Assembly: GCF_000190435.1 (NCBI RefSeq)
Contig: NC_015152.1
Location: forward strand, 3,168,458-3,232,457
Reading direction: 5' to 3'
Origin: Sphaerochaeta globosa str. Buddy
Lineage (GTDB): Bacteria > Spirochaetota > Spirochaetia > Sphaerochaetales > Sphaerochaetaceae
Length of the DNA stretch: 64,000 bases
The notes under the pieces are model-generated. The model had not been told where the DNA came from and did not search any database. It worked only from the letters and a program-made list of their open reading frames with translations. Below are positions 1-64,000 of this stretch, piece after piece; position 1 is the first letter of the stretch, and each line of letters starts with the position of its first letter. Position numbers and translations under genes: made by a program.

Positions 1-498
1 CTCAAGGAATATCAGGGAGGCAGGATTGCCTACTTGGTTTCCACCAGTGTCGTGGAGGTCGGCATCGACATCCCCAATGCCACGTGCATGGTCATCGAGC
101 ATGCCGACCGATTCGGACTTTCGGCATTGCATCAGCTGCGCGGGCGTGTCGGACGTTCGGTATTGCAGTCCTACTGCTTTTTGGTCTTCGGTGATGAGCT
201 TACCGATGAGGCAAAGCAAAGGTTGAAGGTGATGAAGGAGTCGAATGATGGATTCTACATCGCCGAACAGGATCTTTTGATCCGCGGCCCGGGAGAGCTT
301 ACCGGAACCAGACAGTCGGGATACCTCAAGCTCATCTACGCTTCGCTGACCGATGATCTCCCCCTCATCGAGATCGCCCGCAACGAAGCCGACCATATTC
401 TGGAGAGCGATCCCGGCCTTCTGCAAGTCGAGCATGAGCCGATCAGGGCCACTCTCGCCAACGCCCCACCCTTTGAAGAAGAGCACAGCGAGGCTTAA
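1..498 (+). CDS. recG: ATP-dependent DNA helicase RecG, C-terminal fragment (cut by window edge)
   Basis: The reading frame is open from base 1, so the gene begins outside the window; 165 codons are visible. RecG remodels stalled replication forks and branched recombination intermediates in the cytoplasm. The fragment carries superfamily 2 helicase motif V (STSVVEVGIDIPNA, residues 14-27) and motif VI (QLRGRVGRS, 45-53), followed by the RecG-typical tail with the segment LLIRGPGELTGTRQSG. The spacing from motif VI to the stop fits RecG rather than Mfd or PriA. rsmD follows 58 bp downstream in the same direction, a common bacterial arrangement. The N-terminal wedge domain cannot be seen here. 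Confidence 0.93.
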   Translation, partial: LKEYQGGRIAYLVSTSVVEVGIDIPNATCMVIEHADRFGLSALHQLRGRVGRSVLQSYCFLVFGDELTDEAKQRLKVMKESNDGFYIAEQDLLIRGPGELTGTRQSGYLKLIYASLTDDLPLIEIARNEADHILESDPGLLQVEHEPIRATLANAPPFEEEHSEA

Positions 499-556
499 AA
501 AGGCAACTTGCATAAGTGGGCTCAGGTTACTATCATCAAGGAGTGAGGTGTACAGT

Positions 557-1117
557 ATGCGCATAACCGGAGGAATCTATCGGGGAAGGACAGTTGCCTG
601 TCCCCCGGGAATCATAAGACCTGCAATGGATATGATGCGGGAGTCGCTCTTCTCCATCCTGGGCAACCTGGAGGGAAAGAGCTGGCTGGACTTATTCACC
701 GGCAGCGGTTGCGTCGGCATTGAAGCCGCAAGCCGTGGTGCTTCCCTTGTACACCTCGTAGAAAAGGACCGGCTCAAGCGAACCACCATTTTGGAGAACA
801 TCAGCATGGTGGAGAGCGAAATAACTCTCTTCATGGCCGATGTCCATCGATTCATCCCTACCGCCAAGCGTCAGTATGACATTGTGTATGCAGACCCTCC
901 CTTCCCCATGCAGGGAAAGGTCGGCCTTGCCCAGGCAGTGGACAAGCAGAAGCTGCTCACACCCACAGGATTGTTCATTATCCACTATCCTTCAGAAGAG
1001 AAGGGCCAGTGGCCTGAGCAGGTGGGAAACCTGGTCTGTTACGACCAGCGTAAATATGGCAGAAGCACCCTCCGCTTCTACAAAAATACCCAAGATGCGG
1101 GAGAACATAATGCATAA
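557..1117 (+). CDS. rsmD: 16S rRNA (guanine966-N2)-methyltransferase RsmD
   Basis: This 186-residue protein fits the usual RsmD length. RsmD methylates G966 of 16S rRNA in the assembled 30S subunit, using S-adenosylmethionine. Visible features are the N-terminal MRITGG start, the conserved RPAMDMMRESLFSIL segment (residues 21-35), the SAM-binding loop DLFTGSGCVGIEA (45-57) and the catalytic DPPF motif (113-116). The ATG at 557 was chosen because AAGGAG lies at 538-543 and because the protein begins with the family's typical start; the same frame is open further upstream but inside recG. The stop overlaps the start of the thioesterase gene by 8 nt. Confidence 0.93.
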   Translation: MRITGGIYRGRTVACPPGIIRPAMDMMRESLFSILGNLEGKSWLDLFTGSGCVGIEAASRGASLVHLVEKDRLKRTTILENISMVESEITLFMADVHRFIPTAKRQYDIVYADPPFPMQGKVGLAQAVDKQKLLTPTGLFIIHYPSEEKGQWPEQVGNLVCYDQRKYGRSTLRFYKNTQDAGEHNA

Positions 1118-1934
1118 CGACCTTGCCTTGATCGATGAGAACAACATAGCCACAAGCACCTTCATGACCTACAGCTACGAGACAGACTGCTTCTCCGAAG
1201 CGCGATTGGCCTTCTATTTCCAGATCGTCCAGGAGGCTGCAGGCGTGCACGCCGCCTTGCGTGGCTGTTCCATCCCTTCCCTGCATACAGAGGGAAAGAC
1301 TTGGGTTATCACCCGCAGCAGCATGGAAGTCTTTCGTTACACCGCCTGGAATGAGGCGATCAAGATCGAGACCTGGGCGCAGGAGCCGATCAGGCTGCAC
1401 CTACCGCGCGTGGTCAAAGGCTATGACAATGTGGGCAACCCCGTCTTCATTGCAAAAACACACTGGGCCATCATTGATTTGGACAGCGGCAGACCTTGCC
1501 GTCCGATGGATATGTCGCTGCGCATCGGCCTTCCCCCTGCTTCCGATGAGGCTCACCATCTGGATATGACGCTTCCGAGGAAACAGGATGAGGTGGAACT
1601 TGAGCTTCTGAGCAGCTACAAACCCATCATCGCCTACCTGGACACCGACAGAAACCTGCATGTAAACAACATTTCCTATCTCAACTGGGCCCTGGAAAGT
1701 CTTCCTGCATCCTTTCGCAACCGTTGCAAGGTTTCTAGTGTGGATGTCTCCTACCTCAGGCAGACGTATCTGGAGGATGACTTGAACGTGTATACCTACT
1801 CCAAAGACCAAAAGGCTCTCTTTACCGATGATCCGATACTGGAGCACAGGATTTTGCGCAAGGAGAAGGATGGTAGTACCACCTTGGTATGGCTCGGAAC
1901 AACAAGCTGGAAACGAAGGGAAGATCTTAGATAA
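1110..1934 (+). CDS. Acyl-ACP thioesterase (FatA/hotdog family)
   Basis: The 274-residue protein resembles bacterial acyl-[acyl-carrier-protein] thioesterases, which release free fatty acids from ACP and have two tandem hotdog folds. The first hotdog contains the FYFQIVQEAAGVHA helix. The second contains the signature region DTDRNLHVNNISYLNWALES (about residues 175-194), matching the D-x-N-x-H-V-N-N-x-x-Y pattern of the family. The ATG at 1110 overlaps the rsmD stop, which suggests translational coupling. Its 3' end overlaps the convergent gene on the other strand by 8 nt. Substrate chain length cannot be read from the sequence. Confidence 0.85.
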   Translation: MHNDLALIDENNIATSTFMTYSYETDCFSEARLAFYFQIVQEAAGVHAALRGCSIPSLHTEGKTWVITRSSMEVFRYTAWNEAIKIETWAQEPIRLHLPRVVKGYDNVGNPVFIAKTHWAIIDLDSGRPCRPMDMSLRIGLPPASDEAHHLDMTLPRKQDEVELELLSSYKPIIAYLDTDRNLHVNNISYLNWALESLPASFRNRCKVSSVDVSYLRQTYLEDDLNVYTYSKDQKALFTDDPILEHRILRKEKDGSTTLVWLGTTSWKRREDLR

Positions 1935-2943
1935 AAACCTTGCGCAAGGTGGGTTCCTTGCCCAAAAGCAGGCCTATGGATTCCTTGACAGGAAACAGGC
2001 CGCTCTTTGAGTTGGCGCTGTAATAGCAATACCAGCAGGCTTCCTCGCTCTTGTAGCGGACGTCACAGCTGACAATGTAGCGGCTCGCCCACCCCGACTG
2101 AGGGGGGACAAGAACAGGAGAGCGGAACGATGGCTTGAAAACAAGGCCGTCGGTGCTTTCCAGTTGCAGCAGCATGCTGGTGGTCTTGCCCTTCTTCTTG
2201 TCCCAATACATGGCGCATTCAAAGCCAACGTACCCATCAACGGTTTTCACCACCTTAATGCTTCCTACGGCCATATTCCGGTATGAATCGTCGGCATAGG
2301 GAGAGAGGATGGGCTCGCCTTCATTGGCCAAGGCATAGGGTCCTTCCAGATTGCTCGAAAGGGCCATGGCAAAGTGTCTGCTGGTTTTTTGCTTGGTATC
2401 AGGAAGCTCCAAATGGGAAGCCCCGAAATACAAGCGATAGCCCTGTTCGGTCTTGATGATCTGGGGACGGGAAATGCGCGGTTTTTTCAAGCCATCCTTG
2501 GCAAATGGAACCGTACGGCTATCCAAAAGGACTTTTGGTTCACTGAAGAGAATCAGGTCGGTCGAGGAACGCATCTCAAAACGGCTGTAGGTAATCTTCT
2601 CGATCTCCCTGCGTCTGAGTCTTCCCTTACGAAGGGGAGGAAGCGATGCATTGTGCTTCTCATATATCAGGTAATAGATGCCGTCCTCGTGATACAGGGA
2701 TGGGGAGTGGCCCCTGAGCTCAATCATTTTTCTCGGTTCCCAACTGATTCCATTCTCACTGATGAAATGCTCAATTCCCACCCAGGTATGGCCGAACAAG
2801 TGCCATTTGCCGTCAGGACTCTCTTCGGGAAATAAGAAGAATGGGTCGCAAAGCCGGCTCATATACCAAAGACTGCGAATTACCGGTTCATCGCTGAACG
2901 GGTACCAAGAGATCTTGGAAAATGAGGAAAGCGAGAGAGCCAT
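1927..2943 (-). CDS. Glycoside hydrolase-like five-bladed beta-propeller protein (GH43/GH32-like)
   Basis: A 338-residue protein with repeated blade-like segments. Examples are RLCDPFFLFPEESPDGKWHLF (its D-P-F-F resembles the catalytic Asp strand of GH43/62/32/68 enzymes), HSPSLYHEDGIYYLIYE, RPQIIKTEQGYRLYFGAS and VGSIKVVKTVDGYVGFECAMY. This suggests a glycosidase or a glucosamine-inositolphosphotransferase-type propeller; the substrate is unknown. No signal peptide is visible. The ATG at 2943 was chosen because an AGGAG sits just upstream and the propeller starts soon after; an in-frame extension upstream would run through the neighbouring gene. It lies 5 nt downstream of the small membrane protein, in an lspA-led operon. 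Confidence 0.6.
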   Translation of the reverse strand: MALSLSSFSKISWYPFSDEPVIRSLWYMSRLCDPFFLFPEESPDGKWHLFGHTWVGIEHFISENGISWEPRKMIELRGHSPSLYHEDGIYYLIYEKHNASLPPLRKGRLRRREIEKITYSRFEMRSSTDLILFSEPKVLLDSRTVPFAKDGLKKPRISRPQIIKTEQGYRLYFGASHLELPDTKQKTSRHFAMALSSNLEGPYALANEGEPILSPYADDSYRNMAVGSIKVVKTVDGYVGFECAMYWDKKKGKTTSMLLQLESTDGLVFKPSFRSPVLVPPQSGWASRYIVSCDVRYKSEEACWYCYYSANSKSGLFPVKESIGLLLGKEPTLRKVFI

Positions 2944-2948
2944 CGAAC

Positions 2949-3236
2949 CTACTCCTGCTTGCGCTTGGGAGGTCTGCGACCACCCCAAAGCGGGCTGAGG
3001 TTCTGTTCGAGATTGAACTTTTTGTTCATCCACTTGATGATTTTGGAGTAAGCAAAGAAGCTTCCCCCGATGCTCACCACGAACGTCAGTCCCAGCCACA
3101 GAGGAATCAGGGAGCTATTGGGATCGACAAACCGGGTTATCAGGATGAAACAGACGATGAAAAGAATCATCATCAAAAGGATGTTCAGGACGGTGGCCGC
3201 CAACATGAACCAGAGGGTATTCGATTTCTTAGACAT
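2949..3236 (-). CDS. Small two-helix membrane protein, unknown function
   Basis: A 95-residue protein not recognised as a named family. Two hydrophobic helices are visible (about residues 9-36, rich in L/M/I/V, and about 45-64), followed by a basic C-terminus ending in RRPPKRKQE that would lie in the cytoplasm. The ATG at 3236 overlaps the lspA stop by 8 nt, so it is probably translated by coupling to lspA. The close lspA association suggests an envelope role, but nothing in the sequence defines one. Confidence 0.7.
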   Translation of the reverse strand: MSKKSNTLWFMLAATVLNILLMMILFIVCFILITRFVDPNSSLIPLWLGLTFVVSIGGSFFAYSKIIKWMNKKFNLEQNLSPLWGGRRPPKRKQE

Positions 3237-3756
3237 GCTTTCCTTCCTTGGATTCCGATTGTTCGAACAGAATGCTGATTGCAAGCAGGATACCGCTGAT
3301 GACCAGAGAGGCATCAGCAATATTCCAAGTCGGCCAACGTTCGAAGCCTAAAAATCCATAGACTTTTACACTGATGAAATCCACCACCCTGAAGCTTCGG
3401 AAAATCCGGTCGATCAGGTTGCCGATGCCTCCTCCCAAAAAAAGGGCGAGCACCCAACGGTGGAATACACTAAGGTCAAAACGCTTGGAAAAATAGACGA
3501 AAAATACGACGATGACCAGAATAATGGGGATAATGATAAAGAACAACAACTTGATGAGCAAAGGCAGACTGTCGCCCATGCTGAAGGCGATGGCCGTGTT
3601 GCGTACATGGACAATAGCCAGGAAATCACCCCAATATTGAAAACCAACCGTGTTCTCAGCGATGTGCTTCACAATCCAAGCCTTGGAAAGCTGGTCTGCT
3701 AGGATAATACAAAAAGTGAGCAAGAGCGGTAGGTAACTTCGTTTGTTTTGTCCCAT
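3229..3756 (-). CDS. lspA: Lipoprotein signal peptidase (signal peptidase II)
   Basis: LspA cleaves prolipoproteins before the lipid-modified cysteine in the inner membrane. The 175-residue protein has four hydrophobic segments and the family blocks: DQLSKAWI near the N-terminus, VRNTAIAFSMG, GGGIGNLIDRIF followed by RVVDFI (first catalytic Asp) and TWNIADASL (second catalytic Asp). The ATG at 3756 starts MGQNKRSY. It has no Shine-Dalgarno sequence. Instead TTGCCA-N17-TATAGT ends 7 nt upstream, so the mRNA is probably leaderless. It heads an operon with the small membrane protein and the GH-like gene. Confidence 0.93.
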   Translation of the reverse strand: MGQNKRSYLPLLLTFCIILADQLSKAWIVKHIAENTVGFQYWGDFLAIVHVRNTAIAFSMGDSLPLLIKLLFFIIIPIILVIVVFFVYFSKRFDLSVFHRWVLALFLGGGIGNLIDRIFRSFRVVDFISVKVYGFLGFERWPTWNIADASLVISGILLAISILFEQSESKEGKHV

Positions 3757-3763
3757 AGTGCTG

Positions 3764-3792
3764 ACTATACTATAACCCGGTTGGGTTGGCAA
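3764..3792 (-). promoter_or_regulatory. Sigma-70 promoter of lspA, leaderless geometry
   Basis: On the minus strand, TTGCCA (3792-3787), a 17-nt spacer and TATAGT (3769-3764), then 7 nt (CAGCACT) to the ATG. A second, overlapping TATAGT lies 5 nt upstream. Transcription would start at or within 1-2 nt of the start codon. Confidence 0.7.
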
Positions 3793-4522
3793 CAAAGATG
3801 ACTTGAAGCCCGAACTTCTGCTTGAGGTGCTCCATAAGTGCCTGCAAGCCGAATGTTTCGGTCATATAGTGCCCCCCTGCAATTACGGTGATCCCGCCCT
3901 CGGCGGCATCGTGATAGTTCTGATGCTCAAACTCGCCGGTTATGAAACAATCAAGGCCTTCAGCCATGGCTGCAAGCACATCGGAACTTGCGCCGCCGCT
4001 GACAATACCCACCTGTGTGATCAGCTCATTGCCGAAGGGAAGGATAACAGGATCAACAAAACCCAACTGCTTTGCAATCCACTGTGCCGTGCGGCCTTCA
4101 CCAAGATTTCCCTTGCAGCCGAGCATGCATCCCTTGTAGGGTGCAAAACTTTGGATGTCCTTCAGCCCAAGCTTTCTTGCCATGACACTATTGTTGCCCA
4201 CCTCCGGGTGGGCGTCCAACGGCAGGTGGGCTGCATACAAGTCAAGGTTCCCTTCGATGAGGGTTTTCAATCGGGTGTAGTGAGGCCCGCATACGGCAAG
4301 CGGCTCGCCCCAGAACAGGCCATGGTGCACAACCAACAGGTCCGCTTTTGCCTTGATCGCCTCTTCAAAGGTAGACTGACATGCATCGACGGCAAAAGCT
4401 ACTCTTCCCACCTGTCTGTCTGCCGGCCCAACAACAAGTGAGTTAAGCGACCGATCGATGCCAGTAAAGGAGGCAACTTCTAGATATGCATCAAGATAGG
4501 AGACAAGTTCACTACGTTTCAT
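3770..4522 (-). CDS. Nif3-like dinuclear metal centre protein (YbgI family)
   Basis: The 250-residue protein belongs to the Nif3/YbgI family of hexameric proteins with a dinuclear metal site; its biochemical role is unclear. Candidate metal ligands are visible: the paired His in LLVVHHGLFW, His and Asp in AAHLPLDAHPEVGNN, and the C-terminal GGHYMTE (His and Glu). Length matches the short bacterial form without the inserted domain. The ATG at 4522 was preferred to the one at 4528 because TATACT lies exactly 6 nt before it and there is no ribosome binding site, so the message appears leaderless. Its promoter is interleaved with that of the divergent Lon-like gene. Confidence 0.88.
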   Translation of the reverse strand: MKRSELVSYLDAYLEVASFTGIDRSLNSLVVGPADRQVGRVAFAVDACQSTFEEAIKAKADLLVVHHGLFWGEPLAVCGPHYTRLKTLIEGNLDLYAAHLPLDAHPEVGNNSVMARKLGLKDIQSFAPYKGCMLGCKGNLGEGRTAQWIAKQLGFVDPVILPFGNELITQVGIVSGGASSDVLAAMAEGLDCFITGEFEHQNYHDAAEGGITVIAGGHYMTETFGLQALMEHLKQKFGLQVIFVANPTGL

Positions 4523-4528
4523 AGTCAT

Positions 4529-4557
4529 AGTATAAAGAGTTGACACCTTTTGTTCCA
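4529..4557 (-). promoter_or_regulatory. Promoter of the Nif3-like gene, leaderless geometry
   Basis: On the minus strand, TATACT (4534-4529) lies 6 nt before the ATG at 4522; a weak -35 TGGAAC (4557-4552) is 17 nt further upstream. The -10 box is only 5 bp from the -35 box of the divergent promoter, so the two probably compete for polymerase. Confidence 0.55.
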
Positions 4558-4568
4558 CCACCTATAGT
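4540..4568 (+). promoter_or_regulatory. Strong sigma-70 promoter of the Lon-like gene, leaderless geometry
   Basis: A perfect TTGACA (4540-4545), a 17-nt spacer and TATAGT (4563-4568), followed by six bases (TCGAGC) and the ATG at 4575. No Shine-Dalgarno sequence can fit. The expected transcription start coincides with the start codon. Confidence 0.8.
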
Positions 4569-4574
4569 TCGAGC

Positions 4575-6608
4575 ATGACCGATACACAGGTGAGAGCAAA
4601 ACCGCTCACATACGAAGAAGCTTCCTTTGATTTCGACATCGCAACCATCCGAGGGTGCAGAGCTCTTGGTTCCAGTGAGCCGATTGTCGGCCAGCCACGC
4701 GCCCTCAGGACCCTTGAACTTGGGCTCTCCCTGTCAAAGACCGGATACAACATTTTTGTCAGCGGCGACAGCGGCAGTGGAAGACACGAGGCGGTACGCC
4801 ATGCCGTCCAGGAAACCAGGCATGACACCTCGCAATTACGCGACTTGGTCTATGTCTACAATTTCCTCCAGCCCAACAGCCCAAGAGTGCTTACCTTCAA
4901 ACCAGGGGACGGCCATTTGTTCTGCGATGCTGCAGAGGCCTTCAACCAAGAACTTTTGGCGCTCGCCCTGCAAAAGCGTGACTTCTATGCAACAGCCCTT
5001 GAACTGCTCGCTGAATTCGAGGCGCAATTCCCTGATCATTCACTGTTTGACCACTTCAATCAAATACGCTTGGACCTCAAGCGGATGGAAAAGCATATCC
5101 AGGGTCTTGATGAAAAAGCCTGCAAGCTGGACCCGCTTGCAACCAAATACCGGGCAAACCTGCTGGTAAACCATGCCAAGGCTACCCAGAGGCCCTTCAT
5201 CATTGAATCACATCCCTCGTTCTCCAATCTCTTTGGGTCGGTGGACAGTGAGCAGAAAATGCCTCATATGGCCTTGCATGCCGGCTCCTTGCTTGAAGCA
5301 AGCGGCGGTTTTTTGGTCATCGATGCCGAGGAGTTGCTCAGTGAGCACGGCCTGTGGGATGCACTGAAGCGCTACCTGGATGCAAACGCCCTGACACTGG
5401 AAAGCGGAACGATTACCAAAGGAGAGCTGCGTAGTCCGTCCATCAGGCCGCAAATGCCCCGCATACCGGTCAAAGTAATCCTAATCGGCAGCGAAGAGAC
5501 CTACGACACACTCACCGAAGGCGATGAACGTTTTCTCACACTCTTCAAACTCTGTGCTCAATTTGACTACTCCATGAGACTGAACGAACAGACCATAGCC
5601 CAGACCATAGCCAACCTGGACAGCTATGCAAAAGCAAACAAGCTGCTGGAACTCAGTGATGAAGCCTTCCTCCAGCTGCTCAGGTACAGCTGTTGGTATG
5701 TGGAGTCGCGTGAGCATCTGAGCACCCAATTCTCCACCCTCTACGACTTGCTTGAAGAGTCCAACTGGTGGGCCCGATACCACAAGAAAAAGCAGATTGA
5801 CGACCAGGTGGTACTCACCGCCCATGAGGAACGTGAGTATGCCAACGGAATCAGCGAGAGCAAGATCAACGAGGAGATTCTCAGCGGGGACATGATCATC
5901 AGCCTTTCGGGTACCAAGGTCGGGGTGGTGAACGGCCTTGCAGTCATGGACCGGGGCAGTGCCTCGTTCGGAACTCCGACGGTCATCAGTTGCACGGTAG
6001 CCCCCGGCAACGAGGGCATTGTGAATATTGAGCATGAGGCAGGCCTCAGCGGCGAAATTCACGACAAGGGCCTTTTGATTCTTGAGGGGTACCTGCGCAA
6101 GCACTACGCCCGCACGTTCCCTCTTTCCATTTATGCAGGTATCGCTTTCGAGCAATCCTATGCTGAAGTGGATGGCGACAGCGCCTCCTCAAGCGAGCTC
6201 TACGCCCTGCTTTCAGCCATTGGCGAGCTTCCGGTCCGTCAGGACATTGCCGTTACCGGCTCGGTGAACCAAATGGGTATGATCCAGCCGGTTGGGGGCA
6301 TCAACGAAAAAATTGAGGGTTTCTTCCATACCTGCCAAGCCACCGGCCTGACGGGAAAGCAGGGAGTGATCATCCCCATCCAGAATGTGCGCAATCTAAT
6401 ACTCGACTACGAGGTGCTTGAGGCGATCAAGGAAGGCAAGTTCTTCATCTATCCCATCAGAAGCATCGATGAAGGCATGCAACTGCTGACCGGACGCCCT
6501 GCAGGCATCCGCAATGCAAAGGGCAACTACGGCGCCGGCAACTTCAATTACGATATTGAAGACCGATTGCGCAAGATGTATCAGGCGGTCTTAGCCAACC
6601 GAGGCTAG
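4575..6608 (+). CDS. Lon-related ATP-dependent protease (AAA+ / Lon S16 domain)
   Basis: A 677-residue cytoplasmic protease of the Lon-related family. The N-terminus has the family signature IVGQPRALRTLELGL (about residues 37-51), then a Walker A-like GDSGSGR, where Arg takes the usual Lys place as is common in this family. The Walker B-like GGFLVIDAEELL lies near residue 250. The C-terminal Lon domain shows the nucleophile block EVDGDSASSSE (Ser in DSAS) and the catalytic Lys in GGINEKIEGF. It is shorter than many relatives (about 780 residues). The start is fixed by the leaderless promoter 6 nt upstream. Its last 18 nt overlap the convergent MATE gene. Confidence 0.9.
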   Translation: MTDTQVRAKPLTYEEASFDFDIATIRGCRALGSSEPIVGQPRALRTLELGLSLSKTGYNIFVSGDSGSGRHEAVRHAVQETRHDTSQLRDLVYVYNFLQPNSPRVLTFKPGDGHLFCDAAEAFNQELLALALQKRDFYATALELLAEFEAQFPDHSLFDHFNQIRLDLKRMEKHIQGLDEKACKLDPLATKYRANLLVNHAKATQRPFIIESHPSFSNLFGSVDSEQKMPHMALHAGSLLEASGGFLVIDAEELLSEHGLWDALKRYLDANALTLESGTITKGELRSPSIRPQMPRIPVKVILIGSEETYDTLTEGDERFLTLFKLCAQFDYSMRLNEQTIAQTIANLDSYAKANKLLELSDEAFLQLLRYSCWYVESREHLSTQFSTLYDLLEESNWWARYHKKKQIDDQVVLTAHEEREYANGISESKINEEILSGDMIISLSGTKVGVVNGLAVMDRGSASFGTPTVISCTVAPGNEGIVNIEHEAGLSGEIHDKGLLILEGYLRKHYARTFPLSIYAGIAFEQSYAEVDGDSASSSELYALLSAIGELPVRQDIAVTGSVNQMGMIQPVGGINEKIEGFFHTCQATGLTGKQGVIIPIQNVRNLILDYEVLEAIKEGKFFIYPIRSIDEGMQLLTGRPAGIRNAKGNYGAGNFNYDIEDRLRKMYQAVLANRG

Positions 6609-7967
6609 CGTGCGCAGTTTCTTCAAGAAAGGAAGAATGTAGGCAAGAGAAAGCAGGAAGGTGAGAATATCGGCGATAGGCTGGGCGATTTGCACTCCGC
6701 TCAGTCCGATAAAGGACGGCAACAGGGCAATGACGGGGACAAAAAAGAATCCCTGCCTTGCCAGTGCCAGAATCGAGCTGGAACTGCCGTGCCCGGTACT
6801 TTGGAACACCATCCCGCTGAGGGTATTGAAAGCCGACAGCGGCATCAGGATGCATTGGTAGCGGATGGCAACCGTCCCGATGGCAATTACCGCCGGGTCT
6901 GACAGAAACAACAACATAATATAATTCGCCCCCGCAAAACAGATCGCACCGATGAAGGTGAAAGCCACCACCGCGGTACGTACACAGAACTTGAAGGCTT
7001 CAATCAGACGATCGTAGCGCTTTGCGCCCCAGCTGAAACCAGCGACAGGCTGCAGCCCCTGGCCGAACCCGATCAAGGCTGAGTTGAGAAACTGCATGAC
7101 GCGTGTGGTGATGGACATGGCAGCAATGGCCTGATCGCCAAAGGGGGCGGAGAATACATTCAGGCAGATGGCGGATACGGTGTGCAGCATGGTCCGAAAC
7201 AGCGAAGGGGCTCCGACGGTCAGGATGTCGCGATAGATCCACCACTTCAATCGTACCTGTCGGACGGAAAGATTCAAATTGCTGCGCTTGCGTAAAAAAT
7301 GGGAGAATAGAATGCAGAAGCTGACACCTTGGCTGAGAACCGTGGCAAGTGCTGCCCCTTTAATGCCCATGCCGAAGCCGAAAATGAAAATTGGGTCGAG
7401 AATGACATTCAGCAGTGCTCCGCTTGCCATGCCCAGCATCCCAAGGTATGCCTTACCCTCCGAGCGGAGGTTGTTGTTCATCGTATAGCTGACAGCCATC
7501 CAGGGGGCACCGATGAGGATGACCGAAGCGTAGCTGACAGCATACGGGGCGATGGTAGGGGTGGCGCCCAAAAAGCGTACCAGGGAGTTGGTCCAAGCAA
7601 GCCCGAACAGGGTGAAGACCAGGGCCAGACCCATGGAGGTGAAAAAGGCTGTGCTGAAAACCTGATTGGCTTCAGTACGCTTTTTTGCACCAAGCAGTCG
7701 GGAAACCGTGTTTGCCGACCCTTGTCCGAGGGTGATGCCGATTGACTGGATGATGCTCATGATCGAGAAGACAACCCCGACTGCAGCACTGCTCTGTGTT
7801 CCCAACCTGCTGACAAAAATAGTATCGGTCATAGAATACAAGGAAGTGATGAGCATACTGATGATCGTGGGGGTGGCCAATTGCAGGATGAGCGAAGTAA
7901 CCGGTTGCTCGGTCATACGCGTATAGTTCTGTTCAGCGTTGAGTGCAGTTTCCTTGAAGAGTTTCAT
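6591..7967 (-). CDS. MATE family multidrug/toxin efflux transporter
   Basis: A 458-residue inner-membrane protein with about 12 hydrophobic helices in two similar halves. It carries the MATE pattern of helix 1 (PTIISMLITSLYSMTDTIFVSRLG) and the conserved second-half segments GFGQGLQPVAGFSWGA and ALARQGFFFVPVIALLPSF. It would export cationic compounds using a Na+ or H+ gradient; the substrate is unknown. The ATG at 7967 forms an ATGA overlap with the upstream methyltransferase stop; an in-frame ATG at 7979 is possible but has a poorly placed ribosome site. It ends an apparent operon with rsmI and the TrmH-like gene. Confidence 0.9.
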   Translation of the reverse strand: MKLFKETALNAEQNYTRMTEQPVTSLILQLATPTIISMLITSLYSMTDTIFVSRLGTQSSAAVGVVFSIMSIIQSIGITLGQGSANTVSRLLGAKKRTEANQVFSTAFFTSMGLALVFTLFGLAWTNSLVRFLGATPTIAPYAVSYASVILIGAPWMAVSYTMNNNLRSEGKAYLGMLGMASGALLNVILDPIFIFGFGMGIKGAALATVLSQGVSFCILFSHFLRKRSNLNLSVRQVRLKWWIYRDILTVGAPSLFRTMLHTVSAICLNVFSAPFGDQAIAAMSITTRVMQFLNSALIGFGQGLQPVAGFSWGAKRYDRLIEAFKFCVRTAVVAFTFIGAICFAGANYIMLLFLSDPAVIAIGTVAIRYQCILMPLSAFNTLSGMVFQSTGHGSSSSILALARQGFFFVPVIALLPSFIGLSGVQIAQPIADILTFLLSLAYILPFLKKLRTLASVG

Positions 7968-8764
7968 GCAGAGAACCATCCATGCATCATGATTCCTGCT
8001 GCAACCGCGACATTCAGCGATCCTTTGGTACCCGCCTGGGCGATGGTAAGCCTGCCCATCGATGCTTCGCACGCACCCAGTAGGGCCGGGCTCACCCCCA
8101 GCTCCTCACTGCCGATCACGGCAATACCTTTGGGCGGAAATGAAAACAGGTCTAGCTCGGTTCCTCCGGTTTCCAGTGCGAACAGGGGAAGCTGTATCGT
8201 TTCCAACCGAGTAAGCATCGCTTCCTCACTGAGTATCTCATACTCAACGGTCTTGGTGCAGCCGCGGCTGGTTTTATAGGTTCGGCTATGGTCGACGGCG
8301 GCACAGCCTTCAATAAGATAGATTTTCTGAATTCCAAAGGAGTCGGCCGAACGGAAAATGGAACCAACATTATAGGGAGAGCGTATGCGGTCGAGTATCA
8401 AGATATGTTCCACGATTGTCCGCTGGCTGCTGTCAAGGTTTCCTTCTTCATCCAAGAAATCCCAATCAGAAGGATCACTGCCCAACGCTTGGAGCAAGAG
8501 GTAGTGGATATCCTCACACACTACAGCTTTTTGCTTTCCCTTCTCGTTCTCCAATGCAGCTGAGAGCAGACCGAGGCGGGCGAGTTCGCTTTCATTGAGC
8601 ACCGCTGTAAACTGCTCGGAGCCGAACAAGCCGGTAAGGGCCAAAAGATACAGATGATCTTCCTGATTGCGCATAGCCTGCTGCGCCATCTGGTGAAACA
8701 GCAGGGCGCACTTGCGTACGCAGGTGCGGTCCTTGAGTGTCTTAAGCTTCGCTATCGTTATCAT
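7964..8764 (-). CDS. TrmH/SpoU family RNA 2'-O-methyltransferase
   Basis: A 266-residue protein with a C-terminal SPOUT (TrmH) domain of about 150 residues. SPOUT motif 1 is the block LDRIRSPYNVGSIFRSADSFG, with its N and R; motif 2 is GIAVIGSEELGVSP; motif 3 is GTKGSLNVAVAAGIMMHGW, which forms the SAM-binding trefoil knot. The 110-residue N-terminal part is helical and not recognised, so the target tRNA or rRNA site is unknown. The ATG at 8764 has a GGGTGA at a workable distance; another ATG lies 6 nt upstream. The start overlaps the rsmI end by 23 nt. Confidence 0.87.
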   Translation of the reverse strand: MITIAKLKTLKDRTCVRKCALLFHQMAQQAMRNQEDHLYLLALTGLFGSEQFTAVLNESELARLGLLSAALENEKGKQKAVVCEDIHYLLLQALGSDPSDWDFLDEEGNLDSSQRTIVEHILILDRIRSPYNVGSIFRSADSFGIQKIYLIEGCAAVDHSRTYKTSRGCTKTVEYEILSEEAMLTRLETIQLPLFALETGGTELDLFSFPPKGIAVIGSEELGVSPALLGACEASMGRLTIAQAGTKGSLNVAVAAGIMMHGWFSA

Positions 8765-9449
8765 CCGCATCACCCGATTGCTTGGGGGCGACCAGCACTG
8801 CAAATTCCCCCTTGATCGCATCCCTACCCGTAAGGGTGGCCGCAATCTGGGCAGCCGTTCCCTGCAGGAATTCCTCAAACTTCTTGGTCATCTCCCGCCC
8901 TGCGACAACAGAACGTGTTGCATCGAGGGTAGCAATCTCTTGGAGAGTCTTCACGATACGAAACGGCGACTCATAGAGAATGAAGGCTTCCTCACGTTCC
9001 AACAGCTGCTGAAGACGCTTGGTCCGCCTACCCTTTCTCGGGCTGAGAAAACCTTCGAACGTGAAGCTCTTGCCGACAAAGCCGGCTACGCTGACCAAGG
9101 CGGCTACCGCACTGGCCCCCGGAATGGGAACTATGGTGAAGCCTGCCTGCCGCACAGCAGTGACCACCCGTGCCCCCGGGTCGCTGATGCCGGGGGTTCC
9201 GGCGTCGCTGACAAAGGCTACATCCAAGCCGCTTGCCAACAGCTCTACGATTCCCTTGGCGGAATTGATCTCGTTGTGGGCGTGACAAGCTATCAGGCGC
9301 TTGGAGATTTCATAGTGGGTAAGCAATTGCTGGGTATGGCGGGTATCCTCGCAAGCGATAACATCCACACTCTTAAGCGTCTGTACAGCCCGGTAGGTGA
9401 TATCCTCAAGGTTCCCGATTGGTGTCGCCACCATATAGAAGGTACTCAT
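8742..9449 (-). CDS. rsmI: 16S rRNA (cytidine1402-2'-O)-methyltransferase RsmI
   Basis: RsmI methylates the ribose of C1402 in the 30S decoding centre. The 235-residue protein has the tetrapyrrole-methylase fold with family blocks MVATPIGNLEDITYRAV at the start, ACEDTRHTQQLL, VSDAGTPGISDPG (SAM-binding loop) and PIPGASAVAALVSVAG. The ATG at 9449 gives the canonical MSTFYMVATPIG start and lies 7 nt after a TAGACT box, which fits a leaderless message; the ATG at 9455 is the alternative. It heads the operon rsmI-trmH-like-MATE. Confidence 0.92.
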   Translation of the reverse strand: MSTFYMVATPIGNLEDITYRAVQTLKSVDVIACEDTRHTQQLLTHYEISKRLIACHAHNEINSAKGIVELLASGLDVAFVSDAGTPGISDPGARVVTAVRQAGFTIVPIPGASAVAALVSVAGFVGKSFTFEGFLSPRKGRRTKRLQQLLEREEAFILYESPFRIVKTLQEIATLDATRSVVAGREMTKKFEEFLQGTAAQIAATLTGRDAIKGEFAVLVAPKQSGDADDNDSEA

Positions 9450-9456
9450 GCGCATC

Positions 9457-9485
9457 AGTCTACATGCTCTAGAGCGTCCTTACAA
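9457..9485 (-). promoter_or_regulatory. Promoter of the rsmI operon, leaderless geometry
   Basis: On the minus strand, TTGTAA (9485-9480), 17 nt, TAGACT (9462-9457), then 7 nt to the ATG at 9449. Both hexamers match consensus at four of six positions, and no Shine-Dalgarno sequence is present. Confidence 0.5.
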
Positions 9486-9606
9486 GCGTATTGGGTTGGT
9501 ATCGTTTCCCACGTAGTTTGGTATTTTTCACCACAATAGGTAGGAAACCTAGCCATTTTCAGCCAAAGTGCAGGAAAATTGCTCCCTGCATCCTTGTTTT
9601 TAAAAG

Positions 9607-9622
9607 TTGGCACGCCTTCTGC
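9607..9622 (+). promoter_or_regulatory. Sigma-54 promoter of the first pspA operon
   Basis: TTGGCACG-CCTT-CTGC: the GG at 9609-9610 and GC at 9621-9622 are separated by exactly 10 nt, the invariant -24/-12 arrangement. The start of transcription would be near 9634, giving a leader of about 45 nt with a small GCCAC/GTGGC hairpin (9655-9667) just before the Shine-Dalgarno AAAGGAGA. A pspF-type activator gene lies 1 kb away. Confidence 0.85.
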
Positions 9623-9678
9623 ATAGCTATCTACGTAACAACGAAACCACAACAGCCACCTAGTGGCGAAAGGAGACA

Positions 9679-10356
9679 ATGATGCAGATGTTTAAAAGAA
9701 TCGCCGATATCTTCAACTCACACGTCAATAGTGCTTTGGACAAGCTTGAAGATCCGGCAAAGATGATCAGCCTGATGATCACCGAACTGGAGGATACCCA
9801 GACCAAGGCCCGTTCTTCCATGGCAGCCCGCAAAGCGGAGCAGACAAGCCTTGAGAGGGAAAAAGCCGAGTTTGAGAAGTCGGTCCTCCGTTGGGAAGAT
9901 CGTGCAAAGCTGGCCATCACCAACGGTCGCGAGGATTTGGCACGTGAAGCACTTGGGGAGAAGAAGCATGCAAGCGAGCAGATTAAGCGCATCGACGAGC
10001 AGCTTGCCAACCTCACCTCCATTCTCGCCAGCCAGAGCGCCCAGCTTACCCAGATCGCCGACAAGCTCAAGGAAGTCAAGGACAAGCAGCAAATCCTGGT
10101 CCAGAGAGCCAGAAGTGCCAAGGAGAAGAAGCAGGTTGCCCAGACTCTGAAAAGCAGCGACAGTGCAGACCTTGCACGCAAATTCAGCGAACTGGAGAGC
10201 AAGATAGAGCGGATGGAAGCCGATGCCGAAATGGTTGGCTACCACGGGACCCCTTCTGCAAGCGATGAGTTTGCAAAAATGGAATCCGATAATGCCATTG
10301 AAGCCGAGCTTGCGAGTTTGAAGCAGTCCATGGCAAAGAAGAAGGAGCAGAAATAA
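9679..10356 (+). CDS. pspA: Phage shock protein A homologue (PspA/IM30), copy 1
   Basis: PspA/IM30 proteins are peripheral inner-membrane coiled coils (ESCRT-III-like) that bind stressed membranes, and in classical systems inhibit the activator PspF. The 225-residue protein starts with the amphipathic segment MFKRIADIFNSHVNSALDK, followed by the family signature LEDPAKMISLMITELED. It is almost entirely heptad-rich helix. Its expected partner genes are adjacent: a PspC-domain gene overlapping by one base and a pspF-like gene downstream on the opposite strand. AAAGGAGA lies directly before the ATG at 9679; a second ATG follows immediately. Expression is from a sigma-54 promoter. Confidence 0.93.
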   Translation: MMQMFKRIADIFNSHVNSALDKLEDPAKMISLMITELEDTQTKARSSMAARKAEQTSLEREKAEFEKSVLRWEDRAKLAITNGREDLAREALGEKKHASEQIKRIDEQLANLTSILASQSAQLTQIADKLKEVKDKQQILVQRARSAKEKKQVAQTLKSSDSADLARKFSELESKIERMEADAEMVGYHGTPSASDEFAKMESDNAIEAELASLKQSMAKKKEQK

Positions 10357-10559
10357 TGTACTACAACAGAGAAGAGGATCGTACCCTGTATCGTGAAAGA
10401 CGGGGCATGGTATTGGGAGTGTTCCAAGGATTGGCTACCTGGTCGGGGCTTCCGGTACTCCTGCTCAGAATCATCGGCCTTATCCTGCTCTTCTCGGTTG
10501 GGTTTGTTCCGATGGCCATCACCTATATTCTGGTAGCGCTCATGCTGCCTTCACGATAA
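10356..10559 (+). CDS. Small PspC-domain membrane protein
   Basis: A 67-residue protein that is almost only a PspC domain: the segment TLYRERRGMVLGVFQGLATWSGL, then a hydrophobic helix VLLLRIIGLILLFSVGFVPMAITYILVALML. PspC is an inner-membrane sensor partner of PspA. Start and stop of pspA share a base (TAATG), so translation is coupled. This copy lacks the long cytoplasmic or periplasmic extension seen in the second copy at 12868. Confidence 0.88.
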   Translation: MYYNREEDRTLYRERRGMVLGVFQGLATWSGLPVLLLRIIGLILLFSVGFVPMAITYILVALMLPSR

Positions 10560-10614
10560 CCGAATCAAACGTTCTTTCATGACTGTCATTTGGGTTTCTT
10601 CCTTGAGCAGGGCA

Positions 10615-11634
10615 TCAGTTGGTGTCCTGCTCTTCTTCTTGCAGCCGGTCTTGGTATTTGCGGTACAGTCCCCGCAGTTGGTCATAGGTGAGGTTGAGCA
10701 GCTTGGCTGCCTCTTTCTGATTGCCTGAGGCCGTCTTGAGGGCTTGTTTCAGGTACTTGAGGTCAAGTTCCAGGCGTGCTGCTTCAAATTGGCTCAAATC
10801 CAGCTCTGCTTCCTGCAAAACAATCTCTGCTGGCACCTTGCTTCCCTGTTTGAAAGGATTGTCGAAGGGATTGAACTCGAGGTACTCGATCAAGGCCGCA
10901 TCACTGCGGTAGACAGCCCGTTCCACTACGTTTTTCAGCTCGCGTACGTTGCCGGGCCAAGGATAGCACAGCATCTGGGAAACAACTGTCTCGCTGAAGG
11001 AGGGCATTTCCTTGTGTCCGCACTCCAGGGCCATCTTCGAAGCGAAATAGGTGGCCAGGAGGATGATATCTTCACCCCGTTCACGCAGAGGGGGAAGGAA
11101 GAGCACCTCGAAGGAGAGGCGATCGAGCAAGTCTTCTTTGAACTTGCCCTCGTCGCACAAGGCCGGTAGGTCGGCATTTGTTGCTCCGATGATCCGAACA
11201 TTGGTTTCATGGGTTACCGAGGAGCCCACTCGTTCATAGGTACCGTACTCGACCACCCTCAGAATTTTCTCCTGGACTTCCAGGGGAATCAAGCCGATTT
11301 CATCCAGAAAGAGGGTTCCCCCTTCCGCTTCCTCGAACCGCCCCTTACGGGTTTTCTGGGCACCGGTGAAGGCTCCCTGTTCGTAGCCGAAGAGTTCGGT
11401 TTCAATCAGTGAAGGGGGAAGTGCGGCGCAGTTGACCGTCACCAGGTTCTGCTGCCACCTTGGGGAGAGAAAGTGCAGGCGTCTGGCGGCAATTTCCTTG
11501 CCGCTGCCCCGTTCTCCGACCAGCAGCACCGAGCGATTCACCGTTGCAGCCCTGCTGAGCTTGCTTTGGAAGTCAAGAAAGACTTCGCTTTCACCTAGTG
11601 GTTGCTGATTATATCCGGCTTGCACGGCATCCAT
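10615..11634 (-). CDS. pspF: PspF-like sigma-54-dependent transcriptional activator
   Basis: A 339-residue enhancer-binding protein with no N-terminal receiver domain, the layout of PspF. The AAA+ domain has Walker A GERGSGKE, the sigma-54 contact loop GAFTGA (GYEQGAFTGAQ) and Walker B GGTLFLDEIG, then the R-finger region PPLRERGEDI. The C-terminus has a Fis-type helix-turn-helix (NQKEAAKLLNLTYDQLRGLYRKY). It lies between, and opposite to, two pspA operons with sigma-54 promoters, so it is expected to activate both and to be held inactive by PspA. ATG at 11634 has GAGGTG 6 nt upstream; a GTG 9 nt earlier is less likely. Confidence 0.9.
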   Translation of the reverse strand: MDAVQAGYNQQPLGESEVFLDFQSKLSRAATVNRSVLLVGERGSGKEIAARRLHFLSPRWQQNLVTVNCAALPPSLIETELFGYEQGAFTGAQKTRKGRFEEAEGGTLFLDEIGLIPLEVQEKILRVVEYGTYERVGSSVTHETNVRIIGATNADLPALCDEGKFKEDLLDRLSFEVLFLPPLRERGEDIILLATYFASKMALECGHKEMPSFSETVVSQMLCYPWPGNVRELKNVVERAVYRSDAALIEYLEFNPFDNPFKQGSKVPAEIVLQEAELDLSQFEAARLELDLKYLKQALKTASGNQKEAAKLLNLTYDQLRGLYRKYQDRLQEEEQDTN

Positions 11635-11780
11635 GCGTTGCACCTCACTTGGTAAATTTAGCCATCCTTGGCAGGTTTCACCAGCGTTAGGGTATCACAG
11701 CTTGGGGAGTGCGAAAAGAGCAAGGGACGCAATCCTTGATAAAATGGCTATTTAGGCACATTTTTAAAAGTTTTCACTAG

Positions 11781-11796
11781 TTGGCACGATTCATGC
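11781..11796 (+). promoter_or_regulatory. Sigma-54 promoter of the second pspA operon
   Basis: TTGGCACGATTCATGC with GG at 11783-11784 and GC at 11795-11796, 10 nt apart. Transcription would start near 11808, 39 nt before the ATG. The A/T-rich stretch upstream (TTTTTAAAAG) resembles that before the first psp promoter (TTTTTAAAAG at 9597-9606). Confidence 0.85.
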
Positions 11797-11846
11797 ATCT
11801 AGATTTTCATGAACACAGGTGGTACTACTACCTAAGGAGAGAAAGT

Positions 11847-12500
11847 ATGGGAGTGTTTTCAAGATTCCTAGATATTGTCAACGCAAATATCAACTCACTG
11901 CTCGATAAGGCAGAAGATCCAGAAAAGATGATCAAGTTGATGATGCAAGAGATGGAAGATACCCTGATTGAGCTCAAGAGCTCCTGCGCAGCAAAAATGG
12001 CCAGCAGAGCCAAGACGGATCGCACGTATAAAGAGGCGCTCAATGCTATAGACCGCTGGCAGAGCAGAGCGGAGCTTGCAATCAGCAAGGGACGTGAGGA
12101 TTTGGCCAGGGAAGCTTTGCTGGAAAGAAAGCTGGCCAAGGCATCGCTTGATCAACTGCAGGCTGAACTTGTAACGTACGATGAAGTGATCAAAACCGCA
12201 AAAAGCGAGATCAACCAGATCGAGGACAAGCTCAGTGCAGTGAAACAGAAGTATCAGATTATGGTTGAACGGGCCAAGCGTGCACGAGAAGAGCAGGTTG
12301 CCCAGGAAGCATTGAAGCGAGCAAGCGACAGCAGCACCTTCGGTCGTTTCAGCGATATGGAAGAGAAGATCGACCGCATGCAGGCTACCAATGAGATGCA
12401 TCGGACTACATCCTCCCTCGATGAGAAGTTTAGGGACTTGGAAGAGATGGATGACATCGATGCCGAGATTGCTGAACTGCGCAAGCGCTCGGGTTTGTAA
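11847..12500 (+). CDS. pspA: Phage shock protein A homologue (PspA/IM30), copy 2
   Basis: A 217-residue paralogue of the PspA at 9679 with the same plan: MGVFSRFLDIVNANINSLLDK amphipathic start, EDPEKMIKLMMQEMED signature, then continuous coiled coil with the conserved SRAELAISKGREDLAREAL block. The two copies differ widely outside these blocks, so the duplication is not recent. TAAGGAGAG precedes the ATG at 11847. It is first gene of a five-gene sigma-54 operon reaching 14098. Two PspA proteins beside one PspF suggest graded or heteromeric control. Confidence 0.93.
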   Translation: MGVFSRFLDIVNANINSLLDKAEDPEKMIKLMMQEMEDTLIELKSSCAAKMASRAKTDRTYKEALNAIDRWQSRAELAISKGREDLAREALLERKLAKASLDQLQAELVTYDEVIKTAKSEINQIEDKLSAVKQKYQIMVERAKRAREEQVAQEALKRASDSSTFGRFSDMEEKIDRMQATNEMHRTTSSLDEKFRDLEEMDDIDAEIAELRKRSGL

Positions 12501-12514
12501 AAAAGAGGCAGAGC

Positions 12515-12862
12515 ATGGAAGCAATTTGGATTCTGAGTGTCATCTTCACGTTCATCATCATCATTTCCACTATCGATAATCGGTATAACTTGAGAAAGAA
12601 AAAAATCGACGCAGCCCTCAGGATGCGGGAGATGGAAATGGGACTTCCTCCGGGAACCTACAGTTCGACCAAACTTAAGGGTGGGAAGAGAAAGGGCGAC
12701 ATGGATGCCGCTTCCTTCACAGAGTGGAAGCAGACTTCCAATCGAACTGAACTGAAGAAGGGTATCGATGATTTACAGCAGAGGCTGGCAAATCTGGAAA
12801 CAATAATGAACAACCGGAGGGCAAAGCCCGAAGGGATGCAAGATAAGGAATGGAAGGAATGA
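12515..12862 (+). CDS. Small membrane protein in pspB position
   Basis: A 115-residue protein with one N-terminal membrane helix (AIWILSVIFTFIIIISTI), then a basic region (NLRKKKIDAALRMREMEMG) and a C-terminal coiled-coil segment. It sits between pspA and pspC, exactly where pspB lies in enterobacteria, and shares PspB's topology (membrane helix plus cytoplasmic leucine-rich coil). Sequence similarity to PspB is not convincing by eye, so it may be an analogue. Start ATG at 12515, 14 nt after the pspA stop, with AAAAGAGG upstream. Confidence 0.72.
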   Translation: MEAIWILSVIFTFIIIISTIDNRYNLRKKKIDAALRMREMEMGLPPGTYSSTKLKGGKRKGDMDAASFTEWKQTSNRTELKKGIDDLQQRLANLETIMNNRRAKPEGMQDKEWKE

Positions 12863-12867
12863 TTGCT

Positions 12868-13224
12868 ATGGCTACCAAAAAATTGTACAGATCCCCTCGG
12901 GGAAAGATTTTCGGGGTTTGCACCGGCCTTGCTGAGTGGAGGGACTTGCCCGCCGACCCAGTTCGTCTAATCGTTTTCCTGGTGGTGCTTGCCACCGGTA
13001 TATTCCCAGGAGCTTTGATCTACTTGGCTGCGGCTCTCTTGATTCCGATGAATCCAGGGAATTCCTACTCAGACGAAACCATCTACACCGACACAACTCC
13101 CAACCAGAGCGAAGCGGAATTGAAGGCCGAGTATGAGAGGCTGAAGCGCAAGGTTGAGAAGATGGAAGGCGAAATGTTCAACAAGGAACGGGATTGGGAC
13201 GACCGATTCCATCAGGGGAACTGA
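12868..13224 (+). CDS. pspC: PspC-domain protein with cytoplasmic coiled-coil tail
   Basis: A 118-residue protein with a full PspC domain (KLYRSPRGKIFGVCTGLAEWRDL, then a hydrophobic segment LIVFLVVLATGIFPGALIYLAAALLI), followed by a C-terminal coiled coil (EAELKAEYERLKRKVEKMEGEM). The inner-membrane PspC is the stress sensor that pulls PspA away from PspF. The ATG at 12868 has GGAAGGA 9 nt upstream; in-frame ATGs at 12850 and 12859 are alternatives. The 1-nt gap to the next gene supports one operon. Confidence 0.88.
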   Translation: MATKKLYRSPRGKIFGVCTGLAEWRDLPADPVRLIVFLVVLATGIFPGALIYLAAALLIPMNPGNSYSDETIYTDTTPNQSEAELKAEYERLKRKVEKMEGEMFNKERDWDDRFHQGN

Positions 13225-13225
13225 C

Positions 13226-14098
13226 ATGCTAAGCGATACCAAGGCCAACAAGGTGTTCCTGATCATTCTGGTCGTCCTGCTGGCCCTCGGATTCACCCTA
13301 ACCAAAGGGTGGAACGTCCGAAACAGGGACAGCCGTTCCAACCAGACCGTTGATTTTGCAGCTACCGATTCTTTGAAAGTTTCCACGATTTCCAACGACA
13401 TTGTCATCGAGGTGGACAACGCTGCAAAAGGCGCTTCCATTTCGATTGGAAGGAATGAATCAGATGTCCTGTCGGTCTCCAAAACGGGCAGGAATCTGAA
13501 CGTGGAGGTAAAGCCCAAGCAAGCATGGTTTTTCCGTTTCTTCCCCTACTCCCCCTCGGCGGTAGTCATCACCCTGCCGGCGAGTCGTTTGGATAGTCTT
13601 GAACTGTCCAGCATCTCCGGGGAAATCAGGTTGCTTCACCCCATCCAGGGCAGAAACCTGGTGGCCAGGAGCACCAGCGGAGGAATTGACTTCTTGACTC
13701 TGACTTCCGATCAGACTATTACACTGAGCAGCATCAGTGGAAGCATCAACGGCAGTGAGGTCACCAGCAAGCAATCGGCAGAAATTCTCGGCACCAGTGG
13801 AAGTATCGAAGTGCAGAATATTGAAGCAAAGGATGCCAGCCTCAAATCCATCAGTTCCAATGTCGAAGCAGACGTAAAGATTCTCGAAGGAGGATCGCTC
13901 AATGCTTCTTCAACCAGTGGATCGGTACGGATTGACTTGAAACAGAGCACTGACTTGAAAGTACAAGCTTCCACCACCAGCAGCCAGGTAGTCTTCAATG
14001 ACAAGGAACTGGGAAAGAGTGCTACCGCTGAAACAGGAAACGCCCAAAACAAGGTCACGCTTTCCACCGTAAGTGGAAAGATTGAGCTCTGGTACTAG
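13226..14098 (+). CDS. DUF4097-type beta-helix protein with N-terminal membrane anchor
   Basis: A 290-residue protein with an uncleaved N-terminal helix (VFLIILVVLLALGFTL) and a repetitive beta-strand region. S-S/T-I/T-S-G repeats recur about every 20 residues: LSSISGEIRLL, ARSTSGGIDF, LSSISGSINGS, LGTSGSIEVQN, ASSTSGSVRID, LSTVSGKIELW. This pattern is typical of DUF4097/adhesin-like proteins often found with PspC or anti-sigma modules. It is likely an envelope protein with its helix on the outside of the inner membrane. As last gene of the sigma-54 psp operon it is presumably part of the stress response; an intrinsic terminator follows. Confidence 0.82.
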   Translation: MLSDTKANKVFLIILVVLLALGFTLTKGWNVRNRDSRSNQTVDFAATDSLKVSTISNDIVIEVDNAAKGASISIGRNESDVLSVSKTGRNLNVEVKPKQAWFFRFFPYSPSAVVITLPASRLDSLELSSISGEIRLLHPIQGRNLVARSTSGGIDFLTLTSDQTITLSSISGSINGSEVTSKQSAEILGTSGSIEVQNIEAKDASLKSISSNVEADVKILEGGSLNASSTSGSVRIDLKQSTDLKVQASTTSSQVVFNDKELGKSATAETGNAQNKVTLSTVSGKIELWY

Positions 14099-14117
14099 AA
14101 ACGAAACATCACCTACA

Positions 14118-14147
14118 GGTTGTCTTGAGAGAGACAGCCTTTTTTTG
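14118..14147 (+). terminator. Intrinsic terminator of the second psp operon
   Basis: GGTTGTCT (14118-14125) pairs with AGACAGCC (14132-14139) with one G-U pair, followed by eight T residues. Confidence 0.85.
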
Positions 14148-14148
14148 C

Positions 14149-14177
14149 TTGCATCAAGCCATATCTATCGGTAGCAT
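14149..14177 (+). promoter_or_regulatory. Sigma-70 promoter of the DUF1576 gene
   Basis: TTGCAT (14149-14154), 17 nt, TAGCAT (14172-14177), directly after the psp terminator. Start of transcription is expected near 14184; an AGAGGAGG Shine-Dalgarno follows, then a GTG start. Confidence 0.6.
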
Positions 14178-14200
14178 ACCTATATACCAGAGGAGGCACC

Positions 14201-15463
14201 GTGCAGCGTAGTGAAAAGCTTTTATACCTTCTGATGACCCTTCTGATTGCCTTGCTCTTTATAGCCGGCATGGTACTAGAGGGCCCGATTACCGTTATTT
14301 CCAAGGTAATCTCCTTACAAAAAGAGAGTGCCCGCTTGATCAACGACTTCACCCTCTACGGAGTGGGAACCTCTCTCTTCAATGCAGCAACGGTAGGAAC
14401 GTTGGGGTTGGTCTTGGTCTTTTTTGCTGCTGTAAGTCTTTCAGGACCAACACTCTCCTGCGTTCTTACCATGATGGGCTTTGCTTTCTTCGGCAACACA
14501 TTGCTTAACTGCATCCCGATAATCCTGGGAGTATGGTTGGCTAGCAAACTCGCCCGCAAGACGTTCGGATCGTACAGCCTCATCGCACTCTTTGGCACAG
14601 CCCTTGGTCCTTTGGTGACCTACATAATGTTCTCACTCGGGCTTCCCTATTCGCTCTCCATTCCTTTGGGACTCCTTATCGGCATCGGTGCAGGCTTCAT
14701 TCTCCCTGCGGTAGCCGGTTCCATGCTCCAACTCCATCAAGGCTACAATCTCTACAACGTAGGTTTCAGCTGTGGTTTCATTGGTCTGTTTGCGGCAAAC
14801 CTGCTGCTCGCAGCAAACAAAATGCAGTCCATTTCGGTAACCTGGAATACAGCCTATTCACTCCCCCTTATCCTGCTTGTTCCCCTCTTTTGTGCCGTGC
14901 TGATCATCACCGCCCTCATCGTAGACAAACCCAGGCAAAGCCTGAAAGGGCTTGTGGCAATCCAAAAGCTGACTGGGCGCCTTCCCTTCGACTTCTTTGA
15001 CACCGGCTACTTTGGGGGAACGCTTTTGAACATTGGCCTTTTGGGACTGACCTACTGGGCGTATGTCCTGCTTGTAGGGGGATCCATCAACGGGCCGGTT
15101 ATCGGAGGCATATTCACCATCATGGCCTTCGGAGGCTTCGGAAAAACCCTGAAGAATACCATCCCGGTGGTGTTGGGGGTCATACTCTCCACCTTGGTAT
15201 TCGGAAAGTCACTGACAGCCCCCGGTCCGTTGCTGGCTGCATTGTTTGCCACAACCCTCGCTCCCATTGCCGGCCAGTTCGGTATAGTGGCGGGCTTGCT
15301 TGCCGGTTTCATCCACCTGATCATGGTGGAAGTCACTGCCAATTGGCATGCAGGCCTTGACCTGTACAACAACGGCTTTGCCGGAGGACTAACGGCAAGC
15401 CTTTTCATCGCAATCCTGCAATGGTATAAAACCAATCGCCCGAAGGAGGATTTCACCACATGA
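14201..15463 (+). CDS. DUF1576 family multi-pass membrane protein
   Basis: A 420-residue hydrophobic protein with about 11-12 membrane helices, matching the DUF1576 family of unknown function. An internal repeat is visible: the first half has a block ending FGNTLLNCIPIILGVWLASKL and a later YNLYNVGFSCGFIGLF; the second half has FGKTLKNTIPVVLGVILSTL and LDLYNNGFAGGLTASLF. The two halves probably form a transporter-like pseudo-symmetric fold. The GTG at 14201 is supported by a near-perfect AGAGGAGG 5-12 nt upstream. It overlaps the next gene by 4 nt (ATGA). Confidence 0.8.
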   Translation: MQRSEKLLYLLMTLLIALLFIAGMVLEGPITVISKVISLQKESARLINDFTLYGVGTSLFNAATVGTLGLVLVFFAAVSLSGPTLSCVLTMMGFAFFGNTLLNCIPIILGVWLASKLARKTFGSYSLIALFGTALGPLVTYIMFSLGLPYSLSIPLGLLIGIGAGFILPAVAGSMLQLHQGYNLYNVGFSCGFIGLFAANLLLAANKMQSISVTWNTAYSLPLILLVPLFCAVLIITALIVDKPRQSLKGLVAIQKLTGRLPFDFFDTGYFGGTLLNIGLLGLTYWAYVLLVGGSINGPVIGGIFTIMAFGGFGKTLKNTIPVVLGVILSTLVFGKSLTAPGPLLAALFATTLAPIAGQFGIVAGLLAGFIHLIMVEVTANWHAGLDLYNNGFAGGLTASLFIAILQWYKTNRPKEDFTT

Positions 15464-15849
15464 AACGAAAAGAGTTTCTCGGACGACTAATCGGAGAAGT
15501 TTCAAACTTCCTGCTCGAAGGCAATCCCCTCAGACTGGTCGTCTCCCTGCATCAGGAAGATGATGGGGCACATATTAGTTTTTTCGATGACAAGCCAAGA
15601 AGCGAGGAGGAAATACAGAGAATCTACAACTCCCTGAATCCTCCGAAAAACAGGCCCGAGCTAGCTGAATACTACGGCCTGATGGCAGGCAGTGATATGG
15701 CATGGGACGCAAGGCTGAAACTCATCGGCTGGCAAATCAAGCATGCAAGCGTAGATAATTCAGACAGCGGACTGAGAATCGACCTGTGGCTGGGCAGTGA
15801 TGCCTTCAACCCGGAGAATTTTACCTTGAACAAGAAATCAAAGAAGTAA
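15460..15849 (+). CDS. Hypothetical protein coupled to the DUF1576 gene
   Basis: A 129-residue soluble protein, not recognised. It begins KRKEFLGRLIGEVSNFLLEGNPLRLVVSLHQ and has a strand-like pattern, including RIDLWLGSDAF near the end, with a basic C-terminus. No signal peptide or membrane segment is seen. The ATGA overlap with the membrane protein upstream means the two are made together and may act together. A pair of long inverted 8-mers (ATGCAACA/TGTTGCAT) begins at its stop codon. Confidence 0.7.
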   Translation: MKRKEFLGRLIGEVSNFLLEGNPLRLVVSLHQEDDGAHISFFDDKPRSEEEIQRIYNSLNPPKNRPELAEYYGLMAGSDMAWDARLKLIGWQIKHASVDNSDSGLRIDLWLGSDAFNPENFTLNKKSKK

Positions 15850-15930
15850 TGCAACAGATTAACATAATTTTGTTGCATATCATCCTATAAAATTCGTTTT
15901 TGTTGTATATTAATACAGAAACTGTTGCAT
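15849..15930. repeat. Four copies of TGTTGCAT upstream of carA (possible operator)
   Basis: TGTTGCAT occurs at 15871-15878 and 15923-15930, as TGTTGTAT at 15901-15908, and inverted (ATGCAACA) at 15849-15856. The last copy covers the -35 box of the carA promoter, so the repeats could bind a repressor of carbamoyl-phosphate synthesis. The inverted pair could also form a hairpin, but no T-run follows it. Confidence 0.45.
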
Positions 15931-15953
15931 ATTCTTTCAATTTTGGCTATCAT
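15925..15953 (+). promoter_or_regulatory. Sigma-70 promoter of carA
   Basis: TTGCAT (15925-15930), 17 nt, TATCAT (15948-15953). Start of transcription is expected near 15960, giving a leader of about 22 nt that contains a GGAGTAG ribosome site before the ATG at 15982. Confidence 0.65.
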
Positions 15954-15981
15954 CCCTACAATTTAAGCGGATGGAGTAGCC

Positions 15982-16527
15982 ATGAACACATGCTTTCTGC
16001 TTCTCGAGGACGGAACTCTGTACCAAGGAAAAAGCTTCGGAAAACCAGCACCCCAGCTTGGAACATCCTTGGTTGCAGCAGAACTCGTCTTCAACACCAG
16101 CATGACCGGATATCAGGAGATTCTCACCGATCCCTCCTACCATGGACAGATGGTGGTCATGACCTATCCACACATAGGAAACTATGGCTGTGAACCAGAT
16201 TTTGAGGAGGGTCTTTCCTCTCCAAGTCCCATCTGCTGTACAGCAATGATAGTTCGCTCAGTATATGAAGGCCCTCTTCCTTTGAAGAGGGTCTCTTTAG
16301 ATGCATACCTTGCCAAGCACAACGTGACAGGGATTACCGACATCGATACGAGAGATTTGACCATCCACCTCAGGAATCATGGTGCGCAGAATGCCATGAT
16401 TTTCAGCACTGAGAACGGAAAGCTGACAGAGACACAATACAAGGTGGCAAAAGAGAGCCTGGCTCTCTACCCCCATGCAGGAGAGATCGACCTCATCGAG
16501 GGTGTTGCAATCAAGCAACCGATCTAG
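15982..16527 (+). CDS. carA: Carbamoyl-phosphate synthase small subunit, N-terminal half (ends at in-frame TAG)
   Basis: Residues 1-181 correspond to the amino-terminal domain of CarA, with LLEDGTLYQGKSFG, VFNTSMTGYQEILTDPSY, TYPHIGNYGCE, TDIDTRDLTIHLRNHGAQNAMI. CarA supplies ammonia from glutamine to CarB for arginine and pyrimidine synthesis. The frame stops at TAG 16525-16527 at the linker between the two CarA domains. The same frame then continues without further interruption to 17127, giving 381 sense codons in total if the TAG is read through, a normal CarA length. GGAGTAG precedes the ATG. Either a nonsense mutation, a sequencing error, a split gene or readthrough is possible. Confidence 0.85.
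   Translation: MNTCFLLLEDGTLYQGKSFGKPAPQLGTSLVAAELVFNTSMTGYQEILTDPSYHGQMVVMTYPHIGNYGCEPDFEEGLSSPSPICCTAMIVRSVYEGPLPLKRVSLDAYLAKHNVTGITDIDTRDLTIHLRNHGAQNAMIFSTENGKLTETQYKVAKESLALYPHAGEIDLIEGVAIKQPI
16525..16527 (+). other. In-frame amber codon inside carA
   Basis: The codon context is ATC TAG GAC. Both flanks are in the same frame, and the CarA alignment continues on both sides without insertion or deletion, so a single base substitution (for example from CAG, AAG or TGG) explains it. Confidence 0.9.
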
Positions 16528-16560
16528 GACCCTGCTCTTGAGAACCTGCCCAAAAAGCCT

Positions 16561-17127
16561 ATGCTTCGGTTTGCCGTGGTGGACTTCGGAATCAAACGCT
16601 CGATCATAGCAGAGTTATACAAACGCAATGTAGCGGTAACCCTGTTCCCTCCTTGCGTACAGGCAGCAGAAATCCTGGGAAGCGGATGCGATGCGATGCT
16701 GCTCTCCAACGGTCCGGGAGACCCGGCACAGCTAACGGATGCCGTAGCAATGGCCAAGGAAGTCATGGCCCTTATGCCGGTCTTCGGCATCTGTCTGGGT
16801 CATCAGCTGATCACCTGGGCTTTGGGAGGAAGGACACAAAAAATGAAGTACGGCCACCATGGCGGTAATCACCCCGTCATCGACCTTCGCACCAACGCCT
16901 GCTTTGTCACCAGCCAGAACCACCTCTATGCAAGCCAGGAAGACTCCCTGCCGCCTGTTGTCGCAGTATGGCTGCGCAATGCCAATGACAACTCCATAGA
17001 AGGACTCTATCACACCACCTTGCCCATCCGCTGTGTACAGTTCCACCCCGAAGCCTCTCCGGGGCCTCAGGATGCTACAGGGATCTTCGACGTCTTCATC
17101 CAAACCGTACAGGAGCATAAGGCATGA
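16561..17127 (+). CDS. carA: Carbamoyl-phosphate synthase small subunit, glutaminase half (downstream of in-frame TAG)
   Basis: This part encodes the class I glutamine amidotransferase domain: LSNGPGDPAQL, the nucleophile elbow VFGICLGHQL with its Cys, the KYGHHGGNHPV block, and the C-terminal catalytic CVQFHPEASPGP with His and Glu. All glutaminase residues are intact. The first ATG after the amber codon is at 16561, 33 nt downstream, at the domain boundary (MLRFAVVDFGIKRS), but no good ribosome site precedes it. It overlaps carB by 4 nt, so loss of its translation would be expected to lower carB expression as well. Confidence 0.85.
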   Translation: MLRFAVVDFGIKRSIIAELYKRNVAVTLFPPCVQAAEILGSGCDAMLLSNGPGDPAQLTDAVAMAKEVMALMPVFGICLGHQLITWALGGRTQKMKYGHHGGNHPVIDLRTNACFVTSQNHLYASQEDSLPPVVAVWLRNANDNSIEGLYHTTLPIRCVQFHPEASPGPQDATGIFDVFIQTVQEHKA

Positions 17128-20100
17128 GCGCACGCACCGACATCAAACGCATCCTCATCATCGGCAGCGGTCCGATTGTCATCGGCCAGGCATGTGAATT
17201 CGACTATAGCGGTACGCAGGCTGTCAAAGCTTTGAAGGAAGAGGGCTATGAGGTCATTCTGCTCAACCCCAACCCGGCAACCGTCATGACCACCCCCTCC
17301 TTGGCTGACACCGTTTACCTGGACCCCTTGAAGATTGAGTATGTCGAGCAAATTTTTCAGCGTGAGAGACCCGATGCCATTCTTACCACCATGGGAGGCC
17401 AAAGCGGGTTGAACCTTGCCTTGGAACTGGATAAGGCTGGGTTGCTTGAGCAGTATGGTGTCGAGGTAATCGGCTCATCAATCACCTCCATCAAGCTTGC
17501 TGAAGACCGGGGAGCCTTCAAGCAGGTCGTCCAAAGCCTTGGGCTCGAGAGTGCAAAAAGCTTTGTCGTGCACTCCCTGGCTGAAGCCCAATCACTGCTT
17601 CAGGACTTTCCCTACCCCCGCATCATCCGCCCCTCCTACACGCTGGGAGGCATGGGGGGCTCGATTGCCAACAACGAGCAAGAGTTCCCGGACCTCCTTT
17701 GCCATGCCCTCGAAACCAGTCCCACAGGGGAAGCTCTCATCGAGGAGTCGTTGATCGGTTGGAAAGAGTTTGAGATGGAGGTCATGCGCGACAAGGCAGA
17801 TAATGCAATCATCGTGTGCTCGATCGAAAACATCGACCCCATGGGAGTCCATACCGGGGACAGTATCACCATCGCCCCGATCCAGACGCTGGACGACAAG
17901 CTCTACCAAACGATGAGAAATGCCTCGATCGCCATCCTTCGGGCAGTCGGCGTCGATTGCGGAGGCAGCAACGTCCAGTTTGCCGTCCATCCAGAAACGG
18001 CACGGATGGTGGTCATCGAGATGAACCCCCGCGTCTCCCGCTCTTCAGCCCTTGCCAGCAAAGCCACCTGCTTTCCCATCGCCCGCTGCTCGGCCAAACT
18101 GGCTGTAGGCTACACCCTCGATGAGGTGGTCAATGAGATCACCGGTCAGTCGGTCTCCTGCTTCGAGCCGGTTTTGGACTACTGCGCCGTCAAGGTTCCC
18201 CGCTTCGAACTGGAAAAGTTCCCGCTCCCCCTGTCAGCCTTGGGCACGCAGATGCGAAGCGTGGGAGAGGCCCTCGCATTGGGAAGAACCGCCTTGGAAG
18301 CTCTGAACAAAGCGATCCGCTCTTCGGAGCGCAAGCTGGAAGGATTATGTGACTTGGTAGGGGTCGGGCTCTACAGCGAGTCGGATGTACAGAATTTCCT
18401 TGGCAGTGCCCATCCTCTGAGACTGCTCAGTGCCTATACAACACTGGTCAGAAAAGGGCTTTCCGCCCTTCCCATGATTGAAGAGACAACCAAATTCGAC
18501 CGCTGGTTCCTGCATCTTCTGGTACAGCAGTATGCATTGGAGCAGGCCATTCGCAAACAGCTGGACTATGAAACCTTGCTGCAAGCAAAACGGGCCGGTA
18601 TCAGCGACCGCCACCTTGCATTTCTGACCGGTAAGAAGACTTCGGATATCGAACGGCTTCGTTACGCCTATGAGATGCACCCGGTCACCCACCATGTGGA
18701 TACCTGCTCAGGCGAATTCGACGCCCTCACCCCCTATCTCTACACAACGTATGGGGAGAAGAGTGAGGCAAAACCCTTGGGAAATGAAGCGGTCATCATT
18801 CTTGCCAGCGGGCCTAACCGAATCGGCCAGGGCTTGGAGTTCGACACCTGCTGCACCCTCGCTTCGCTTGCCTATCGCAAGTTGGGCAAAAAGACCATCA
18901 TGGTCAACAGCAACCCCGAGACCGTCTCAACCGATTTCAATATTTCCGACCGGCTGTATCTGGAGAGCCTGACAAGCGAGGAGGTCAAGGAAATTCTACG
19001 TCTTGAGGGGGCAAAGAACGTAGTCGTCCAATTGGGAGGACAGACTCCGCTCAACCTCGCCCAGGATTTGATTCGTTCAGGGGCCTTTATTGTCGGTACC
19101 AGCCTGAAGGGGCTGCTGGATGCAGGAGACCGGGGAAAGTTCTCAGCCTTGGTGACTGAACTGGGGCTGAGACAGCCGAAAAACCGCAGCGCAAAACGAA
19201 CCGAGGATATTCTTCCGTTGGCAAAGGAAGTAGGCTTTCCGGTGCTTATCCGACCCTCCTTTGTCCTTGGAGGGCGGGGGATGTACATCGTCTACGATGA
19301 AGAGGCTCTAGGAAGGCTCACCCACCTTGAGGCCACACAAGAGGCTCCTGTTCTGGTGGACCAATTTCTCGAGGATGCGTTTGAGTATGACCTCGATGCA
19401 GTCTGCGATGGCAAAAGTCTGTATGTCGGGGGAATTTTGCAGCATATTGAGGCTGCAGGAATCCACAGCGGTGACTCGGCTGCTGTCTTTCCTCCCTATA
19501 AATCCAGTCCACAAATTCTTCAGCAGATGCAGGAATGGGCGCACAAGCTCGCCATTGCCTTGGATACCAAGGGCCTGATGAACATTCAGTTTGCAGCCAA
19601 GGACGGGCTGCTGTACCTCATCGAGGTTAATCCCCGTGCATCCAGGACCGTCCCCTTCATCTCCAAGACATCAGGCGTCGACCTCATCGAAACGGCAGTC
19701 AGGATTTGGGAGGGCCAGGACCTGGTCAGCCAAGGTCTTGTCAAGAAAGAAGGCGGCAGGGCCATAGGCAGTTGCAAAACCGGATGGGCAGTCAAGGAAG
19801 CGGTGTTTAGTTTCGATCGCTTTTCCAATGTGGACCCGGCCCTTGGCCCGGAAATGCGCTCAACCGGGGAATCCATCGGCTTGGGAAAGACGTTCGGTGA
19901 AGCCTTTGCCAAGAGCCAGATCAGCGCAGGCAACAAACTGCCGGTGTGTGGAAAGGTCTTTGTCAGCGTCAACAAGAAGGACCGAAATACCATTCTGCCG
20001 GTTGTACAGAAATTGATGGCCCTGGGTTTCGGCATCGCAGCCACCAAGGGCACTGCTGCGTTCCTGTTTGAGCAGGGAATTCTGTGCGAGGTAATGCAAA

Positions 20101-20333
20101 AAGTACATGAAGGGCGCCCGAATGTCTCCGATTACCTGAAGAGCCGACAGATAGCGCTGGTGATCAACACCCCGATGGGATACCAGGCGCATGCCAGCGA
20201 CGATGAGATCCGCAGCATTGCCATGCGACTGAAAATTCCGTATACCACGACCACCAGTGCAGCTATAGCGGCTGTACAGGCCATTGAGTATCTGCAGAAA
20301 AAACAAGTGGTTGTTCGTTCTCTCTCTTCCTAG
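17124..20333 (+). CDS. carB: Carbamoyl-phosphate synthase large subunit
   Basis: A complete 1069-residue CarB, close to the E. coli length of 1073. CarB makes carbamoyl phosphate from bicarbonate, ammonia and two ATP in the cytoplasm. Two homologous ATP-grasp halves are visible, each starting with a G-S-G-P or ASGPNRIGQG motif (residues about 10 and 555); the paired blocks NPNPATVMTTP and NSNPETVSTDF; and the ATP-grasp ends VVIEMNPRVSRSSALASKAT and LIEVNPRASRTVPFISK. The C-terminal 130 residues are the MGS-like allosteric domain. ATGA overlap with carA. It is intact despite the stop codon in carA. Confidence 0.97.
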   Translation: MSARTDIKRILIIGSGPIVIGQACEFDYSGTQAVKALKEEGYEVILLNPNPATVMTTPSLADTVYLDPLKIEYVEQIFQRERPDAILTTMGGQSGLNLALELDKAGLLEQYGVEVIGSSITSIKLAEDRGAFKQVVQSLGLESAKSFVVHSLAEAQSLLQDFPYPRIIRPSYTLGGMGGSIANNEQEFPDLLCHALETSPTGEALIEESLIGWKEFEMEVMRDKADNAIIVCSIENIDPMGVHTGDSITIAPIQTLDDKLYQTMRNASIAILRAVGVDCGGSNVQFAVHPETARMVVIEMNPRVSRSSALASKATCFPIARCSAKLAVGYTLDEVVNEITGQSVSCFEPVLDYCAVKVPRFELEKFPLPLSALGTQMRSVGEALALGRTALEALNKAIRSSERKLEGLCDLVGVGLYSESDVQNFLGSAHPLRLLSAYTTLVRKGLSALPMIEETTKFDRWFLHLLVQQYALEQAIRKQLDYETLLQAKRAGISDRHLAFLTGKKTSDIERLRYAYEMHPVTHHVDTCSGEFDALTPYLYTTYGEKSEAKPLGNEAVIILASGPNRIGQGLEFDTCCTLASLAYRKLGKKTIMVNSNPETVSTDFNISDRLYLESLTSEEVKEILRLEGAKNVVVQLGGQTPLNLAQDLIRSGAFIVGTSLKGLLDAGDRGKFSALVTELGLRQPKNRSAKRTEDILPLAKEVGFPVLIRPSFVLGGRGMYIVYDEEALGRLTHLEATQEAPVLVDQFLEDAFEYDLDAVCDGKSLYVGGILQHIEAAGIHSGDSAAVFPPYKSSPQILQQMQEWAHKLAIALDTKGLMNIQFAAKDGLLYLIEVNPRASRTVPFISKTSGVDLIETAVRIWEGQDLVSQGLVKKEGGRAIGSCKTGWAVKEAVFSFDRFSNVDPALGPEMRSTGESIGLGKTFGEAFAKSQISAGNKLPVCGKVFVSVNKKDRNTILPVVQKLMALGFGIAATKGTAAFLFEQGILCEVMQKVHEGRPNVSDYLKSRQIALVINTPMGYQAHASDDEIRSIAMRLKIPYTTTTSAAIAAVQAIEYLQKKQVVVRSLSS

Positions 20334-20339
20334 GAGCAA

Positions 20340-20368
20340 TTGCCTTTTGGGTCTTGTTGCGATAGTAT
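20340..20368 (+). promoter_or_regulatory. Probable promoter of aspS
   Basis: TTGCCT (20340-20345), 17 nt, TAGTAT (20363-20368). Transcription would start near 20375; AAAGGAGA and GAGGGA lie in the leader before the ATG at 20408. Confidence 0.5.
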
Positions 20369-20407
20369 GACAATACTTTTACAAAGGAGACCCACGAGGG
20401 ACCGAGT

Positions 20408-22204
20408 ATGTCTGAAGAAGTATTTTCCCAACGAACAACTACCTGCGGGGCACTGACCAAGGCTGACAATGGAAAAATTGTTGTCCTCAATGGCTGGGTA
20501 CACCGCGACCGCAATCATGGAGCGCTGCATTTCATCAATCTGAGAGACCGTTACGGCATCACGCAAGTGGTGGTCGACGACGATGCTTCCCCCGCTCTTC
20601 AGGCTGTTGCAAGTGAGTTGCACCTCGAATACTGCATTGCCGTTACCGGTATCGTCCGCCAGAGACCCGATTCCATGGTCAATCCCGAGATGTCAACCGG
20701 TGAAATCGAGGTGAAAGCACAAAGCATCGAGATTCTCAGCCGCTGCGCCCCGCTTCCTTTCCAAATCGATGACGGTAAGGAAACCCGCGAGGACCTCAGG
20801 CTGAAATACCGCTACCTCGATCTGCGAAGCCAAGGAATGCAGCAGAGGCTCAAGCTGAGGCATGACTTCATTCTGGCTTGCAGAAAGTACCTTTCTTCCC
20901 GCGACTTCTACGAGATTGAGACCCCGACGATGATCAAGAGCACCCCTGAAGGGGCGCGTGACTTCCTCGTTCCGAGCAGAATCTATGCAGGCAAGTTCTA
21001 CGCCCTTCCCCAGAGCCCCCAGCTCTTCAAGCAGATTCTCATGGTCGGCGGTATGGATAAGTATTTCCAGATCGCCCGTTGCTATCGCGATGAGGATGCC
21101 CGCGGCGACCGCCAGCTCGAATTCACCCAGCTGGACGTAGAGATGAGCTTCGTCAAGCGTGACGATGTCCTTTCCTTGATGGAAGGTCTCTTCAACAGCG
21201 TATTCAGGGAAGTGATGAACTACGAGCTGCCCGCCCGCTTCAGAAGACTCACGTACAACGATGCCCTGAATACCTATGGTTGCGACAAACCCGATCTGCG
21301 TTTCGACGTACCGCTTTGTGACGTAAACGAGCTGGCCCAGAAGAGCAGCTTTGCAACGTTCAAGGATATTGTGGCCAACGGTGGATATGTGAAGGCACTG
21401 TGTGCACCCAAGACGGAAGGAGTCGACTTCTCCCGCAAGTACATCACCGAACTTGAGGACGCAGCCAAGGTCTACGGAGCCCAGGGGCTTGCGTGGATCA
21501 AGGTGGGCGAAAACAAGAGCCTCTCTGGTGGTGTAAGCAAGTTCTTTGCCGGCCTCGAAGCTGAGTTGCTAGCGAAAGTCGATGCCAAGGAAGGGGATTT
21601 GATCCTTTTTGTAGCCCACCAGAATTGGAAGAAGTGCTGTGCAAGTCTGAGCGCTGTCCGCACCAAGCTGGGTCGGGACCTGAAGCTTATCAGAAAAGCC
21701 TTTGAGTTCTGCTGGATCATCGACTTCCCCCTCTTTGAGTACAATGAGGAAGGTGGCCACTGGGAAGCCGCCCACCATATGTTCAGCATGCCCCAGGCTG
21801 AGTACCTGGATACCCTTGAGTCCGATCCGGGCAGTGTAAAGGGTGACTTGTACGACTTGGTCCTCAATGGGTATGAGGTAGCCTCGGGCTCCATTCGTAT
21901 CCATGATGTGGAGTTGCAGAAGCGGATTTTCCGCATTTGCAACTTTGATGACAAAACTGCCGAGGAGCGCTTCGGCTTCTTGCTCAACGCCTTCCGCTAC
22001 GGGCCACCCCCGCACGGCGGCATTGCTCCGGGAGTCGACCGCATGGTGATGATCATGAGCGAACAGACTTCCATCCACGAAGTCATCGCCTTCCCGAAAA
22101 ATACGGCTGCAGTCAGTCCGATGGACGATTCACCGTCGGAAGTCGATCAGCAACAGCTCGACGACCTTCACTTGATCATCAACTATCCCAAGCCGAAAGC
22201 TTGA
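20408..22204 (+). CDS. aspS: Aspartyl-tRNA synthetase (bacterial type)
   Basis: A 598-residue class II synthetase that charges tRNA-Asp (or also tRNA-Asn in a non-discriminating form). An OB-fold anticodon-binding domain occupies residues 1-110 (GWVHRDRNHGALHFINLRDRYG). Class II motif 1 is IETPTMIKSTPEGARDFLVPS, motif 2 contains FQIARCYRDEDARGDRQLEFTQLD, a bacterial GAD insertion lies around residues 290-420, and motif 3 ends in GIAPGVDRMVMIM. Length is normal for the bacterial enzyme. Whether it is discriminating cannot be decided by eye. Confidence 0.97.
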   Translation: MSEEVFSQRTTTCGALTKADNGKIVVLNGWVHRDRNHGALHFINLRDRYGITQVVVDDDASPALQAVASELHLEYCIAVTGIVRQRPDSMVNPEMSTGEIEVKAQSIEILSRCAPLPFQIDDGKETREDLRLKYRYLDLRSQGMQQRLKLRHDFILACRKYLSSRDFYEIETPTMIKSTPEGARDFLVPSRIYAGKFYALPQSPQLFKQILMVGGMDKYFQIARCYRDEDARGDRQLEFTQLDVEMSFVKRDDVLSLMEGLFNSVFREVMNYELPARFRRLTYNDALNTYGCDKPDLRFDVPLCDVNELAQKSSFATFKDIVANGGYVKALCAPKTEGVDFSRKYITELEDAAKVYGAQGLAWIKVGENKSLSGGVSKFFAGLEAELLAKVDAKEGDLILFVAHQNWKKCCASLSAVRTKLGRDLKLIRKAFEFCWIIDFPLFEYNEEGGHWEAAHHMFSMPQAEYLDTLESDPGSVKGDLYDLVLNGYEVASGSIRIHDVELQKRIFRICNFDDKTAEERFGFLLNAFRYGPPPHGGIAPGVDRMVMIMSEQTSIHEVIAFPKNTAAVSPMDDSPSEVDQQQLDDLHLIINYPKPKA

Positions 22205-22210
22205 TTTTGA

Positions 22211-22240
22211 GTACCCCGGAGGAATCCGGGGTACTTCCTT
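22211..22240 (+). terminator. Probable terminator of aspS
   Basis: GTACCCCGGA (22211-22220) and TCCGGGGTAC (22225-22234) form a perfect 10-bp stem with a GGAA loop, followed by TTCCTT. The T-run is short, so termination may be partial. Confidence 0.7.
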
Positions 22241-22267
22241 GACAAAGCAGGGAAACAGACCTAGTGT
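22239..22267 (+). promoter_or_regulatory. Sigma-70 promoter of the cation efflux gene
   Basis: A perfect TTGACA (22239-22244), 17 nt and TAGTGT (22262-22267). The expected start, about 22274, is the first base of the hairpin that follows. Confidence 0.55.
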
Positions 22268-22273
22268 GTACAA

Positions 22274-22310
22274 GACATCTGCAGGACTACAAATCCTGCG
22301 GATGTCTTTA
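22274..22310 (+). promoter_or_regulatory. 5'-end hairpin / possible attenuator before the cation efflux gene
   Basis: GACATC-T-GCAGGA (22274-22286) pairs with TCCTGC-G-GATGTC (22294-22306), 12 base pairs around one mismatch, followed by TTTATT. It lies between the promoter and the start codon, so it is either an intrinsic terminator in the leader (attenuation) or a 5' stability structure. Confidence 0.5.
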
Positions 22311-22331
22311 TTCTATGTAGAGAGATGACCT

Positions 22332-23204
22332 ATGAAAAAGAACTTGGCCCTGACCGTATCGAAAATCAACATTTTCAACAATGTAGTGCTTGCTATCAGC
22401 AAAGTCTCCATTGGTGTATTCGCACACTCTGCAGCCTTGCTTAACGACGGTATCAACAATGCAGGGGATGTAATCAGCTCGGTCATCGCCTCAGTGGGGA
22501 TTTCAGCTGCTGCAAAGGAATCTGATGCTGAGCACCAGTACGGCCACGAGCGCCTGGAGAGTGTTAGCGCAATTCTTTTGTCCGGTATCATCATGGTCGT
22601 GGGGTTGGGCTTATTGGTGGACGGAATCTCATCCATCATCCAGGGCTCCCATCTCAACAGCCCCATCCCCGGCTTGCTTGCAGTCATTGCCTCCATTGTA
22701 TCCATCATACTTAAGGAAATTATGTTCCTCTACACCCGATGGGCGGCAAAGAAAACCGACTCCTCGGCGTTGCTGGCTTCCTCCTGGGATTCGCAAAGCG
22801 ACGTCCTCGCCACCACCGGTGGCTTGATAGGAATCCTGTTTGCAAGAATGGGCTATCCGATTGCCGACTCAATAGCGGCCATCGTCATCGCCTTCTTTAT
22901 TTTCCGTGTCGGCGTGCAGATTTTCCGCGACGGGGCGGACCAGATGGTCGACCATGCCTGCAAAGAAGAGACAGTCAAGCAGATTCGTACCGTCATTCTC
23001 GACCAGGAAGGAGTGATTGGATTGGACTTGCTGAGAACCAGGACCTTTGGGTCCCGCTGCTATGTCGATGTGGAAATCTCAGCCGATGGTTTGCAAAGCC
23101 TTGTGGATGCACATTCCATTGCCGAGCGTGTACACCATGCTATCGAAAAGAACTTTCCCCAGGTCAAGCACTGCATGGTACACGTGAATCCAAAAAGAAA
23201 ATGA
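22332..23204 (+). CDS. Cation diffusion facilitator (CDF) family metal efflux transporter
   Basis: A 290-residue protein of the CDF/FieF type, which exports Zn2+, Fe2+ or Mn2+ in exchange for protons. Six membrane helices cover residues 10-205. Metal-site motifs are visible: AALLNDGINNAGDVISS in helix 2 (D and N/D ligands), HQYGHERLESVSA between helices 2 and 3, and SSWDSQSDVLATTGGLIG in helix 5. The C-terminal 85 residues are the cytoplasmic dimerisation domain. Helix 2 has N-D in place of the usual H-S-x-x-D entry, so the metal specificity is uncertain. The gene has its own promoter and a structured leader. Confidence 0.9.
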   Translation: MKKNLALTVSKINIFNNVVLAISKVSIGVFAHSAALLNDGINNAGDVISSVIASVGISAAAKESDAEHQYGHERLESVSAILLSGIIMVVGLGLLVDGISSIIQGSHLNSPIPGLLAVIASIVSIILKEIMFLYTRWAAKKTDSSALLASSWDSQSDVLATTGGLIGILFARMGYPIADSIAAIVIAFFIFRVGVQIFRDGADQMVDHACKEETVKQIRTVILDQEGVIGLDLLRTRTFGSRCYVDVEISADGLQSLVDAHSIAERVHHAIEKNFPQVKHCMVHVNPKRK

Positions 23205-23281
23205 GGACCCCTTGGTTCTTCTCTTGTGTTATGCTCTGAAATGGGTAAGAGAGATCGTATGAAAATGAATCAGGCAGTCTC

Positions 23282-24436
23282 ATGATGGAAACCATGTTGC
23301 GCATCCAAATCCTTCTTTTCTGTTTCATGCTGCTCGGCTTCTGCTATGCCGCAACTACTTGGAAACCTCTGTTTGGAGGCTTGGGATACACCTTCGACCT
23401 CAAGCTCTACCATCTTTTCATCCTGAGTACCAGCATCATGCTGGCTACCGATTTGGTCGGTTGGCTCTTCGATGGTGTTCCGACTAAGGGAATCCATACG
23501 TTACTGTTGGTAAATCACACCATCTACTATGCTTTCCATATCCTGCCTACCATATGTTTCATCCTGTATGCCGATCTGCTGCCCCATAGAAATCCTGTGC
23601 GGCTGAAGCGGTGGCTGCTTCCGCTTTCAATGCTTACAGCGGTGATAGCTCTCGGGGCTTTTGCTTCCCCTTTCACCGGGTGGTTTTTCCAAGTCGATGC
23701 TCAGAATGTATATTCCCGCGGTTCCCATTTTATGGTCTTCTCCATCATTCAGCTTCTGTTGCTGGGAGCAACCGTCATTCCATTGATCGGGGCAACCAAG
23801 AAAGTTCCTACCAGGATATACTGGACCTTGGTATTCTTTCCCGTCATCGCTTTTGTCGGCGGGCTTTTACAAGCGCTGTTCTATGGGCTGGTTCTGATAT
23901 GGCCGGTAACTACCATATTTTTGGTAGCCGCAGCACTGAACATCCAGAAAAACCAAATCGGTATCGACCACCTCACCGGTATCTCCAACCGGTTGTGGTT
24001 TGATGAGATGCTTGAGCAATATCTCCACGCAGCTAATCTTCAACAGAGCTTTGGCTGCATCCTGATGGACTTGGATGGGTTCAAGCAGATCAATGACAAT
24101 CTGGGGCATGATGTCGGAGACCAAGCACTCCAGGAGATGGCGAGGATTCTCAGGCATGTTGCAGGTCCAAAAGATATTGTAGCGCGCTACGGCGGTGATG
24201 AGTTTGCCATCCTGCTGCACGATGCCGACTCCCAGTACCTGCAGGACCTTGCCCGGCGACTGCAGTTCGAAGTTACAGCAAGCAATCAATCAGCCAAACG
24301 ACGATATGAACTATCGGTGAGTATGGGTGCGGCATTGTATGATACGGCCCTCTTCTGTGATGCCAAAGCGTTTATCACCCACCTCGATGCTACTATGTAC
24401 ACACAAAAGCGCAGCAAGCTGGGTACGAGGAGTTGA
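23282..24436 (+). CDS. Membrane-bound diguanylate cyclase (GGDEF protein)
   Basis: A 384-residue protein with about seven hydrophobic segments (residues 5-220) forming an unrecognised membrane sensor, followed by a GGDEF domain (about 225-384). The active site RYGGDEFAIL is intact, with upstream DHLTGISNRLWFDEML and LMDLDGFKQINDNLGHDVGDQAL, so it should make cyclic di-GMP. No RxxD inhibitory site was seen before GGDEF. Start is uncertain: ATGs at 23282, 23285 and 23294, none with a good ribosome site. A 14-codon frame at 23241 ends in an ATGA overlap with the first of these. Confidence 0.88.
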   Translation: MMETMLRIQILLFCFMLLGFCYAATTWKPLFGGLGYTFDLKLYHLFILSTSIMLATDLVGWLFDGVPTKGIHTLLLVNHTIYYAFHILPTICFILYADLLPHRNPVRLKRWLLPLSMLTAVIALGAFASPFTGWFFQVDAQNVYSRGSHFMVFSIIQLLLLGATVIPLIGATKKVPTRIYWTLVFFPVIAFVGGLLQALFYGLVLIWPVTTIFLVAAALNIQKNQIGIDHLTGISNRLWFDEMLEQYLHAANLQQSFGCILMDLDGFKQINDNLGHDVGDQALQEMARILRHVAGPKDIVARYGGDEFAILLHDADSQYLQDLARRLQFEVTASNQSAKRRYELSVSMGAALYDTALFCDAKAFITHLDATMYTQKRSKLGTRS

Positions 24437-24508
24437 ACTGCAGTATCACTCTTGCTGGAAAAATCCTTCTGTATGGGCTATGATGAAAGAAAAGATGAGG
24501 AGTATTCC

Positions 24509-24895
24509 ATGGGTGATAAAAAACATATTCGTGCAGATTTCGTAAGCGGTCACTACCAGTTTGTAACCGACAAGGGCGCCAGTTTTACCATCGGCCCTGA
24601 GAGCGCACCCTATGACTATCTGCTCGGAGCTCTCTCAGGATGTCTGTTCTCCACCTTTGAGGAGCTTGCCGTAAAAATGCGCGTGAGCTGGGAACATATC
24701 AGTTTTGATGTACACGGAGAAAAGCGCGATACAGTGCCTACGACACTTTCAGAGGTTTCCCTCACCGTAGAGGCTACCGGTGTCGACAACCAGCAGAAGT
24801 TCCTGAAAGCCTTTGAAACCGCAACCCGTTACTGTTCCATCTATCAGACCATCAGCGGCGTCAGTGAAATGCACTGGTCTGTGGATTTCAGGTAA
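24509..24895 (+). CDS. OsmC family protein
   Basis: A 128-residue OsmC/Ohr-type protein; the family contains peroxide-reducing enzymes that use two cysteines. Cys is present in YLLGALSGCLFSTFEEL and in ATRYCSIYQTI, matching the two family positions (CxxxT/S and xxCPV-like). The second site reads C-S-I instead of C-P-V. It is closer to the YhfA/OsmC branch than to Ohr. The ATG at 24509 has GAGGAG at 24497-24502, 6 nt before it. The gene is followed after 5 nt by a hypothetical gene. Confidence 0.85.
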   Translation: MGDKKHIRADFVSGHYQFVTDKGASFTIGPESAPYDYLLGALSGCLFSTFEELAVKMRVSWEHISFDVHGEKRDTVPTTLSEVSLTVEATGVDNQQKFLKAFETATRYCSIYQTISGVSEMHWSVDFR

Positions 24896-24900
24896 CCAAG

Positions 24901-25485
24901 ATGGCAGGCAATGGAAGGTTCACGACCATTCTCCTTTTTGAGGCTTTTGAGAAAGCCCTCCTACAGTTCATGCATGAGGATGAGCAAGTCCTAGCTTGGC
25001 CTCGGGCAAAAGCAAGCCTTGCACACTGCCTGGCTTCACAACTGCAACGAAGCCTGAGAAGCGTCCTTGGCATGAGCGAGGATAGTGCCAGCCCCACCTT
25101 CTTCTCCCTGCCGGGGGACATCAAGGTCGATATCCTGCAAGAAGGGTGCGACATTCTGGTTCACGACCGGAAAGGCAAGCACCTGTTGGGCATTGTTCTC
25201 GGTTACGACTATTTGTCAAAAGCACAGCAAGAACACCTGCATCAGCTCAAGGAGCAGGGGTTCAAGCTTGTATTGGGCGTCTCCTTTCTGATGCAAAAGG
25301 AATATATCCTGCTATACAGTCCCAAGCAGGAGAGCCTTGAGTACTACCACTTCAGCAAACAGGATGGTACGACACACCATCTCATGCAGAGGGACGTAGA
25401 GGGCGAAGTTGATGACCGTCAGCTCTTCCTGGGTATCAAGGACCGAAAGAATCGGAAAAAGAAGCTTCCTACACAGGATCAATAA
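24901..25485 (+). CDS. Hypothetical protein, possibly a degenerate nuclease-like fold
   Basis: A 194-residue soluble protein, not recognised. The middle part (about 75-120) reads IKVDILQEGCDILVHDRKGKHLLGIVLGYD, which has the strand-turn-strand shape of PD-(D/E)xK nuclease-like domains (compare V-D-I and the h-h-G-I-V strand). However, the acidic residue and Lys of the second catalytic strand are missing, so nuclease activity is unlikely. The C-terminus is strongly basic (RKNRKKKLPTQ). It follows the OsmC gene by 5 nt and overlaps the convergent gene by 17 nt. Confidence 0.65.
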   Translation: MAGNGRFTTILLFEAFEKALLQFMHEDEQVLAWPRAKASLAHCLASQLQRSLRSVLGMSEDSASPTFFSLPGDIKVDILQEGCDILVHDRKGKHLLGIVLGYDYLSKAQQEHLHQLKEQGFKLVLGVSFLMQKEYILLYSPKQESLEYYHFSKQDGTTHHLMQRDVEGEVDDRQLFLGIKDRKNRKKKLPTQDQ

Positions 25486-26197
25486 CTCGATGGCGGCCGG
25501 TCATTTTATCCACACTCCGCTTGTGGGCATCCTCACAACCGTTCCAAGGCTTGTCCATATTCTCTGATTTGTACTTCTGGGTCATCCAATACACATCCTT
25601 GGCAATCCTATCCAGATTGAATACCTCAGTCTGGGTAAGGTCATGCACAAACGAGGCGACCAATGAAGAGCTCAGTACGGTTGGAGCCTTTTCCAAGAGC
25701 AACTGAAAATGGTGAAGGCAAAATCCTTTCCCCTCCTGCAAGGCTTGACGGAAAGCTTCATCCTCACCCCATAAATAGCACGTGGTGAATACATATCGGT
25801 CAAGGCGCTGCTGCATCGCGCTGCAGACCAGACACCCTTTTTCACGAGCTTCCATCTCCTGCTTGAAAGCTTGGATGGCTTTCTTGGCCCCCCTGGGAGT
25901 TTTCGTTCCCAGCAGGTTGTTGATGGATTTCTCTGCCTTGGAGCGTGTCATTCCCAGATAGGTATCAGCCATCAGGGCAACTCCCTGGGGTTTGTTGGCA
26001 GCCGCCAACAACTGCCAATGCTTGGTACAAAACCCATGCTCGTTGACCTTGACCCGAGTCTCGGGATTCATGACCGAGTTTCCCAGATAGAAGGAAAGTC
26101 CATCCTTCTGGGCCTCGGCCATCAGATCGCAGAGAAAGCACTCACTCTGAGAAGCAACACCATCCCATACGGGTATAGTTTCCAATTCTAGCTTCAT
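25469..26197 (-). CDS. DUF6062-like protein with two CxxC...C..H metal-binding repeats
   Basis: A 242-residue soluble protein of unknown function. Two related repeats are visible: ECFLCDLM (about 19-26) with GFCTKHW (about 55-61), and GCLVCSAM (about 122-129) with GFCLHHF (about 159-165). Each repeat gives CxxC plus C-x2-H, a plausible zinc or redox site. The spacing is about 30 residues in both. The C-terminal tail ends with a charged stretch. It lies 53 nt after the class II aldolase gene on the same strand. The family assignment is from memory of the pattern. Confidence 0.72.
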   Translation of the reverse strand: MKLELETIPVWDGVASQSECFLCDLMAEAQKDGLSFYLGNSVMNPETRVKVNEHGFCTKHWQLLAAANKPQGVALMADTYLGMTRSKAEKSINNLLGTKTPRGAKKAIQAFKQEMEAREKGCLVCSAMQQRLDRYVFTTCYLWGEDEAFRQALQEGKGFCLHHFQLLLEKAPTVLSSSLVASFVHDLTQTEVFNLDRIAKDVYWMTQKYKSENMDKPWNGCEDAHKRSVDKMTGRHRVIDPV

Positions 26198-26250
26198 AAG
26201 CCAACCAAGACACGTTGTCCGAGGATGTTGGTATGAGTCATATGCATCCC

Positions 26251-26916
26251 CTACTTTTGGTATTTCATCTGCATCAGCTGCTTCAGACGGGGGTCAGCCA
26301 AGGGAGAAACAGCGTAGCCTGCAGCTGCCATCTGCTCGGTAACAACAGTCATTTGGGCAGCACGTTCGAGCAATTCGATTTTATCGAAAGCCTCGAGCAT
26401 CGAGTGCCCAAGCGTAACGGCACCATGGTTTTCCAAGAGCAACACATCATGGTCGAAGGCCTTTACCGCTGCAATCTCAGCAAGATTGACGGTCCCCATC
26501 AGACGGTACTCGACCAGAATTGGATCCTCCAGAATGTAATAGGATTCAGCGATCAGGTGGGTGTTGATCGCACACTTCCCATCCTTCTGAATGGCTGTAA
26601 ATGCCGATACATAGGTAGGATGGGCATGAACAATCGCCTTGCAGTCGGGGCGGGAGATGAGAATCAGGCGATGCATCTCTGTTTCTATGCTCAAACGCAA
26701 GTGGGGTGTGAGGTTCTTTCCCTCAAGGGTGACCACTGCGATATCCTCAAAGGTGAGCAGACCTTTGTCCAAAGCTGAAGGGGTAATGCAGAAAAGGTCC
26801 TCACTGATCCTCAAGCTGATATTCCCACCACTTGCCGTAGTAAGCTGTCGGTCGTACAAGCGCGTCATGAAAGAAGCGACTTGCCGCCGTTGTTGTTCGA
26901 ATTGTTTGATATCCAT
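26251..26916 (-). CDS. Class II aldolase/adducin family protein (L-fuculose-phosphate aldolase-like)
   Basis: A 221-residue zinc aldolase or epimerase of the AraD/FucA family. The family blocks are RLTTASGGNISLRI-like (here RQLTTASGGNISLRI), IVHAHPTYVSAF with the two zinc His, E in the SIETEMHR segment, and the third ligand in LLENHGAVTLG. Substrate could be a sugar phosphate such as fuculose-1-P or a tetronate-type compound. The ATG at 26916 lies exactly 6 nt after TATACT, so the mRNA appears leaderless. It is divergent from the LacI-regulated operon and may share its function. Confidence 0.88.
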   Translation of the reverse strand: MDIKQFEQQRRQVASFMTRLYDRQLTTASGGNISLRISEDLFCITPSALDKGLLTFEDIAVVTLEGKNLTPHLRLSIETEMHRLILISRPDCKAIVHAHPTYVSAFTAIQKDGKCAINTHLIAESYYILEDPILVEYRLMGTVNLAEIAAVKAFDHDVLLLENHGAVTLGHSMLEAFDKIELLERAAQMTVVTEQMAAAGYAVSPLADPRLKQLMQMKYQK

Positions 26917-26922
26917 AGGCCG

Positions 26923-26951
26923 AGTATACCATGAGCGCTCTCAGGTGGGAA
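26923..26951 (-). promoter_or_regulatory. Promoter of the class II aldolase gene, leaderless geometry
   Basis: On the minus strand, TTCCCA (26951-26946), 17 nt, TATACT (26928-26923) preceded by TGG (extended -10), then six nt to the ATG. No Shine-Dalgarno sequence. Confidence 0.65.
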
Positions 26952-27015
26952 AGCGAAACAATCTTCACTCGGAAACTCATACCGATTTCAATCGATAGAT
27001 TTTAAACGATTCTTG

Positions 27016-27046
27016 TTGACAGCATGAAAAAGCCATGCAATGCTAT
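27016..27046 (+). promoter_or_regulatory. Probable promoter of the LacI-type operon
   Basis: A perfect TTGACA at 27016-27021. The -10 is less clear: AATGCT at 27039-27044 (17-nt spacer) or TGCTAT at 27041-27046 (19-nt spacer). It lies just upstream of two LacI-type operators. Confidence 0.4.
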
Positions 27047-27050
27047 TTAA

Positions 27051-27093
27051 GCAAACGATTGCCTATAGTTTTTCAACTTAAGCAATCGATTGC
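27051..27093. promoter_or_regulatory. Two LacI-family operators
   Basis: GCAAACGATTGC (27051-27062) and the perfect palindrome GCAATCGATTGC (27082-27093), both with the central CG typical of LacI/GalR sites, 31 bp apart centre to centre. They lie between the promoter and the regulator gene, so autoregulation is expected. Confidence 0.75.
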
Positions 27094-27113
27094 ACATCGA
27101 TAAGGGGACATTG

Positions 27114-28136
27114 ATGAAGCAATATGCAACACTCAAGGATGTAGCAAAACTAGCCGGTACTACTGCAGCGACAGTGTCCTATGTCCTCAATCAGAAAGAA
27201 GGACGCTACATCAGCGATGAGACCAGACGCAAAGTATTGGAAGCGGCAAAACAACTCGAGTATGTGAAAAGCATAGGGGCATCATCACTGAAAGGGAAAA
27301 GCAGGAAACTTATTGCTATCCTGATTCCCCAGTTTGAAAACCAATTCTTCACTAGGATTATTGTGGCCAGTGAAGAGATTTTTGTTAAACATGGATATGA
27401 CTTGATCATTTGCAACACCTTGGACAAGCCGGAACGGGAAAAGGCAATCCTAAACAGGATGATTCAACAACGGGTGGACGGCATCATTCTCACCCCTACG
27501 AAAATGGGAACAGAGAACACGAAGCTGCTAAGAAAAGTTGGCATGAAAATGGTGGTGGTTGACCGCCCCCTTCCAGGTGTCAAGGACTTTTTCTGGGTTG
27601 CCACCAACAACTATGGCTGTGGTTACCTAGGCGCCAACTACCTGTTCTCCAAGGGGCATAGAAAGGTTGCCTACATCAATTGGGACAGCGGCATCGAGGA
27701 TTTGGAAGCCAGAAAACATGCATTTTTTGATGCAGCAGAATCGTATGGTATTCCCCAAGGTCACCTTGTTGTCGCCGAGGGAGGATTCTCTGCAGAAGAA
27801 GGATGCCAACTTACCCAAAAAGTTCTCGAAGAACATCCTGATATCACTGCCATCTTTTATGGGTTCAATATTCAGGCTCTGGGAGGAATCAAATGCCTCA
27901 CAGAACGGGGCGTATCCATTCCCGATGATCTGTCAGTCATGATCATCGGCAGCCCTGAGTGGGTCATGGCAGGAAAAAACGACTTCACCCATGTCGATAT
28001 GAACGACTTGGAGCTGGGACGAAAGGCGGCGAGCCTGTTGCTTTCGCAGATCCAGCAGGATGATGAAGTGCCATTTCAACATATCATACAGGATTGCTCC
28101 CTGGTCGAGGGAAATTCTGTAAGAGATATACGTTAG
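27114..28136 (+). CDS. LacI/GalR family transcriptional regulator
   Basis: A 340-residue repressor-type protein. The N-terminal helix-turn-helix reads ATLKDVAKLAGTTAATVSYVLNQ, followed by the hinge helix (ASSLKGKS) and a periplasmic-binding-protein-like sensor domain (about 60-335). The ATG at 27114 has AAGGGGAC upstream and begins at the usual distance from the helix-turn-helix. Two operators precede it, and the Tct transporter gene follows after 12 nt, so it most likely senses the transported substrate or a metabolite of it. Confidence 0.92.
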   Translation: MKQYATLKDVAKLAGTTAATVSYVLNQKEGRYISDETRRKVLEAAKQLEYVKSIGASSLKGKSRKLIAILIPQFENQFFTRIIVASEEIFVKHGYDLIICNTLDKPEREKAILNRMIQQRVDGIILTPTKMGTENTKLLRKVGMKMVVVDRPLPGVKDFFWVATNNYGCGYLGANYLFSKGHRKVAYINWDSGIEDLEARKHAFFDAAESYGIPQGHLVVAEGGFSAEEGCQLTQKVLEEHPDITAIFYGFNIQALGGIKCLTERGVSIPDDLSVMIIGSPEWVMAGKNDFTHVDMNDLELGRKAASLLLSQIQQDDEVPFQHIIQDCSLVEGNSVRDIR

Positions 28137-28148
28137 GAGGAGAAAATA

Positions 28149-29159
28149 ATGAGAAAGACACTTGCGGTTTGCATAGTGCTCCTGCTCGCAGTCGGTTTCT
28201 GCTTTGCCCAAGGTACTGCAGAAGAATCTTATCCCACCAAAGCCATCAACTTGACGGTTCCGTATGGTGCCGGTGGTACCACCGATCTCACTGCCCGCGC
28301 TTTAGCCAATGCAATGGGCCAAAAGCTTGGGACAACCATCAATGTGGTCAACACCCCTGGTGCCGGAGGAAGCGCTGGTTCGCTGAACGTACAGAATGCC
28401 AAGGTAGACGGATATACCATGCTCGCCAATGGCATGTTGGCATTCACTACCATGCCCATCAACGGCTACACCGAAAAGACCTACCGCGAATGGGACATCT
28501 GGATTGCAACCTTTGCACCCAATGCCATTATTGTTCCGAAAAACTCCCCGTACAACACGATCGAGCAGCTCATTGCAGCAATCAAGGCCAACCCAGGCAA
28601 GATTACAGCAGGTACTGCCGGCATCGGCAGCGGTGGACATTTCGGCGCTGAGGTCATCAAGGCTATTGCAGGAGCTCCCTACAAGCACATCACCTATGCC
28701 GGCGGTGGCCCTGCTTTGACAGCCACTCTTTCTGGTGAAGTTGATTTCTGTCCTCAGCTGCTTGCCGAGTACAAGGATCTCATCATCAGTGGTGATGTAA
28801 AGTGCCTTGCCACCCTCTCCGACACCGACATCGAACTTGCTCCCGGCGTGATTGTGAAGTCCATTCTCCACTCCTTCCCTGAAGCCAAGAAATTTGTGCC
28901 GATGGGCGAAGTGACAGGCATCCTGATGCCTAATGGATTGAGTGAAGATAAACTCGCCAAACTCGATGACGCATTTGCCTATGCAGTCAAAGACAAGGCG
29001 TTCCTTGACTTCGCCGCAATGAAGAGTTTCTCCGTAATCCCGATGGGTCGTGCAGACTCCCAGAAATACCTCGATGGTTTTGCCAGCAAGGCAAGCTACC
29101 TGATGTATGATGCCGGAGCTGTGGGTATTGATCCCGCAAAGTTCGGTTTAACCCGTTAA
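28149..29159 (+). CDS. tctC: Tripartite tricarboxylate transporter substrate-binding protein (TctC/Bug family)
   Basis: A 336-residue periplasmic binding protein with a signal peptide (KTLAVCIVLLLAVGFCFA). The Bug-family ligand loop is visible (TVPYGAGGTTDLTARALA), followed by VVNTPGAGGSAGSLNV and TAGIGSGGHFG. It delivers a carboxylated compound to the TctAB membrane unit. GGAGGAG lies just before the ATG. The Bug family binds varied acids, so the ligand cannot be named; the two downstream oxidoreductases suggest a sugar acid. Confidence 0.92.
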   Translation: MRKTLAVCIVLLLAVGFCFAQGTAEESYPTKAINLTVPYGAGGTTDLTARALANAMGQKLGTTINVVNTPGAGGSAGSLNVQNAKVDGYTMLANGMLAFTTMPINGYTEKTYREWDIWIATFAPNAIIVPKNSPYNTIEQLIAAIKANPGKITAGTAGIGSGGHFGAEVIKAIAGAPYKHITYAGGGPALTATLSGEVDFCPQLLAEYKDLIISGDVKCLATLSDTDIELAPGVIVKSILHSFPEAKKFVPMGEVTGILMPNGLSEDKLAKLDDAFAYAVKDKAFLDFAAMKSFSVIPMGRADSQKYLDGFASKASYLMYDAGAVGIDPAKFGLTR

Positions 29160-29170
29160 TTCTTGTGAAT

Positions 29171-29194
29171 ACCAGGGCGATTGCTCGCCCTGGT
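29171..29194 (+). other. Intercistronic hairpin between tctC and tctB
   Basis: ACCAGGGCGA and TCGCCCTGGT form a perfect 10-bp stem with a TTGC loop. No T-run follows, so it more likely protects the 3' end of the tctC message or reduces downstream expression than terminates fully. Confidence 0.65.
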
Positions 29195-29228
29195 ACTCTT
29201 CGCTACCCACATTTTTCAGGATCTCACC

Positions 29229-29723
29229 ATGGACACCAAGCAAAAAGACTTCACCATCTCTCTGGTGCTCACCCTGCTGGGCATCTACACTACGGTGGAA
29301 GGCATCAGAATCTATCTGAAAGCTGCAAGACCTCCGTATGGCATTACAAACCTCTCAATTTCCCCGGGCCTACTACCCATTCTATTGGGAGCCCTGCTTT
29401 TTATTTTGAGCCTGACTCTATTCTTTCAGAGTCTGAAAGACAGCAGCATCAGTAAACGATTCTTGCTTCTGTTTGGATGGTTCAAGCAAGCAGTCAAGAA
29501 TACCGACATCCGTATGATGGTAGGAGGCATGGCCATTATGGCTGTCTACGCATTCTTTATCATTGGAAAGGTTCCCTATTATGTATCCTCTCCCATTTTC
29601 CTTATTGCCCTGATGCTTTTTCTTCGTGCCTCAACCATCGTGAAAAGCATCATCATCTCGATTGCAGCCGTCGGATTGGTGATTCTACTATTCCAATTTG
29701 GCTTCAATGTCTCACTTCCCTAA
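29229..29723 (+). CDS. tctB: Tripartite tricarboxylate transporter small membrane subunit TctB
   Basis: A 164-residue membrane protein with four hydrophobic segments, the size and layout of TctB. It has the family-typical SISPGLLPILLGALLFILS segment in the second helix. The ATG at 29229 (MDTKQKDF) has CAGGA upstream; a start further upstream would fall in the hairpin region. TctB has little sequence conservation, so the call rests mainly on topology and its position between tctC and tctA. Confidence 0.85.
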   Translation: MDTKQKDFTISLVLTLLGIYTTVEGIRIYLKAARPPYGITNLSISPGLLPILLGALLFILSLTLFFQSLKDSSISKRFLLLFGWFKQAVKNTDIRMMVGGMAIMAVYAFFIIGKVPYYVSSPIFLIALMLFLRASTIVKSIIISIAAVGLVILLFQFGFNVSLP

Positions 29724-29734
29724 CGGAGGCCCGT

Positions 29735-31225
29735 ATGATCGCCAACTACTTGTTTGAAGCAATCCTCACTGTTTGTACTCCCATCAACCTCTTGGTCCTT
29801 GTCTTGTCAGTTGGGTCTGGACTCATTATGGGCATGCTCCCAGGTCTCAGTGCAACCATGGCTATTGCTTTGCTGACCGGAATTACCTTTAACTTTCCCA
29901 CCCAGACAGCACTCATTTCACTGCTAGGTGTTTACGTCGGTTCCATTTCAGGAGGCTGTCAATCGGCAATTCTCCTTAACATACCTGGCACCCCTGCTAG
30001 TGCTGCCACAGCTTTGGATGGCTTTCCCATGGCTAAACGAGGTGATGGGGGACATGCAATTTTCCTCGCAACAACTGCCAGTATGCTTGGCACCTTGATC
30101 AGTGTTGTCTTTGTACTCACTCTCACTCCGTTTCTCACCAGCATGGCTCTGAAATTCGCCAGCTGGGAGTTCTTTCTGCTATCCATCTTCGGTATCCTCA
30201 TCTGCGGAGCACTTACGGCTACAGGGAACGCGCTGAAAGGGTGGATTAGTGGTATTCTGGGCCTTCTGGTAGCGATGATCGGTCTGGATACGGTGGATAC
30301 CTTTGCACGGTTCAGTTTCGGCAATGTGAATCTCATGTCAAATATTCAACTCATACCAGTCATGATCGGTTTGTTCGGATTTCCTGAAATTGTCCGTGCC
30401 TTCAAGAAAGAAGGGGAAGGAACAGCCATCAAGGTATCTAAATTCCAACCCAAGAAAGGGTGGATTTCTATCGCCAGGAACTGGAGTGCAATCATCCGTT
30501 CCAGCATCATAGGTGTCATTGTAGGGATTATACCAGGTGTCGGCGAAGACACCGGTGGCTGGCTCTCCTACTGGGCCAGCAAGAGCCGAAGCAAGGATCC
30601 ACAAAGCTTTGGGAATGGAAATGAACTCGGGGTGATTTCTGCTGAAACGGGAAACAATGCATGCATCGGCGGGGCCCTCATCCCCGTATTGAGTCTTGCT
30701 GTTCCGGGTTCAGCTCCTGCGGCAGTACTTCTTGCAGCATTTCTAATGCACGGATACCGGCCAGGGCCTCTGCTCATGACTGAATCACCTTCTTTCGTCT
30801 ACAGTGTCAGTATCTACCTTATCGCGTCATCCATTATCATGTGGATACTTGGACTGTTAATCAGCCGTGTAACCGTCCGGATACTGGGAATCAAGAAAAA
30901 GATGTTGATGCCCATTATTTATTTGCTCTGTGTCATAGGAGCTTATCTTATTAACTACAACCAGTTTGATATCAAAGTCATGTTTGTGTTTGGGTTGATA
31001 GGACTGGCCATGTCAGCTGCCAACTTTCCGGCTGCCCCGTTCCTCCTTGGAGTCATCCTAGGTCCAATGACCGATTCAAACCTGCGTCGAGGACTGCGAT
31101 TGTCGGATGGTTCGTTCCTGCCTATGTTCCAGCGTCCGATCTGCATTTTCTTTCTCGTCATCATCGTTGGTATGATTCTCGCTCAACTCGGAGTATTTAG
31201 AAAATTGAAGAAGGTACGCTCATGA
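29735..31225 (+). CDS. tctA: Tripartite tricarboxylate transporter large membrane subunit TctA
   Basis: A 496-residue protein with about 12 membrane helices. The TctA repeats are GMLPGLSATMAIALLTG near the N-terminus, ISGGCQSAILLNIPGTPASAATALDG and, in the second half, GIIPGVGEDTGGWLSYWASK and ALIPVLSLAVPGSAPAAVLLAAF. These two P-G-x-P-type loops are presumed to line the transport path. GGAGG precedes the ATG at 29735. Stop overlaps the start of the next gene (ATGA), linking transport to the oxidoreductases. Confidence 0.93.
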   Translation: MIANYLFEAILTVCTPINLLVLVLSVGSGLIMGMLPGLSATMAIALLTGITFNFPTQTALISLLGVYVGSISGGCQSAILLNIPGTPASAATALDGFPMAKRGDGGHAIFLATTASMLGTLISVVFVLTLTPFLTSMALKFASWEFFLLSIFGILICGALTATGNALKGWISGILGLLVAMIGLDTVDTFARFSFGNVNLMSNIQLIPVMIGLFGFPEIVRAFKKEGEGTAIKVSKFQPKKGWISIARNWSAIIRSSIIGVIVGIIPGVGEDTGGWLSYWASKSRSKDPQSFGNGNELGVISAETGNNACIGGALIPVLSLAVPGSAPAAVLLAAFLMHGYRPGPLLMTESPSFVYSVSIYLIASSIIMWILGLLISRVTVRILGIKKKMLMPIIYLLCVIGAYLINYNQFDIKVMFVFGLIGLAMSAANFPAAPFLLGVILGPMTDSNLRRGLRLSDGSFLPMFQRPICIFFLVIIVGMILAQLGVFRKLKKVRS

Positions 31226-32373
31226 AACGGTTCAACATTGGATTCATCGGTTGCGGCTTTGCTGCACATATCCACGCCCAGGCATACAAGAAAATCCCTG
31301 GATATGAAGTTAGGTTGTATGGTGCATGTTCTGCTGATTTGAAGCAAACCCAGCAGTTTGTACAGGTTAATGGATTTGAAAAAGCCTTTGCAACGGTAGA
31401 AGAATTGCTTCGTGATCCCTTGGTGGACATCGTAGACATCATCGTCCCTCCCAGTTCCCACATTCCATTGGTCAAACAGGCCATGGAAAGCGGCAAGCAT
31501 GTCATCTGCGAGAAACCTCTCAATGGCTACTTCGGTAGCGGAAATGATGACAGGAGCCTTATGTATGATGCAGTGTGCCAGGAATTGGAAGATCTCAGAC
31601 TTTTTCTATTGGATAGGAAAGAGAAACTTTTCTATGCAGAAAATTACATCTATGCGCCCGCTGTTGTTAAAATCAAGGAAATGATTGAAGCAACCGGGGA
31701 AAAACTGTTGCTGCTCAAAGGCGATGAGGCTCACAGTGGTAGCCATGCCGCCCATGCAGCTCTCTGGTCTGCAAACGGAGGAGGCTGTCTCATCCGCCAG
31801 GGTTGTCACCCCCTCAGCGCCCTGCTCTATCTGAAGCAGGTCGAGGCAAAACGCCGTGGTGAACAAATCCGGGTGACCTCAGTACTTTGTGATGCTTCGC
31901 GGATAACAACAGGGCTTCCACGTACTGAACGTGGTTCCATCCTTTCCAATCCTGTCGATGTTGAAGACTGGTCGGAAGCTATTCTGACCTTTTCCGATGG
32001 AACGAAGGCTGTGATAACCAGCGGTGATATGATTGTCGGAGGGGTGAGAAACAAAGTTGAGGCGTACACATCCAATGCCTGTTATGAGGGAAGAATTGCC
32101 CCCAACGATAGCTTCCTTTGCTATCATACAGACGCTTCCAAGTTGGAGGATGTCTATATGACAGAGAAAGTGGAGACAAAAACTGGATGGCAGCATGTTT
32201 TTCTGTGTGAGGAAGAGATGCGCGGGTATGTCGGGGAGCTTGAGGATTTCATCAAGTGCGTCGATACCGGCAGGGAGCCGGAATCGGGCTTTCCTCTTGC
32301 CTATGAGACAATGAAAGTCCTCTACGCCGCATATGCCTCGGCGGGAACCGACAAACGATTCTTCATGGAGTAA
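31222..32373 (+). CDS. Gfo/Idh/MocA family NAD(P)-dependent oxidoreductase (1)
   Basis: A 383-residue protein. The N-terminal Rossmann domain starts FNIGFIGCGFAAHIHAQAYKK (G-x-G-x-x-A type). The conserved block HVICEKPLNG (C-E-K-P, catalytic Lys) lies near residue 97. The C-terminal alpha/beta domain binds the sugar, with GDEAHSGSHAAHAALW and GGGCLIRQGCHPLSAL as likely catalytic region. Members oxidise inositols, sugars or sugar acids. The ATGA overlap with tctA places it in the LacI-controlled operon. It is only distantly related to the second copy. Confidence 0.88.
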   Translation: MKRFNIGFIGCGFAAHIHAQAYKKIPGYEVRLYGACSADLKQTQQFVQVNGFEKAFATVEELLRDPLVDIVDIIVPPSSHIPLVKQAMESGKHVICEKPLNGYFGSGNDDRSLMYDAVCQELEDLRLFLLDRKEKLFYAENYIYAPAVVKIKEMIEATGEKLLLLKGDEAHSGSHAAHAALWSANGGGCLIRQGCHPLSALLYLKQVEAKRRGEQIRVTSVLCDASRITTGLPRTERGSILSNPVDVEDWSEAILTFSDGTKAVITSGDMIVGGVRNKVEAYTSNACYEGRIAPNDSFLCYHTDASKLEDVYMTEKVETKTGWQHVFLCEEEMRGYVGELEDFIKCVDTGREPESGFPLAYETMKVLYAAYASAGTDKRFFME

Positions 32374-32378
32374 ATCCT

Positions 32379-33476
32379 GTGCAAAAAATGGATGGAATGT
32401 ACTATGCCCCCCGCTCGGCAAAACAGGCTGAGCGGGTAGTAAAGGCAAGTGAGTTTGCCTTTGCCGTAATCGGACTTGATCATGGCCACATCTATGCAAT
32501 GACCAACGGCTTGCTGGAAGCTGGTGCGCAGCTTGCATATGTCTATGATGAAGACCCAAACAAGGTGGAAGTATTTCTCGCAGCCTACCCACAAGCACAA
32601 ATTGCTCCTTCATCTGATTACATTCTCAATAACGCAGGCATATCTTTGGTAGCAAGTGCCATCAAGCCATCCCTTCGTTGTAGTCTCGGTTTGGCAGTAA
32701 TGGAGAGCAACAAGCACTACTTCTGTGACAAACCCGGAATGCTGTCACTGGAGGAAACCAGAATAATACGAGACGCGTGCAAAAGAACGGGCAAGCGATA
32801 CTTCATCTATTTTGGGGAACGCATCCATGTGGAAGGTGCCCTCTATGCCCAACAATTGATTGAAGACGGGGTTTTGGGAGAAGTTCTTTCGGTGAACATC
32901 CTCGCCCCTCACCGGCTCAACAAAGCATCAAGACCACCCTGGTTCTTTAATCCTGAAGAAAATGGAAGTATCTTGGTGGATATCGGCAGCCATCAACTGG
33001 AGCAGTTCCTTACCTATACGAACAGCCGCTCGGCAAAAATTCTGCACAGCAGCATCGCAAACTACAATAATCCCGATCATCCTGATTTCCAAGACTTTGG
33101 CCAATGCGTCCTGGTTGGGGACAGGGGAGCAACCTGCTACTTCCGTGTCGATTGGTTCACACCGGATGGAATGGGTGCCTGGGGAGATGGAAGAGTTTTT
33201 ATAGTCGGAACAAAAGCTTCGGTTGAAATTCGGAAATATCTGGATGTTGCCAGGTCGAACCAAGGGGACCAAGTCTATCTGGTCGATGGGCAGGGTGAGC
33301 ATCACATCGAGGCTTTCGGCTCTATCGGCTTTCCATTCTTTGGTGCGATGATTCTCGACTGCCTCAATTGCACCGATCATGCCATTACCCAGGAGCATAC
33401 CTTGCTTACCATGGAATTGGCCATTCAGGCCCAAGAAAAAGCGACAAACCTCAAGTCAGTAAACCAGATACCTTGA
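32379..33476 (+). CDS. Gfo/Idh/MocA family NAD(P)-dependent oxidoreductase (2)
   Basis: A 365-residue protein. The Rossmann part contains FAVIGLDHGHIYAMTNGLLEAG, where the usual G-x-G loop is modified to G-L-D-H-G-H, as in a subgroup of these enzymes. The block KHYFCDKPGMLSLEE (C-D-K-P) replaces the common C-E-K-P. The second domain has GSILVDIGSHQLEQFL, the expected catalytic helix (D-x-G-x-H). Start is GTG at 32379 with GGAG 8 nt upstream; an ATG at 32388 is the alternative. Last gene of the operon. The two enzymes may catalyse successive oxidation and reduction steps. Confidence 0.85.
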   Translation: MQKMDGMYYAPRSAKQAERVVKASEFAFAVIGLDHGHIYAMTNGLLEAGAQLAYVYDEDPNKVEVFLAAYPQAQIAPSSDYILNNAGISLVASAIKPSLRCSLGLAVMESNKHYFCDKPGMLSLEETRIIRDACKRTGKRYFIYFGERIHVEGALYAQQLIEDGVLGEVLSVNILAPHRLNKASRPPWFFNPEENGSILVDIGSHQLEQFLTYTNSRSAKILHSSIANYNNPDHPDFQDFGQCVLVGDRGATCYFRVDWFTPDGMGAWGDGRVFIVGTKASVEIRKYLDVARSNQGDQVYLVDGQGEHHIEAFGSIGFPFFGAMILDCLNCTDHAITQEHTLLTMELAIQAQEKATNLKSVNQIP

Positions 33477-33501
33477 GAAGGGAGAGTGGTTTTGCTACAA
33501 T
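33473..33501 (+). promoter_or_regulatory. Sigma-70 promoter of proS
   Basis: TTGAGA (33473-33478), 17 nt, TACAAT (33496-33501) with TGC before it (extended -10). It overlaps the stop codon of the upstream gene. Transcription would start near 33508; CAAGGAGAC lies in the short leader. Confidence 0.7.
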
Positions 33502-33535
33502 GGCCACTGTTCGAATACCAAGGAGACGTATCAAT

Positions 33536-35302
33536 ATGAGGATGTCCAGACTCTTTTCCAAAACCCTTCGTGAAGCCCCAAACGGCGCCGACAGCAAGGG
33601 CTATGAATATTTGCTTCGTGCAGGCTTTATCCGCCAATTGGGAGCTGGTATCTTCAGTTTGCTTCCCTTCGGCTTCAATGCAACCAAAAAGATCGAGCAG
33701 ATCATCCGCCAGGAAATGAATGCAATCGGTGGACAAGAGATACTGATGCCCTTGGTAAACCCTGCCGATATTTGGAAGGAAACCGGCCGGTACTATAGCA
33801 TCGACAAGGAAATGAGCCGTTTCAGCGATCGTGTCGGACGCGACATGGTTCTTGCCATGACCCATGAGGAGGCCGTCACCGACCTCGCCCGTGGAGAGAT
33901 CGACAGCTATAAGAGGCTTCCGCTTCTGGTCTATCAGATTCAGACCAAGTGGCGTGACGATCCCCGGCCCCGAGCCGGCTTGATCCGGGTACGCGAGTTC
34001 ACCATGAAGGACAGTTATTCCTTCGATGTCGACCAAGAAGGTCTGGATGCTCAGTATGCCGCCCACTATAAAGCGTACTTCAGGATTTTCAGCCGATGCG
34101 GGCTTCCGGTCATTGTTGTCGGGGCTGACAGCGGCATGATGGGTGGAAAGATTTCCCATGAGTACATGTACCTCTCCTCCATCGGTGAGGATACCATCAT
34201 CACCTGCCCGTCGTGCGGCTATACCGCCAACCGTCAGGTTGCAACCTTTGCCAAGACGAATTATGTCGAACCAATGAAGCAGACACAGAAGGTTCTCACC
34301 CCCGAGTGCAAGACCATCGACGAGCTGGCTGCCTTCCTCAAGATTGAGAAAAGACAGACCGCCAAGGCTGTGTTCATGGTTGGCACCTTCATCAATGATA
34401 CCAATGGAGAAGAACAGGACAAGCTCATCGTCGGCATTGTACGCGGTGATCTCGACGTTGAGGAAAACAAGCTGCAGAATGCAGCCCGTGCCAACGCCCT
34501 TCGTCCGGCTCACTGTGAGGAAATCCTGCAGAAGCAGATGGTCCCCGGCTATGGTTCGGCAATTGGATGCAGCAAGGATGTCCTGGTCATTGTCGATGAC
34601 TCGGTTGCAAACAGCAACAATCTTGTTGCCGGTGCGAACGAGGAAGGGTATCACCTGTTGAACACCAATTTTGGACGGGACTATACCGGCCAGGTAGCCG
34701 ATATTGCCAGCGCAGCAGCCGGCTATAGCTGTCCTGAATGTTCCAAGCCCCTCTCCTCTTCCAAGGGAGTCGAGGTTGGCAATATCTTCCAGCTCAATAC
34801 CCGCTACAGCGAGAGTATGAACTGCAGCTATCAGGATGAGGGTGGACTGCGAAAGCCCGTAATCATGGGCAGTTACGGTATCGGCGTGGGACGTCTGCTT
34901 GCCTGTCTTGCAGAGAACTACAGTGACGAGCAGGGGCTTTCCCTGCCGATTTCGGTAGCTCCGATGCAAGTACACCTGGTAAGTTTGGTAAAGGATGCCG
35001 AGATTGGCGAACAGATTTACAACAAGCTCAGTGATGCCGGAATTGAAGTGCTGTACGACGACCGCAAGGAGTCGGCCGGTGTCAAGTTTGCCGATGCCGA
35101 CCTCATCGGGCTTCCGATTCGTATAACCTTGGGCAACCGTTCCCTGAAGGAGGGCAAGGTTGAGGTGAAGCTCAGACGCAACTTGGAAGAAAGCTTCAGC
35201 TTCGAGCTTGCTTCGGTAGTGGAAGAGACTAAAGCCTTGATCGCCAAGCTTGAGGCCGAATTAAAGGGCCAGATAGTCGAAAAGGAATGGAAGCAGGCCT
35301 AA
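33536..35302 (+). CDS. proS: Prolyl-tRNA synthetase, bacterial type with editing domain
   Basis: A 588-residue class II synthetase that charges tRNA-Pro. It begins MRMSRLFSKTLREAPNGADS, and contains motif 1/2 elements (EILMPLVNPADIWKETGRY; QIQTKWRDDPRPRAGLIRVREFTMKDSYSF), an INS/YbaK-type editing insertion (about 225-390, e.g. KTIDELAAFLKIEKRQTAKAV-like), motif 3 (GSYGIGVGRLLACLAE) and the C-terminal anticodon-binding domain. AAGGAGAC precedes the ATG at 33536. A clear terminator follows the stop. Confidence 0.97.
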   Translation: MRMSRLFSKTLREAPNGADSKGYEYLLRAGFIRQLGAGIFSLLPFGFNATKKIEQIIRQEMNAIGGQEILMPLVNPADIWKETGRYYSIDKEMSRFSDRVGRDMVLAMTHEEAVTDLARGEIDSYKRLPLLVYQIQTKWRDDPRPRAGLIRVREFTMKDSYSFDVDQEGLDAQYAAHYKAYFRIFSRCGLPVIVVGADSGMMGGKISHEYMYLSSIGEDTIITCPSCGYTANRQVATFAKTNYVEPMKQTQKVLTPECKTIDELAAFLKIEKRQTAKAVFMVGTFINDTNGEEQDKLIVGIVRGDLDVEENKLQNAARANALRPAHCEEILQKQMVPGYGSAIGCSKDVLVIVDDSVANSNNLVAGANEEGYHLLNTNFGRDYTGQVADIASAAAGYSCPECSKPLSSSKGVEVGNIFQLNTRYSESMNCSYQDEGGLRKPVIMGSYGIGVGRLLACLAENYSDEQGLSLPISVAPMQVHLVSLVKDAEIGEQIYNKLSDAGIEVLYDDRKESAGVKFADADLIGLPIRITLGNRSLKEGKVEVKLRRNLEESFSFELASVVEETKALIAKLEAELKGQIVEKEWKQA

Positions 35303-35318
35303 GCTGCTTTTACCTCTA

Positions 35319-35353
35319 AAAACCTTCGTCTTTTGGCGAAGGTTTTCTTTTTG
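35319..35353 (+). terminator. Intrinsic terminator of proS
   Basis: AAAACCTTCG (35319-35328) pairs with CGAAGGTTTT (35337-35346), followed by CTTTTTG. Confidence 0.85.
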
Positions 35354-35367
35354 CCTTGCTCTCTGTC

Positions 35368-35396
35368 TTGGCAACGCGAAAGACGGGTCTTACACT
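35368..35396 (+). promoter_or_regulatory. Promoter of the secreted ankyrin gene
   Basis: TTGGCA (35368-35373), 17 nt, TACACT (35391-35396), 18 nt before the ATG. AGGGGG near 35404 may serve as ribosome site. Confidence 0.6.
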
Positions 35397-35414
35397 GCAA
35401 CTAGGGGGTTGGCC

Positions 35415-36560
35415 ATGAAATACCTCACTGCACTTCTCGTTCTTTTGCTGCTTCTCTTATCTCCGAGCTTCGCCTCGGAACAGGACTTGTACCGAGCCGC
35501 TTCGCAGGGAAATCCCTCCGATGTCATGCTTGCTGCCATCAGTGCAGGCTCCTTTCTCGTTGAAGAGGAAGACGGATGGAATGCTTTCTTCTATGCAGCA
35601 ACCAACAATGCTGATGTCGAGGTACTGCAACTGCTGCTTGACAACGGCTTTGAGGTCAACCAAATCGACAGCCAAGGCAGCACTCCTCTGATGTACAGCG
35701 CTGAATTCAACAAAGAGCCTCGGGTGACGGCCTTCCTGCTTGATAAGGGGGCCGACGTACAGGCACGTTCCCCCAAAGGAGAGACAGCCCTGCATCGCGC
35801 CTGCATCGGCAAGGCAGGCATGGAAGTGATCGACCTACTTTTGAAGGCCGGCGCTTCTGCAGGACAGACCAATATATATGGGCAGTCCGCCCTCCACTTT
35901 GCAGCCTACAGCAGAAGCGATTCCGACATCCTCACCACTCTCATCCTTGCAGGAGCGGAGGTGAACTACAAAGACTATATAGGCAAAACGGCGTTGCTAT
36001 ACTTGTTGGAAAGGCAACCGGATAGTGATGCGGTGGAAGCACTGCTCACATTCGGCGCAAAGCCTGATATCGCGGACAACGAAGGAAACACCGCGTTGAT
36101 GATGGCTGCGGGAAGAGCAAACGATGGAGATCTTATCAAGCTGCTGGTACGCAATGGAGCCAAAGTCGAGTCGCGCAACCTTGCCGGTGTCACCGCCTTG
36201 ATGTATGCAGCTGCATACAATCAGAATCTCGATGTATTGGATGAGTTGATCAATGCAGGGGCACAAATCGACGCAGCATCTATAACCGGGATGACTGCAT
36301 TGGCATATGCAGCCTGGCACAACAGCAACAGGTCCATCACCTCCCGCCTGCTCGCCCATGGCGCCTCGATATACAGCACCGATGAGAAGGGCCAGACACC
36401 TTTGATGTATGCAACGGCAGCCAACCCCAATACGGAGGTGGTCAAGCTGCTTCTCCAAGCCGGTTCAGATCCCGACCGGAAAAGTCAGGAAGGCTATAGC
36501 GCCCGGGAGTATGTCCAGATGAACCCCAACAAGGAGAGCATGCTTGCTCTCTTCAAATAG
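35415..36560 (+). CDS. Secreted ankyrin-repeat protein
   Basis: A 381-residue protein with a cleavable signal peptide (KYLTALLVLLLLLLSPSFA, cleavage before SEQD), so it acts in the periplasm or outside. About ten ankyrin repeats fill the rest, with the motif G-x-T-P/A-L-x-x-A: STPLMYSAEFN, ETALHRACIGK, QSALHFAAYSR, NTALMMAAGRA, VTALMYAAAYN, MTALAYAAWHN, QTPLMYATAAN. Repeats carry the insert pattern of x-N/S-x-D/E-V between helices seen in bacterial ankyrins. Protein-binding scaffold; partner unknown. A cytoplasmic relative lies at 37799. Confidence 0.9.
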   Translation: MKYLTALLVLLLLLLSPSFASEQDLYRAASQGNPSDVMLAAISAGSFLVEEEDGWNAFFYAATNNADVEVLQLLLDNGFEVNQIDSQGSTPLMYSAEFNKEPRVTAFLLDKGADVQARSPKGETALHRACIGKAGMEVIDLLLKAGASAGQTNIYGQSALHFAAYSRSDSDILTTLILAGAEVNYKDYIGKTALLYLLERQPDSDAVEALLTFGAKPDIADNEGNTALMMAAGRANDGDLIKLLVRNGAKVESRNLAGVTALMYAAAYNQNLDVLDELINAGAQIDAASITGMTALAYAAWHNSNRSITSRLLAHGASIYSTDEKGQTPLMYATAANPNTEVVKLLLQAGSDPDRKSQEGYSAREYVQMNPNKESMLALFK

Positions 36561-36814
36561 GCCAACATCGTTCATAAGATCCAATTTGGACAGTACATCA
36601 TCATGTTTTTCATGGCAATTCAGATAATTTTTTCTTTACAAATGTATAACAGTTGAATACCATTAAGCATGAAATATTACTTTTAGATAGAGCAAAGACA
36701 CCAATTTGGGCCACTACAAACCGTATAGCCCGATTTGGCGCTCTACTGAACAGCCCAAAAGACACAGGTGATTTCCCTCCTGCTGCCTGCATACCATCGA
36801 TTCTGGAATACTCA
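36561..36814. other. Intergenic, AT-rich stretch before the Big2 lipoprotein gene
   Basis: 254 bp without a convincing gene. The same frame as the downstream lipoprotein is open but lacks a start with ribosome site. TTGAAT-N16-TATTAC (36651 region) is a weak promoter candidate. Nothing else was recognised. Confidence 0.4.
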
Positions 36815-37687
36815 ATGAAACGTACGACACCCCCTATTACGGTTGCCTGCATGCTCGCACTCGGCATGGCTCTGCTCATCGGTTGTACCGACGCTTTTAA
36901 TCCTCCCAAAAATGTAACAGAGGTTACGATTGACGAAGTTCGCCCGCTCATGATTGGTGAAACCTTCCAATTTACTGCAACCATTGCTCCCGCCGACGCA
37001 ACCAACAAGCGCTTGTCTTGGGCTTCCGATAATACTGCGGTTGCTTCAGTCGATGCTGAGGGCTTGGTCACCGCAGTATCACGGGGTAGTGCTACAATCT
37101 TAGTAACGACCGAGGACCAAAACAAGACTGACAATGTCCAGATTTCCGTGCACAACGGATATGTGCGTGTTTCCTTCACCAACACTGCCGATGCCTCTGA
37201 CACTTACTCGTTTTGGCTAACATCTGGCCCTGCACAAGGATCGGCCCTTGATAGAGATACAATCTTCACAGAGTATGATGTCCCTTCCCATACCCTCAGG
37301 GACTTCGGAAGTGGCAACGGCAGCAGAAGACTTGCTTCAAACACTCCTATGGATAAAGAGTATGGTCAGTTTATTCCCTTGGAGAACAACTACCCCTTTG
37401 AGAGCTTTGAGCTCTATGTGCCCGATGCAGTAGACGACACGTGCATCGGTGATGCTTTGGATGCTGTAAGGTTTTCAATACATAGCATGCAAGATGCTTC
37501 AACTCTTGCATTCTCGGCTGGATATTCCAGTTTGGACCCACCTCCCATCAGCGTCACATTCACTGAATTCGGTGATGAGTATGTGGGAGGAATAATTTCA
37601 GGCAGGATATCTGATTCTCGTTCCACAGAATATGAAGTTTCGGGTGAGTTCAGAGTCCTGAGGGCTGCATACGCACCAAAATACTAA
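36815..37687 (+). CDS. Lipoprotein with a bacterial Ig-like (Big2) domain
   Basis: A 290-residue lipoprotein: basic start MKRTTPP, hydrophobic core and lipobox LLIG-C (Cys about residue 27), so signal peptidase II substrate. The Big2 domain follows directly (about 38-115), with the signature LSWASDNTAVASVDAEGLVTA and VSRGSATILVTTED. The C-terminal 170 residues are not recognised. Big2 domains are common on surface proteins, so an outer-surface location is plausible. The upstream part of the same frame was excluded because a signal peptide begins at the ATG at 36815; the ribosome site (GGAA) is weak. Confidence 0.82.
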   Translation: MKRTTPPITVACMLALGMALLIGCTDAFNPPKNVTEVTIDEVRPLMIGETFQFTATIAPADATNKRLSWASDNTAVASVDAEGLVTAVSRGSATILVTTEDQNKTDNVQISVHNGYVRVSFTNTADASDTYSFWLTSGPAQGSALDRDTIFTEYDVPSHTLRDFGSGNGSRRLASNTPMDKEYGQFIPLENNYPFESFELYVPDAVDDTCIGDALDAVRFSIHSMQDASTLAFSAGYSSLDPPPISVTFTEFGDEYVGGIISGRISDSRSTEYEVSGEFRVLRAAYAPKY

Positions 37688-37745
37688 GTGCTTGAACAAT
37701 GGTTCTTAGAAAAACCTTACCCTTCGATTGGTACTACCTATAAAA

Positions 37746-37778
37746 CAGGCTTTCTTCCCAGCTTTGGGAGAAAGCCTG
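37746..37778 (-). terminator. Terminator between convergent Big2 and ankyrin genes
   Basis: CAGGCTTTCT-T-CCCA and TGGGAGAAAGCCTG form a 14-bp stem with one bulge. On the minus strand it is followed by TTTTATAG, so it best serves the ankyrin gene; it may also stop the + strand transcript. Confidence 0.75.
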
Positions 37779-37798
37779 ATTGCTTGGAAAGAGAAGGC

Positions 37799-38311
37799 CT
37801 AGTTCGCACCCATCTTCTTTAGCTGGTTTACAATATAGGTTCTCTTGGCTGCCTTGGCATACTCAAGTACCGAGTGACCCTGATAGTCGCGGGCGTTGAT
37901 GTCTGCTCCGGCTTTCAGCAGGGCGGAGATGATGCGGGCTTCAGGGTTGCTGTTCACTGCCATGATCAGGGCGGTCTCCCCGAGGTAGTTGCGGGCATTG
38001 AGATCGGCTCCCGCCTTGAGAAGTTCCTCAATGACTTTCGGGCTTATGCTCTTGTTTGCTGCGAGGTGCAGGGCATTGGACCGATACTTCGGCTCAGCTT
38101 CCTGGATGTCCGCTCCGGCATCCAAAAGCGCCTTCAAGACATTGACTGAAGGGTTGTATTGGGCTGCCAGCATGATAGGAGTAAGGCCCCACTCGTTCTG
38201 GGTGTGAATGTCTGCCCCTTGGTCAAGAAGGGTCTTGATTTCCTTCACTTTGGTAGCAGAAACAGCAGCTGCGAGTAACTTCTTATTCAGGGTTTCTTCA
38301 CGTTTCGCCAT
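37799..38311 (-). CDS. Cytoplasmic ankyrin-repeat protein
   Basis: A 170-residue protein with four to five ankyrin repeats and no signal peptide: LTPIMLAAQYN, SNALHLAANKS, ETALIMAVNSN, HSVLEYAKAAK, each with the G-A-D-I/L-N/H-x-x-N linker. Protein-protein interaction role; partner unknown. AAGGAGAT precedes the ATG at 38311. The repeat style resembles that of the secreted ankyrin gene 1.2 kb away, so duplication with loss of the signal peptide is possible. Confidence 0.88.
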   Translation of the reverse strand: MAKREETLNKKLLAAAVSATKVKEIKTLLDQGADIHTQNEWGLTPIMLAAQYNPSVNVLKALLDAGADIQEAEPKYRSNALHLAANKSISPKVIEELLKAGADLNARNYLGETALIMAVNSNPEARIISALLKAGADINARDYQGHSVLEYAKAAKRTYIVNQLKKMGAN

Positions 38312-38450
38312 ATCACTATATCTCCTTACTCATTATTTGATTTACACTTATATGCCTATAGTATTTCAAGTTTTCCACAAATTGTATAGTCTGTAAGCAA
38401 AAAATATTCCGGGTTTGACCCTTTGCCTTTTCATTTGGCTGCTTTAGGAT

Positions 38451-38480
38451 TTGCCTCTTCATACAAATATGCTGTATGAT
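38451..38480 (+). promoter_or_regulatory. Promoter of the adenosine deaminase gene, leaderless geometry
   Basis: TTGCCT (38451-38456), 18 nt, TATGAT (38475-38480), then six bases (GGTCGC) and the ATG at 38487. No ribosome site. Confidence 0.6.
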
Positions 38481-38486
38481 GGTCGC

Positions 38487-39572
38487 ATGGTAACCAAGGA
38501 AATAATCCAGCAGATTCCAAAAGTGGAACTGCATGACCATCTTGACGGCGGCCTGAGAATTCAGACCATTTTGGACCTGGCCAATGAGCAGCATGTCAAG
38601 CTTCCCAGCGAGGATCCTCAGAAGCTGCATGATTGGTTTGTACGCGGCTGCAGACAAAAAAGCCTCTCCTTGTACCTGGAACCATTCGGGGTAACAACCC
38701 AAGTCATGCAGACAGAAGATGCGCTTAGGCGGGTTGCCTTTGAAGCGGTTGAGGATTTGGCGAAGGAGCATGTCTGCTATGCCGAAATCCGCTTCGCCCC
38801 CATCCTGCACATACATAATGGCCTGAGCCTTGAGCAAGTAGTGCAAGCAGTCCTTGACGGATTGCAGCAAGGGACAAGGCATACAGGCATGCCTACCGGC
38901 CTTATCCTATGCACCATGCGCAACCAGAGCCCCAAGATCAGCCAGACGATTGCCGAGCTTGCAGTAGCATTTGCAGATCGGGGTGTGGTTGGATTCGACC
39001 TTGCCGGCGATGAGATCGGCTACCCTCCCAAGAAGCATCTGGAGGCTTTCCAGTTCATCCGCAATAAAAACTTCAACATTACCATCCATGCCGGAGAAGC
39101 CTTCGGGGTGGAATCCATCTGGCAGGCCGTTCAGCTGTGCGGAGCACATCGTATCGGACACGGAGTTCGCTTGGTGGAGGATATGGGCCTTGATGGAACG
39201 AGGATCGAGGAGATGGGTTCGCTTGCAAACTTCATCCTTGACCGACGAATTCCTATGGAGATGTGCCTGACCAGCAATGTTGGGACCGGGGCTGCAAAAG
39301 ACTATGCAAGTCACCCCTTCCCCATTCTCTTTCGGAATAAGTTCCGCGTCTTTTTGTGCAGTGACAACCGCTTGATGAGCGACACAAACCTTACCAGGGA
39401 AATGGAACTTGCCGTGCAATACTACAACCTGAATATACGCGACTTGGAGAAGATTACAATCAATGCGATGAAGTCAGCCTTCATCCATCATGACCAGAAG
39501 CTCTCCATTATCTACAATGTAATCAAGAAAGGGTATCTACAAATCCGCGAACAATACGGCATTACCGACTAA
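38487..39572 (+). CDS. add: Adenosine deaminase
   Basis: A 361-residue cytoplasmic zinc hydrolase converting adenosine to inosine. Active-site motifs are all visible: the H-x-H in VELHDHLDGGLR, VGFDLAGDEIG, HAGEAFG (zinc His and catalytic Glu), RIGHGVRL, and the Asp pair region LCSDNRLMSDT, the form found in Firmicute-type deaminases. The ATG at 38487 (MVTKEIIQQIP) is 6 nt after a TATGAT box and has no Shine-Dalgarno; ATGs at 38451 and 38469 would lie upstream of the predicted start of transcription. It overlaps the convergent rhomboid gene by 4 nt. Confidence 0.92.
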   Translation: MVTKEIIQQIPKVELHDHLDGGLRIQTILDLANEQHVKLPSEDPQKLHDWFVRGCRQKSLSLYLEPFGVTTQVMQTEDALRRVAFEAVEDLAKEHVCYAEIRFAPILHIHNGLSLEQVVQAVLDGLQQGTRHTGMPTGLILCTMRNQSPKISQTIAELAVAFADRGVVGFDLAGDEIGYPPKKHLEAFQFIRNKNFNITIHAGEAFGVESIWQAVQLCGAHRIGHGVRLVEDMGLDGTRIEEMGSLANFILDRRIPMEMCLTSNVGTGAAKDYASHPFPILFRNKFRVFLCSDNRLMSDTNLTREMELAVQYYNLNIRDLEKITINAMKSAFIHHDQKLSIIYNVIKKGYLQIREQYGITD

Positions 39573-40207
39573 AGGGTTCGCTTGAATACTTCGATGGGAT
39601 TGATGCGCATTCTGATCCTGCAATACAAATAGGCAAATACCAGTCCGCTCAGATGGGTAAGATGCGCTACGTTTCCACCCCGGCCGAACACCTGGCTGGA
39701 CAGCTCAATGATCGCATAGAGGATTACCAGTATCGGAGCTCTGACAGGAATGAAACCAAAAACAAAAATCACCGAATAAGGGTAGAAGACGGCAAACATC
39801 AGAAGTACTGCATAAATCGCCCCGGAAGCTCCGACAAGAATTACATTCGTGCCAGCCAAATAGTAGCTGATGAAACTCACAATGCCGCTGAATAGCCCTG
39901 CAAGCAGATAGAAAAGCAGAAATTCCTTGCTGCCAATGCGCTTTTCCACCATCGAGCCGAAAATAAAAAGGCTGAGCATATTGAACAGAAGGTGGTTGAA
40001 TCCACCATGCACGAACATGTAGGTAAACGGTTGCCACACATACCCGCCAAGCACAAACGAGGGAATCATGGCCAGGTAATATGCACTGCGTGGATATATA
40101 TAGGCGGTAAGCAGGTAGACCAGTGCATTAAGCACCACGAGCTTCAGGGTAAAATTCTTATACGTACCGTCCCGGAATCTCCGGTTTATCAGCGAGGCTT
40201 TATTCAT
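39569..40207 (-). CDS. Rhomboid family intramembrane serine protease
   Basis: A 212-residue inner-membrane protein with six hydrophobic segments. The rhomboid core is complete: VHGGFNHLLFNMLSLFIFG (H-x-x-x-N), catalytic Ser in ILVGASGAIYAVL and catalytic His in AHLTHLSGLVFAYLY. It cleaves membrane helices of unknown substrates. The start at 40207 (MNKASLINRRFRDG) has no ribosome site. TATACT lies 8 nt upstream and a TACTGT 6 nt upstream with TTGACG 17 nt before it, so it may be leaderless too. A perfect palindrome (40243-40261) overlaps its promoter region. Confidence 0.9.
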   Translation of the reverse strand: MNKASLINRRFRDGTYKNFTLKLVVLNALVYLLTAYIYPRSAYYLAMIPSFVLGGYVWQPFTYMFVHGGFNHLLFNMLSLFIFGSMVEKRIGSKEFLLFYLLAGLFSGIVSFISYYLAGTNVILVGASGAIYAVLLMFAVFYPYSVIFVFGFIPVRAPILVILYAIIELSSQVFGRGGNVAHLTHLSGLVFAYLYCRIRMRINPIEVFKRTL

Positions 40208-40242
40208 AGCTATACAGTATAAATTGCTCGCCAAATCGTCAA

Positions 40243-40261
40243 TTGTGCAATTTTTGCACAA
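40243..40261. promoter_or_regulatory. Palindrome TTGTGCAA-N3-TTGCACAA (possible activator site)
   Basis: A perfect 8-bp inverted repeat. Its centre is about 92 bp upstream of the first sigma-54 promoter (-24 GG at 40344), a usual distance for enhancer-binding proteins. It is also just upstream of the rhomboid promoter, so it could serve either. A related 17-bp palindrome precedes the third unit. Confidence 0.5.
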
Positions 40262-40341
40262 CTATCATAGGGTGCGCAAGCAATGCACAGCATTTCGGAA
40301 GGCCCATAGCATACAGGGGCACCCAATTGAAGGATTTCAAC

Positions 40342-40357
40342 TTGGCATGCAAATTGC
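40342..40357 (+). promoter_or_regulatory. Sigma-54 promoter of small RNA unit 1
   Basis: TTGGCATGCAAATTGC with GG at 40344-40345 and GC at 40356-40357, 10 nt apart. The conserved RNA 5' block AGAACAGAG begins 13 nt after the final C, as in the other two units. Confidence 0.85.
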
Positions 40358-40369
40358 ATGGTTATAGCT

Positions 40370-40465
40370 AGAACAGAGCAACATTTTTTTTCATACTCCT
40401 CCTTTTTCATATCGACAGGGTGCCAAGAGATTACCCCAATCAACTTTTGGCATCCTTCTTTTTTT
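40370..40465 (+). ncRNA. Candidate sigma-54-dependent small RNA, unit 1
   Basis: About 96 nt. It begins with the block AGAACAGAGCAAC shared by all three units, then a run of eight U residues, then ACUCCUCCUUUUU, which contains CCUCCUU as in the 16S rRNA 3' tail. It ends in an intrinsic terminator: GGGTGCCAA (40418-40426) pairs with TTGGCATCC (40447-40455, one G-U pair), followed by TTCTTTTTTT. No start codon or open frame is present on this strand. The order promoter, 5' block, U-tract, anti-SD segment and terminator is the same in units 2 and 3. Function is inferred; expression is not shown by sequence alone. Confidence 0.8.
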
Positions 40466-40585
40466 GCCCAGCTTCTGTGAAAAATTGTATTGGTGTTACT
40501 TTTCTTCACACCTACTGCTCTGACTCCTATCACACTTAGTTTACATTTAGCTATATAAATTGTCCTTATGTACATATTTCTAGAG

Positions 40586-40601
40586 TTGGCACGCATGTTG
40601 C
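40586..40601 (+). promoter_or_regulatory. Sigma-54 promoter of small RNA unit 2
   Basis: TTGGCACGCATGTTGC, a full consensus match, with GG at 40588-40589 and GC at 40600-40601. Upstream lie TGTGAA (40476-40481) and TTCACA (40505-40510), half-sites resembling those of the unit 3 palindrome but further apart. Confidence 0.9.
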
Positions 40602-40613
40602 ATTGTAATTAGC

Positions 40614-40716
40614 AGAACAGAGCAACAGTTTTTTTCAAACCTCCTTAAAGTGTGATTTCTTTGGTGCCAGCGGTCCTCTCTCCCCACCCCACAAATTCCG
40701 CTGGCACCATCTTTTT
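40614..40716 (+). ncRNA. Candidate sigma-54-dependent small RNA, unit 2
   Basis: About 103 nt. It starts AGAACAGAGCAAC, then a seven-U run, then CAAACCUCCUUAAAG with the anti-Shine-Dalgarno-like CCUCCUU at 40640-40646. The terminator is a perfect 11-bp stem, GGTGCCAGCGG (40663-40673) with CCGCTGGCACC (40698-40708), followed by ATCTTTTT. No coding potential on this strand. Its 5' block is identical to units 1 and 3 over 13 nt, while the middle and loop differ, the pattern of sibling RNAs that keep a shared seed. Confidence 0.85.
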
Positions 40717-40743
40717 GCCCTGAACTGTGCACTATTTTTGCCA

Positions 40744-40760
40744 TGTGAAGAAATTTCACA
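40744..40760. promoter_or_regulatory. Palindrome TGTGAA-N5-TTCACA before small RNA unit 3
   Basis: A 17-bp inverted repeat, centred about 86 bp upstream of the unit 3 -24 element. Its outline (TGTG-x-A ... T-x-CACA over 17 bp) matches the core of the palindrome at 40243-40261, so both may bind the same activator. It resembles a Crp site but has a 7-nt, not 6-nt, core spacing. Confidence 0.5.
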
Positions 40761-40835
40761 GTACGTGCACACCTCTCACAAATAAAAAACTGTCCATTTG
40801 TGTATATGTATTGTCCAAAAACCACACTATTGTAG

Positions 40836-40851
40836 TTGGCACATGAATTGC
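40836..40851 (+). promoter_or_regulatory. Sigma-54 promoter of small RNA unit 3
   Basis: TTGGCACATGAATTGC with GG at 40838-40839 and GC at 40850-40851, 10 nt apart. Confidence 0.88.
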
Positions 40852-40863
40852 ATAGAGATAGAT

Positions 40864-40964
40864 AGAACAGAGCAACCGTTTTTTCAACCTCCTTTTCGTG
40901 TTTTTACCTTGGGTGCCAGCGAGAAATACCTTCACACCAACCAATTCTCACTGGCACCTTTCTT
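40864..40964 (+). ncRNA. Candidate sigma-54-dependent small RNA, unit 3
   Basis: About 101 nt. Starts AGAACAGAGCAAC, then a six-U run, then CAACCUCCUUUUCG, with CCUCCUUUU at 40888-40896, nearly the same as the 16S rRNA tail. Terminator: GGTGCCAGCGAGAA (40912-40925) pairs with TTCTCACTGGCACC (40945-40958) with one mismatch, then TTTCTT. The T-run overlaps the -35 box of the rlmE promoter, so RNA end formation and rlmE transcription are packed together. No start codon on this strand. The terminator stem shares GGTGCCAG with unit 2 and GGTGCCAA with unit 1. Confidence 0.82.
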
Positions 40965-40991
40965 GTGCCCTTCCTCCTGCTTTGGTATAGT
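40963..40991 (+). promoter_or_regulatory. Promoter of rlmE, leaderless geometry
   Basis: TTGTGC (40963-40968), 17 nt, TATAGT (40986-40991), then six nt (CAAGAC) to the ATG at 40998. No Shine-Dalgarno sequence. Confidence 0.7.
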
Positions 40992-40997
40992 CAAGAC

Positions 40998-41624
40998 ATG
41001 GCAACCAGCAGAAGAGACCGTGCAGACTCCTATACCAAACGTGCACACAAAGAGGGCTATCCCGCCCGTTCCGTCTATAAGCTCGAAGAACTCCAACAGA
41101 GCTTCAACCTCATCAAGAGTGGAGACACCGTCCTGGATGTGGGGGCAGCGCCTGGATCTTGGACGCTGTATACCCACAATGAGCTGATAAAAGGCAAGGG
41201 AACGATTATTGCAGTCGACCTCAATCCCTTGAGCCTCAATCCAGTCCCGGTGACGGTCACGTCCTATGTTGGCGATGCTTTTGGTAAAGAGATGCGCAAT
41301 ACACTCATCTCCCATGGGCCCTACGATGTCATCATCAGTGATGCCGCCCCGATGACCATGGGCAACCGTTCAGTAGACACTTCGCGCAGCGAGAATCTTG
41401 CTGAGCAGGTTATCTACCTTGCCAAGGACCATCTGAAGGTCCATGGCAATCTGGTGGTCAAGATTTTTCAGGGGGGGGGCCAAGTGGAGATGCTCAAGCT
41501 CATGCGCACCCTTTTTGTAAAAGTGAAGCCCTTCAAGCCGAAAGCCTGCAGGGATGATTCATTTGAGATTTATCTGGTAGGTATGGATAAATTGGAAACG
41601 GAGAGTACACCATGCGAATCGTAA
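40998..41624 (+). CDS. rlmE: 23S rRNA (uridine2552-2'-O)-methyltransferase RlmE (FtsJ)
   Basis: A 208-residue SAM-dependent methyltransferase that modifies U2552 late in 50S assembly. The N-terminus has DRADSYTKRAHKEGYPARSVYKLEEL (first catalytic Lys of the K-D-K-E tetrad in the family pattern), then the SAM loop VLDVGAAPGSWT, the acidic position in VIISDAAPMTMGNRSVD (catalytic Asp), and VVKIFQGGGQV with the third catalytic Lys. The G-G-G is encoded by an uninterrupted run of nine G (41471-41479). The leaderless promoter fixes the ATG at 40998. The DUF3842 gene starts inside its 3' end. Confidence 0.93.
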   Translation: MATSRRDRADSYTKRAHKEGYPARSVYKLEELQQSFNLIKSGDTVLDVGAAPGSWTLYTHNELIKGKGTIIAVDLNPLSLNPVPVTVTSYVGDAFGKEMRNTLISHGPYDVIISDAAPMTMGNRSVDTSRSENLAEQVIYLAKDHLKVHGNLVVKIFQGGGQVEMLKLMRTLFVKVKPFKPKACRDDSFEIYLVGMDKLETESTPCES

Positions 41625-42028
41625 TCATCGACGGCCAAGGCGGAAGTTTGGGGAAAAGTATGGTTGAGGCAATCAAAAAACAATTTCCCCACGTTCATCT
41701 GCTGGCCATCGGGACAAACAGCCTTGCAGCGAGTGCCATGCTCCGAAGCGGCGCCGATGCCATTGCAACCGGGGAGAACCCGGTCGTGGTTGCCTCCAGG
41801 AACGCCGATCTGATCATCGGGCCTTTGGGAATCATCACAGCCGATGCCCTGCATGGGGAAATAACCCCTGCCATGGCCATCGCTGTTGCACAAAGTCAGG
41901 CACATAAGATTCTGCTGCCGATAAGCAAATGCAATGTCAGCATCGTAGGAAGGCAAGACTTGAGCCTGGGAGAGATGATAGAGCTCGCCATCAAGGAGAT
42001 TGCAACCTTTCTTGACAACCAAGGCTGA
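41612..42028 (+). CDS. DUF3842 family protein
   Basis: A 138-residue soluble protein of unknown function with a Rossmann-like start (MRIVIIDGQGGSLGKSMVEAI, a G-x-G-x-x-G-like loop), then LLAIGTNSLAASAMLRSGADAIATGENPVVV and PLGIITADALHGEITPAMA. This is the pattern of DUF3842, found mostly in anaerobes. It overlaps the rlmE end by 13 nt, with GGAGAG before the ATG, and lies upstream of the metal-type ABC transporter, which suggests, but does not prove, a link to metal handling. Confidence 0.82.
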   Translation: MRIVIIDGQGGSLGKSMVEAIKKQFPHVHLLAIGTNSLAASAMLRSGADAIATGENPVVVASRNADLIIGPLGIITADALHGEITPAMAIAVAQSQAHKILLPISKCNVSIVGRQDLSLGEMIELAIKEIATFLDNQG

Positions 42029-42098
42029 GGCTTGTACAATTCGCCCAACCAAGCCCCATGAAGGGGTTGATCCTATACCATGTACCTATGAAGAAACG

Positions 42099-42148
42099 AG
42101 CCATGAAGGCAGAGAAGGATGTCAATCCTTTGCTTTCATGGCTTTTTT
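42099..42148 (+). terminator. Terminator/attenuator hairpin directly before the ABC transporter start
   Basis: AGCCATGAA (42099-42107) pairs with TTCATGGCT (42135-42143), with an inner stem AAGGAT/ATCCTT (42115-42130), followed by six T. The ATG of the ABC gene is at 42152, so a transcript entering from upstream would usually end just before it, and the same stem would cover its ribosome-binding region. Confidence 0.75.
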
Positions 42149-42151
42149 ACT

Positions 42152-43195
42152 ATGGAGCTGCCTGTGGAACCGTATCAGCAACCACTTCCCGAGGGAACAA
42201 CCCTAAGCATCTACAACCACGACCAACTCATTTTTTCTGACAGCGGTCGCTGGCTCTCCCCTCTTTTTGCCTTCGAACGCTTCTTGGCCACCTATACAGG
42301 AGAGCGTGACTGCCTTTCAGCCCACGATACGGCAGCAGGCAAAGCCGCAGCTGTTCTGATGAGCCGCATGGGCATTGCAAGGGCGCACATCAATCTGGTG
42401 AGCGACCTCGCCGTAGCGTTCTACGAAGAACACGGCATTCGCATCACTTGGGAAAAACGAATTGAGCGACTGGCATGCAAAACCGAGGATTTGCTTTTTG
42501 ACCTGACAAGCGAAGAGGAAATGTACCGCCTGCTCAGAAGGCGTGCAAAGTTGGTACGGGGAGTTGGTATTGCCGTACAGCAGGTCAGCTATGCATACCC
42601 CGATCTTCCTCCAATCCTTGAGGATCTCTCATTTACTGTAGAGCAAGGCGGCAGGCTCATCATCCAAGGTGACAATGGTATGGGAAAAACCACGTTGCTC
42701 AATCTCTTGCTGGGAAAGCTCACTCCAGCTAAGGGGTCAATCCTTATCGATGACCAGGAAATAACCTCCTTGCCCAAGCGGACGATCGGATACATCAAAC
42801 AGCAGCAGACACAAGAACACTATCCTGTCTCGGTACGGGAGGTGGTCAGCATGGCTGTTGATCCGAGCCTCGATATCAAGCAACAGAAATGGGAGATCGA
42901 CACGGCACTGCGAAGAACCGGAGTGTATGAGCTGGCTGATCGTAATTTCTTTACCCTCAGCGGAGGTGAACGCCAAAAGGTTTCACTCTCACGGACCCTC
43001 TGCCAAAAGGCACGACTTTTGCTTTTGGATGAGCCTACCTCGTTTCTGGATGCAAAGAGCCGAAAAACACTGATCGAGGTACTGCACTCCCTCAGCATGG
43101 ATGAAATGCCGACGATCATCATCGTAACCCATGACAAGGAACTGGAAACCGACCTCCGCTGGCCGGTTCTCCGACTGGAAGGCAAGCATGCATGA
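42152..43195 (+). CDS. DUF1893 domain fused to an ABC transporter ATPase (metal type)
   Basis: A 347-residue two-domain protein. Residues about 10-135 match DUF1893: EGTTLSIYNHDQLIFSDSG, DTAAGKAAAVLMSRMGIARAHI and YEEHGIRITWEKRIERL. Residues about 145-345 form an ABC ATPase: Walker A GDNGMGKTTLL (one residue off the usual G-x-x-G-x-G-K), Q-loop YIKQQQTQ, signature LSGGERQKVSLSR, Walker B LLLLDEPTSFLD and switch His VTHDKE. The following genes encode a ZnuB-like permease and a binding protein, so the complex should import a divalent metal. ATG at 42152 follows a terminator-like hairpin without a good ribosome site. Confidence 0.85.
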   Translation: MELPVEPYQQPLPEGTTLSIYNHDQLIFSDSGRWLSPLFAFERFLATYTGERDCLSAHDTAAGKAAAVLMSRMGIARAHINLVSDLAVAFYEEHGIRITWEKRIERLACKTEDLLFDLTSEEEMYRLLRRRAKLVRGVGIAVQQVSYAYPDLPPILEDLSFTVEQGGRLIIQGDNGMGKTTLLNLLLGKLTPAKGSILIDDQEITSLPKRTIGYIKQQQTQEHYPVSVREVVSMAVDPSLDIKQQKWEIDTALRRTGVYELADRNFFTLSGGERQKVSLSRTLCQKARLLLLDEPTSFLDAKSRKTLIEVLHSLSMDEMPTIIIVTHDKELETDLRWPVLRLEGKHA

Positions 43196-44003
43196 CTTTC
43201 TCTATGCTCTCAGTCTTCCCCCGGTTGCACGGGGCCTGGTTGCCATGGCAATAGCAGGCTTCTGCTTTCCCGCAAGCGGGGTAATGGTTCTGCGCCTGAA
43301 TCTGGTACCGATGCGCTACATGCTCATGCATGGCGTCATCCTTGGGGGGGCCATCTCTCTTGCATTCTCCCTGCCGGTTCTTCCGACCAGCATCCTGCTC
43401 AACCTCTTGCTCGTCCTTCTGATGCTCCGCCTCAAAGGCAGCAACTCGCAAAGCTTCTCTCTTGCCAGTGCAGCGGCAATGGTGTTTTCCATGGCTTTGG
43501 CCTCGTTGGTCATGCATCTGTGGGATGTACCTGCCAAGGATACCCTGCAATTGCTCTGGGGTAGCCCATTTGCGTTGACCTTCGTTGATATTCTCGGCCT
43601 GACAGTCATCGCCTTGGTGCTCATCCTGTATCTGGTTGTAAACTTCAGGACAGTCAGCGCCATATTTTTCGACCCGGAGATCGCCCATTCATTGGGTATG
43701 TCGGTCACATGGCATTATACGCTCATGGTTCTGGTTATTGCCTTGGTGATCGCCTTTGCAATGAAGCTATTGGGTGCTCTGCTCATCGATGCCCTGCTCA
43801 TCCTTCCAGTCATGGTAGGAAGCAAGCGTGCTGCAAGTCTCAAGCAGCTCATAGGGTTCTCCTGCCTCACCGGCTTGTTCATCTCGACTTTCGGTTATGT
43901 GCTGGCTGTTGCCACCGACCTTCCACCCAGTGGAACAATTGCCTTGCTTTCGGCTTTGCTCTATCTCGCCCCTACATCACACAAGAAAGGAATTGCTGTA
44001 TGA
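43188..44003 (+). CDS. ABC transporter permease, zinc/manganese (ZnuB/TroC-like) family
   Basis: A 271-residue inner-membrane protein with eight to nine hydrophobic helices, the layout of ABC-3 permeases for Zn2+ or Mn2+. Family features are PVARGLVAMAIAGFCFPASGVMVLRLNLVPMRYMLMHGV near the start and the coupling helix region KLLGALLIDALLILPVMVGSKRAAS. The ATG at 43188 has GGAAGG upstream and overlaps the ABC ATPase stop by 8 nt; it overlaps the binding-protein gene by 4 nt (ATGA). Confidence 0.87.
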   Translation: MHDFLYALSLPPVARGLVAMAIAGFCFPASGVMVLRLNLVPMRYMLMHGVILGGAISLAFSLPVLPTSILLNLLLVLLMLRLKGSNSQSFSLASAAAMVFSMALASLVMHLWDVPAKDTLQLLWGSPFALTFVDILGLTVIALVLILYLVVNFRTVSAIFFDPEIAHSLGMSVTWHYTLMVLVIALVIAFAMKLLGALLIDALLILPVMVGSKRAASLKQLIGFSCLTGLFISTFGYVLAVATDLPPSGTIALLSALLYLAPTSHKKGIAV

Positions 44004-44773
44004 AGAACTATCGTTTCATTGCCCTCTTGCTCGTCATCAGTGTCTCTCTCTTTGCCCAGGGTGTCCCCGAAGAGGTTGCTGCTTCTGCTGCATCCAGACC
44101 TGCTCTGATTGTCGCCTCCACCAGTTGGACCGCGGCCTTTGCCGACTTGGCAGGCCTGGACGACGTACCCTTCATCGCCCCGGCGAACCTGATACATCCC
44201 CCTGAGTATGAGATTGTCGTCAGCGATGTATTGAAGATCAACCATGCGGATTACTTCATCTATGCCGGCTATGAGCGGATGATGCAGAGCATGGGTTCCT
44301 CGATCAAGAAGGAAGCGGCCTCACTGCTCAAGATCAACACCAACAACAGCATTGAGAATGTCAGCGAACAGGCAGGAATCATTGCCTCGCTGATGGGAAC
44401 GCAGGATGAGAGCCAAAAGCGTGTCGCCCACTATAGGCAGACCATCAAGGCAGGGGCGGAGAAGGTACGCCAGGAAGAACTGGACCAATTGAAGGTCTAC
44501 TGTCATGCCATGCAAGCCTTCCTTGCAAAGGACTTGGGGCTTTCGATAGCCGGCACGTTCGGTCCCGGCCCGGTGACAGCAGCCCAAATAGCAGAGGTTG
44601 CCAAAGGTGGGTACGACCTTATCATCGACAACATCCACAACCCGATCGCCAAACCATTTATGGAGGTTTCACCTGCAACCAAGTTGGTGGTATGGCGCAA
44701 TTTTCCCGAGCGTGGAGGAAGGAACAGCCTCAATGAAATGGTCAAGGCCAACATTGAGCAGCTTTTTGAATAG
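44000..44773 (+). CDS. Metal ABC transporter substrate-binding protein (ZnuA/TroA-like)
   Basis: A 257-residue periplasmic protein with a signal peptide (NYRFIALLLVISVSLFA). It has the cluster A-I layout: SWTAAFADLAGL, LIHPPEYEIVVSDVLKINHADYFIYAG (usual H-x-x-E-x-x-P-S-D replaced by H-P-P-E-Y), a long linking helix with KAGAEKVRQEEL, and GYDLIIDNIHNPIAKPFMEVSP near the end. The His-rich loop of ZnuA is missing. Candidate ligands are His in LIHPPE, His in VYCHAMQA and His in NIHNP. Metal identity is uncertain. The gene overlaps the permease (ATGA). A hairpin follows. Confidence 0.78.
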   Translation: MKNYRFIALLLVISVSLFAQGVPEEVAASAASRPALIVASTSWTAAFADLAGLDDVPFIAPANLIHPPEYEIVVSDVLKINHADYFIYAGYERMMQSMGSSIKKEAASLLKINTNNSIENVSEQAGIIASLMGTQDESQKRVAHYRQTIKAGAEKVRQEELDQLKVYCHAMQAFLAKDLGLSIAGTFGPGPVTAAQIAEVAKGGYDLIIDNIHNPIAKPFMEVSPATKLVVWRNFPERGGRNSLNEMVKANIEQLFE

Positions 44774-44780
44774 AGAAGCA

Positions 44781-44805
44781 GAGAGCCACCGTTCTGGTGG
44801 CTCTC
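44781..44805. terminator. Hairpin between convergent operons
   Basis: GAGAGCCACC and GGTGGCTCTC form a perfect 10-bp stem with a five-base loop. Neither strand has a T-run after it, so termination would be weak or Rho-assisted. Confidence 0.5.
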
Positions 44806-44812
44806 AATATGC

Positions 44813-45631
44813 TTAGTGGTAATACTTTCCGTACGTTCCCTTCAAGAAGGCAACTGTACGCTGGGCTGCAGTATCGGGATCGGGATACGGAAGAATCTCG
44901 GCTGTTGTCCAACCATCGTATCCGATACTAGTCAATGCCTCAAAAATCTCATCCCAATGCATATGCCCATCACCGGGGGCGTGACGGTTGGTATCGGCGA
45001 AGTGCACATACCTGACATACTCCTTGTTGCGGATGAAACTCGCCCCAATTTTGTCATCCTCAATATTCATGTGGAACACGTCGGGCATCATGACAAAGTT
45101 CTTGCGATTGACTTTCCTCAACATCTCACTGCATTCATCGAGGTTGTTGATGAAATCAATCTCATAGCGGTTCACCGGCTCAAGAATCAGATCCACCCCG
45201 CGCTTCTCGGCATGATCGGCAACCTTGTGAGCCATGTCTAGAAAAAGGTTCTCGACCAAGGTGATATCACGGCCTGCAATGGGACCTCGGGTACGACCGA
45301 TATTCACCAAGCCGCCGAACTCACCGGCAAGGTCGATGAATTCACAAAAGGTCTTATAGAGCTCTGCCCTATTTTCCTTGTTCTCATCGGTGAAGTGAAG
45401 ACCCCGGGCGGCAAAAACCTGACCCGAAGAGATGGCGCTCACCTCCAGCTGGTTATCCCTGAGCCATTGCTTAAGCCCATGCTTATCCACTTCATTGGGA
45501 TTCTTCAGGGCAAGTTCTACTCCATCATACCCAAGGGCATGGGCTTTGATGATGGATTCCTTCACTCCCCTGAATACTACAAACGCATTGGGCATCGCCT
45601 CCTTGGAGGCAATAGCTACCGCTAATTTCAT
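44813..45631 (-). CDS. Sugar isomerase/epimerase, TIM-barrel (hydroxypyruvate isomerase-like)
   Basis: A 272-residue xylose-isomerase-like TIM barrel. Metal-ligand blocks are LGYDGVELALKNP, VDLILEPVNRYEIDF (Glu), NFVMMPDVFHMNIED (Asp, His), RYVHFADTNRHAPGDGHMHWDE (His) and WTTAEILPYPDP (Glu), as in hydroxypyruvate isomerases and related ketose 3-epimerases. ATG at 45631 has AAGGGA upstream. It is the last gene of the GntR-linked operon with an iron alcohol dehydrogenase and a split transketolase, so it probably isomerises the incoming sugar or a product. Confidence 0.87.
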   Translation of the reverse strand: MKLAVAIASKEAMPNAFVVFRGVKESIIKAHALGYDGVELALKNPNEVDKHGLKQWLRDNQLEVSAISSGQVFAARGLHFTDENKENRAELYKTFCEFIDLAGEFGGLVNIGRTRGPIAGRDITLVENLFLDMAHKVADHAEKRGVDLILEPVNRYEIDFINNLDECSEMLRKVNRKNFVMMPDVFHMNIEDDKIGASFIRNKEYVRYVHFADTNRHAPGDGHMHWDEIFEALTSIGYDGWTTAEILPYPDPDTAAQRTVAFLKGTYGKYYH

Positions 45632-45654
45632 GGTTTTTCCCTTACGATACAACT

Positions 45655-45678
45655 GCAGGACACCAGAAGGTGTCCTGC
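45655..45678 (-). other. Intercistronic hairpin between the alcohol dehydrogenase and isomerase genes
   Basis: GCAGGACACC and GGTGTCCTGC form a perfect 10-bp stem with a four-base loop in the 61-nt gap. It has no T-run and probably tunes relative expression. Confidence 0.6.
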
Positions 45679-45692
45679 TGCTGTGAAATCAC

Positions 45693-46970
45693 TTACATCT
45701 CCTTGATCAGGGAGAGGTCTCCAGATGCTGCTGCACGAAGCAGCGGCTCCATGTATACGTCCACATCGCTACTCTTCATCGGAACAGGCATGTTCTTCAG
45801 CTTCATCTCAAGCTGGGGATCCTTTGCTGCGGCAAGGGCCCGCTGGATATGTGCATCGGTGAAGCCCTTCAGGTCGGTGAGCTTTGAAGGAGCCTTGATG
45901 GACTTGCTGAAAGCAATCATGGCATCAGCCACAGCCAAGGCAAGGGCACGGCCTTCAAGCTTCTCAACGGAGGAACCAAAACCGAAGGAAGAGAAAATGG
46001 AACCGACAACCTTCAGCTGCTCCTGGATTGCCTTGCTGTACAGTACGGCGTAGTACGGGTTCATGATACCGCAGGCTGTTCCATGGCTGACGATGTCAAC
46101 GAGGGAGAAGCTGGTCAGGTGGGCGCCGCTGGTGCCCCCGATCATGATGGCATAGCCGCCAAGGTCGGTGGCAAGGCCGATGGCCTCACGAGCTTCCACA
46201 TTTTTTGGATCCTCGACTAGGACTTTTGCGTATTTGGCAACCAAGCTGATGGCACAGTCAGCAATCTGCTGGGCCTTCTCATAGGTAGCTTCCTTGGCAC
46301 CGCAGAACACCTCGAAGGTGTGGGCGATGGCATCCAGTGCTCCGTCGATGGTGACTGAAATCGGCATGGAGACCGTGGTCTCGTAATCGAACAGGCCTAC
46401 AGTGGGCACCAAGGCATTGTCGACGATCAGCTTCTTCTGTCCTACCACCGGGTCGGTGATATTGGCGTACTTGGTCAAGTGTGCACCGCTGGAAGCTGAG
46501 GTTTGCACGGCGATTACGGGAATCAAGGTGGTGTTAGTCTTCGCAAGTGCATCACTTACCACGTTGGTCCCAAAATAGTGGTCGATCTCAGGAGTTACCT
46601 TGGAGCCCAAGGCTGCAAGGGCGTTGGCAGCTTTCACGGCATCGATTGAAGAACCACCGCCGATAACGACAATGCTGTCCGGCTTGGTGTGCAGGATATA
46701 CGATTCCAGGCGATAGACGTCTTCACGGGGGGCATTGGGCTTAGCGTCGGGAGCGATGACGCCACCGGCGAGCTCAACACCTGCACTCTTCAGGTATGAG
46801 ACAACACGATCAGCAATCGGCTTCATATAGGTGGTATTGCTGACCACCAGTGCACGTTTTCCAAAAGCTGCGGCAAGAGGACCTACCTGGTCGAGGACAC
46901 CCAGACCATGGACATAGGAATCCCCTTTCCATTCTTTCAGAAGTTCATAGGCACGTTTCATTTGATCCAT
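45693..46970 (-). CDS. Iron-containing alcohol dehydrogenase
   Basis: A 425-residue group III dehydrogenase. The NAD-binding loop VVIGGGSSIDAVKAANAL lies near residue 100, and the metal-binding region is DAIAHTFEVFCG (Asp and His) together with LVDIVSHGTACGIMNPYYA (His). Expected substrates are aldehydes or short hydroxyacids such as lactaldehyde or glycolaldehyde. It is third gene of the operon after the two transketolase subunits, with 12 nt separation, so it may reduce or oxidise an aldehyde released there. Confidence 0.9.
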   Translation of the reverse strand: MDQMKRAYELLKEWKGDSYVHGLGVLDQVGPLAAAFGKRALVVSNTTYMKPIADRVVSYLKSAGVELAGGVIAPDAKPNAPREDVYRLESYILHTKPDSIVVIGGGSSIDAVKAANALAALGSKVTPEIDHYFGTNVVSDALAKTNTTLIPVIAVQTSASSGAHLTKYANITDPVVGQKKLIVDNALVPTVGLFDYETTVSMPISVTIDGALDAIAHTFEVFCGAKEATYEKAQQIADCAISLVAKYAKVLVEDPKNVEAREAIGLATDLGGYAIMIGGTSGAHLTSFSLVDIVSHGTACGIMNPYYAVLYSKAIQEQLKVVGSIFSSFGFGSSVEKLEGRALALAVADAMIAFSKSIKAPSKLTDLKGFTDAHIQRALAAAKDPQLEMKLKNMPVPMKSSDVDVYMEPLLRAAASGDLSLIKEM

Positions 46971-46982
46971 TATTCATTCTCC

Positions 46983-47900
46983 TTATTTGCAGAGAGCCTT
47001 GGCACGATCGGCAATATTCTCTGCGCTGATTCCATACTTTGCCAAAAGCGGCTCATAGGGGCCGGACTCGGTAAACGTATCTTCAATTCCAATCGCATCA
47101 AATTTACAGGAAATTCCCTGTTTCATAAAGGCCTCACTGACAGCAGAGGCAAACCCACCGGCAAGAACATGCTCTTCCACACACAGCAGCCTACCGGTTT
47201 TTGCAACACTCTTTGCAAGAGGAGCCAGGTCAAGCGGCTTTACCACAGGAACGCTGAGCACCTCCGCCTTGATGCCTTGCTGAGCAAGCAGGGTAACTGC
47301 CTCCACAGCGAAACTTGCGGTTATGCCGTTTGCTGCGATGGTGACATCACTTCCCTCGGCTGCACACACAGTTTCGATAGTCTTACTCGGGGGCAGGTCG
47401 GGCATGGCGTTCCGGTTGAGCCTGATGTACACCGGCCCTTTCTGGGTCAATGCATATTCGAGGGCCTTTTCAGCCTGGGCACTGTCGGAGGGCACGATCA
47501 CCTGCATGTTCGGAAGTGCGCGCATGATGGCGATATCGGTGATGGACTGATGGCTTGCTCCATCGAAGGAGTCGGAAAGACCACCGTACGCCCCTGCAAT
47601 GATTACCGGGAGGTTGTTGTAGCAGATGGTGTTTCGGATTTGGTCGGTTGCCTTCAGGGCAAGGAAAATTGCAAAGGCGTTTACTACCGGATGGTAGCCG
47701 GCCGTAGCCATACCGGCAGCAATGTCCACCATGTTGGCCTCGGCGACGCCGACGTTGAAGAACCGGTCGGGATAAGCCTTGCCGAACAAGGCACTCTTGG
47801 TGGAAGAGGATACATCGGCATCCAGGACCACCAATTCAGGATGGGTAGCGCCCAACTCGGCAAGCTTCTTGCCGAAGGCATCTCGCATGGCAATGCTCAT
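46983..47900 (-). CDS. Transketolase, C-terminal subunit
   Basis: A 305-residue protein matching the pyrimidine-binding and C-terminal domains of transketolase. It has the TPP-activating Glu in NVGVAEANMVDIAAGMATAGYHP and the block GASHQSITDIAIMRALPNMQVIVPSDSAQAEKA. It works as a heterodimer with the N-terminal subunit made from the gene directly upstream (ATGA overlap). Split transketolases often act on unusual sugars, for example apulose-4-phosphate or sulfo-sugars; the actual substrate is not evident. Confidence 0.93.
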   Translation of the reverse strand: MSIAMRDAFGKKLAELGATHPELVVLDADVSSSTKSALFGKAYPDRFFNVGVAEANMVDIAAGMATAGYHPVVNAFAIFLALKATDQIRNTICYNNLPVIIAGAYGGLSDSFDGASHQSITDIAIMRALPNMQVIVPSDSAQAEKALEYALTQKGPVYIRLNRNAMPDLPPSKTIETVCAAEGSDVTIAANGITASFAVEAVTLLAQQGIKAEVLSVPVVKPLDLAPLAKSVAKTGRLLCVEEHVLAGGFASAVSEAFMKQGISCKFDAIGIEDTFTESGPYEPLLAKYGISAENIADRAKALCK

Positions 47901-48787
47901 AGTGCAGCCTCCTTCTTGCTCAGATCAGCGTTCAATTCCTCAATACCCTTTGCATAGGAGGCATCGTCGATTACAGCCCCGTGCCAAGTATTCTTCCCTT
48001 CAGTGAAGGAAACACCCTTGCCCTTGATTGTGTCGTAGATGACAGCCTTCGGCCAAACATCATCGCCGTCCATCCAAGCAAACGAGTCAAGAATATCGTT
48101 CGTATCGTGGCCGTTGTACGCCTTGGGGGCGACATTCCAGCCGAATGCTTTCAACTTCTCGGCAAGCGGTCCAAGGGGCATGATTTCATCCTCGGTACCA
48201 TCGAGCTGAACCTTGTTGTAGTCGATCATCAGAACAAAGTGCTCAGGCTTGAACTTGGCGGCACTCATGAGGGCCTCCCAGCTCTGTCCTTCGTTCAGGC
48301 AGCCCTCGCCGCTGATCACATAGGTCCACCAATGCTGCTTGGAAAGCTGTGCGGCAAGAGCCATACCCAGGCCAATTGAAAGGCCGTGTCCGAGAGCTCC
48401 GGTTGACATGTCGACGCCGGGAAGCTTGTTCATGCAAGGATGTCCCTGCAGACGTGAGTCAAGCTTGCGGAAAGAAGACAGCTCCTCAGTGGGAAAGAAT
48501 CCGCGGTGTGCGAGGATTGTGTACAAATTCATGGACGCATGACCCTTGGAGAGGATGACACGGTCGCGGTCTTCCTTCTTTGGGTTGGATGGGTCAATGG
48601 AAATACGGTTGAAATAGAGGGCGGTGGTCAACTCGGCACTGGAAGCAGCTCCACCCCAGTGTCCCGTTCCCCTGTCGTGCAGGGTACTGAACATAACGGT
48701 TCTGAAATATGCGGCCAGGACGGCTAGTTCATCGGCATTGAACGTTCGGTCCGGCTGGGAGAGCAACTCCTTGACACGTGTATTCAT
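47897..48787 (-). CDS. Transketolase, N-terminal subunit
   Basis: A 296-residue TPP-binding subunit. Visible are the donor-site His in ILSKGHASMNLYTIL and RGTGHWGGAASSAEL, and the TPP/Mg motif SGEGCLNEGQSWEALMSAAKF ending with NKVQLDG (G-E-G where G-D-G is usual). First gene of the operon tktN-tktC-adh-isomerase. AAGGAG precedes the ATG at 48787. A GntR-type operator (48845-48865) is 58 bp upstream. Confidence 0.93.
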   Translation of the reverse strand: MNTRVKELLSQPDRTFNADELAVLAAYFRTVMFSTLHDRGTGHWGGAASSAELTTALYFNRISIDPSNPKKEDRDRVILSKGHASMNLYTILAHRGFFPTEELSSFRKLDSRLQGHPCMNKLPGVDMSTGALGHGLSIGLGMALAAQLSKQHWWTYVISGEGCLNEGQSWEALMSAAKFKPEHFVLMIDYNKVQLDGTEDEIMPLGPLAEKLKAFGWNVAPKAYNGHDTNDILDSFAWMDGDDVWPKAVIYDTIKGKGVSFTEGKNTWHGAVIDDASYAKGIEELNADLSKKEAAL

Positions 48788-48844
48788 CTAGGAAACTCCT
48801 TGTTTTATACAGATTCAGGTTGGTGCAATACCGCAGAAAATCTG

Positions 48845-48865
48845 TATTGTGTACTGTATACAATA
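48845..48865. promoter_or_regulatory. GntR-type operator before the split transketolase operon
   Basis: TATTGTGTAC-T-GTATACAATA is a 21-bp palindrome with one mismatch per arm. Its core resembles TTGTATACAA, found twice before the pdxA-like operon and at the start of the GntR gene. Confidence 0.65.
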
Positions 48866-49082
48866 TAGATATCATGGAGAAGAAAAGATGTCAAAGGGAT
48901 TCTTGTACATATTAGACATTTCTCAAAAAAAACTGGGTAATCTTTGGTTGATTCACAACAAATGCATGAAAAATGGTGAAAATTTTCTTGTTGATTATGC
49001 AGAGATTTTTTTGTACACAATTGTGATTGACGAACCTAAGAATACCTTTTACTCTTAAGGGGACTAGTTAAGGAGCCATCGC
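48866..49082. other. Intergenic region between transketolase operon and GntR gene
   Basis: 217 AT-rich bases. TTGTACACAA (49011-49020) is another operator candidate. A 56-codon frame from 48888 (after GGAGAAG) reads MSKGFLYILDISQKK and is possible but has no recognised similarity. AAGGAG at 49071-49076 serves the GntR gene. No promoter is clear. Confidence 0.4.
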
Positions 49083-49733
49083 ATGCCCAAATGTATACAA
49101 AACAGCCTATCTGACCAAGTTTATACCATGCTCAAGGACCAAATCCTGTCCGGACAGCTGAAGGGAGGGATGAAAATCCCTGAAGAATCCTTGGCTGAGC
49201 AGTTCGGTGTTTCCCGCACTCCCATCCGCGAGGCCATCAGGCGCTTGGCCGAGTATGGCTTGATCACCATCAAACCAAGAAGCCATGCAACTGTCTCACT
49301 CATCTCCGAGCAGGAAGCAAATGATATCGCCCGTGTCCGTGTCACCTTGGAACAGCTTGCCATCGATTCAATCGATGAAGAGTCCTATGCACAGAACGTC
49401 AAGGAACTCTCCCGCTATGCAGCCGATTGCCAGTATGCCATGGGCATCGGAGACAGGGCGACGGTGTTTGAACAGGACAGCCTATTCCACCTCGCTTTGA
49501 TTCGTGCATCACGCAACAGTGCCCTTATCAGCATCAGTGAGCGACTGGATGCAAAAATCCAACAACTCCGCATAGCACAGAACCTGCCTGAGGATGAGCT
49601 CGCCTACTACCTTGCCCAGCACGCACAAATGATGACTCTGCTCAAAAACGGGGATAAGGAAGCTTGCAAGCGGATGCTGTACGAACACATCACCCACGAT
49701 TTGACCAGCCATGTCATGGGACAGAATGCATGA
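49083..49733 (+). CDS. GntR family transcriptional regulator (FadR/FCD subfamily)
   Basis: A 216-residue regulator. The N-terminal winged helix (about 8-70) includes LSDQVYTMLKDQILSGQLKGG and FGVSRTPIREAIRRLAEYGLI. The all-helical FCD effector domain follows, with metal/ligand His in FEQDSLFHLALIRASRN (Asp/His) and further His toward the C-terminus. Such proteins bind small carboxylates. TGTATACA lies within its own first codons (49092-49099), so it probably represses itself. The DUF362 gene overlaps its stop (ATGA). Confidence 0.92.
   Translation: MPKCIQNSLSDQVYTMLKDQILSGQLKGGMKIPEESLAEQFGVSRTPIREAIRRLAEYGLITIKPRSHATVSLISEQEANDIARVRVTLEQLAIDSIDEESYAQNVKELSRYAADCQYAMGIGDRATVFEQDSLFHLALIRASRNSALISISERLDAKIQQLRIAQNLPEDELAYYLAQHAQMMTLLKNGDKEACKRMLYEHITHDLTSHVMGQNA
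49091..49100. promoter_or_regulatory. GntR-type operator inside the start of the GntR gene
   Basis: ATGTATACAA, nine of ten bases as in the TTGTATACAA operators before the pdxA-like gene. It lies in codons 3-6 of the regulator gene. Confidence 0.5.
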
Positions 49734-50824
49734 ATAAACAGGATATCATCATCACCTATGGGTCGAATGCCTCGCTGATGACCAAGGCCCTTATGGAACG
49801 CATCGACATCGAAACACTGCTGCCCGACAAGAACGCATCAATCGCACTCAAGCCAAACCTTGTGGTGGCAGTCACCGCTGACAGCGGTGCCACCACCCAC
49901 CCGGAGATTGTCGTGGCAATCATCGAACATCTCCAAGGCCTTGGGTACCACAACATCAGCATCGTCGAAAGTGCTTGGGTGGGGGATTCCACCAAGGAAG
50001 GCTTTCGGGTCAACGGATATATCCAGATCAGCAAACAATACAAGGTACCTTTGGTGGATGTGAAAGACGACGCATATGTGAAAAAAACCGTCGACGGTAT
50101 CACCATGGAAGTGAGCAAGACCATTCTTGAGACCGATTTCCTCATCAGTCTTCCCGTCTTGAAGGGTCATTGCCAGACTGCCATGACCTGCGCCCTCAAG
50201 AATATGAAGGGTGCTCTCTCCGACCGTTCCAAACGTCTCTTTCACACGCTTGGCCTGAACCGACCAATCGCTGCCCTGAACAAAGTCAGAGCTGCCGACC
50301 TGGTTATCGTGGATAGCCTCAATGGAGATCTGGATTTTGAGGAAGGGGGAAATCCGATACAGACCAATCGGATGTTCGCCTGCCGTGACAGTGTGCTGTG
50401 CGATAGTTTTGGAGCAAGCCTGATGGGCTTTGAAAACCGGGACATACCCTACATCGAAATGGCACAGCAACTGGGTGTTGGAAGCACCGACCTTGCAAAG
50501 GCGGTGATGATTCAACTCAATGAGCCCAGTGACGAGGTTCCCCCAAGGCCGAGTGGAAGGGCCAACTACCTCGGAAAGTTCACCGAGCCCGACAGTGCAT
50601 GCTCCGCCTGCTATGGCAATCTCATCCATGCCCTCAAGCGCCTCGATGAGGTAAACCGCCTGAAGAATGTGAAGCAGCAAATCTGCATCGGGCAGGGTTA
50701 CAAGGGTAAGAGCGATCCTCTCAAGGTAGGAGTGGGTATCTGCACCCGTGGACTTGGCAAAAGCCTTGCGGGGTGTCCCCCGAAGGCTATTGATATGATT
50801 AAATTCATCAAGGAGCTAGAATAG
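49730..50824 (+). CDS. DUF362 domain protein with possible iron-sulfur site
   Basis: A 364-residue protein of the DUF362 family, function unknown. Blocks are ASIALKPNLVVAVTADSGATTHPEIV, SLPVLKGHCQTAMTCALKNMKG and DLVIVDSLNGDLDFEEGG. The C-terminal part has CSACYGNL plus two later Cys (VGICTRGLGKSLAGCPP), a spacing that could hold an Fe-S cluster. Start ATG at 49730 overlaps the GntR stop (ATGA), so it is co-expressed with the regulator. It overlaps the convergent aldo/keto reductase by 9 nt. Confidence 0.82.
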   Translation: MNKQDIIITYGSNASLMTKALMERIDIETLLPDKNASIALKPNLVVAVTADSGATTHPEIVVAIIEHLQGLGYHNISIVESAWVGDSTKEGFRVNGYIQISKQYKVPLVDVKDDAYVKKTVDGITMEVSKTILETDFLISLPVLKGHCQTAMTCALKNMKGALSDRSKRLFHTLGLNRPIAALNKVRAADLVIVDSLNGDLDFEEGGNPIQTNRMFACRDSVLCDSFGASLMGFENRDIPYIEMAQQLGVGSTDLAKAVMIQLNEPSDEVPPRPSGRANYLGKFTEPDSACSACYGNLIHALKRLDEVNRLKNVKQQICIGQGYKGKSDPLKVGVGICTRGLGKSLAGCPPKAIDMIKFIKELE

Positions 50825-51784
50825 CGTTCTTGCAAGGGAGTCGATGATTGTCCAGTCCTTGGAAGAGAGTGTAAGCAAGCCTGCCTTGCTGTTCTCCTCA
50901 ATCTGGCTGGGCTTTCTTGCTCCGCACAGGACATTCATGGTGCCTGTTGCCTGTCTGGTCCATGCTATTACCAGGTTTCCCACCGTCGCATGATACTTTT
51001 CTGCAAGGGTTTCAATCGAGTCGAGCAAGGTAAGCACCTTGGCCCGGTTCTCCATCTTGTACCAGACGACCGAAGCTTTAGCAGTCCCTACAACATTTTC
51101 AGAGAGAGCAGCCTTTCCGGTGAGCACACCGCGTTCAAGCGGGCTGTAGGCTTGGAAGGTAATGTGGTTATCGGCACAATATGATGCAAGGTTTGCCTTG
51201 TCTTGGGAAAGCAGACTGAATCGCTCCTGCACCAATGCAGGGGTTCCGTACTTCTGGTAGGCTTTCAATTCCTCCAAGCTTACATTGCAGGCTCCGTAAC
51301 TGCGGATTTTCCCTTGTTGCTTGAGCAGTTCAAAAACCTCAATTGTCTCTTCAACGGGGGTATAGAAGGGAGGAATCGACTGCCAGTGAGTCAAGAGCAG
51401 ATCGATATAGTCGGTCTTCAGGCGAACAAGGCTCTCTTCGACCTGTTTGATGATGCTCTTTTTACTGAGATTGCGCCGAATAGTGACTCCATCACGGCTC
51501 TTATGGACCGACCCTTCATCGGATTCTCCCCAGACCAGGCCGCATTTGGTGGCCAAAACAGCGCTGTGCCGCTTGCCCTCCAAGGCAGTGCCGAGCAACT
51601 GCTCGCTCAGCCCGTTTCCATAGGCGGGGGCGGTGTCGATGAAGTTGATGCCAAGCTCAAGAGAACGGTGTACGGTTTTGATTGCCAAGGAAGGATCACT
51701 ATCCCCCCAGCTGTCCCCTCCCCCCATAGCCCAGGTTCCCAGGGCGATGGAAGACACATCGATATCGGTGGTGCCCAGTTTCAT
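50816..51784 (-). CDS. Aldo/keto reductase
   Basis: A 322-residue NADPH-dependent TIM-barrel oxidoreductase. The catalytic tetrad is visible: Asp and Tyr in NFIDTAPAYGNGLSEQLLG, Lys in AVLATKCGL, and His in YIDLLLTHWQSIP. The cofactor region includes GARKPSQIEENSKA. The ATG at 51784 overlaps the upstream stop (ATGA) and has GGAG 8 nt before it, so it was preferred to ATGs at 51799 and 51793. Likely reduces an intermediate in the same sugar-acid pathway. Confidence 0.9.
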   Translation of the reverse strand: MKLGTTDIDVSSIALGTWAMGGGDSWGDSDPSLAIKTVHRSLELGINFIDTAPAYGNGLSEQLLGTALEGKRHSAVLATKCGLVWGESDEGSVHKSRDGVTIRRNLSKKSIIKQVEESLVRLKTDYIDLLLTHWQSIPPFYTPVEETIEVFELLKQQGKIRSYGACNVSLEELKAYQKYGTPALVQERFSLLSQDKANLASYCADNHITFQAYSPLERGVLTGKAALSENVVGTAKASVVWYKMENRAKVLTLLDSIETLAEKYHATVGNLVIAWTRQATGTMNVLCGARKPSQIEENSKAGLLTLSSKDWTIIDSLARTLF

Positions 51785-52695
51785 TGTACGCATCTCCATG
51801 CAGCAAGCAACGTTCGTTTGGCATTCGCCACGACAAGATCAGCATCCTCATCCCCCTGAGGCTTAACCTCAAAGGAAAGCGTATTTGAACCGCCTTCGGA
51901 CAAATATCCGATATCCTTCATCTTCTGGAGGAAGGCTGCAAGATACTCTGTATCGTTCTCACTGCCGGGGTAGCCGAAACGCGGGTGATAATCCCCATAG
52001 CTTGGATGATTCGGATCGCTGATCAAGGTATTTCCTACATGTACGTGACGGATGAAGGGAATAATGGGATCTACTGCCTCATCGATGGTCTCACCAATCA
52101 TAGGAATGTGGGAGCAGTCGATCATAATGCCGAAATTGTCATACTCGCTACACACCGCCATTGCATACTGCCTTACCAAGGAAGCTGGACCGAGCAGGGA
52201 TTTCTTATCGATGGTGTGATCAAAAACTTCCAGAACCACCGGCATGGAGCCCTTGCTTTTGGCATAGGAGCAAATCTCTTTTGTACTGGTAATCAAAGCC
52301 GTAAGATAGGCCTGCTCGTTGCCTGCCTCATAGCCTCGGGAGAGGAACTGAAACTCACTGCACCCTAGCCTATACGCTTCATCGATGCCTTGCTTCAGTG
52401 CCTGCACTGCTTGCATGCGCTGTGATTCATCAAGACTATTGATGTTCAATTTCCGGGAAAAGAGCAATGAATGACCGCTGAAGGTGGAATCGCAGTGTGC
52501 AGTTGCTATCATAGCCGGCACTTCCTCTTGCAAGGAAGCAAACGGCAGGGAGCCCAACTCAACTACACAGAAGAAAGGATCGACCAGAACCTTCTTCAGA
52601 GCAGCTTTATACTCCTGTTCGCTTTTTGTGCAAGCAGGATATGCCATGGAGAGGACAATGCCAAGGTTGCAGTAGTTGTGGATGTTCTCTCTCAT
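51781..52695 (-). CDS. TIM-barrel sugar isomerase/epimerase (xylose isomerase-like)
   Basis: A 304-residue xylose-isomerase-like protein. Candidate metal ligands are Glu in MPVVLEVFDHTID, Asp and His in FGIMIDCSHIPMIGE, His in FIRHVHVGNTLI and Glu in NTLSFEVKPQGDE. Substrate unknown. Start ATG at 52695, one base after the racemase-like gene's stop, with GAGG upstream. It differs strongly from the isomerase at 44813, so the two probably act on different compounds. Confidence 0.82.
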   Translation of the reverse strand: MRENIHNYCNLGIVLSMAYPACTKSEQEYKAALKKVLVDPFFCVVELGSLPFASLQEEVPAMIATAHCDSTFSGHSLLFSRKLNINSLDESQRMQAVQALKQGIDEAYRLGCSEFQFLSRGYEAGNEQAYLTALITSTKEICSYAKSKGSMPVVLEVFDHTIDKKSLLGPASLVRQYAMAVCSEYDNFGIMIDCSHIPMIGETIDEAVDPIIPFIRHVHVGNTLISDPNHPSYGDYHPRFGYPGSENDTEYLAAFLQKMKDIGYLSEGGSNTLSFEVKPQGDEDADLVVANAKRTLLAAWRCVQ

Positions 52696-52696
52696 C

Positions 52697-53356
52697 TCAC
52701 ATTTCCTCAAGCATTTTCTTCACTTTCTGGCAGCAGAGAATCGGTGAAGCAAGTACCGGTACACCGGCTATCTCCTGCGCCTGGTGTTGCAGATGACCCA
52801 TGGAGGCTTGGGCAAGAACGATGCAGTCAAACCCTTTCACTTCCCTGATCATCTCAAGGACCAGACGGTCATGGGTGGACATATCACCGGCGCGCATCGC
52901 TGTGTAGGCAGGTTCGTGGTCTTGGGCATCCACTTCAATCTCAACACCGGCGAGTTTGGCTTCCTGCTCAAGCTTTGCAATGGTCGGCTTGAGGGTGCTC
53001 ATCGCTGTTGCAACAATCTTGATTCGTCTGCCGATACGCACAGCCTGTTCAGTCATTGCATCGTCGATGGCAACAATCGGGACATTGATGAATGGCCTGA
53101 TGAGTTGTACAGCCGGGGTGAGCGTTGAACACGTGACTACAATCAAGTCGGCCTTGGTGAGTTCACAGGATTTCAAATCATTGAAGAGACGATTGCGGTT
53201 CTCGTTGGAGAAGTACCCGATTTCTGCCGGGTCGGAGGCCAAGAACTCATCCAACAAGTTGTGAATCTTCAATGGCTGGCCTACCACTTGCTCCAGCAGT
53301 TGGGAAAAACTCGCGAGTACCGGTCGCACCGTATGAACAAGGGCAATTCGTTTCAT
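52697..53356 (-). CDS. Asp/Glu/hydantoin racemase superfamily protein
   Basis: A 219-residue protein with the two-domain fold of Asp/Glu racemases. The first catalytic Cys is present (LIVVTCSTLTPAV, residue about 75). The second Cys position is replaced: VLAQASMGHL, where A-C-A/T-S is usual. With one Cys it may act as a decarboxylase or isomerase rather than a racemase. GAGGTGAG precedes the ATG. It is probably reached by readthrough of the terminator behind tctC. Confidence 0.82.
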   Translation of the reverse strand: MKRIALVHTVRPVLASFSQLLEQVVGQPLKIHNLLDEFLASDPAEIGYFSNENRNRLFNDLKSCELTKADLIVVTCSTLTPAVQLIRPFINVPIVAIDDAMTEQAVRIGRRIKIVATAMSTLKPTIAKLEQEAKLAGVEIEVDAQDHEPAYTAMRAGDMSTHDRLVLEMIREVKGFDCIVLAQASMGHLQHQAQEIAGVPVLASPILCCQKVKKMLEEM

Positions 53357-53378
53357 ATTCTCACCTCATGATTTGATA

Positions 53379-53414
53379 AAAAGGGATGAAGGTTTCATCT
53401 CCCCCATCCCTTTT
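53379..53414 (-). terminator. Terminator after the second tctC
   Basis: On the minus strand, AAAAGGGATG and CATCCCTTTT form a 10-bp stem, followed by TTTTTATC. Located in the 98-nt gap between tctC and the racemase-like gene. Confidence 0.75.
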
Positions 53415-53454
53415 GTGTAGTATACATCAGATGCAGAGCCGCATCGCAGATTAC

Positions 53455-54444
53455 TTATTTCCCGATGGAAGCAAGATAATCCTTCTGGAACTGTACACCA
53501 TAGGCTCTGAAGGTCTCAGAATCCATGTAATCGGGTACCAGCTTCTGCTTCTCGATATAACCCTTGTTCCAGTTCTCGGTCTCGGAAACCTTCTTGAACA
53601 CGTCGGTCCAGTAAGCAACTGCTTCAGCACTCATGGACTTCGGGGCTACGATCGATCTCCAGTTGGGGACCTCGACGTTCTTGTAGCCGAACTCACTGAG
53701 TGTAGGAGCGGAATTGAGGTTGCCGGGGAAACGGCTGGTGGAAAGGGCCAAGATTGGCTTAATCTTACCGGCTTCAACATACTGGGAAGCAGCAGCAGGC
53801 TTGGAGATCAAGAGATCGAAGTGTCCTCCCAGAATGCCGGTAATGGCACCACTGGTTGCATCGTGAGCGATATAGGAGAACTGGTCTTCGGTCACGCCGA
53901 TTTCCTTGATCAAGGCAGCGTGGCAACCAATGTCGTCACCCTTGGAACCACCAAGAACAATTCTCTCACCATTCTTCAGGGCAGCCATTACTTCCTCAAA
54001 GCTCTTGTACTTGGAGTACTCGCCGATGAAGAGCAGGTGCTTGTCTACAGCCATATGGGCGATGGGTTGGAAGTTCTCAAAACGGTTTGCAGTATTCTTT
54101 ACCATCGGCATGAGGTCACCACTGTTGAAGGTCAGCAGGGTGTGGTCAGCCTGGACACCAGCCTTTATCTGGGAAACCAGAAGGCGGCCTACTTCACCAG
54201 CACCGTCGGTCTTATACTGAACGACAACATTCTGGCCATTGAGCAGGTTCTCACCTACTGCGATATCCATGATGGTGCGGGTAAAAATATCAGAACCACC
54301 ACCGGGGGAACTGGTCACGTACCAATCGATGTTCTTGGTAGGAACGAAGGTCTTTGCCCCACCGGTAGCTTCAGCTTGGCCGGCAGCGAATACGGACATG
54401 CTTACGAGCAGTACGATACTGAGCAGGATAGCAAGTTTTTTCAT
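53455..54444 (-). CDS. tctC: Tripartite tricarboxylate transporter substrate-binding protein (second system)
   Basis: A 329-residue periplasmic protein with a signal peptide (KKLAILLSIVLLVSMSVFAAG). The ligand loop is WYVTSSPGGGSDIFTRTIM (S-P-G-G-G-S-D replacing P-x-x-x-G-G), with GGSKGDDIGCHAAL in the second lobe, so its ligand differs from that of the first TctC at 28149. It is the last gene of the pdxA-tctB-tctA-tctC series before a terminator. Confidence 0.9.
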   Translation of the reverse strand: MKKLAILLSIVLLVSMSVFAAGQAEATGGAKTFVPTKNIDWYVTSSPGGGSDIFTRTIMDIAVGENLLNGQNVVVQYKTDGAGEVGRLLVSQIKAGVQADHTLLTFNSGDLMPMVKNTANRFENFQPIAHMAVDKHLLFIGEYSKYKSFEEVMAALKNGERIVLGGSKGDDIGCHAALIKEIGVTEDQFSYIAHDATSGAITGILGGHFDLLISKPAAASQYVEAGKIKPILALSTSRFPGNLNSAPTLSEFGYKNVEVPNWRSIVAPKSMSAEAVAYWTDVFKKVSETENWNKGYIEKQKLVPDYMDSETFRAYGVQFQKDYLASIGK

Positions 54445-54469
54445 GATCTTATCTCCTATTTGTTTCTTT

Positions 54470-54485
54470 CAGGACACCTGTCCTG
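54470..54485 (-). other. Small hairpin between tctA and tctC
   Basis: CAGGAC-ACCT-GTCCTG, a perfect 6-bp stem in the 76-nt gap. As in the first tct operon, a hairpin lies next to the binding-protein gene. Confidence 0.45.
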
Positions 54486-54520
54486 GAATTCCCTATTCTT
54501 TCCAACTCGTACAAGCTGGA

Positions 54521-56032
54521 TTATTTCGTTTTCAGAACCTTTGCTTTGCGCAATACAAACTTAATCACCGGGGTCAGGATAATTGCGAAGAGAACGAGAA
54601 GCAGGAAAGCTGAAATCGGCTTATCGAAGAAAATATCAAGCTTTCCGTTGCTGATGATGAAACTCTTTCTCATGTTCGACTCCAAGAGAGGGGCAAGAAC
54701 AAAGGCAAGCAACATCGGAGCAACGCCATACCCATTGCGGTCGAGAATGTAGCCAAATACTCCAGAGAGGAACATGATGATCACGCCATACATCGAGTTG
54801 GAGGTACTATAGCCACCAATAACACACACTACGGTGATGATCGGGATCAACATGCGGACCGGCACAGTAAGAATCTTGATCAGGAAGGGAATAATTCCCA
54901 CTGCGATAATCAAGGTCAGAATGTTTGCAACAAAAAGGCTGGCGATCAAACCCCAGGCAAAGTCGGGATTGGTGGAGAAAAGCAGAGGACCGGGGTTTAA
55001 GCCCCACATCATCAGACCACCGAGCAACACAGCACCAGTACCGGATCCCGGAATTCCCAAGGCAAGCAAGGGGGCGAAGGAACCTGCAGCTGCTGCGTTG
55101 TTTGCAGCTTCACAAGAAGCTATACCCTCGATTGCGCCACTTCCAAGCGGCTCCTCACTCTTGAAGGCCTTTTGCATGGCATAGCCAAGGAACGCTCCGG
55201 TGGTAGCACCTGCTCCGGGAAGCACTCCTACAAAGGTTCCCATAAAACCACTTCTGATGGCAGGAGGCAACAGCCTTCTGAAATCATGGGCGGTAAGCAT
55301 TGAACCTCGAATTGTCAGTTTCTGATTAAGGTTTGCCTCAACCTTTTTATTTCGTTCTTCCATCAGCTTGAGTACTTGGCTGAATCCTACGGCCCCGATG
55401 ACAAATGGCGTGAAGGGTATGCCTCCAAGCAAATACATGCTGCCAAAATCGAAGCGGGGACTGCCGGTAAGGGTATCCATACCCATGGTAGCCAATAGGA
55501 TGCCAACCATGGTCAGAACAACACCCTTGGTCGGACTCTCGCCTACCAGCCAGCCGATTGAGGTCATTGCGACCAGCAAAAGGGAGGTCATTTCGGCAGG
55601 ACCAAACTTCAAGCCAAGGTCGGCGAGCAGCGGTCCCATGAAGGTAAGGATAAGCATCCCGATCAAGCCACCGATGAAGGATGATGTATTAGCAGTAAAC
55701 AGGGCTTGACCGGGACGATTTTTCTTGGTTGCCATCGGGTATCCATCCAGGGTGGTCATAACTGCAGGAGAGTCGCCGGGGATGTTGAGTAAAATTGCAC
55801 TGAAGGAACCGCCATACATGTTGGCGTAGTACAACGAGCCAAGCATGATGATTGCGGTTGTCGGATTGAACTTATAGGTAAGCGGCAATAGCAAGGCTAC
55901 ACCTGCAAGAGACCCGATACCGGGCATTGCTCCAACGATCAAGCCCAGGACGGCTCCCAGCAAGGTCACCAATACATTTTCCAAGGTGAGGACTACTGAA
56001 AAGCCCATGAACAACATTTGTAGATTTTCCAT
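54521..56032 (-). CDS. tctA: Tripartite tricarboxylate transporter large membrane subunit TctA (second system)
   Basis: A 503-residue protein with about 12 membrane helices. The paired TctA loops are GAMPGIGSLAGVALLLPL and NMYGGSFSAILLNIPGDSPAVMTTLDGYPMA in the first half, GVLPGAGATTGAFLGYAM and APLLALGIPGSGTGAVLLGGL in the second. It follows tctB by 10 nt. It is clearly a different subfamily from TctA at 29735 (loop residues differ), in keeping with a different substrate. Confidence 0.93.
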   Translation of the reverse strand: MENLQMLFMGFSVVLTLENVLVTLLGAVLGLIVGAMPGIGSLAGVALLLPLTYKFNPTTAIIMLGSLYYANMYGGSFSAILLNIPGDSPAVMTTLDGYPMATKKNRPGQALFTANTSSFIGGLIGMLILTFMGPLLADLGLKFGPAEMTSLLLVAMTSIGWLVGESPTKGVVLTMVGILLATMGMDTLTGSPRFDFGSMYLLGGIPFTPFVIGAVGFSQVLKLMEERNKKVEANLNQKLTIRGSMLTAHDFRRLLPPAIRSGFMGTFVGVLPGAGATTGAFLGYAMQKAFKSEEPLGSGAIEGIASCEAANNAAAAGSFAPLLALGIPGSGTGAVLLGGLMMWGLNPGPLLFSTNPDFAWGLIASLFVANILTLIIAVGIIPFLIKILTVPVRMLIPIITVVCVIGGYSTSNSMYGVIIMFLSGVFGYILDRNGYGVAPMLLAFVLAPLLESNMRKSFIISNGKLDIFFDKPISAFLLLVLFAIILTPVIKFVLRKAKVLKTK

Positions 56033-56042
56033 AGTATGCCTC

Positions 56043-56519
56043 TCAGTATGCGATCATTTCGTAGATAATGCCTTTAGGGAAAGGAACCCCAAGCCACATC
56101 ACGAATGCGCCAAGGACGATTGCCATGATCACGGCAAATCCAATCAAGGTTGCTTTCCAGCTGAATTTCTCAAACCAGCGCAGCCACAGCAACACAAACA
56201 GGGCAAGACTCGGAAGCATACCGATAACCAAGGTTGCGAGCATGATGGCTAGTACACCCAATGCCGGATACCAGTTCTCGATTGGAAATCCAGGACTCTC
56301 TTCCTTCAGCGACCCAATAAAAGCAAGTATGCTCAAGCCCAACAGCAAGAAACCGATGATGGTGGGGAAGAAGCCTGGAAGAGGTCCCCTCACCTCATGC
56401 ATGAATCCATATTTGGTTATTCCGAAATAGATAAAAACAATAGCGATTATTGCAGTAACTACCGGAATCACCATTTTGCTCGAAATCTTCTTGGTCAGCA
56501 TATGTGCGTTACTCCTCAT
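56043..56519 (-). CDS. tctB: Tripartite tricarboxylate transporter small membrane subunit TctB (second system)
   Basis: A 158-residue membrane protein with four hydrophobic helices and the TctB-like RGPLPGFFPTIIGFLLLGLSIL segment. It begins in an ATGA overlap with the pdxA-like stop. The call rests on topology, this motif and its place next to tctA. Confidence 0.85.
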   Translation of the reverse strand: MRSNAHMLTKKISSKMVIPVVTAIIAIVFIYFGITKYGFMHEVRGPLPGFFPTIIGFLLLGLSILAFIGSLKEESPGFPIENWYPALGVLAIMLATLVIGMLPSLALFVLLWLRWFEKFSWKATLIGFAVIMAIVLGAFVMWLGVPFPKGIIYEMIAY

Positions 56520-57523
56520 GCCTGCTTCTGCAGGTGACTAGCCATGCGGGAAGCCATCTTGACTGCATTCTCAAATGCACTGGTCTTCACGATGCCCTTC
56601 CCTGCTATATCATAAGCCGTACCATGAGCACACGTCACTATCGGCTCAGGGAGTCCTCCTGCTATGGTGATGCCTTCATCGAAACCGCGCAGTTTCAGGG
56701 CGATCTGACCCTGGTCATGATACATCGTCACCACTCCATCGAACTCTCCACGGAAAGCCTTGATGAAGGTGATATCACTGGGATAGGGGCCGGAAGCATC
56801 AATTCCCATTTCCTTTGCTTTAGCAATGGCAGGTTCAATGACGTCAATTTCCTCACGGCCGCACATGCCATGCTCTCCGGCATGGGGATTGAGGGCGGCA
56901 AGGGCGAGCCTTGGCTTTGCGATGCCGCTGTTCTTCAGGGAAGCATTCGCCAGTCTTACTGCACGGAGAATCCTGTCGACGGTGAGGTTCTTGCTGACCT
57001 CGGAAATGGGAATATGACTGGTGGTCCTGGTAGTCCACAGGTCTCCCAGTACGTTGATCTCACCAAAGGGTTCGGTGTGGCCGAACAGCTGGGCAAGATA
57101 GTGATGTTCGCTCTCAAGCTCACAACCAGCTTCCTTCAGACCGGCCTTGTTGAAGGGACCGAAGCAGAAACCTTCAATCAATTTTGCCTTATACAGTTCA
57201 ACACCCAATTTCAGGGCATGCAGGTTCGCCTTTCCGGCTTCAATGGTCAGCTTGCCGAATGAAACGATTGAGGGATCTTGGTCCTTCTGGTCCAAAACCG
57301 CCAGATTTGCATTCCAATCAATCTGGGAAATATCAGAGACTATCTGAAGGGGTACCGAAGAGCCGACAACGGTAAAGGCGCGCTCAAGAATCCGAGCGTC
57401 ACCGATGATCACTGGTCTGCAATAGGAAGCGAAGAACTTCTTCACTGCAAGCTTTGCAACAATCTCTGGACCAACTCCGGCACCGTCGCCGATCAGGATA
57501 CCCAATACAGGTTTATTATTCAT
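56516..57523 (-). CDS. PdxA-like 4-phospho-hydroxyacid dehydrogenase (PdxA2 type)
   Basis: A 335-residue NAD-dependent decarboxylating dehydrogenase related to 4-hydroxythreonine-4-phosphate dehydrogenase. Metal-ligand His residues are in SEHHYLAQLFG, VVTMYHDQGQIALKL and TCAHGTAYDIAG; the N-terminal ILIGDGAGVGPEIV is typical. Catabolic PdxA2 enzymes act on 4-phospho-threonate or -erythronate, giving DHAP and CO2; linkage to a Tct transporter supports a catabolic over a vitamin B6 role. No DUF1537 tetronate kinase is nearby. GGGAG precedes the ATG at 57523. Transcribed from a sigma-54 promoter. Confidence 0.87.
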   Translation of the reverse strand: MNNKPVLGILIGDGAGVGPEIVAKLAVKKFFASYCRPVIIGDARILERAFTVVGSSVPLQIVSDISQIDWNANLAVLDQKDQDPSIVSFGKLTIEAGKANLHALKLGVELYKAKLIEGFCFGPFNKAGLKEAGCELESEHHYLAQLFGHTEPFGEINVLGDLWTTRTTSHIPISEVSKNLTVDRILRAVRLANASLKNSGIAKPRLALAALNPHAGEHGMCGREEIDVIEPAIAKAKEMGIDASGPYPSDITFIKAFRGEFDGVVTMYHDQGQIALKLRGFDEGITIAGGLPEPIVTCAHGTAYDIAGKGIVKTSAFENAVKMASRMASHLQKQA

Positions 57524-57584
57524 GAAAAACTCCCTTATCATAGAACAGAGGCACAAACAGCGTGAGCCTGATACAAGGGATATA

Positions 57585-57600
57585 GCAACTTGCGTGCCAA
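57585..57600 (-). promoter_or_regulatory. Sigma-54 promoter of the pdxA-like/tct operon
   Basis: On the minus strand TTGGCACGCAAGTTGC, a full consensus match with GG (57598-57597) and GC (57586-57585) 10 nt apart. Transcription would start near 57573, giving a leader of about 50 nt. Confidence 0.9.
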
Positions 57601-57610
57601 CTTTCATTTA

Positions 57611-57649
57611 TTGTATACAATTTTGATATTTTACTAAATTTGTATACAA
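57611..57649. promoter_or_regulatory. Two GntR-type operators upstream of the sigma-54 promoter
   Basis: TTGTATACAA at 57611-57620 and 57640-57649, perfect palindromes 29 bp apart. They lie between the sigma-54 promoter and the activator repeats, so a bound repressor could block DNA looping. Confidence 0.7.
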
Positions 57650-57724
57650 GTATTTCGTGTTTGTTTAACTAGATACGAGACTGTGGGTATAGATTTCACA
57701 AAAAAGAGCGTAACAACAGCAATA

Positions 57725-57780
57725 TGTTTCATTGTTTCATATGAATGTTTCATGTTTCATTTGAAACTATATTGAAACAT
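57725..57780. promoter_or_regulatory. TGTTTCAT repeat cluster, probable binding sites of the PrpR-like activator
   Basis: TGTTTCAT occurs at 57725, 57733, 57746 and 57753, and inverted (ATTGAAACAT) at 57771-57780. GTTTCATTTGAAAC (57754-57767) is a perfect 14-bp palindrome. The cluster is about 130-180 bp upstream of the -24 element, the usual enhancer distance, and directly behind the activator gene. Confidence 0.7.
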
Positions 57781-57805
57781 ATACAGAGCTGTGTATAGCC
57801 GTCTT

Positions 57806-59683
57806 TTACTGTTCGAATGCAGCAAATTTACGCCAGAGCGTTGTCCTGCTCAGACCCATTTGCTTGGCAAATGCTTCCCGGCTCAAACCGCTGGTAAGAA
57901 ATTGCTGATAGAGCTCTTCATCCGATACCTTGCTCTTGCGCCGGATTTGCTTGAGAGGTTCATCATGCATCCGCAGGCTGGTGGAGCCGATGTCCAACAA
58001 ATCAATCTCCTGGACCGTGACTACATCGGAAGTATTAAGAATGGCGAGCCTTTCTGCGGCATTCCGTAACTCCCGGATGTTTCCCGGCCAAGGAAAAGCA
58101 TTGAGCGCGGCAATAGCCTGCTCGGTCAACAACGGTTCCTTCAGATTGTGCCGCCTGCAGTACTGCTGGACAAAATGCCTGAACAAAATGCCGATATCCT
58201 CCAGCCTCTCGCGCAGAGGAATCAACTGCAGGCTTAACAGGCTGATTCGGTAAAATAGGTCGAGGCGGAACTTACCCTCCCTCACCTTATCGATAATGGT
58301 ATTGTTTGCTGCGCTGATAATGCGCACATCCACAGGGATTACCATATCAGCACCGATCTTGCGGACCTCACGTTCCTGCAAGACTCTCAAGAGTTTAGCC
58401 TGTACCACAATCGGCATCTCGGCAATCTCATCGAGAAACAGCGTTCCCTTGTGGGCAAGCTCGAACAGACCGGCCTTGCCCCCTTTTGCAGCCCCGGTGA
58501 ACGCTCCATCGGTATAGCCAAACAGCTCGCTTTCCAGCAATTGTTCAGGCAGGGCGGCGCAGTTGACAGCTACAAAAGGCTCCTTGGCACGTGCTGAAGC
58601 ATTGTGGATGCTCTGGGCGAACAACTCCTTGCCGGTACCTGTCTCCCCGAGCAACAAAACGGTGCCGGGAACCTGGCTGAAGCGCCTTGCCTTCTGCACC
58701 AAAGCCTGCATGTGGGGATTCTGGGTAACAATATCGGAGAAACTGTAGCGGGCAACCAATCCCTTGCGATTCAACTCAGTGCGGATTTTATGTTCTGTCT
58801 GCCGTATAGCCTCGGCATTCTGGAACGTATAGAGGAAACCAGCCTTTTCCTCATCCATGCTGATAGGTTGCTGGGTAACCAAGCACTGCTGACCGTTGAT
58901 GGTGACCAGTTCTTCTTTCTGATTTCCGGAATTGAAGGCTTCAGCCCATCTGCTCGAAAAATAAACATCCTCTACCGGCAAGCCTTCCAACGGACTTTTG
59001 CCGAACAAGTTTTCAGCTTGACGATTGCCTGCAATAATTTGGCCGCTGCTGTCGATTGCAAGCAGCGCATAATTTGCATTGTTGAGCAGCGTCCCAAGCA
59101 GGTTTCCTCTGGTCTGGGCACGATCAAGGGAACGGGCAGCGCCAACCGCCTCATTGACGGCGTGCACCACCGCCTGATACCCGGTCTTCACATGGATGAA
59201 GGGGAGATTACGCTCTTCACAGATCCTACACATGGTAAGGCCGCCGACGAACATGGTGCAACCTTGCTTTTGTAAGGTGGATACACCCTCAAGGACATCA
59301 TTCTGGTCGGTAACCTGGAATACAGAGACATCGAGGCCGACCAAGGTGGCCAATTCCTCCTGCTCGCACAACTGTTCATTGGTAATAAGACCGATATGGC
59401 CGTCAGGCGAGGCTGCCTTTGCCTGGGAGAGGGCGGAGAGCAGATCGGCATTACTCCAATTGATGGGCACCACGTGCACTGAAGGTTTCTGCAAGGCAAT
59501 AGCGATAGCAGTAATTCCTCGAGCTACAATAATATCGGCATGAAGTGGTTCAATAACTTGGGGGTCGGTTCCAAAGATATGGGTAGTACTGACGGCCAAG
59601 TCTTGGAGGTCGAAGGTATGGATGACCTCTTCAAAGGCCTGTTGCAATTCAAGATAAGGGACTACGATCAGTATTTTTATCAC
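57806..59683 (-). CDS. PrpR-like sigma-54-dependent activator with PAS domain
   Basis: A 625-residue enhancer-binding protein. The N-terminal about 170 residues match the propionate-catabolism activator (PrpR_N) sensor domain (IVVPYLELQQAFEEV, ADIIVARGITAIAI). A PAS domain follows (about 195-300, AIDSSGQIIAGNRQAENLFG). The AAA+ domain has Walker A GETGTGKELFAQS, the GAFTGA loop (YTDGAFTGAAKGG) and Walker B GTLFLDEIAEM. A Fis-type helix-turn-helix ends the protein (LSREAFAKQMGLSRTTLWRKF). Start is GTG at 59683 with GGAG upstream. It probably senses a small acid and activates the pdxA-like/tct operon. Confidence 0.9.
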   Translation of the reverse strand: MIKILIVVPYLELQQAFEEVIHTFDLQDLAVSTTHIFGTDPQVIEPLHADIIVARGITAIAIALQKPSVHVVPINWSNADLLSALSQAKAASPDGHIGLITNEQLCEQEELATLVGLDVSVFQVTDQNDVLEGVSTLQKQGCTMFVGGLTMCRICEERNLPFIHVKTGYQAVVHAVNEAVGAARSLDRAQTRGNLLGTLLNNANYALLAIDSSGQIIAGNRQAENLFGKSPLEGLPVEDVYFSSRWAEAFNSGNQKEELVTINGQQCLVTQQPISMDEEKAGFLYTFQNAEAIRQTEHKIRTELNRKGLVARYSFSDIVTQNPHMQALVQKARRFSQVPGTVLLLGETGTGKELFAQSIHNASARAKEPFVAVNCAALPEQLLESELFGYTDGAFTGAAKGGKAGLFELAHKGTLFLDEIAEMPIVVQAKLLRVLQEREVRKIGADMVIPVDVRIISAANNTIIDKVREGKFRLDLFYRISLLSLQLIPLRERLEDIGILFRHFVQQYCRRHNLKEPLLTEQAIAALNAFPWPGNIRELRNAAERLAILNTSDVVTVQEIDLLDIGSTSLRMHDEPLKQIRRKSKVSDEELYQQFLTSGLSREAFAKQMGLSRTTLWRKFAAFEQ

Positions 59684-59701
59684 TCCGACACTCCGGAATT
59701 T

Positions 59702-59730
59702 AGTGTAGCATGGACTGCCGGTCTTTACAA
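59702..59730 (-). promoter_or_regulatory. Promoter of the PrpR-like gene
   Basis: On the minus strand TTGTAA (59730-59725), 17 nt, TACACT (59707-59702), 18 nt before the GTG start. Its -35 box overlaps that of the divergent promoter. Confidence 0.55.
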
Positions 59731-59753
59731 AGCTTACCAGCTCTTGGTATTGT
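59724..59753 (+). promoter_or_regulatory. Promoter of the divergent small membrane protein gene, leaderless geometry
   Basis: TTTACA (59724-59729), 18 nt, TATTGT (59748-59753), then five nt (CGGCT) to the ATG at 59759. Confidence 0.5.
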
Positions 59754-59758
59754 CGGCT

Positions 59759-60295
59759 ATGACTTTTACAACCACCATTCAATACCTCTTATTGGCACTT
59801 TTGGCACTTTTTACCCTGTTCAACATTTATTCGCTGACTACAGGCAAGAAGAAAAGAAAGCTTGCCGCAGCAAATTATCAGCAGACACTCCGCTCCCTCG
59901 AGCAGAAAGCGTATGAGCTGATGCAGCAGAAAAAGCTGAAATTCGATGTGAAACAGGGATATATAAATGACCTCAATGAGGGAATCCTGCTCACCTTCGA
60001 TACAAAACACAGGATGGTGGGCATTGTTCTCAAGGATGCAGAATACCTGTTCTCCTATGAGGAGTTTGTTTCATGCAAACAAACTTACGAGACGTTGGAG
60101 AATAAGAAAATCTCCAACATCTCGGTGGAAATCGAGACGAAGGACAGCATCATCAGCTTGCTGTTCGGCTCAAAAGCTTGGAAACCAAATTCCTACCTGG
60201 GCAAATTCCTGCTCTCAGACTCCAAGGAGCTCTGCACTTTGCTGGAAAAGTACTGCCTGGTCAAGGAGACTAGTTCGCCTTTGACTGGTCAATGA
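59759..60295 (+). CDS. Hypothetical membrane-anchored protein
   Basis: A 178-residue protein, not recognised. One N-terminal helix (TIQYLLLALLALFTLFNIYSL) is followed by a basic stop (GKKKRKL), a coiled-coil segment (QQTLRSLEQKAYELMQQKK) and a strand-rich cytoplasmic domain (FDTKHRMVGIVLKDAEYLFSYEEFVSC). The frame is open upstream, but that part overlaps the divergent PrpR-like gene, and the ATG at 59759 sits 5 nt after a -10 box. Its last 26 nt overlap the convergent MscS gene. Confidence 0.7.
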   Translation: MTFTTTIQYLLLALLALFTLFNIYSLTTGKKKRKLAAANYQQTLRSLEQKAYELMQQKKLKFDVKQGYINDLNEGILLTFDTKHRMVGIVLKDAEYLFSYEEFVSCKQTYETLENKKISNISVEIETKDSIISLLFGSKAWKPNSYLGKFLLSDSKELCTLLEKYCLVKETSSPLTGQ

Positions 60296-61157
60296 TATGC
60301 ACATCAAGCTGGTTGAACGGAACGGAAAGGCCGGATTGTGCCATCTTGTCGAGAATTTCACCATTGAATCTCCAATAGACCTTCCAGTAATCGGCAGGCT
60401 TCGTCCAGGGGCGTACCACGAAATCCACTGAAGATGTATTGAGCTTGTTGACTTCAATGACTGGTGCAGGATCGGCTAGTACTTCAGGATACGTATCGAT
60501 GATATTCTTGATCACTTGTTTTGCCAAGGCGAGATCAGCCTTATAAGGAACGCTGACGGTCAGCTCCACTCTTCTGCGCTCGATGTTCGAGAAATTGACG
60601 ATGGGGTTGCCCCATACCAGTTTGTTCGACATGGTAATTTTCTTGTTGTCGGGTGTTGAGAGTATGACACAGATCATATCCATGTCGGTGACCGTACCAC
60701 TGAAGGCGCCTGTTTCGATGTAGTCCCCGATTCTGAAGGGGGCATTGATGACGATCATAACCCCGCTGAGCAGGTTGCCGATGGTCTCCTGGAAGGCAAA
60801 GCCAAGAATGACGCCGGAAATGCCCAGACCGGCAAGCACCGGTCCCATATTGAGGCCCATGTGCTGCAAAAAGGCTACAGCCAGAAAAATCCAGCCGATG
60901 ATATTGACCAGCTGCAGGATGAAACGAGCCATAAGGTCATTGATTTTCTTCGAACGGGCAAGTGAACGCTTCAGGATCCTGCACAGCCAGGCAATGAGAA
61001 GTTTTCCCACCAAAACCATGAGTAGGCCGGTGAAAAAGGAAACGATGAAAGAAACCGGCCCTAGTTGCATCCAACCATCCAGTCGATAGATGAATTGCCC
61101 GAAGAACGAGTCGGCAGCTGCAGCTTCGCCGATGAGTGCCATCATTGCAGAAATCAT
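60270..61157 (-). CDS. Small-conductance mechanosensitive channel (MscS family)
   Basis: A 295-residue inner-membrane channel opened by membrane tension. Three hydrophobic segments are visible; the pore-lining TM3 has the family pattern GPVLAGLGISGVILGFAFQETIGNLLSG, followed by NAPFRIGDYIE, the start of the beta domain, and a C-terminal alpha/beta domain with conserved VELTVSVPYKADLALAKQVI. Length and layout equal E. coli MscS. ATG at 61157 has AAGGATGG upstream. It should protect against hypo-osmotic shock. Confidence 0.93.
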   Translation of the reverse strand: MISAMMALIGEAAAADSFFGQFIYRLDGWMQLGPVSFIVSFFTGLLMVLVGKLLIAWLCRILKRSLARSKKINDLMARFILQLVNIIGWIFLAVAFLQHMGLNMGPVLAGLGISGVILGFAFQETIGNLLSGVMIVINAPFRIGDYIETGAFSGTVTDMDMICVILSTPDNKKITMSNKLVWGNPIVNFSNIERRRVELTVSVPYKADLALAKQVIKNIIDTYPEVLADPAPVIEVNKLNTSSVDFVVRPWTKPADYWKVYWRFNGEILDKMAQSGLSVPFNQLDVHIIDQSKAN

Positions 61158-61205
61158 AAAACCATCCTTGTTGGGAATTGATACTAAAAACCTACCATCA
61201 GAGCA

Positions 61206-61243
61206 TAAAAAAGGCAAGGCAAAGAACTTCTCTTTGCCCTGCC
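61206..61243 (-). terminator. Intrinsic terminator of htpG
   Basis: On the minus strand, GGCAGGGCAAAGA and TCTTTGCCTTGCC form a 13-bp stem with one mismatch, followed by TTTTTTATG. Confidence 0.85.
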
Positions 61244-61265
61244 AGCTTACTCATGCAACCAAAGG

Positions 61266-63149
61266 CTACTTACTCAACAGACTATGAAGCTTTTTGGTAA
61301 AAGCGACCGGGTCCTTGGGCATGACACCTTCGGCCAGCAGTGCCTGGTCAAGCAAGACCGAGCAGAGGTTTTCGATATATTCGTTATCGTCGCTAGCATC
61401 GATTTTCTTGATCATGGCATCTTCGATGTTGATTTCCAGGATCGGTTTCACGTCCTCGAAGTCACCTTGTCCCATGCTCTTGAGAATCTGCTGCATCTGC
61501 ACCGATGGGTCGTTCTCATCAACAACAACCACAGCCGGAGCTTCAACAAGTCGGGAAGAGACAACTACATCCTTGACCTTGTCACCGAGAGCCTTCTTGA
61601 TCTTCTTGACCAGACTCTTAGCTTCCTTGGTCGGCTCTTCATCCTTAGCCTCTTTCAGGTCGTCCACCGCACCACTCTTGTTGATGGCCTTCAGCGGTAC
61701 TTCCTTATAGGTCCCGATTGATCCGATAACAATATCGTCGATGTCGTCGCTCATGATCAGAACTTCGAAGCCCTTCTTTCGATAGGACTCGAGCAAGGGG
61801 CTCGCCTTGAGGGTCGATTCCTTTCCCCCGGCGATGTAGTAGATTGATTTCTGATCGCTGGGCATCCGCTCCTTGTAGGAAGCAAGGCTTACATAGCCTT
61901 CCTGGCTGGAGGATTTGAAGCGAACCAGTTCAAGCAGTGCATCGCGGTTGGCGTAGTCTGAATACAGGCCTTCCTTGAGAGGTCGGTTGTATTGCTCGAT
62001 GAACTTGGCATACAGGTCGGGGTTCTGTTCGCTGGTTTTCTGGAATTCACCCAAGAGCTTCTTCACAGAAGCATTGCGGATGGCGCTCATGACCCTGTTC
62101 TGCTGCAGAATCTCCCGGCTTACGTTCAACGGGAGGTCCTCACTGTCGATGACACCCCGTACGAAACGCAGGTAGGAAGGCAACAGCTCCTTGTCGTCAT
62201 CGGTGATATAGACTCGTTTCACGTAGAGTTTCACACCCGGCCGATAATCGGCATGATACAGGTCAAAGGGTGCCTTGGAAGGGATATAGAAGAGAGTAAT
62301 GTACTCAGAAGACCCTTCTGCACGAGTATGGACATAGAAGAGAGGCTCTTCACTGTCATAACTCGACTGCTTGTAGAATTCCTTGTACTGCTCGTCGGTG
62401 AGTTCGCTCTTGCTGCGTCTCCACAGGGCTGAGGAGCTGTTGATCTGCTCCACTTTGTGCTCGACGTTCTTTTGTGCGTTCCCTTCCTTGTCCTTCTTCT
62501 TGTCATCGTAGTTGGTCTGGTCATAGGAGAGGAAAATCGGGTAAGCAATGTGATCGCTGTACTTCTTAACCAGTTGCTCGATCTGCCAACGGTTGGCATA
62601 CTCATTGCCTTCGTCGTTCAGATACAGGGTGATGGTGGATCCATGGCTATCACGAACAGCTTCTTCCAGGGAGTAGCTGCCCTTTCCGGTGCTGCTCCAT
62701 TTCCAAGCCTGTTCTTCTCCAGCCTTGCGGCTGACCACTTCCACCTTGTCAGCAACCATGAAAGCGCTATAGAAGCCGACGCCGAATTGTCCGATAAGAT
62801 TGCTGTCCTTCTTCTGATCATCGGTCAGCGAGGAGAGGAACTTCTTGGTTCCACTGGAAGCAATCGTTCCGAGGTTGTCACCCAGGTCGTCGTGATTCAT
62901 TCCCAAGCCGTTGTCGCTGATGGTCAACGTCTTCTTTTCACCTTCTTCAGTGAAGGAGATGTCGATCCTTGGATCGAAGGAAAGATCTTTGAGCTTCTCA
63001 TCGGTCAGGGTGAGATACTTTAGTTTGTCCAGTGCATCGGACGAGTTGGACACCAACTCGCGAAGGAAAATTTCCTTGTGTGAGTAGAGCGAGTGAATGA
63101 TGAGCTGAAGCAGCTCTGATACTTCAGTCTTGAACTTCTTTTGTTCCAT
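61266..63149 (-). CDS. htpG: Molecular chaperone HtpG (Hsp90)
   Basis: A 627-residue cytoplasmic Hsp90 homologue. The GHKL ATPase domain has FLRELVSNSSDALDKLKYL (catalytic Glu, Asn), TISDNGLGMNHDDL, GTKKFLSS and IGQFGVGFYSAFMVADKV. The middle domain has the conserved KLYVKRVYITDD and RGVIDSEDLPLNVSREILQ blocks; the C-terminal dimerisation domain is shorter and less conserved, as usual in bacteria. GGAGG lies 11 nt before the ATG at 63149. Stands alone with its own terminator. Confidence 0.97.
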   Translation of the reverse strand: MEQKKFKTEVSELLQLIIHSLYSHKEIFLRELVSNSSDALDKLKYLTLTDEKLKDLSFDPRIDISFTEEGEKKTLTISDNGLGMNHDDLGDNLGTIASSGTKKFLSSLTDDQKKDSNLIGQFGVGFYSAFMVADKVEVVSRKAGEEQAWKWSSTGKGSYSLEEAVRDSHGSTITLYLNDEGNEYANRWQIEQLVKKYSDHIAYPIFLSYDQTNYDDKKKDKEGNAQKNVEHKVEQINSSSALWRRSKSELTDEQYKEFYKQSSYDSEEPLFYVHTRAEGSSEYITLFYIPSKAPFDLYHADYRPGVKLYVKRVYITDDDKELLPSYLRFVRGVIDSEDLPLNVSREILQQNRVMSAIRNASVKKLLGEFQKTSEQNPDLYAKFIEQYNRPLKEGLYSDYANRDALLELVRFKSSSQEGYVSLASYKERMPSDQKSIYYIAGGKESTLKASPLLESYRKKGFEVLIMSDDIDDIVIGSIGTYKEVPLKAINKSGAVDDLKEAKDEEPTKEAKSLVKKIKKALGDKVKDVVVSSRLVEAPAVVVVDENDPSVQMQQILKSMGQGDFEDVKPILEINIEDAMIKKIDASDDNEYIENLCSVLLDQALLAEGVMPKDPVAFTKKLHSLLSK

Positions 63150-63216
63150 TGTAGTTCATACCTCCAAAGGGATATACGCAAACATACTGATTTTTCATGC
63201 TATCGGCAATTGTTCC

Positions 63217-63245
63217 TTAACAAAAAAGGCAAGGTGGGCTATGCT
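63217..63245 (+). promoter_or_regulatory. Promoter of the ROK gene, leaderless geometry
   Basis: TTAACA (63217-63222), 17 nt, TATGCT (63240-63245), then six nt (CAATGC) to the ATG at 63252. No ribosome site. Confidence 0.7.
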
Positions 63246-63251
63246 CAATGC

Positions 63252-64000
63252 ATGAAGTTTTCACAGCCCAGTACCGCCCGAACCATCAACCGACTGCGAG
63301 TGTTGAACCTGCTCGCCCAACAAGGAGAGCTCAGTCGGGCCGACATTGCCCGATTGCTCGATCTGAACAAGCCTTCCACCAGTGAAATCGTGGAACAATT
63401 GCTCGCTCAGCAGCTTGTTGAGGAACAGGGCAAGGTTACTACCATCAATGGGCGAAGGCCCACAGCCCTCTCCTTGAAGGCTGATTCCCGTTTGGTGCTG
63501 GGAGTTGACTTGGGAAGCAGAACCACGACGTTCCTACTTGCCGACCTGCAGGGAAAAATCCTGCGATTCGAACGTCTGCCGACTCCGCTCCAGCCGCAGC
63601 CCAAAGAGTGGGGTGAAACCATTATCAAGACGTGCATGAAACTGACCAAGTTTGCTACGACTCCCATTGCCGGCATTGCAGTTTCCACTTCTGGAAGCAT
63701 AAGCGGCGATGGCCAGTCGATTCTGTCACACGATTACTGGTCATGGAAGGATATTCCCTTGGCTAAAGCCATCGAGATTCATACCAAGCTTCCTACCCTT
63801 CTTGTCCATCATGTACAGGCGATGGTTGAGGCTGAGCGTTGGTTCGGGGATGAGAAAACCACGAATTTTTTCTATGTGAATTGGGGTGAGCATATCGCTT
63901 GTGCCTATTACAACGGCAATACGATAACTGCGGAGAAAAGTAGGTTCGGACACCTTCCCATCGCCCCTACCGGGTTGTGCCGTTGTGGTGGAATAGGGTG
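63252..64000 (+). CDS. ROK family transcriptional regulator (NagC/Mlc/XylR type), cut by window edge
   Basis: 249 codons are visible and the frame runs to the window end. The N-terminus is a MarR/DeoR-like helix-turn-helix (NLLAQQGELSRADIARLLDLNKPSTSEIVEQLL). It is followed by the ROK domain: nucleotide-loop-like GVDLGSRTTTFLLADLQG and AVSTSGSISGDGQS, and near the end the zinc motif GHLPIAP...CRCGGIG (His, Cys, Cys). ROK repressors sense sugars. The glycine loop suggests ligand binding; kinase activity cannot be judged without the rest. The leaderless promoter fixes the start. Confidence 0.9.
   Translation, partial: MKFSQPSTARTINRLRVLNLLAQQGELSRADIARLLDLNKPSTSEIVEQLLAQQLVEEQGKVTTINGRRPTALSLKADSRLVLGVDLGSRTTTFLLADLQGKILRFERLPTPLQPQPKEWGETIIKTCMKLTKFATTPIAGIAVSTSGSISGDGQSILSHDYWSWKDIPLAKAIEIHTKLPTLLVHHVQAMVEAERWFGDEKTTNFFYVNWGEHIACAYYNGNTITAEKSRFGHLPIAPTGLCRCGGIG

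Follow-up and report, generated by a model that had tools for sequence, protein, structure and literature searches.

In Vibrio, each of the Qrr1-5 small RNAs (sRNAs; RF00195) is transcribed from a sigma-54 promoter of its own, and LuxO, a regulator of the NtrC family, has enhancer sites some 100 bp further upstream (PMC11407668). The streptococcal csRNAs, which are controlled by CiaRH, are found in hosts without hfq and carry an unpaired anti-Shine-Dalgarno sequence together with CAU as an anti-AUG triplet (or an anti-UUG triplet) (PMC3091779). AbcR1 and AbcR2 (alpha-r15) of alphaproteobacteria are tandem homologous RNAs with anti-Shine-Dalgarno motifs, and the transporter components that they silence are periplasmic binding proteins (PMC8844928). 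In enterobacteria one sRNA, GcvB, controls many mRNAs for amino-acid and peptide transporters (PMC11878033). The LhrC siblings of Listeria are multicopy, are governed by a two-component system and pair at ribosome-binding sites (PMC4132741). The Sphaerochaeta family described here unites traits that are known separately: sigma-54 promoters on each sibling as in Qrr, Hfq-free anti-start pairing as in the csRNAs, and, as a prediction, targets like those of AbcR.

The window, a stretch of 64,000 nt that was analysed as a whole, contains three direct repeats of 55 nt starting at 40342, 40586 and 40836 (Table 1). Repeats 2 and 3 are 80% and 73% identical to repeat 1 over the 55 nt. GG-N10-GC was seen in all three units, and when the whole window was scanned for TTGGCAY-N5-TTGCAT with zero mismatches, only these three starts were found. 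In each unit the block AGAACAGAGCAAC lies 28 nt past the promoter start and 12 nt past the GC. Since this is the position expected of a sigma-54 start, the block was taken as the RNA 5' end. The 3.3 Mb genome has four exact copies of the block, of which three are those in the window. The remaining one is antisense within the coding region of a DctP-like secreted receptor gene (L001), which was considered as a target and dropped, as it is a single gene only.

The U tracts of copies 1, 2 and 3 are 8, 7 and 6 nt long, CCUCCUU is present in all three copies, and the hairpins, with the stem GGTGCCA(A/G), have z scores of -2.7, -4.3 and -3.8. The T run of copy 3 is weak (TTTCTTG), and therefore its termination is the least certain of the three. 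A scan of the region for intrinsic terminators made no calls; the definition used by the tool expects loops shorter than the 14-24 nt found here. Loops of 14-24 nt are typical of the window's genus, and those of other genera are short. No sigma-70 promoters were found in the region by a consensus scan. The first-pass annotation had described three tandem units, each with promoter, block, U tract, CCUCCUU and hairpin, at these coordinates and without an open reading frame (ORF) on the sRNA strand. The units were confirmed, and no ORF on that strand is conserved or preceded by a Shine-Dalgarno sequence. Small ORFs inside the transcripts were rejected as candidates because none is conserved; a 40-aa ORF at 40358 begins 5' of the transcript.

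Table 1. Features of the sRNA locus, in window coordinates; sRNAs, promoters and binding sites are predictions.
Feature	Position	Strand	Basis or comment
Flanking rhomboid-family gene	39569..40261	-	Pfam PF01694, synteny
Dyad 1 of copy 1, TGTGCAATTTTTGCACA, proposed enhancer-binding-protein site	40244..40260		Conserved in the genus, flanking DNA not
Dyad 2 of copy 1, TGCGCAAGCAATGCACA, 29 bp on from dyad 1	40273..40289		Conserved
Sigma-54 -24/-12 promoter, copy 1	40342..40359	+	Pattern scan, conservation
sRNA copy 1, predicted, about 98 nt	40370..40467	+	Covariance-model match, 114.8 bits
Anti-start region of copy 1: AGAACAGAGCAAC, U8, CAU (anti-AUG), CUCCUCCUU (anti-Shine-Dalgarno)	40370..40407	+	Triplet survey, duplex pairing
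Terminator hairpin, copy 1	40414..40458	+	Folding, covariation
Dyads of copy 2, TGTGAAAAATTGTATTG and TGTTACTTTTCTTCACA	40476..40510		Conserved in copy-2 loci of the genus; palindromes weaker than in copy 1
Sigma-54 promoter, copy 2	40586..40603	+	Repeat comparison, pattern scan
sRNA copy 2, predicted, about 102 nt, C-rich loop CUCUCUCCCCACCCCACAA	40614..40715	+	Covariance-model match, 133.4 bits
Anti-start region of copy 2: block, U7, CAA (anti-UUG), CCUCCUU	40614..40646	+	Triplet survey, duplex pairing
Terminator hairpin, copy 2	40662..40709	+	Folding, covariation
Dyads of copy 3, TGTGCACTATTTTTGCC and TGTGAAGAAATTTCACA	40726..40760		Conservation
Sigma-54 promoter, copy 3	40836..40853	+	Repeat comparison, pattern scan
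sRNA copy 3, predicted, about 102 nt	40864..40965	+	Covariance-model match, 103.2 bits
Terminator hairpin, copy 3, weak T run	40911..40959	+	Folding
Flanking rlmE-like (FtsJ) methyltransferase gene	40998..41624	+	Pfam PF01728, synteny

A degenerate pattern of promoter plus block, with 0-2 mismatches, was present in 19 of the 25 other genomes of the genus, and the reversed-pattern control gave 0. A first covariance model, built from 17 sequences, matched 119 of 139 Sphaerochaetaceae genomes. The matches cover 17 of the 22 genera and every one of the 26 genomes in the window's genus, with typically one or two copies per genome and at most four. Most of the 20 genomes without a match encode RpoN. 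In an independent scan, the named records with matches belonged to Sphaerochaetaceae/Spirochaetales. A second model of 46 sequences was run on 393 genomes of the phylum; strong matches were found only in Sphaerochaetaceae and weak ones (38 bits or less) in 21 other genomes. Two covariance matches (L248 and L249) were discarded as chance, being a reversed reading of protein start regions. The interval between the rhomboid gene and rlmE houses the sRNAs in many genera, sometimes with insertions between copies, and in other genera they lie elsewhere.

The 5' block is the most conserved part of the RNA. The C-rich loop of copy 2 hardly varies over most of the genus, and the loop CUCUCUCCCCACCCC is kept across genera in RNAs of the copy-2 type. 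In the terminator stem, 7 of the 11 pairs were altered on both sides and 97.8% of cells pair. The covariation score of the stem was 0.497 compared with 0.210 after shuffling (reached by 0 of 500 shuffles), and it was 0.15 or less with the partner slid. The 46-sequence alignment agrees on the covariation, with the caveat that this alignment leans to the model. Since the T run is on one strand, the RNA strand is fixed. Searches against Rfam (4227 families) at gathering and relaxed thresholds (E up to 10) returned only chance eukaryotic matches. No small-RNA paper on Sphaerochaeta or Sphaerochaetaceae was found in the open-access literature searched; subscription literature was outside the search. 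At the level of sequence this is a real sRNA family that spans Sphaerochaetaceae, has sigma-54 promoters and seems not to have been described before; its transcription is inferred.

The first-pass annotation had inferred a new family of about 100-nt sigma-54 sRNAs that belongs to no recognised family, had suggested a covariance-model search in spirochaetes, and had stated that the idea would be refuted if related genomes lacked the pair of block and promoter. The search was run and gave strong matches in Sphaerochaetaceae, the pair was present in related genomes, and the sequence stayed outside any Rfam family even at the relaxed threshold. The family is supported by comparative evidence (promoter, block and terminator in 17 genera, compensatory changes in the hairpin, dyads, RpoN and the lack of an Rfam match) and not by transcript data. 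We regard it as very likely that these RNAs exist under sigma-54, although no transcript data are available and sigma-54 dependence is inferred.

The genome encodes RpoN (828554-829021), as do 136 of the 139 Sphaerochaetaceae genomes. Because RpoN is near-universal, its co-occurrence with the sRNAs is uninformative as evidence. The -24/-12 pattern is enriched genome-wide, with 48 matches against 16 for the reversed control, and the general criterion for a sigma-54 sRNA (a genome with RpoN, and GG-N10-GC with a start 11-13 nt beyond it) is satisfied. Paired 17-bp dyads of the form TGTGMA-N5-TKCACA lie about 70-100 bp upstream of each promoter. Within the genus, the two dyads per promoter are the only conserved upstream DNA, and the DNA from dyad to promoter is unconserved. 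Closely spaced dyad pairs were found only in this intergenic region among 549 kb of genome scanned. Judged from sequence alone, the layout of dyads and promoter is the anatomy of control by an enhancer-binding protein (EBP); the EBP control put forward in the first-pass annotation is consistent with the conserved dyads and likewise remains an inference.

Similar to Qrr, the Sphaerochaeta RNAs are siblings with a sigma-54 promoter per copy and upstream dyads. Unlike Qrr, they are in tandem in one intergenic region, they have no RF00195 match, whether at the gathering threshold or with E relaxed to 10, and their pairing region is anti-Shine-Dalgarno/anti-start, whereas Qrr RNAs have target-specific stems. 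Furthermore, the Sphaerochaeta genome has no LuxO orthologue among the EBPs tested and no Hfq, so that Hfq-dependent action is ruled out. The resemblance to Qrr that had been noted earlier held for the promoter plan only, and not for Hfq or for sequence.

Among the EBPs, two PrpR-like proteins adjoin TTT transporter genes and one PspF-like protein adjoins psp genes. A further EBP, at 20856, was dropped as a candidate activator; it has GAFTDG instead of GAFTGA and no terminal helix-turn-helix. The two EBPs that are left over, at genome positions 854923 and 1388528, are response regulators, each with a histidine kinase as its partner. Both are AtoC/NtrC-like, yet they score under every curated cut-off, and both are conserved in Sphaerochaetaceae. 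In a 1.2 Mb genome in which the sRNA is present (G030), the only strong full-length EBPs recovered were orthologues of these two. None of the EBPs tested was a LuxO orthologue, the best reaching 418 bits against a curated cut-off of 800 bits. We infer that the sRNA activator is likely to be one of the two conserved response regulators, and which one is unsettled.

A gene for an RpoS-like sigma factor (genome 1393208-1394142; L079:13209-14143) lies near regulator 1388528. In the family genomes examined (L289-L301) this gene is preceded by a sigma-54 promoter, which recalls the RpoN-RpoS cascade of Borrelia. Its dyad, GKGTCA-N4-TGACMC, is unlike that of the sRNAs except in genome G160, where the sigma gene has an sRNA-type dyad and the 1388528-type regulator has lost the receiver along with part of the helix-turn-helix. 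A link of the sRNAs to regulator 1388528 through this sigma gene therefore failed. Since the sigma-gene dyad differs, regulator 854923 is mildly favoured by elimination, which makes it a possible activator and no more. A 1388528-type regulator without receiver and with a partial helix-turn-helix was seen in sRNA-negative genomes (L285, G160:C14; L284, G162:C6).

The conserved 5' stretch shared by the family members (GAGCAACAG-U7-CAUACCUCCUU) gives AAGGAGGTATGAAAAAAACTGTTGCTC when read in reverse, in which we recognise a Shine-Dalgarno site, then a start codon, then the opening codons of a signal peptide. Of 36 distinct copies, 34 have CAU or CAA (anti-AUG or anti-UUG) as the triplet behind the U tract, and CCUCCU (anti-Shine-Dalgarno) follows. 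This pairing region had been missed by the first-pass annotation. The target sample comprised 459 genes from stretches that make up about one sixth of the own genome, called with a crude gene caller. Each of the three RNAs formed duplexes of lower energy with the 459 gene starts than with windows from inside the coding sequences of those genes (p = 1e-24, 7e-11 and 8e-11). Moreover, signal-peptide genes paired better than others with the three RNAs (p = 2e-7 to 4e-5); with copy 2, their duplexes had -19.8 kcal/mol and those of others -16.3 kcal/mol (p = 8e-6). The signal-peptide bias was reached by none of 40 shuffles of the full RNA, and 4 of 60 shuffles of the 15-nt 5' block alone reached the observed bias. 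The pairing preference stems mainly from the U tract and CCUCC. A U-tract/anti-Shine-Dalgarno RNA would favour signal-peptide genes anyway, because such genes begin with AUG-AAA-AAA after a good Shine-Dalgarno sequence. In the 459-gene sample the 5' block alone had no preference for gene starts, and the C-rich loop of copy 2 alone had none either. Given the block shuffles and this lack of preference, the strong conservation of the block is not fully explained.

Eight high-ranking predicted targets are substrate-binding proteins of five kinds (Pfam Peripla_BP_4, SBP_bac_1/8, DctP, Bmp and TctC). At L210:8102, copy 1 is predicted to pair with GGAGG, AUGAAAAAG and UUGCUC. The predicted targets include receptor genes at genome positions 908101 and 2185441. 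The pattern AUG-AAA-AAA-NNN-GUUGCUCUG was tried as a target finder and gave mostly noise; a Bmp-type receptor (L172/L217) was retained from that search as a candidate. Anti-start action is likely, with repression itself inferred, and a regulon of receptor genes is plausible, being predicted and unproven. No member of the Hfq family was found in the own genome or in 18 of the 19 genus members scanned, and thus any sRNA action would be Hfq-independent. The lone Hfq match in the genus (L258, G004:C20:2187-2375) is in a fragmented metagenome assembly, and contamination is possible.

Similar to the csRNAs, the Sphaerochaeta RNAs are siblings without Hfq that have an unpaired anti-Shine-Dalgarno and anti-start sequence and, as proposed here, two-component control. 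The csRNAs, in contrast, belong to Firmicutes, have CiaR/sigma-70-type promoters and adopt a two-hairpin fold, while the Sphaerochaeta RNAs have sigma-54 promoters and belong to Sphaerochaetaceae; order and sequence also differ, with no detectable sequence relation. AbcR1/2 share the tandem arrangement, a similar length and the anti-Shine-Dalgarno sequence; their repression of periplasmic-binding-protein mRNAs is only predicted for the Sphaerochaeta RNAs. AbcR1/2 bind Hfq, have RpoD promoters with LysR-type control and differ in sequence and fold, and the Sphaerochaeta RNAs had no match to them in Rfam. With GcvB the Sphaerochaeta RNAs share the predicted control of many transporter mRNAs by one kind of sRNA. 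GcvB differs in being a single-copy, Hfq-dependent RNA with a G/U-rich seed under GcvA and sigma-70. LhrC differs in LisRK control, UCCC loops and its occurrence in Firmicutes. With no Rfam match, no Hfq and no CiaR or LuxO, the Sphaerochaeta RNAs fall outside all of these named systems.

The family, its promoters and dyads, the terminator covariation, the anti-start signature and the better pairing at gene starts are seen in the sequence. On balance we lean towards a fuller proposal, in which siblings activated by sigma-54 and an EBP repress transporter-receptor mRNAs independently of Hfq; expression, sigma-54 dependence and targets are inferred. The locus would encode three trans-acting sibling sRNAs of a family specific to Sphaerochaetaceae. 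In response to some nutrient or stress signal, an NtrC/AtoC-type EBP, most likely regulator 854923 or 1388528, would bind the paired TGTGMA-N5-TKCACA dyads, and RpoN polymerase would then transcribe each sRNA up to its own hairpin. The unstructured 5' region (GAGCAAC, U6-8, CAU/CAA and CCUCCUU) would pair with translation initiation regions, covering there the Shine-Dalgarno sequence, then the start codon and then the AAA-AAA lysine codons, the best cases adding the signal-peptide-codon sequence UUGCUC, and would block ribosome loading without Hfq. The preferred targets would be mRNAs of secreted substrate-binding proteins of ABC, TRAP and TTT transporters. Transcription, sigma-54 dependence, repression, targets and signal are all inferred. 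The proposal makes a concrete prediction, with a single RNA 5' region, a single list of start sites and two candidate activators, and the family offers a natural test case for how an sRNA works in an Hfq-less spirochaete and for what sigma-54 senses in free-living spirochaetes.

An unlikely alternative is that these are general anti-Shine-Dalgarno RNAs that dampen many mRNAs at once, as a brake in growth arrest or starvation, and not regulators of a transporter regulon. For this reading, the RNAs carry ACCUCCUU, the sequence of the 16S rRNA 3' end, start regions as a class outpair internal coding sequence, and the bias is driven by the U tract and CCUCC. ACCUCCUU is the usual 3' end of 16S rRNA. 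However, the conserved CAU/CAA, U tract and GAGCAAC, together with the bias to signal-peptide genes, argue for narrower targets, and we infer that the stoichiometry against all mRNAs would be unfavourable. It also seems improbable that the 13-nt block, the C-rich loop or both pair with a few specific mRNAs as in Qrr, the U tract and CCUCC being protein-binding or stability elements. No part of the RNA is more conserved than the block, copy-2 type RNAs of different genera keep CUCUCUCCCCACCCC, and the csRNAs too contain a conserved stretch whose role is unknown (PMC3091779). However, the order of anti-start triplet and anti-Shine-Dalgarno sequence in 34 of 36 copies is hard to square with a protein site, and neither block nor loop alone favours gene starts. 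Very unlikely is a protein-sequestering RNA, CrcZ- or Csr-like, that titrates an RNA-binding protein under sigma-54. Simple motifs are repeated over several copies, and CrcZ is under sigma-54 control, but there is only a single U tract and a single CCUCC per RNA, unlike the repeated motifs typical of sponges, and Hfq, the partner of Crc, is absent. A recent DNA duplication or a regulatory or structural DNA repeat, for which the tandem intergenic arrangement might speak, is all but excluded by conservation in 17 genera, compensatory hairpin changes, the one-strand T run and the divergence of the DNA between copies.

The preferred reading, sigma-54 siblings that would act at translation starts, can be extended. 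Possibly, sigma-54-driven, Hfq-independent anti-translation-start RNAs are a general class in Spirochaetota, of which the Sphaerochaetaceae family is one conserved branch; the weak matches L247, L251 (U7-CAA-UCCUC) and L252 (U6-ACAU) would then be divergent members. If so, Hfq-less spirochaetes would gain a single switch that lowers many nutrient-receptor mRNAs through a generic start region. These three loci (L247, 190-273; L251, 175-289, minus strand; L252, 160-290, minus strand) are in other spirochaete families and are possible distant relatives, with sigma-54 promoters followed by short terminated stretches without an obvious ORF.

Other sigma-54-like promoters were seen in this genome. 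In the window, those at 9607 and 11781 precede PspA-like genes, with a divergent PspF-like EBP at 10615-11643 (minus strand), and the set reads as a sigma-54 phage-shock system in a spirochaete. Another, at 57583-57600 (minus strand), is at a TTT-transporter operon adjoined by a PrpR-like EBP (57806-59782, minus strand); a second pair of TTT operon and PrpR-like gene is at genome 2929652-2932700. Finally, the sigma-54-like promoter TTGGCACGCTTGTTGCAA (genome 3102293-3102310, minus strand) is upstream of an hsp20-like gene.
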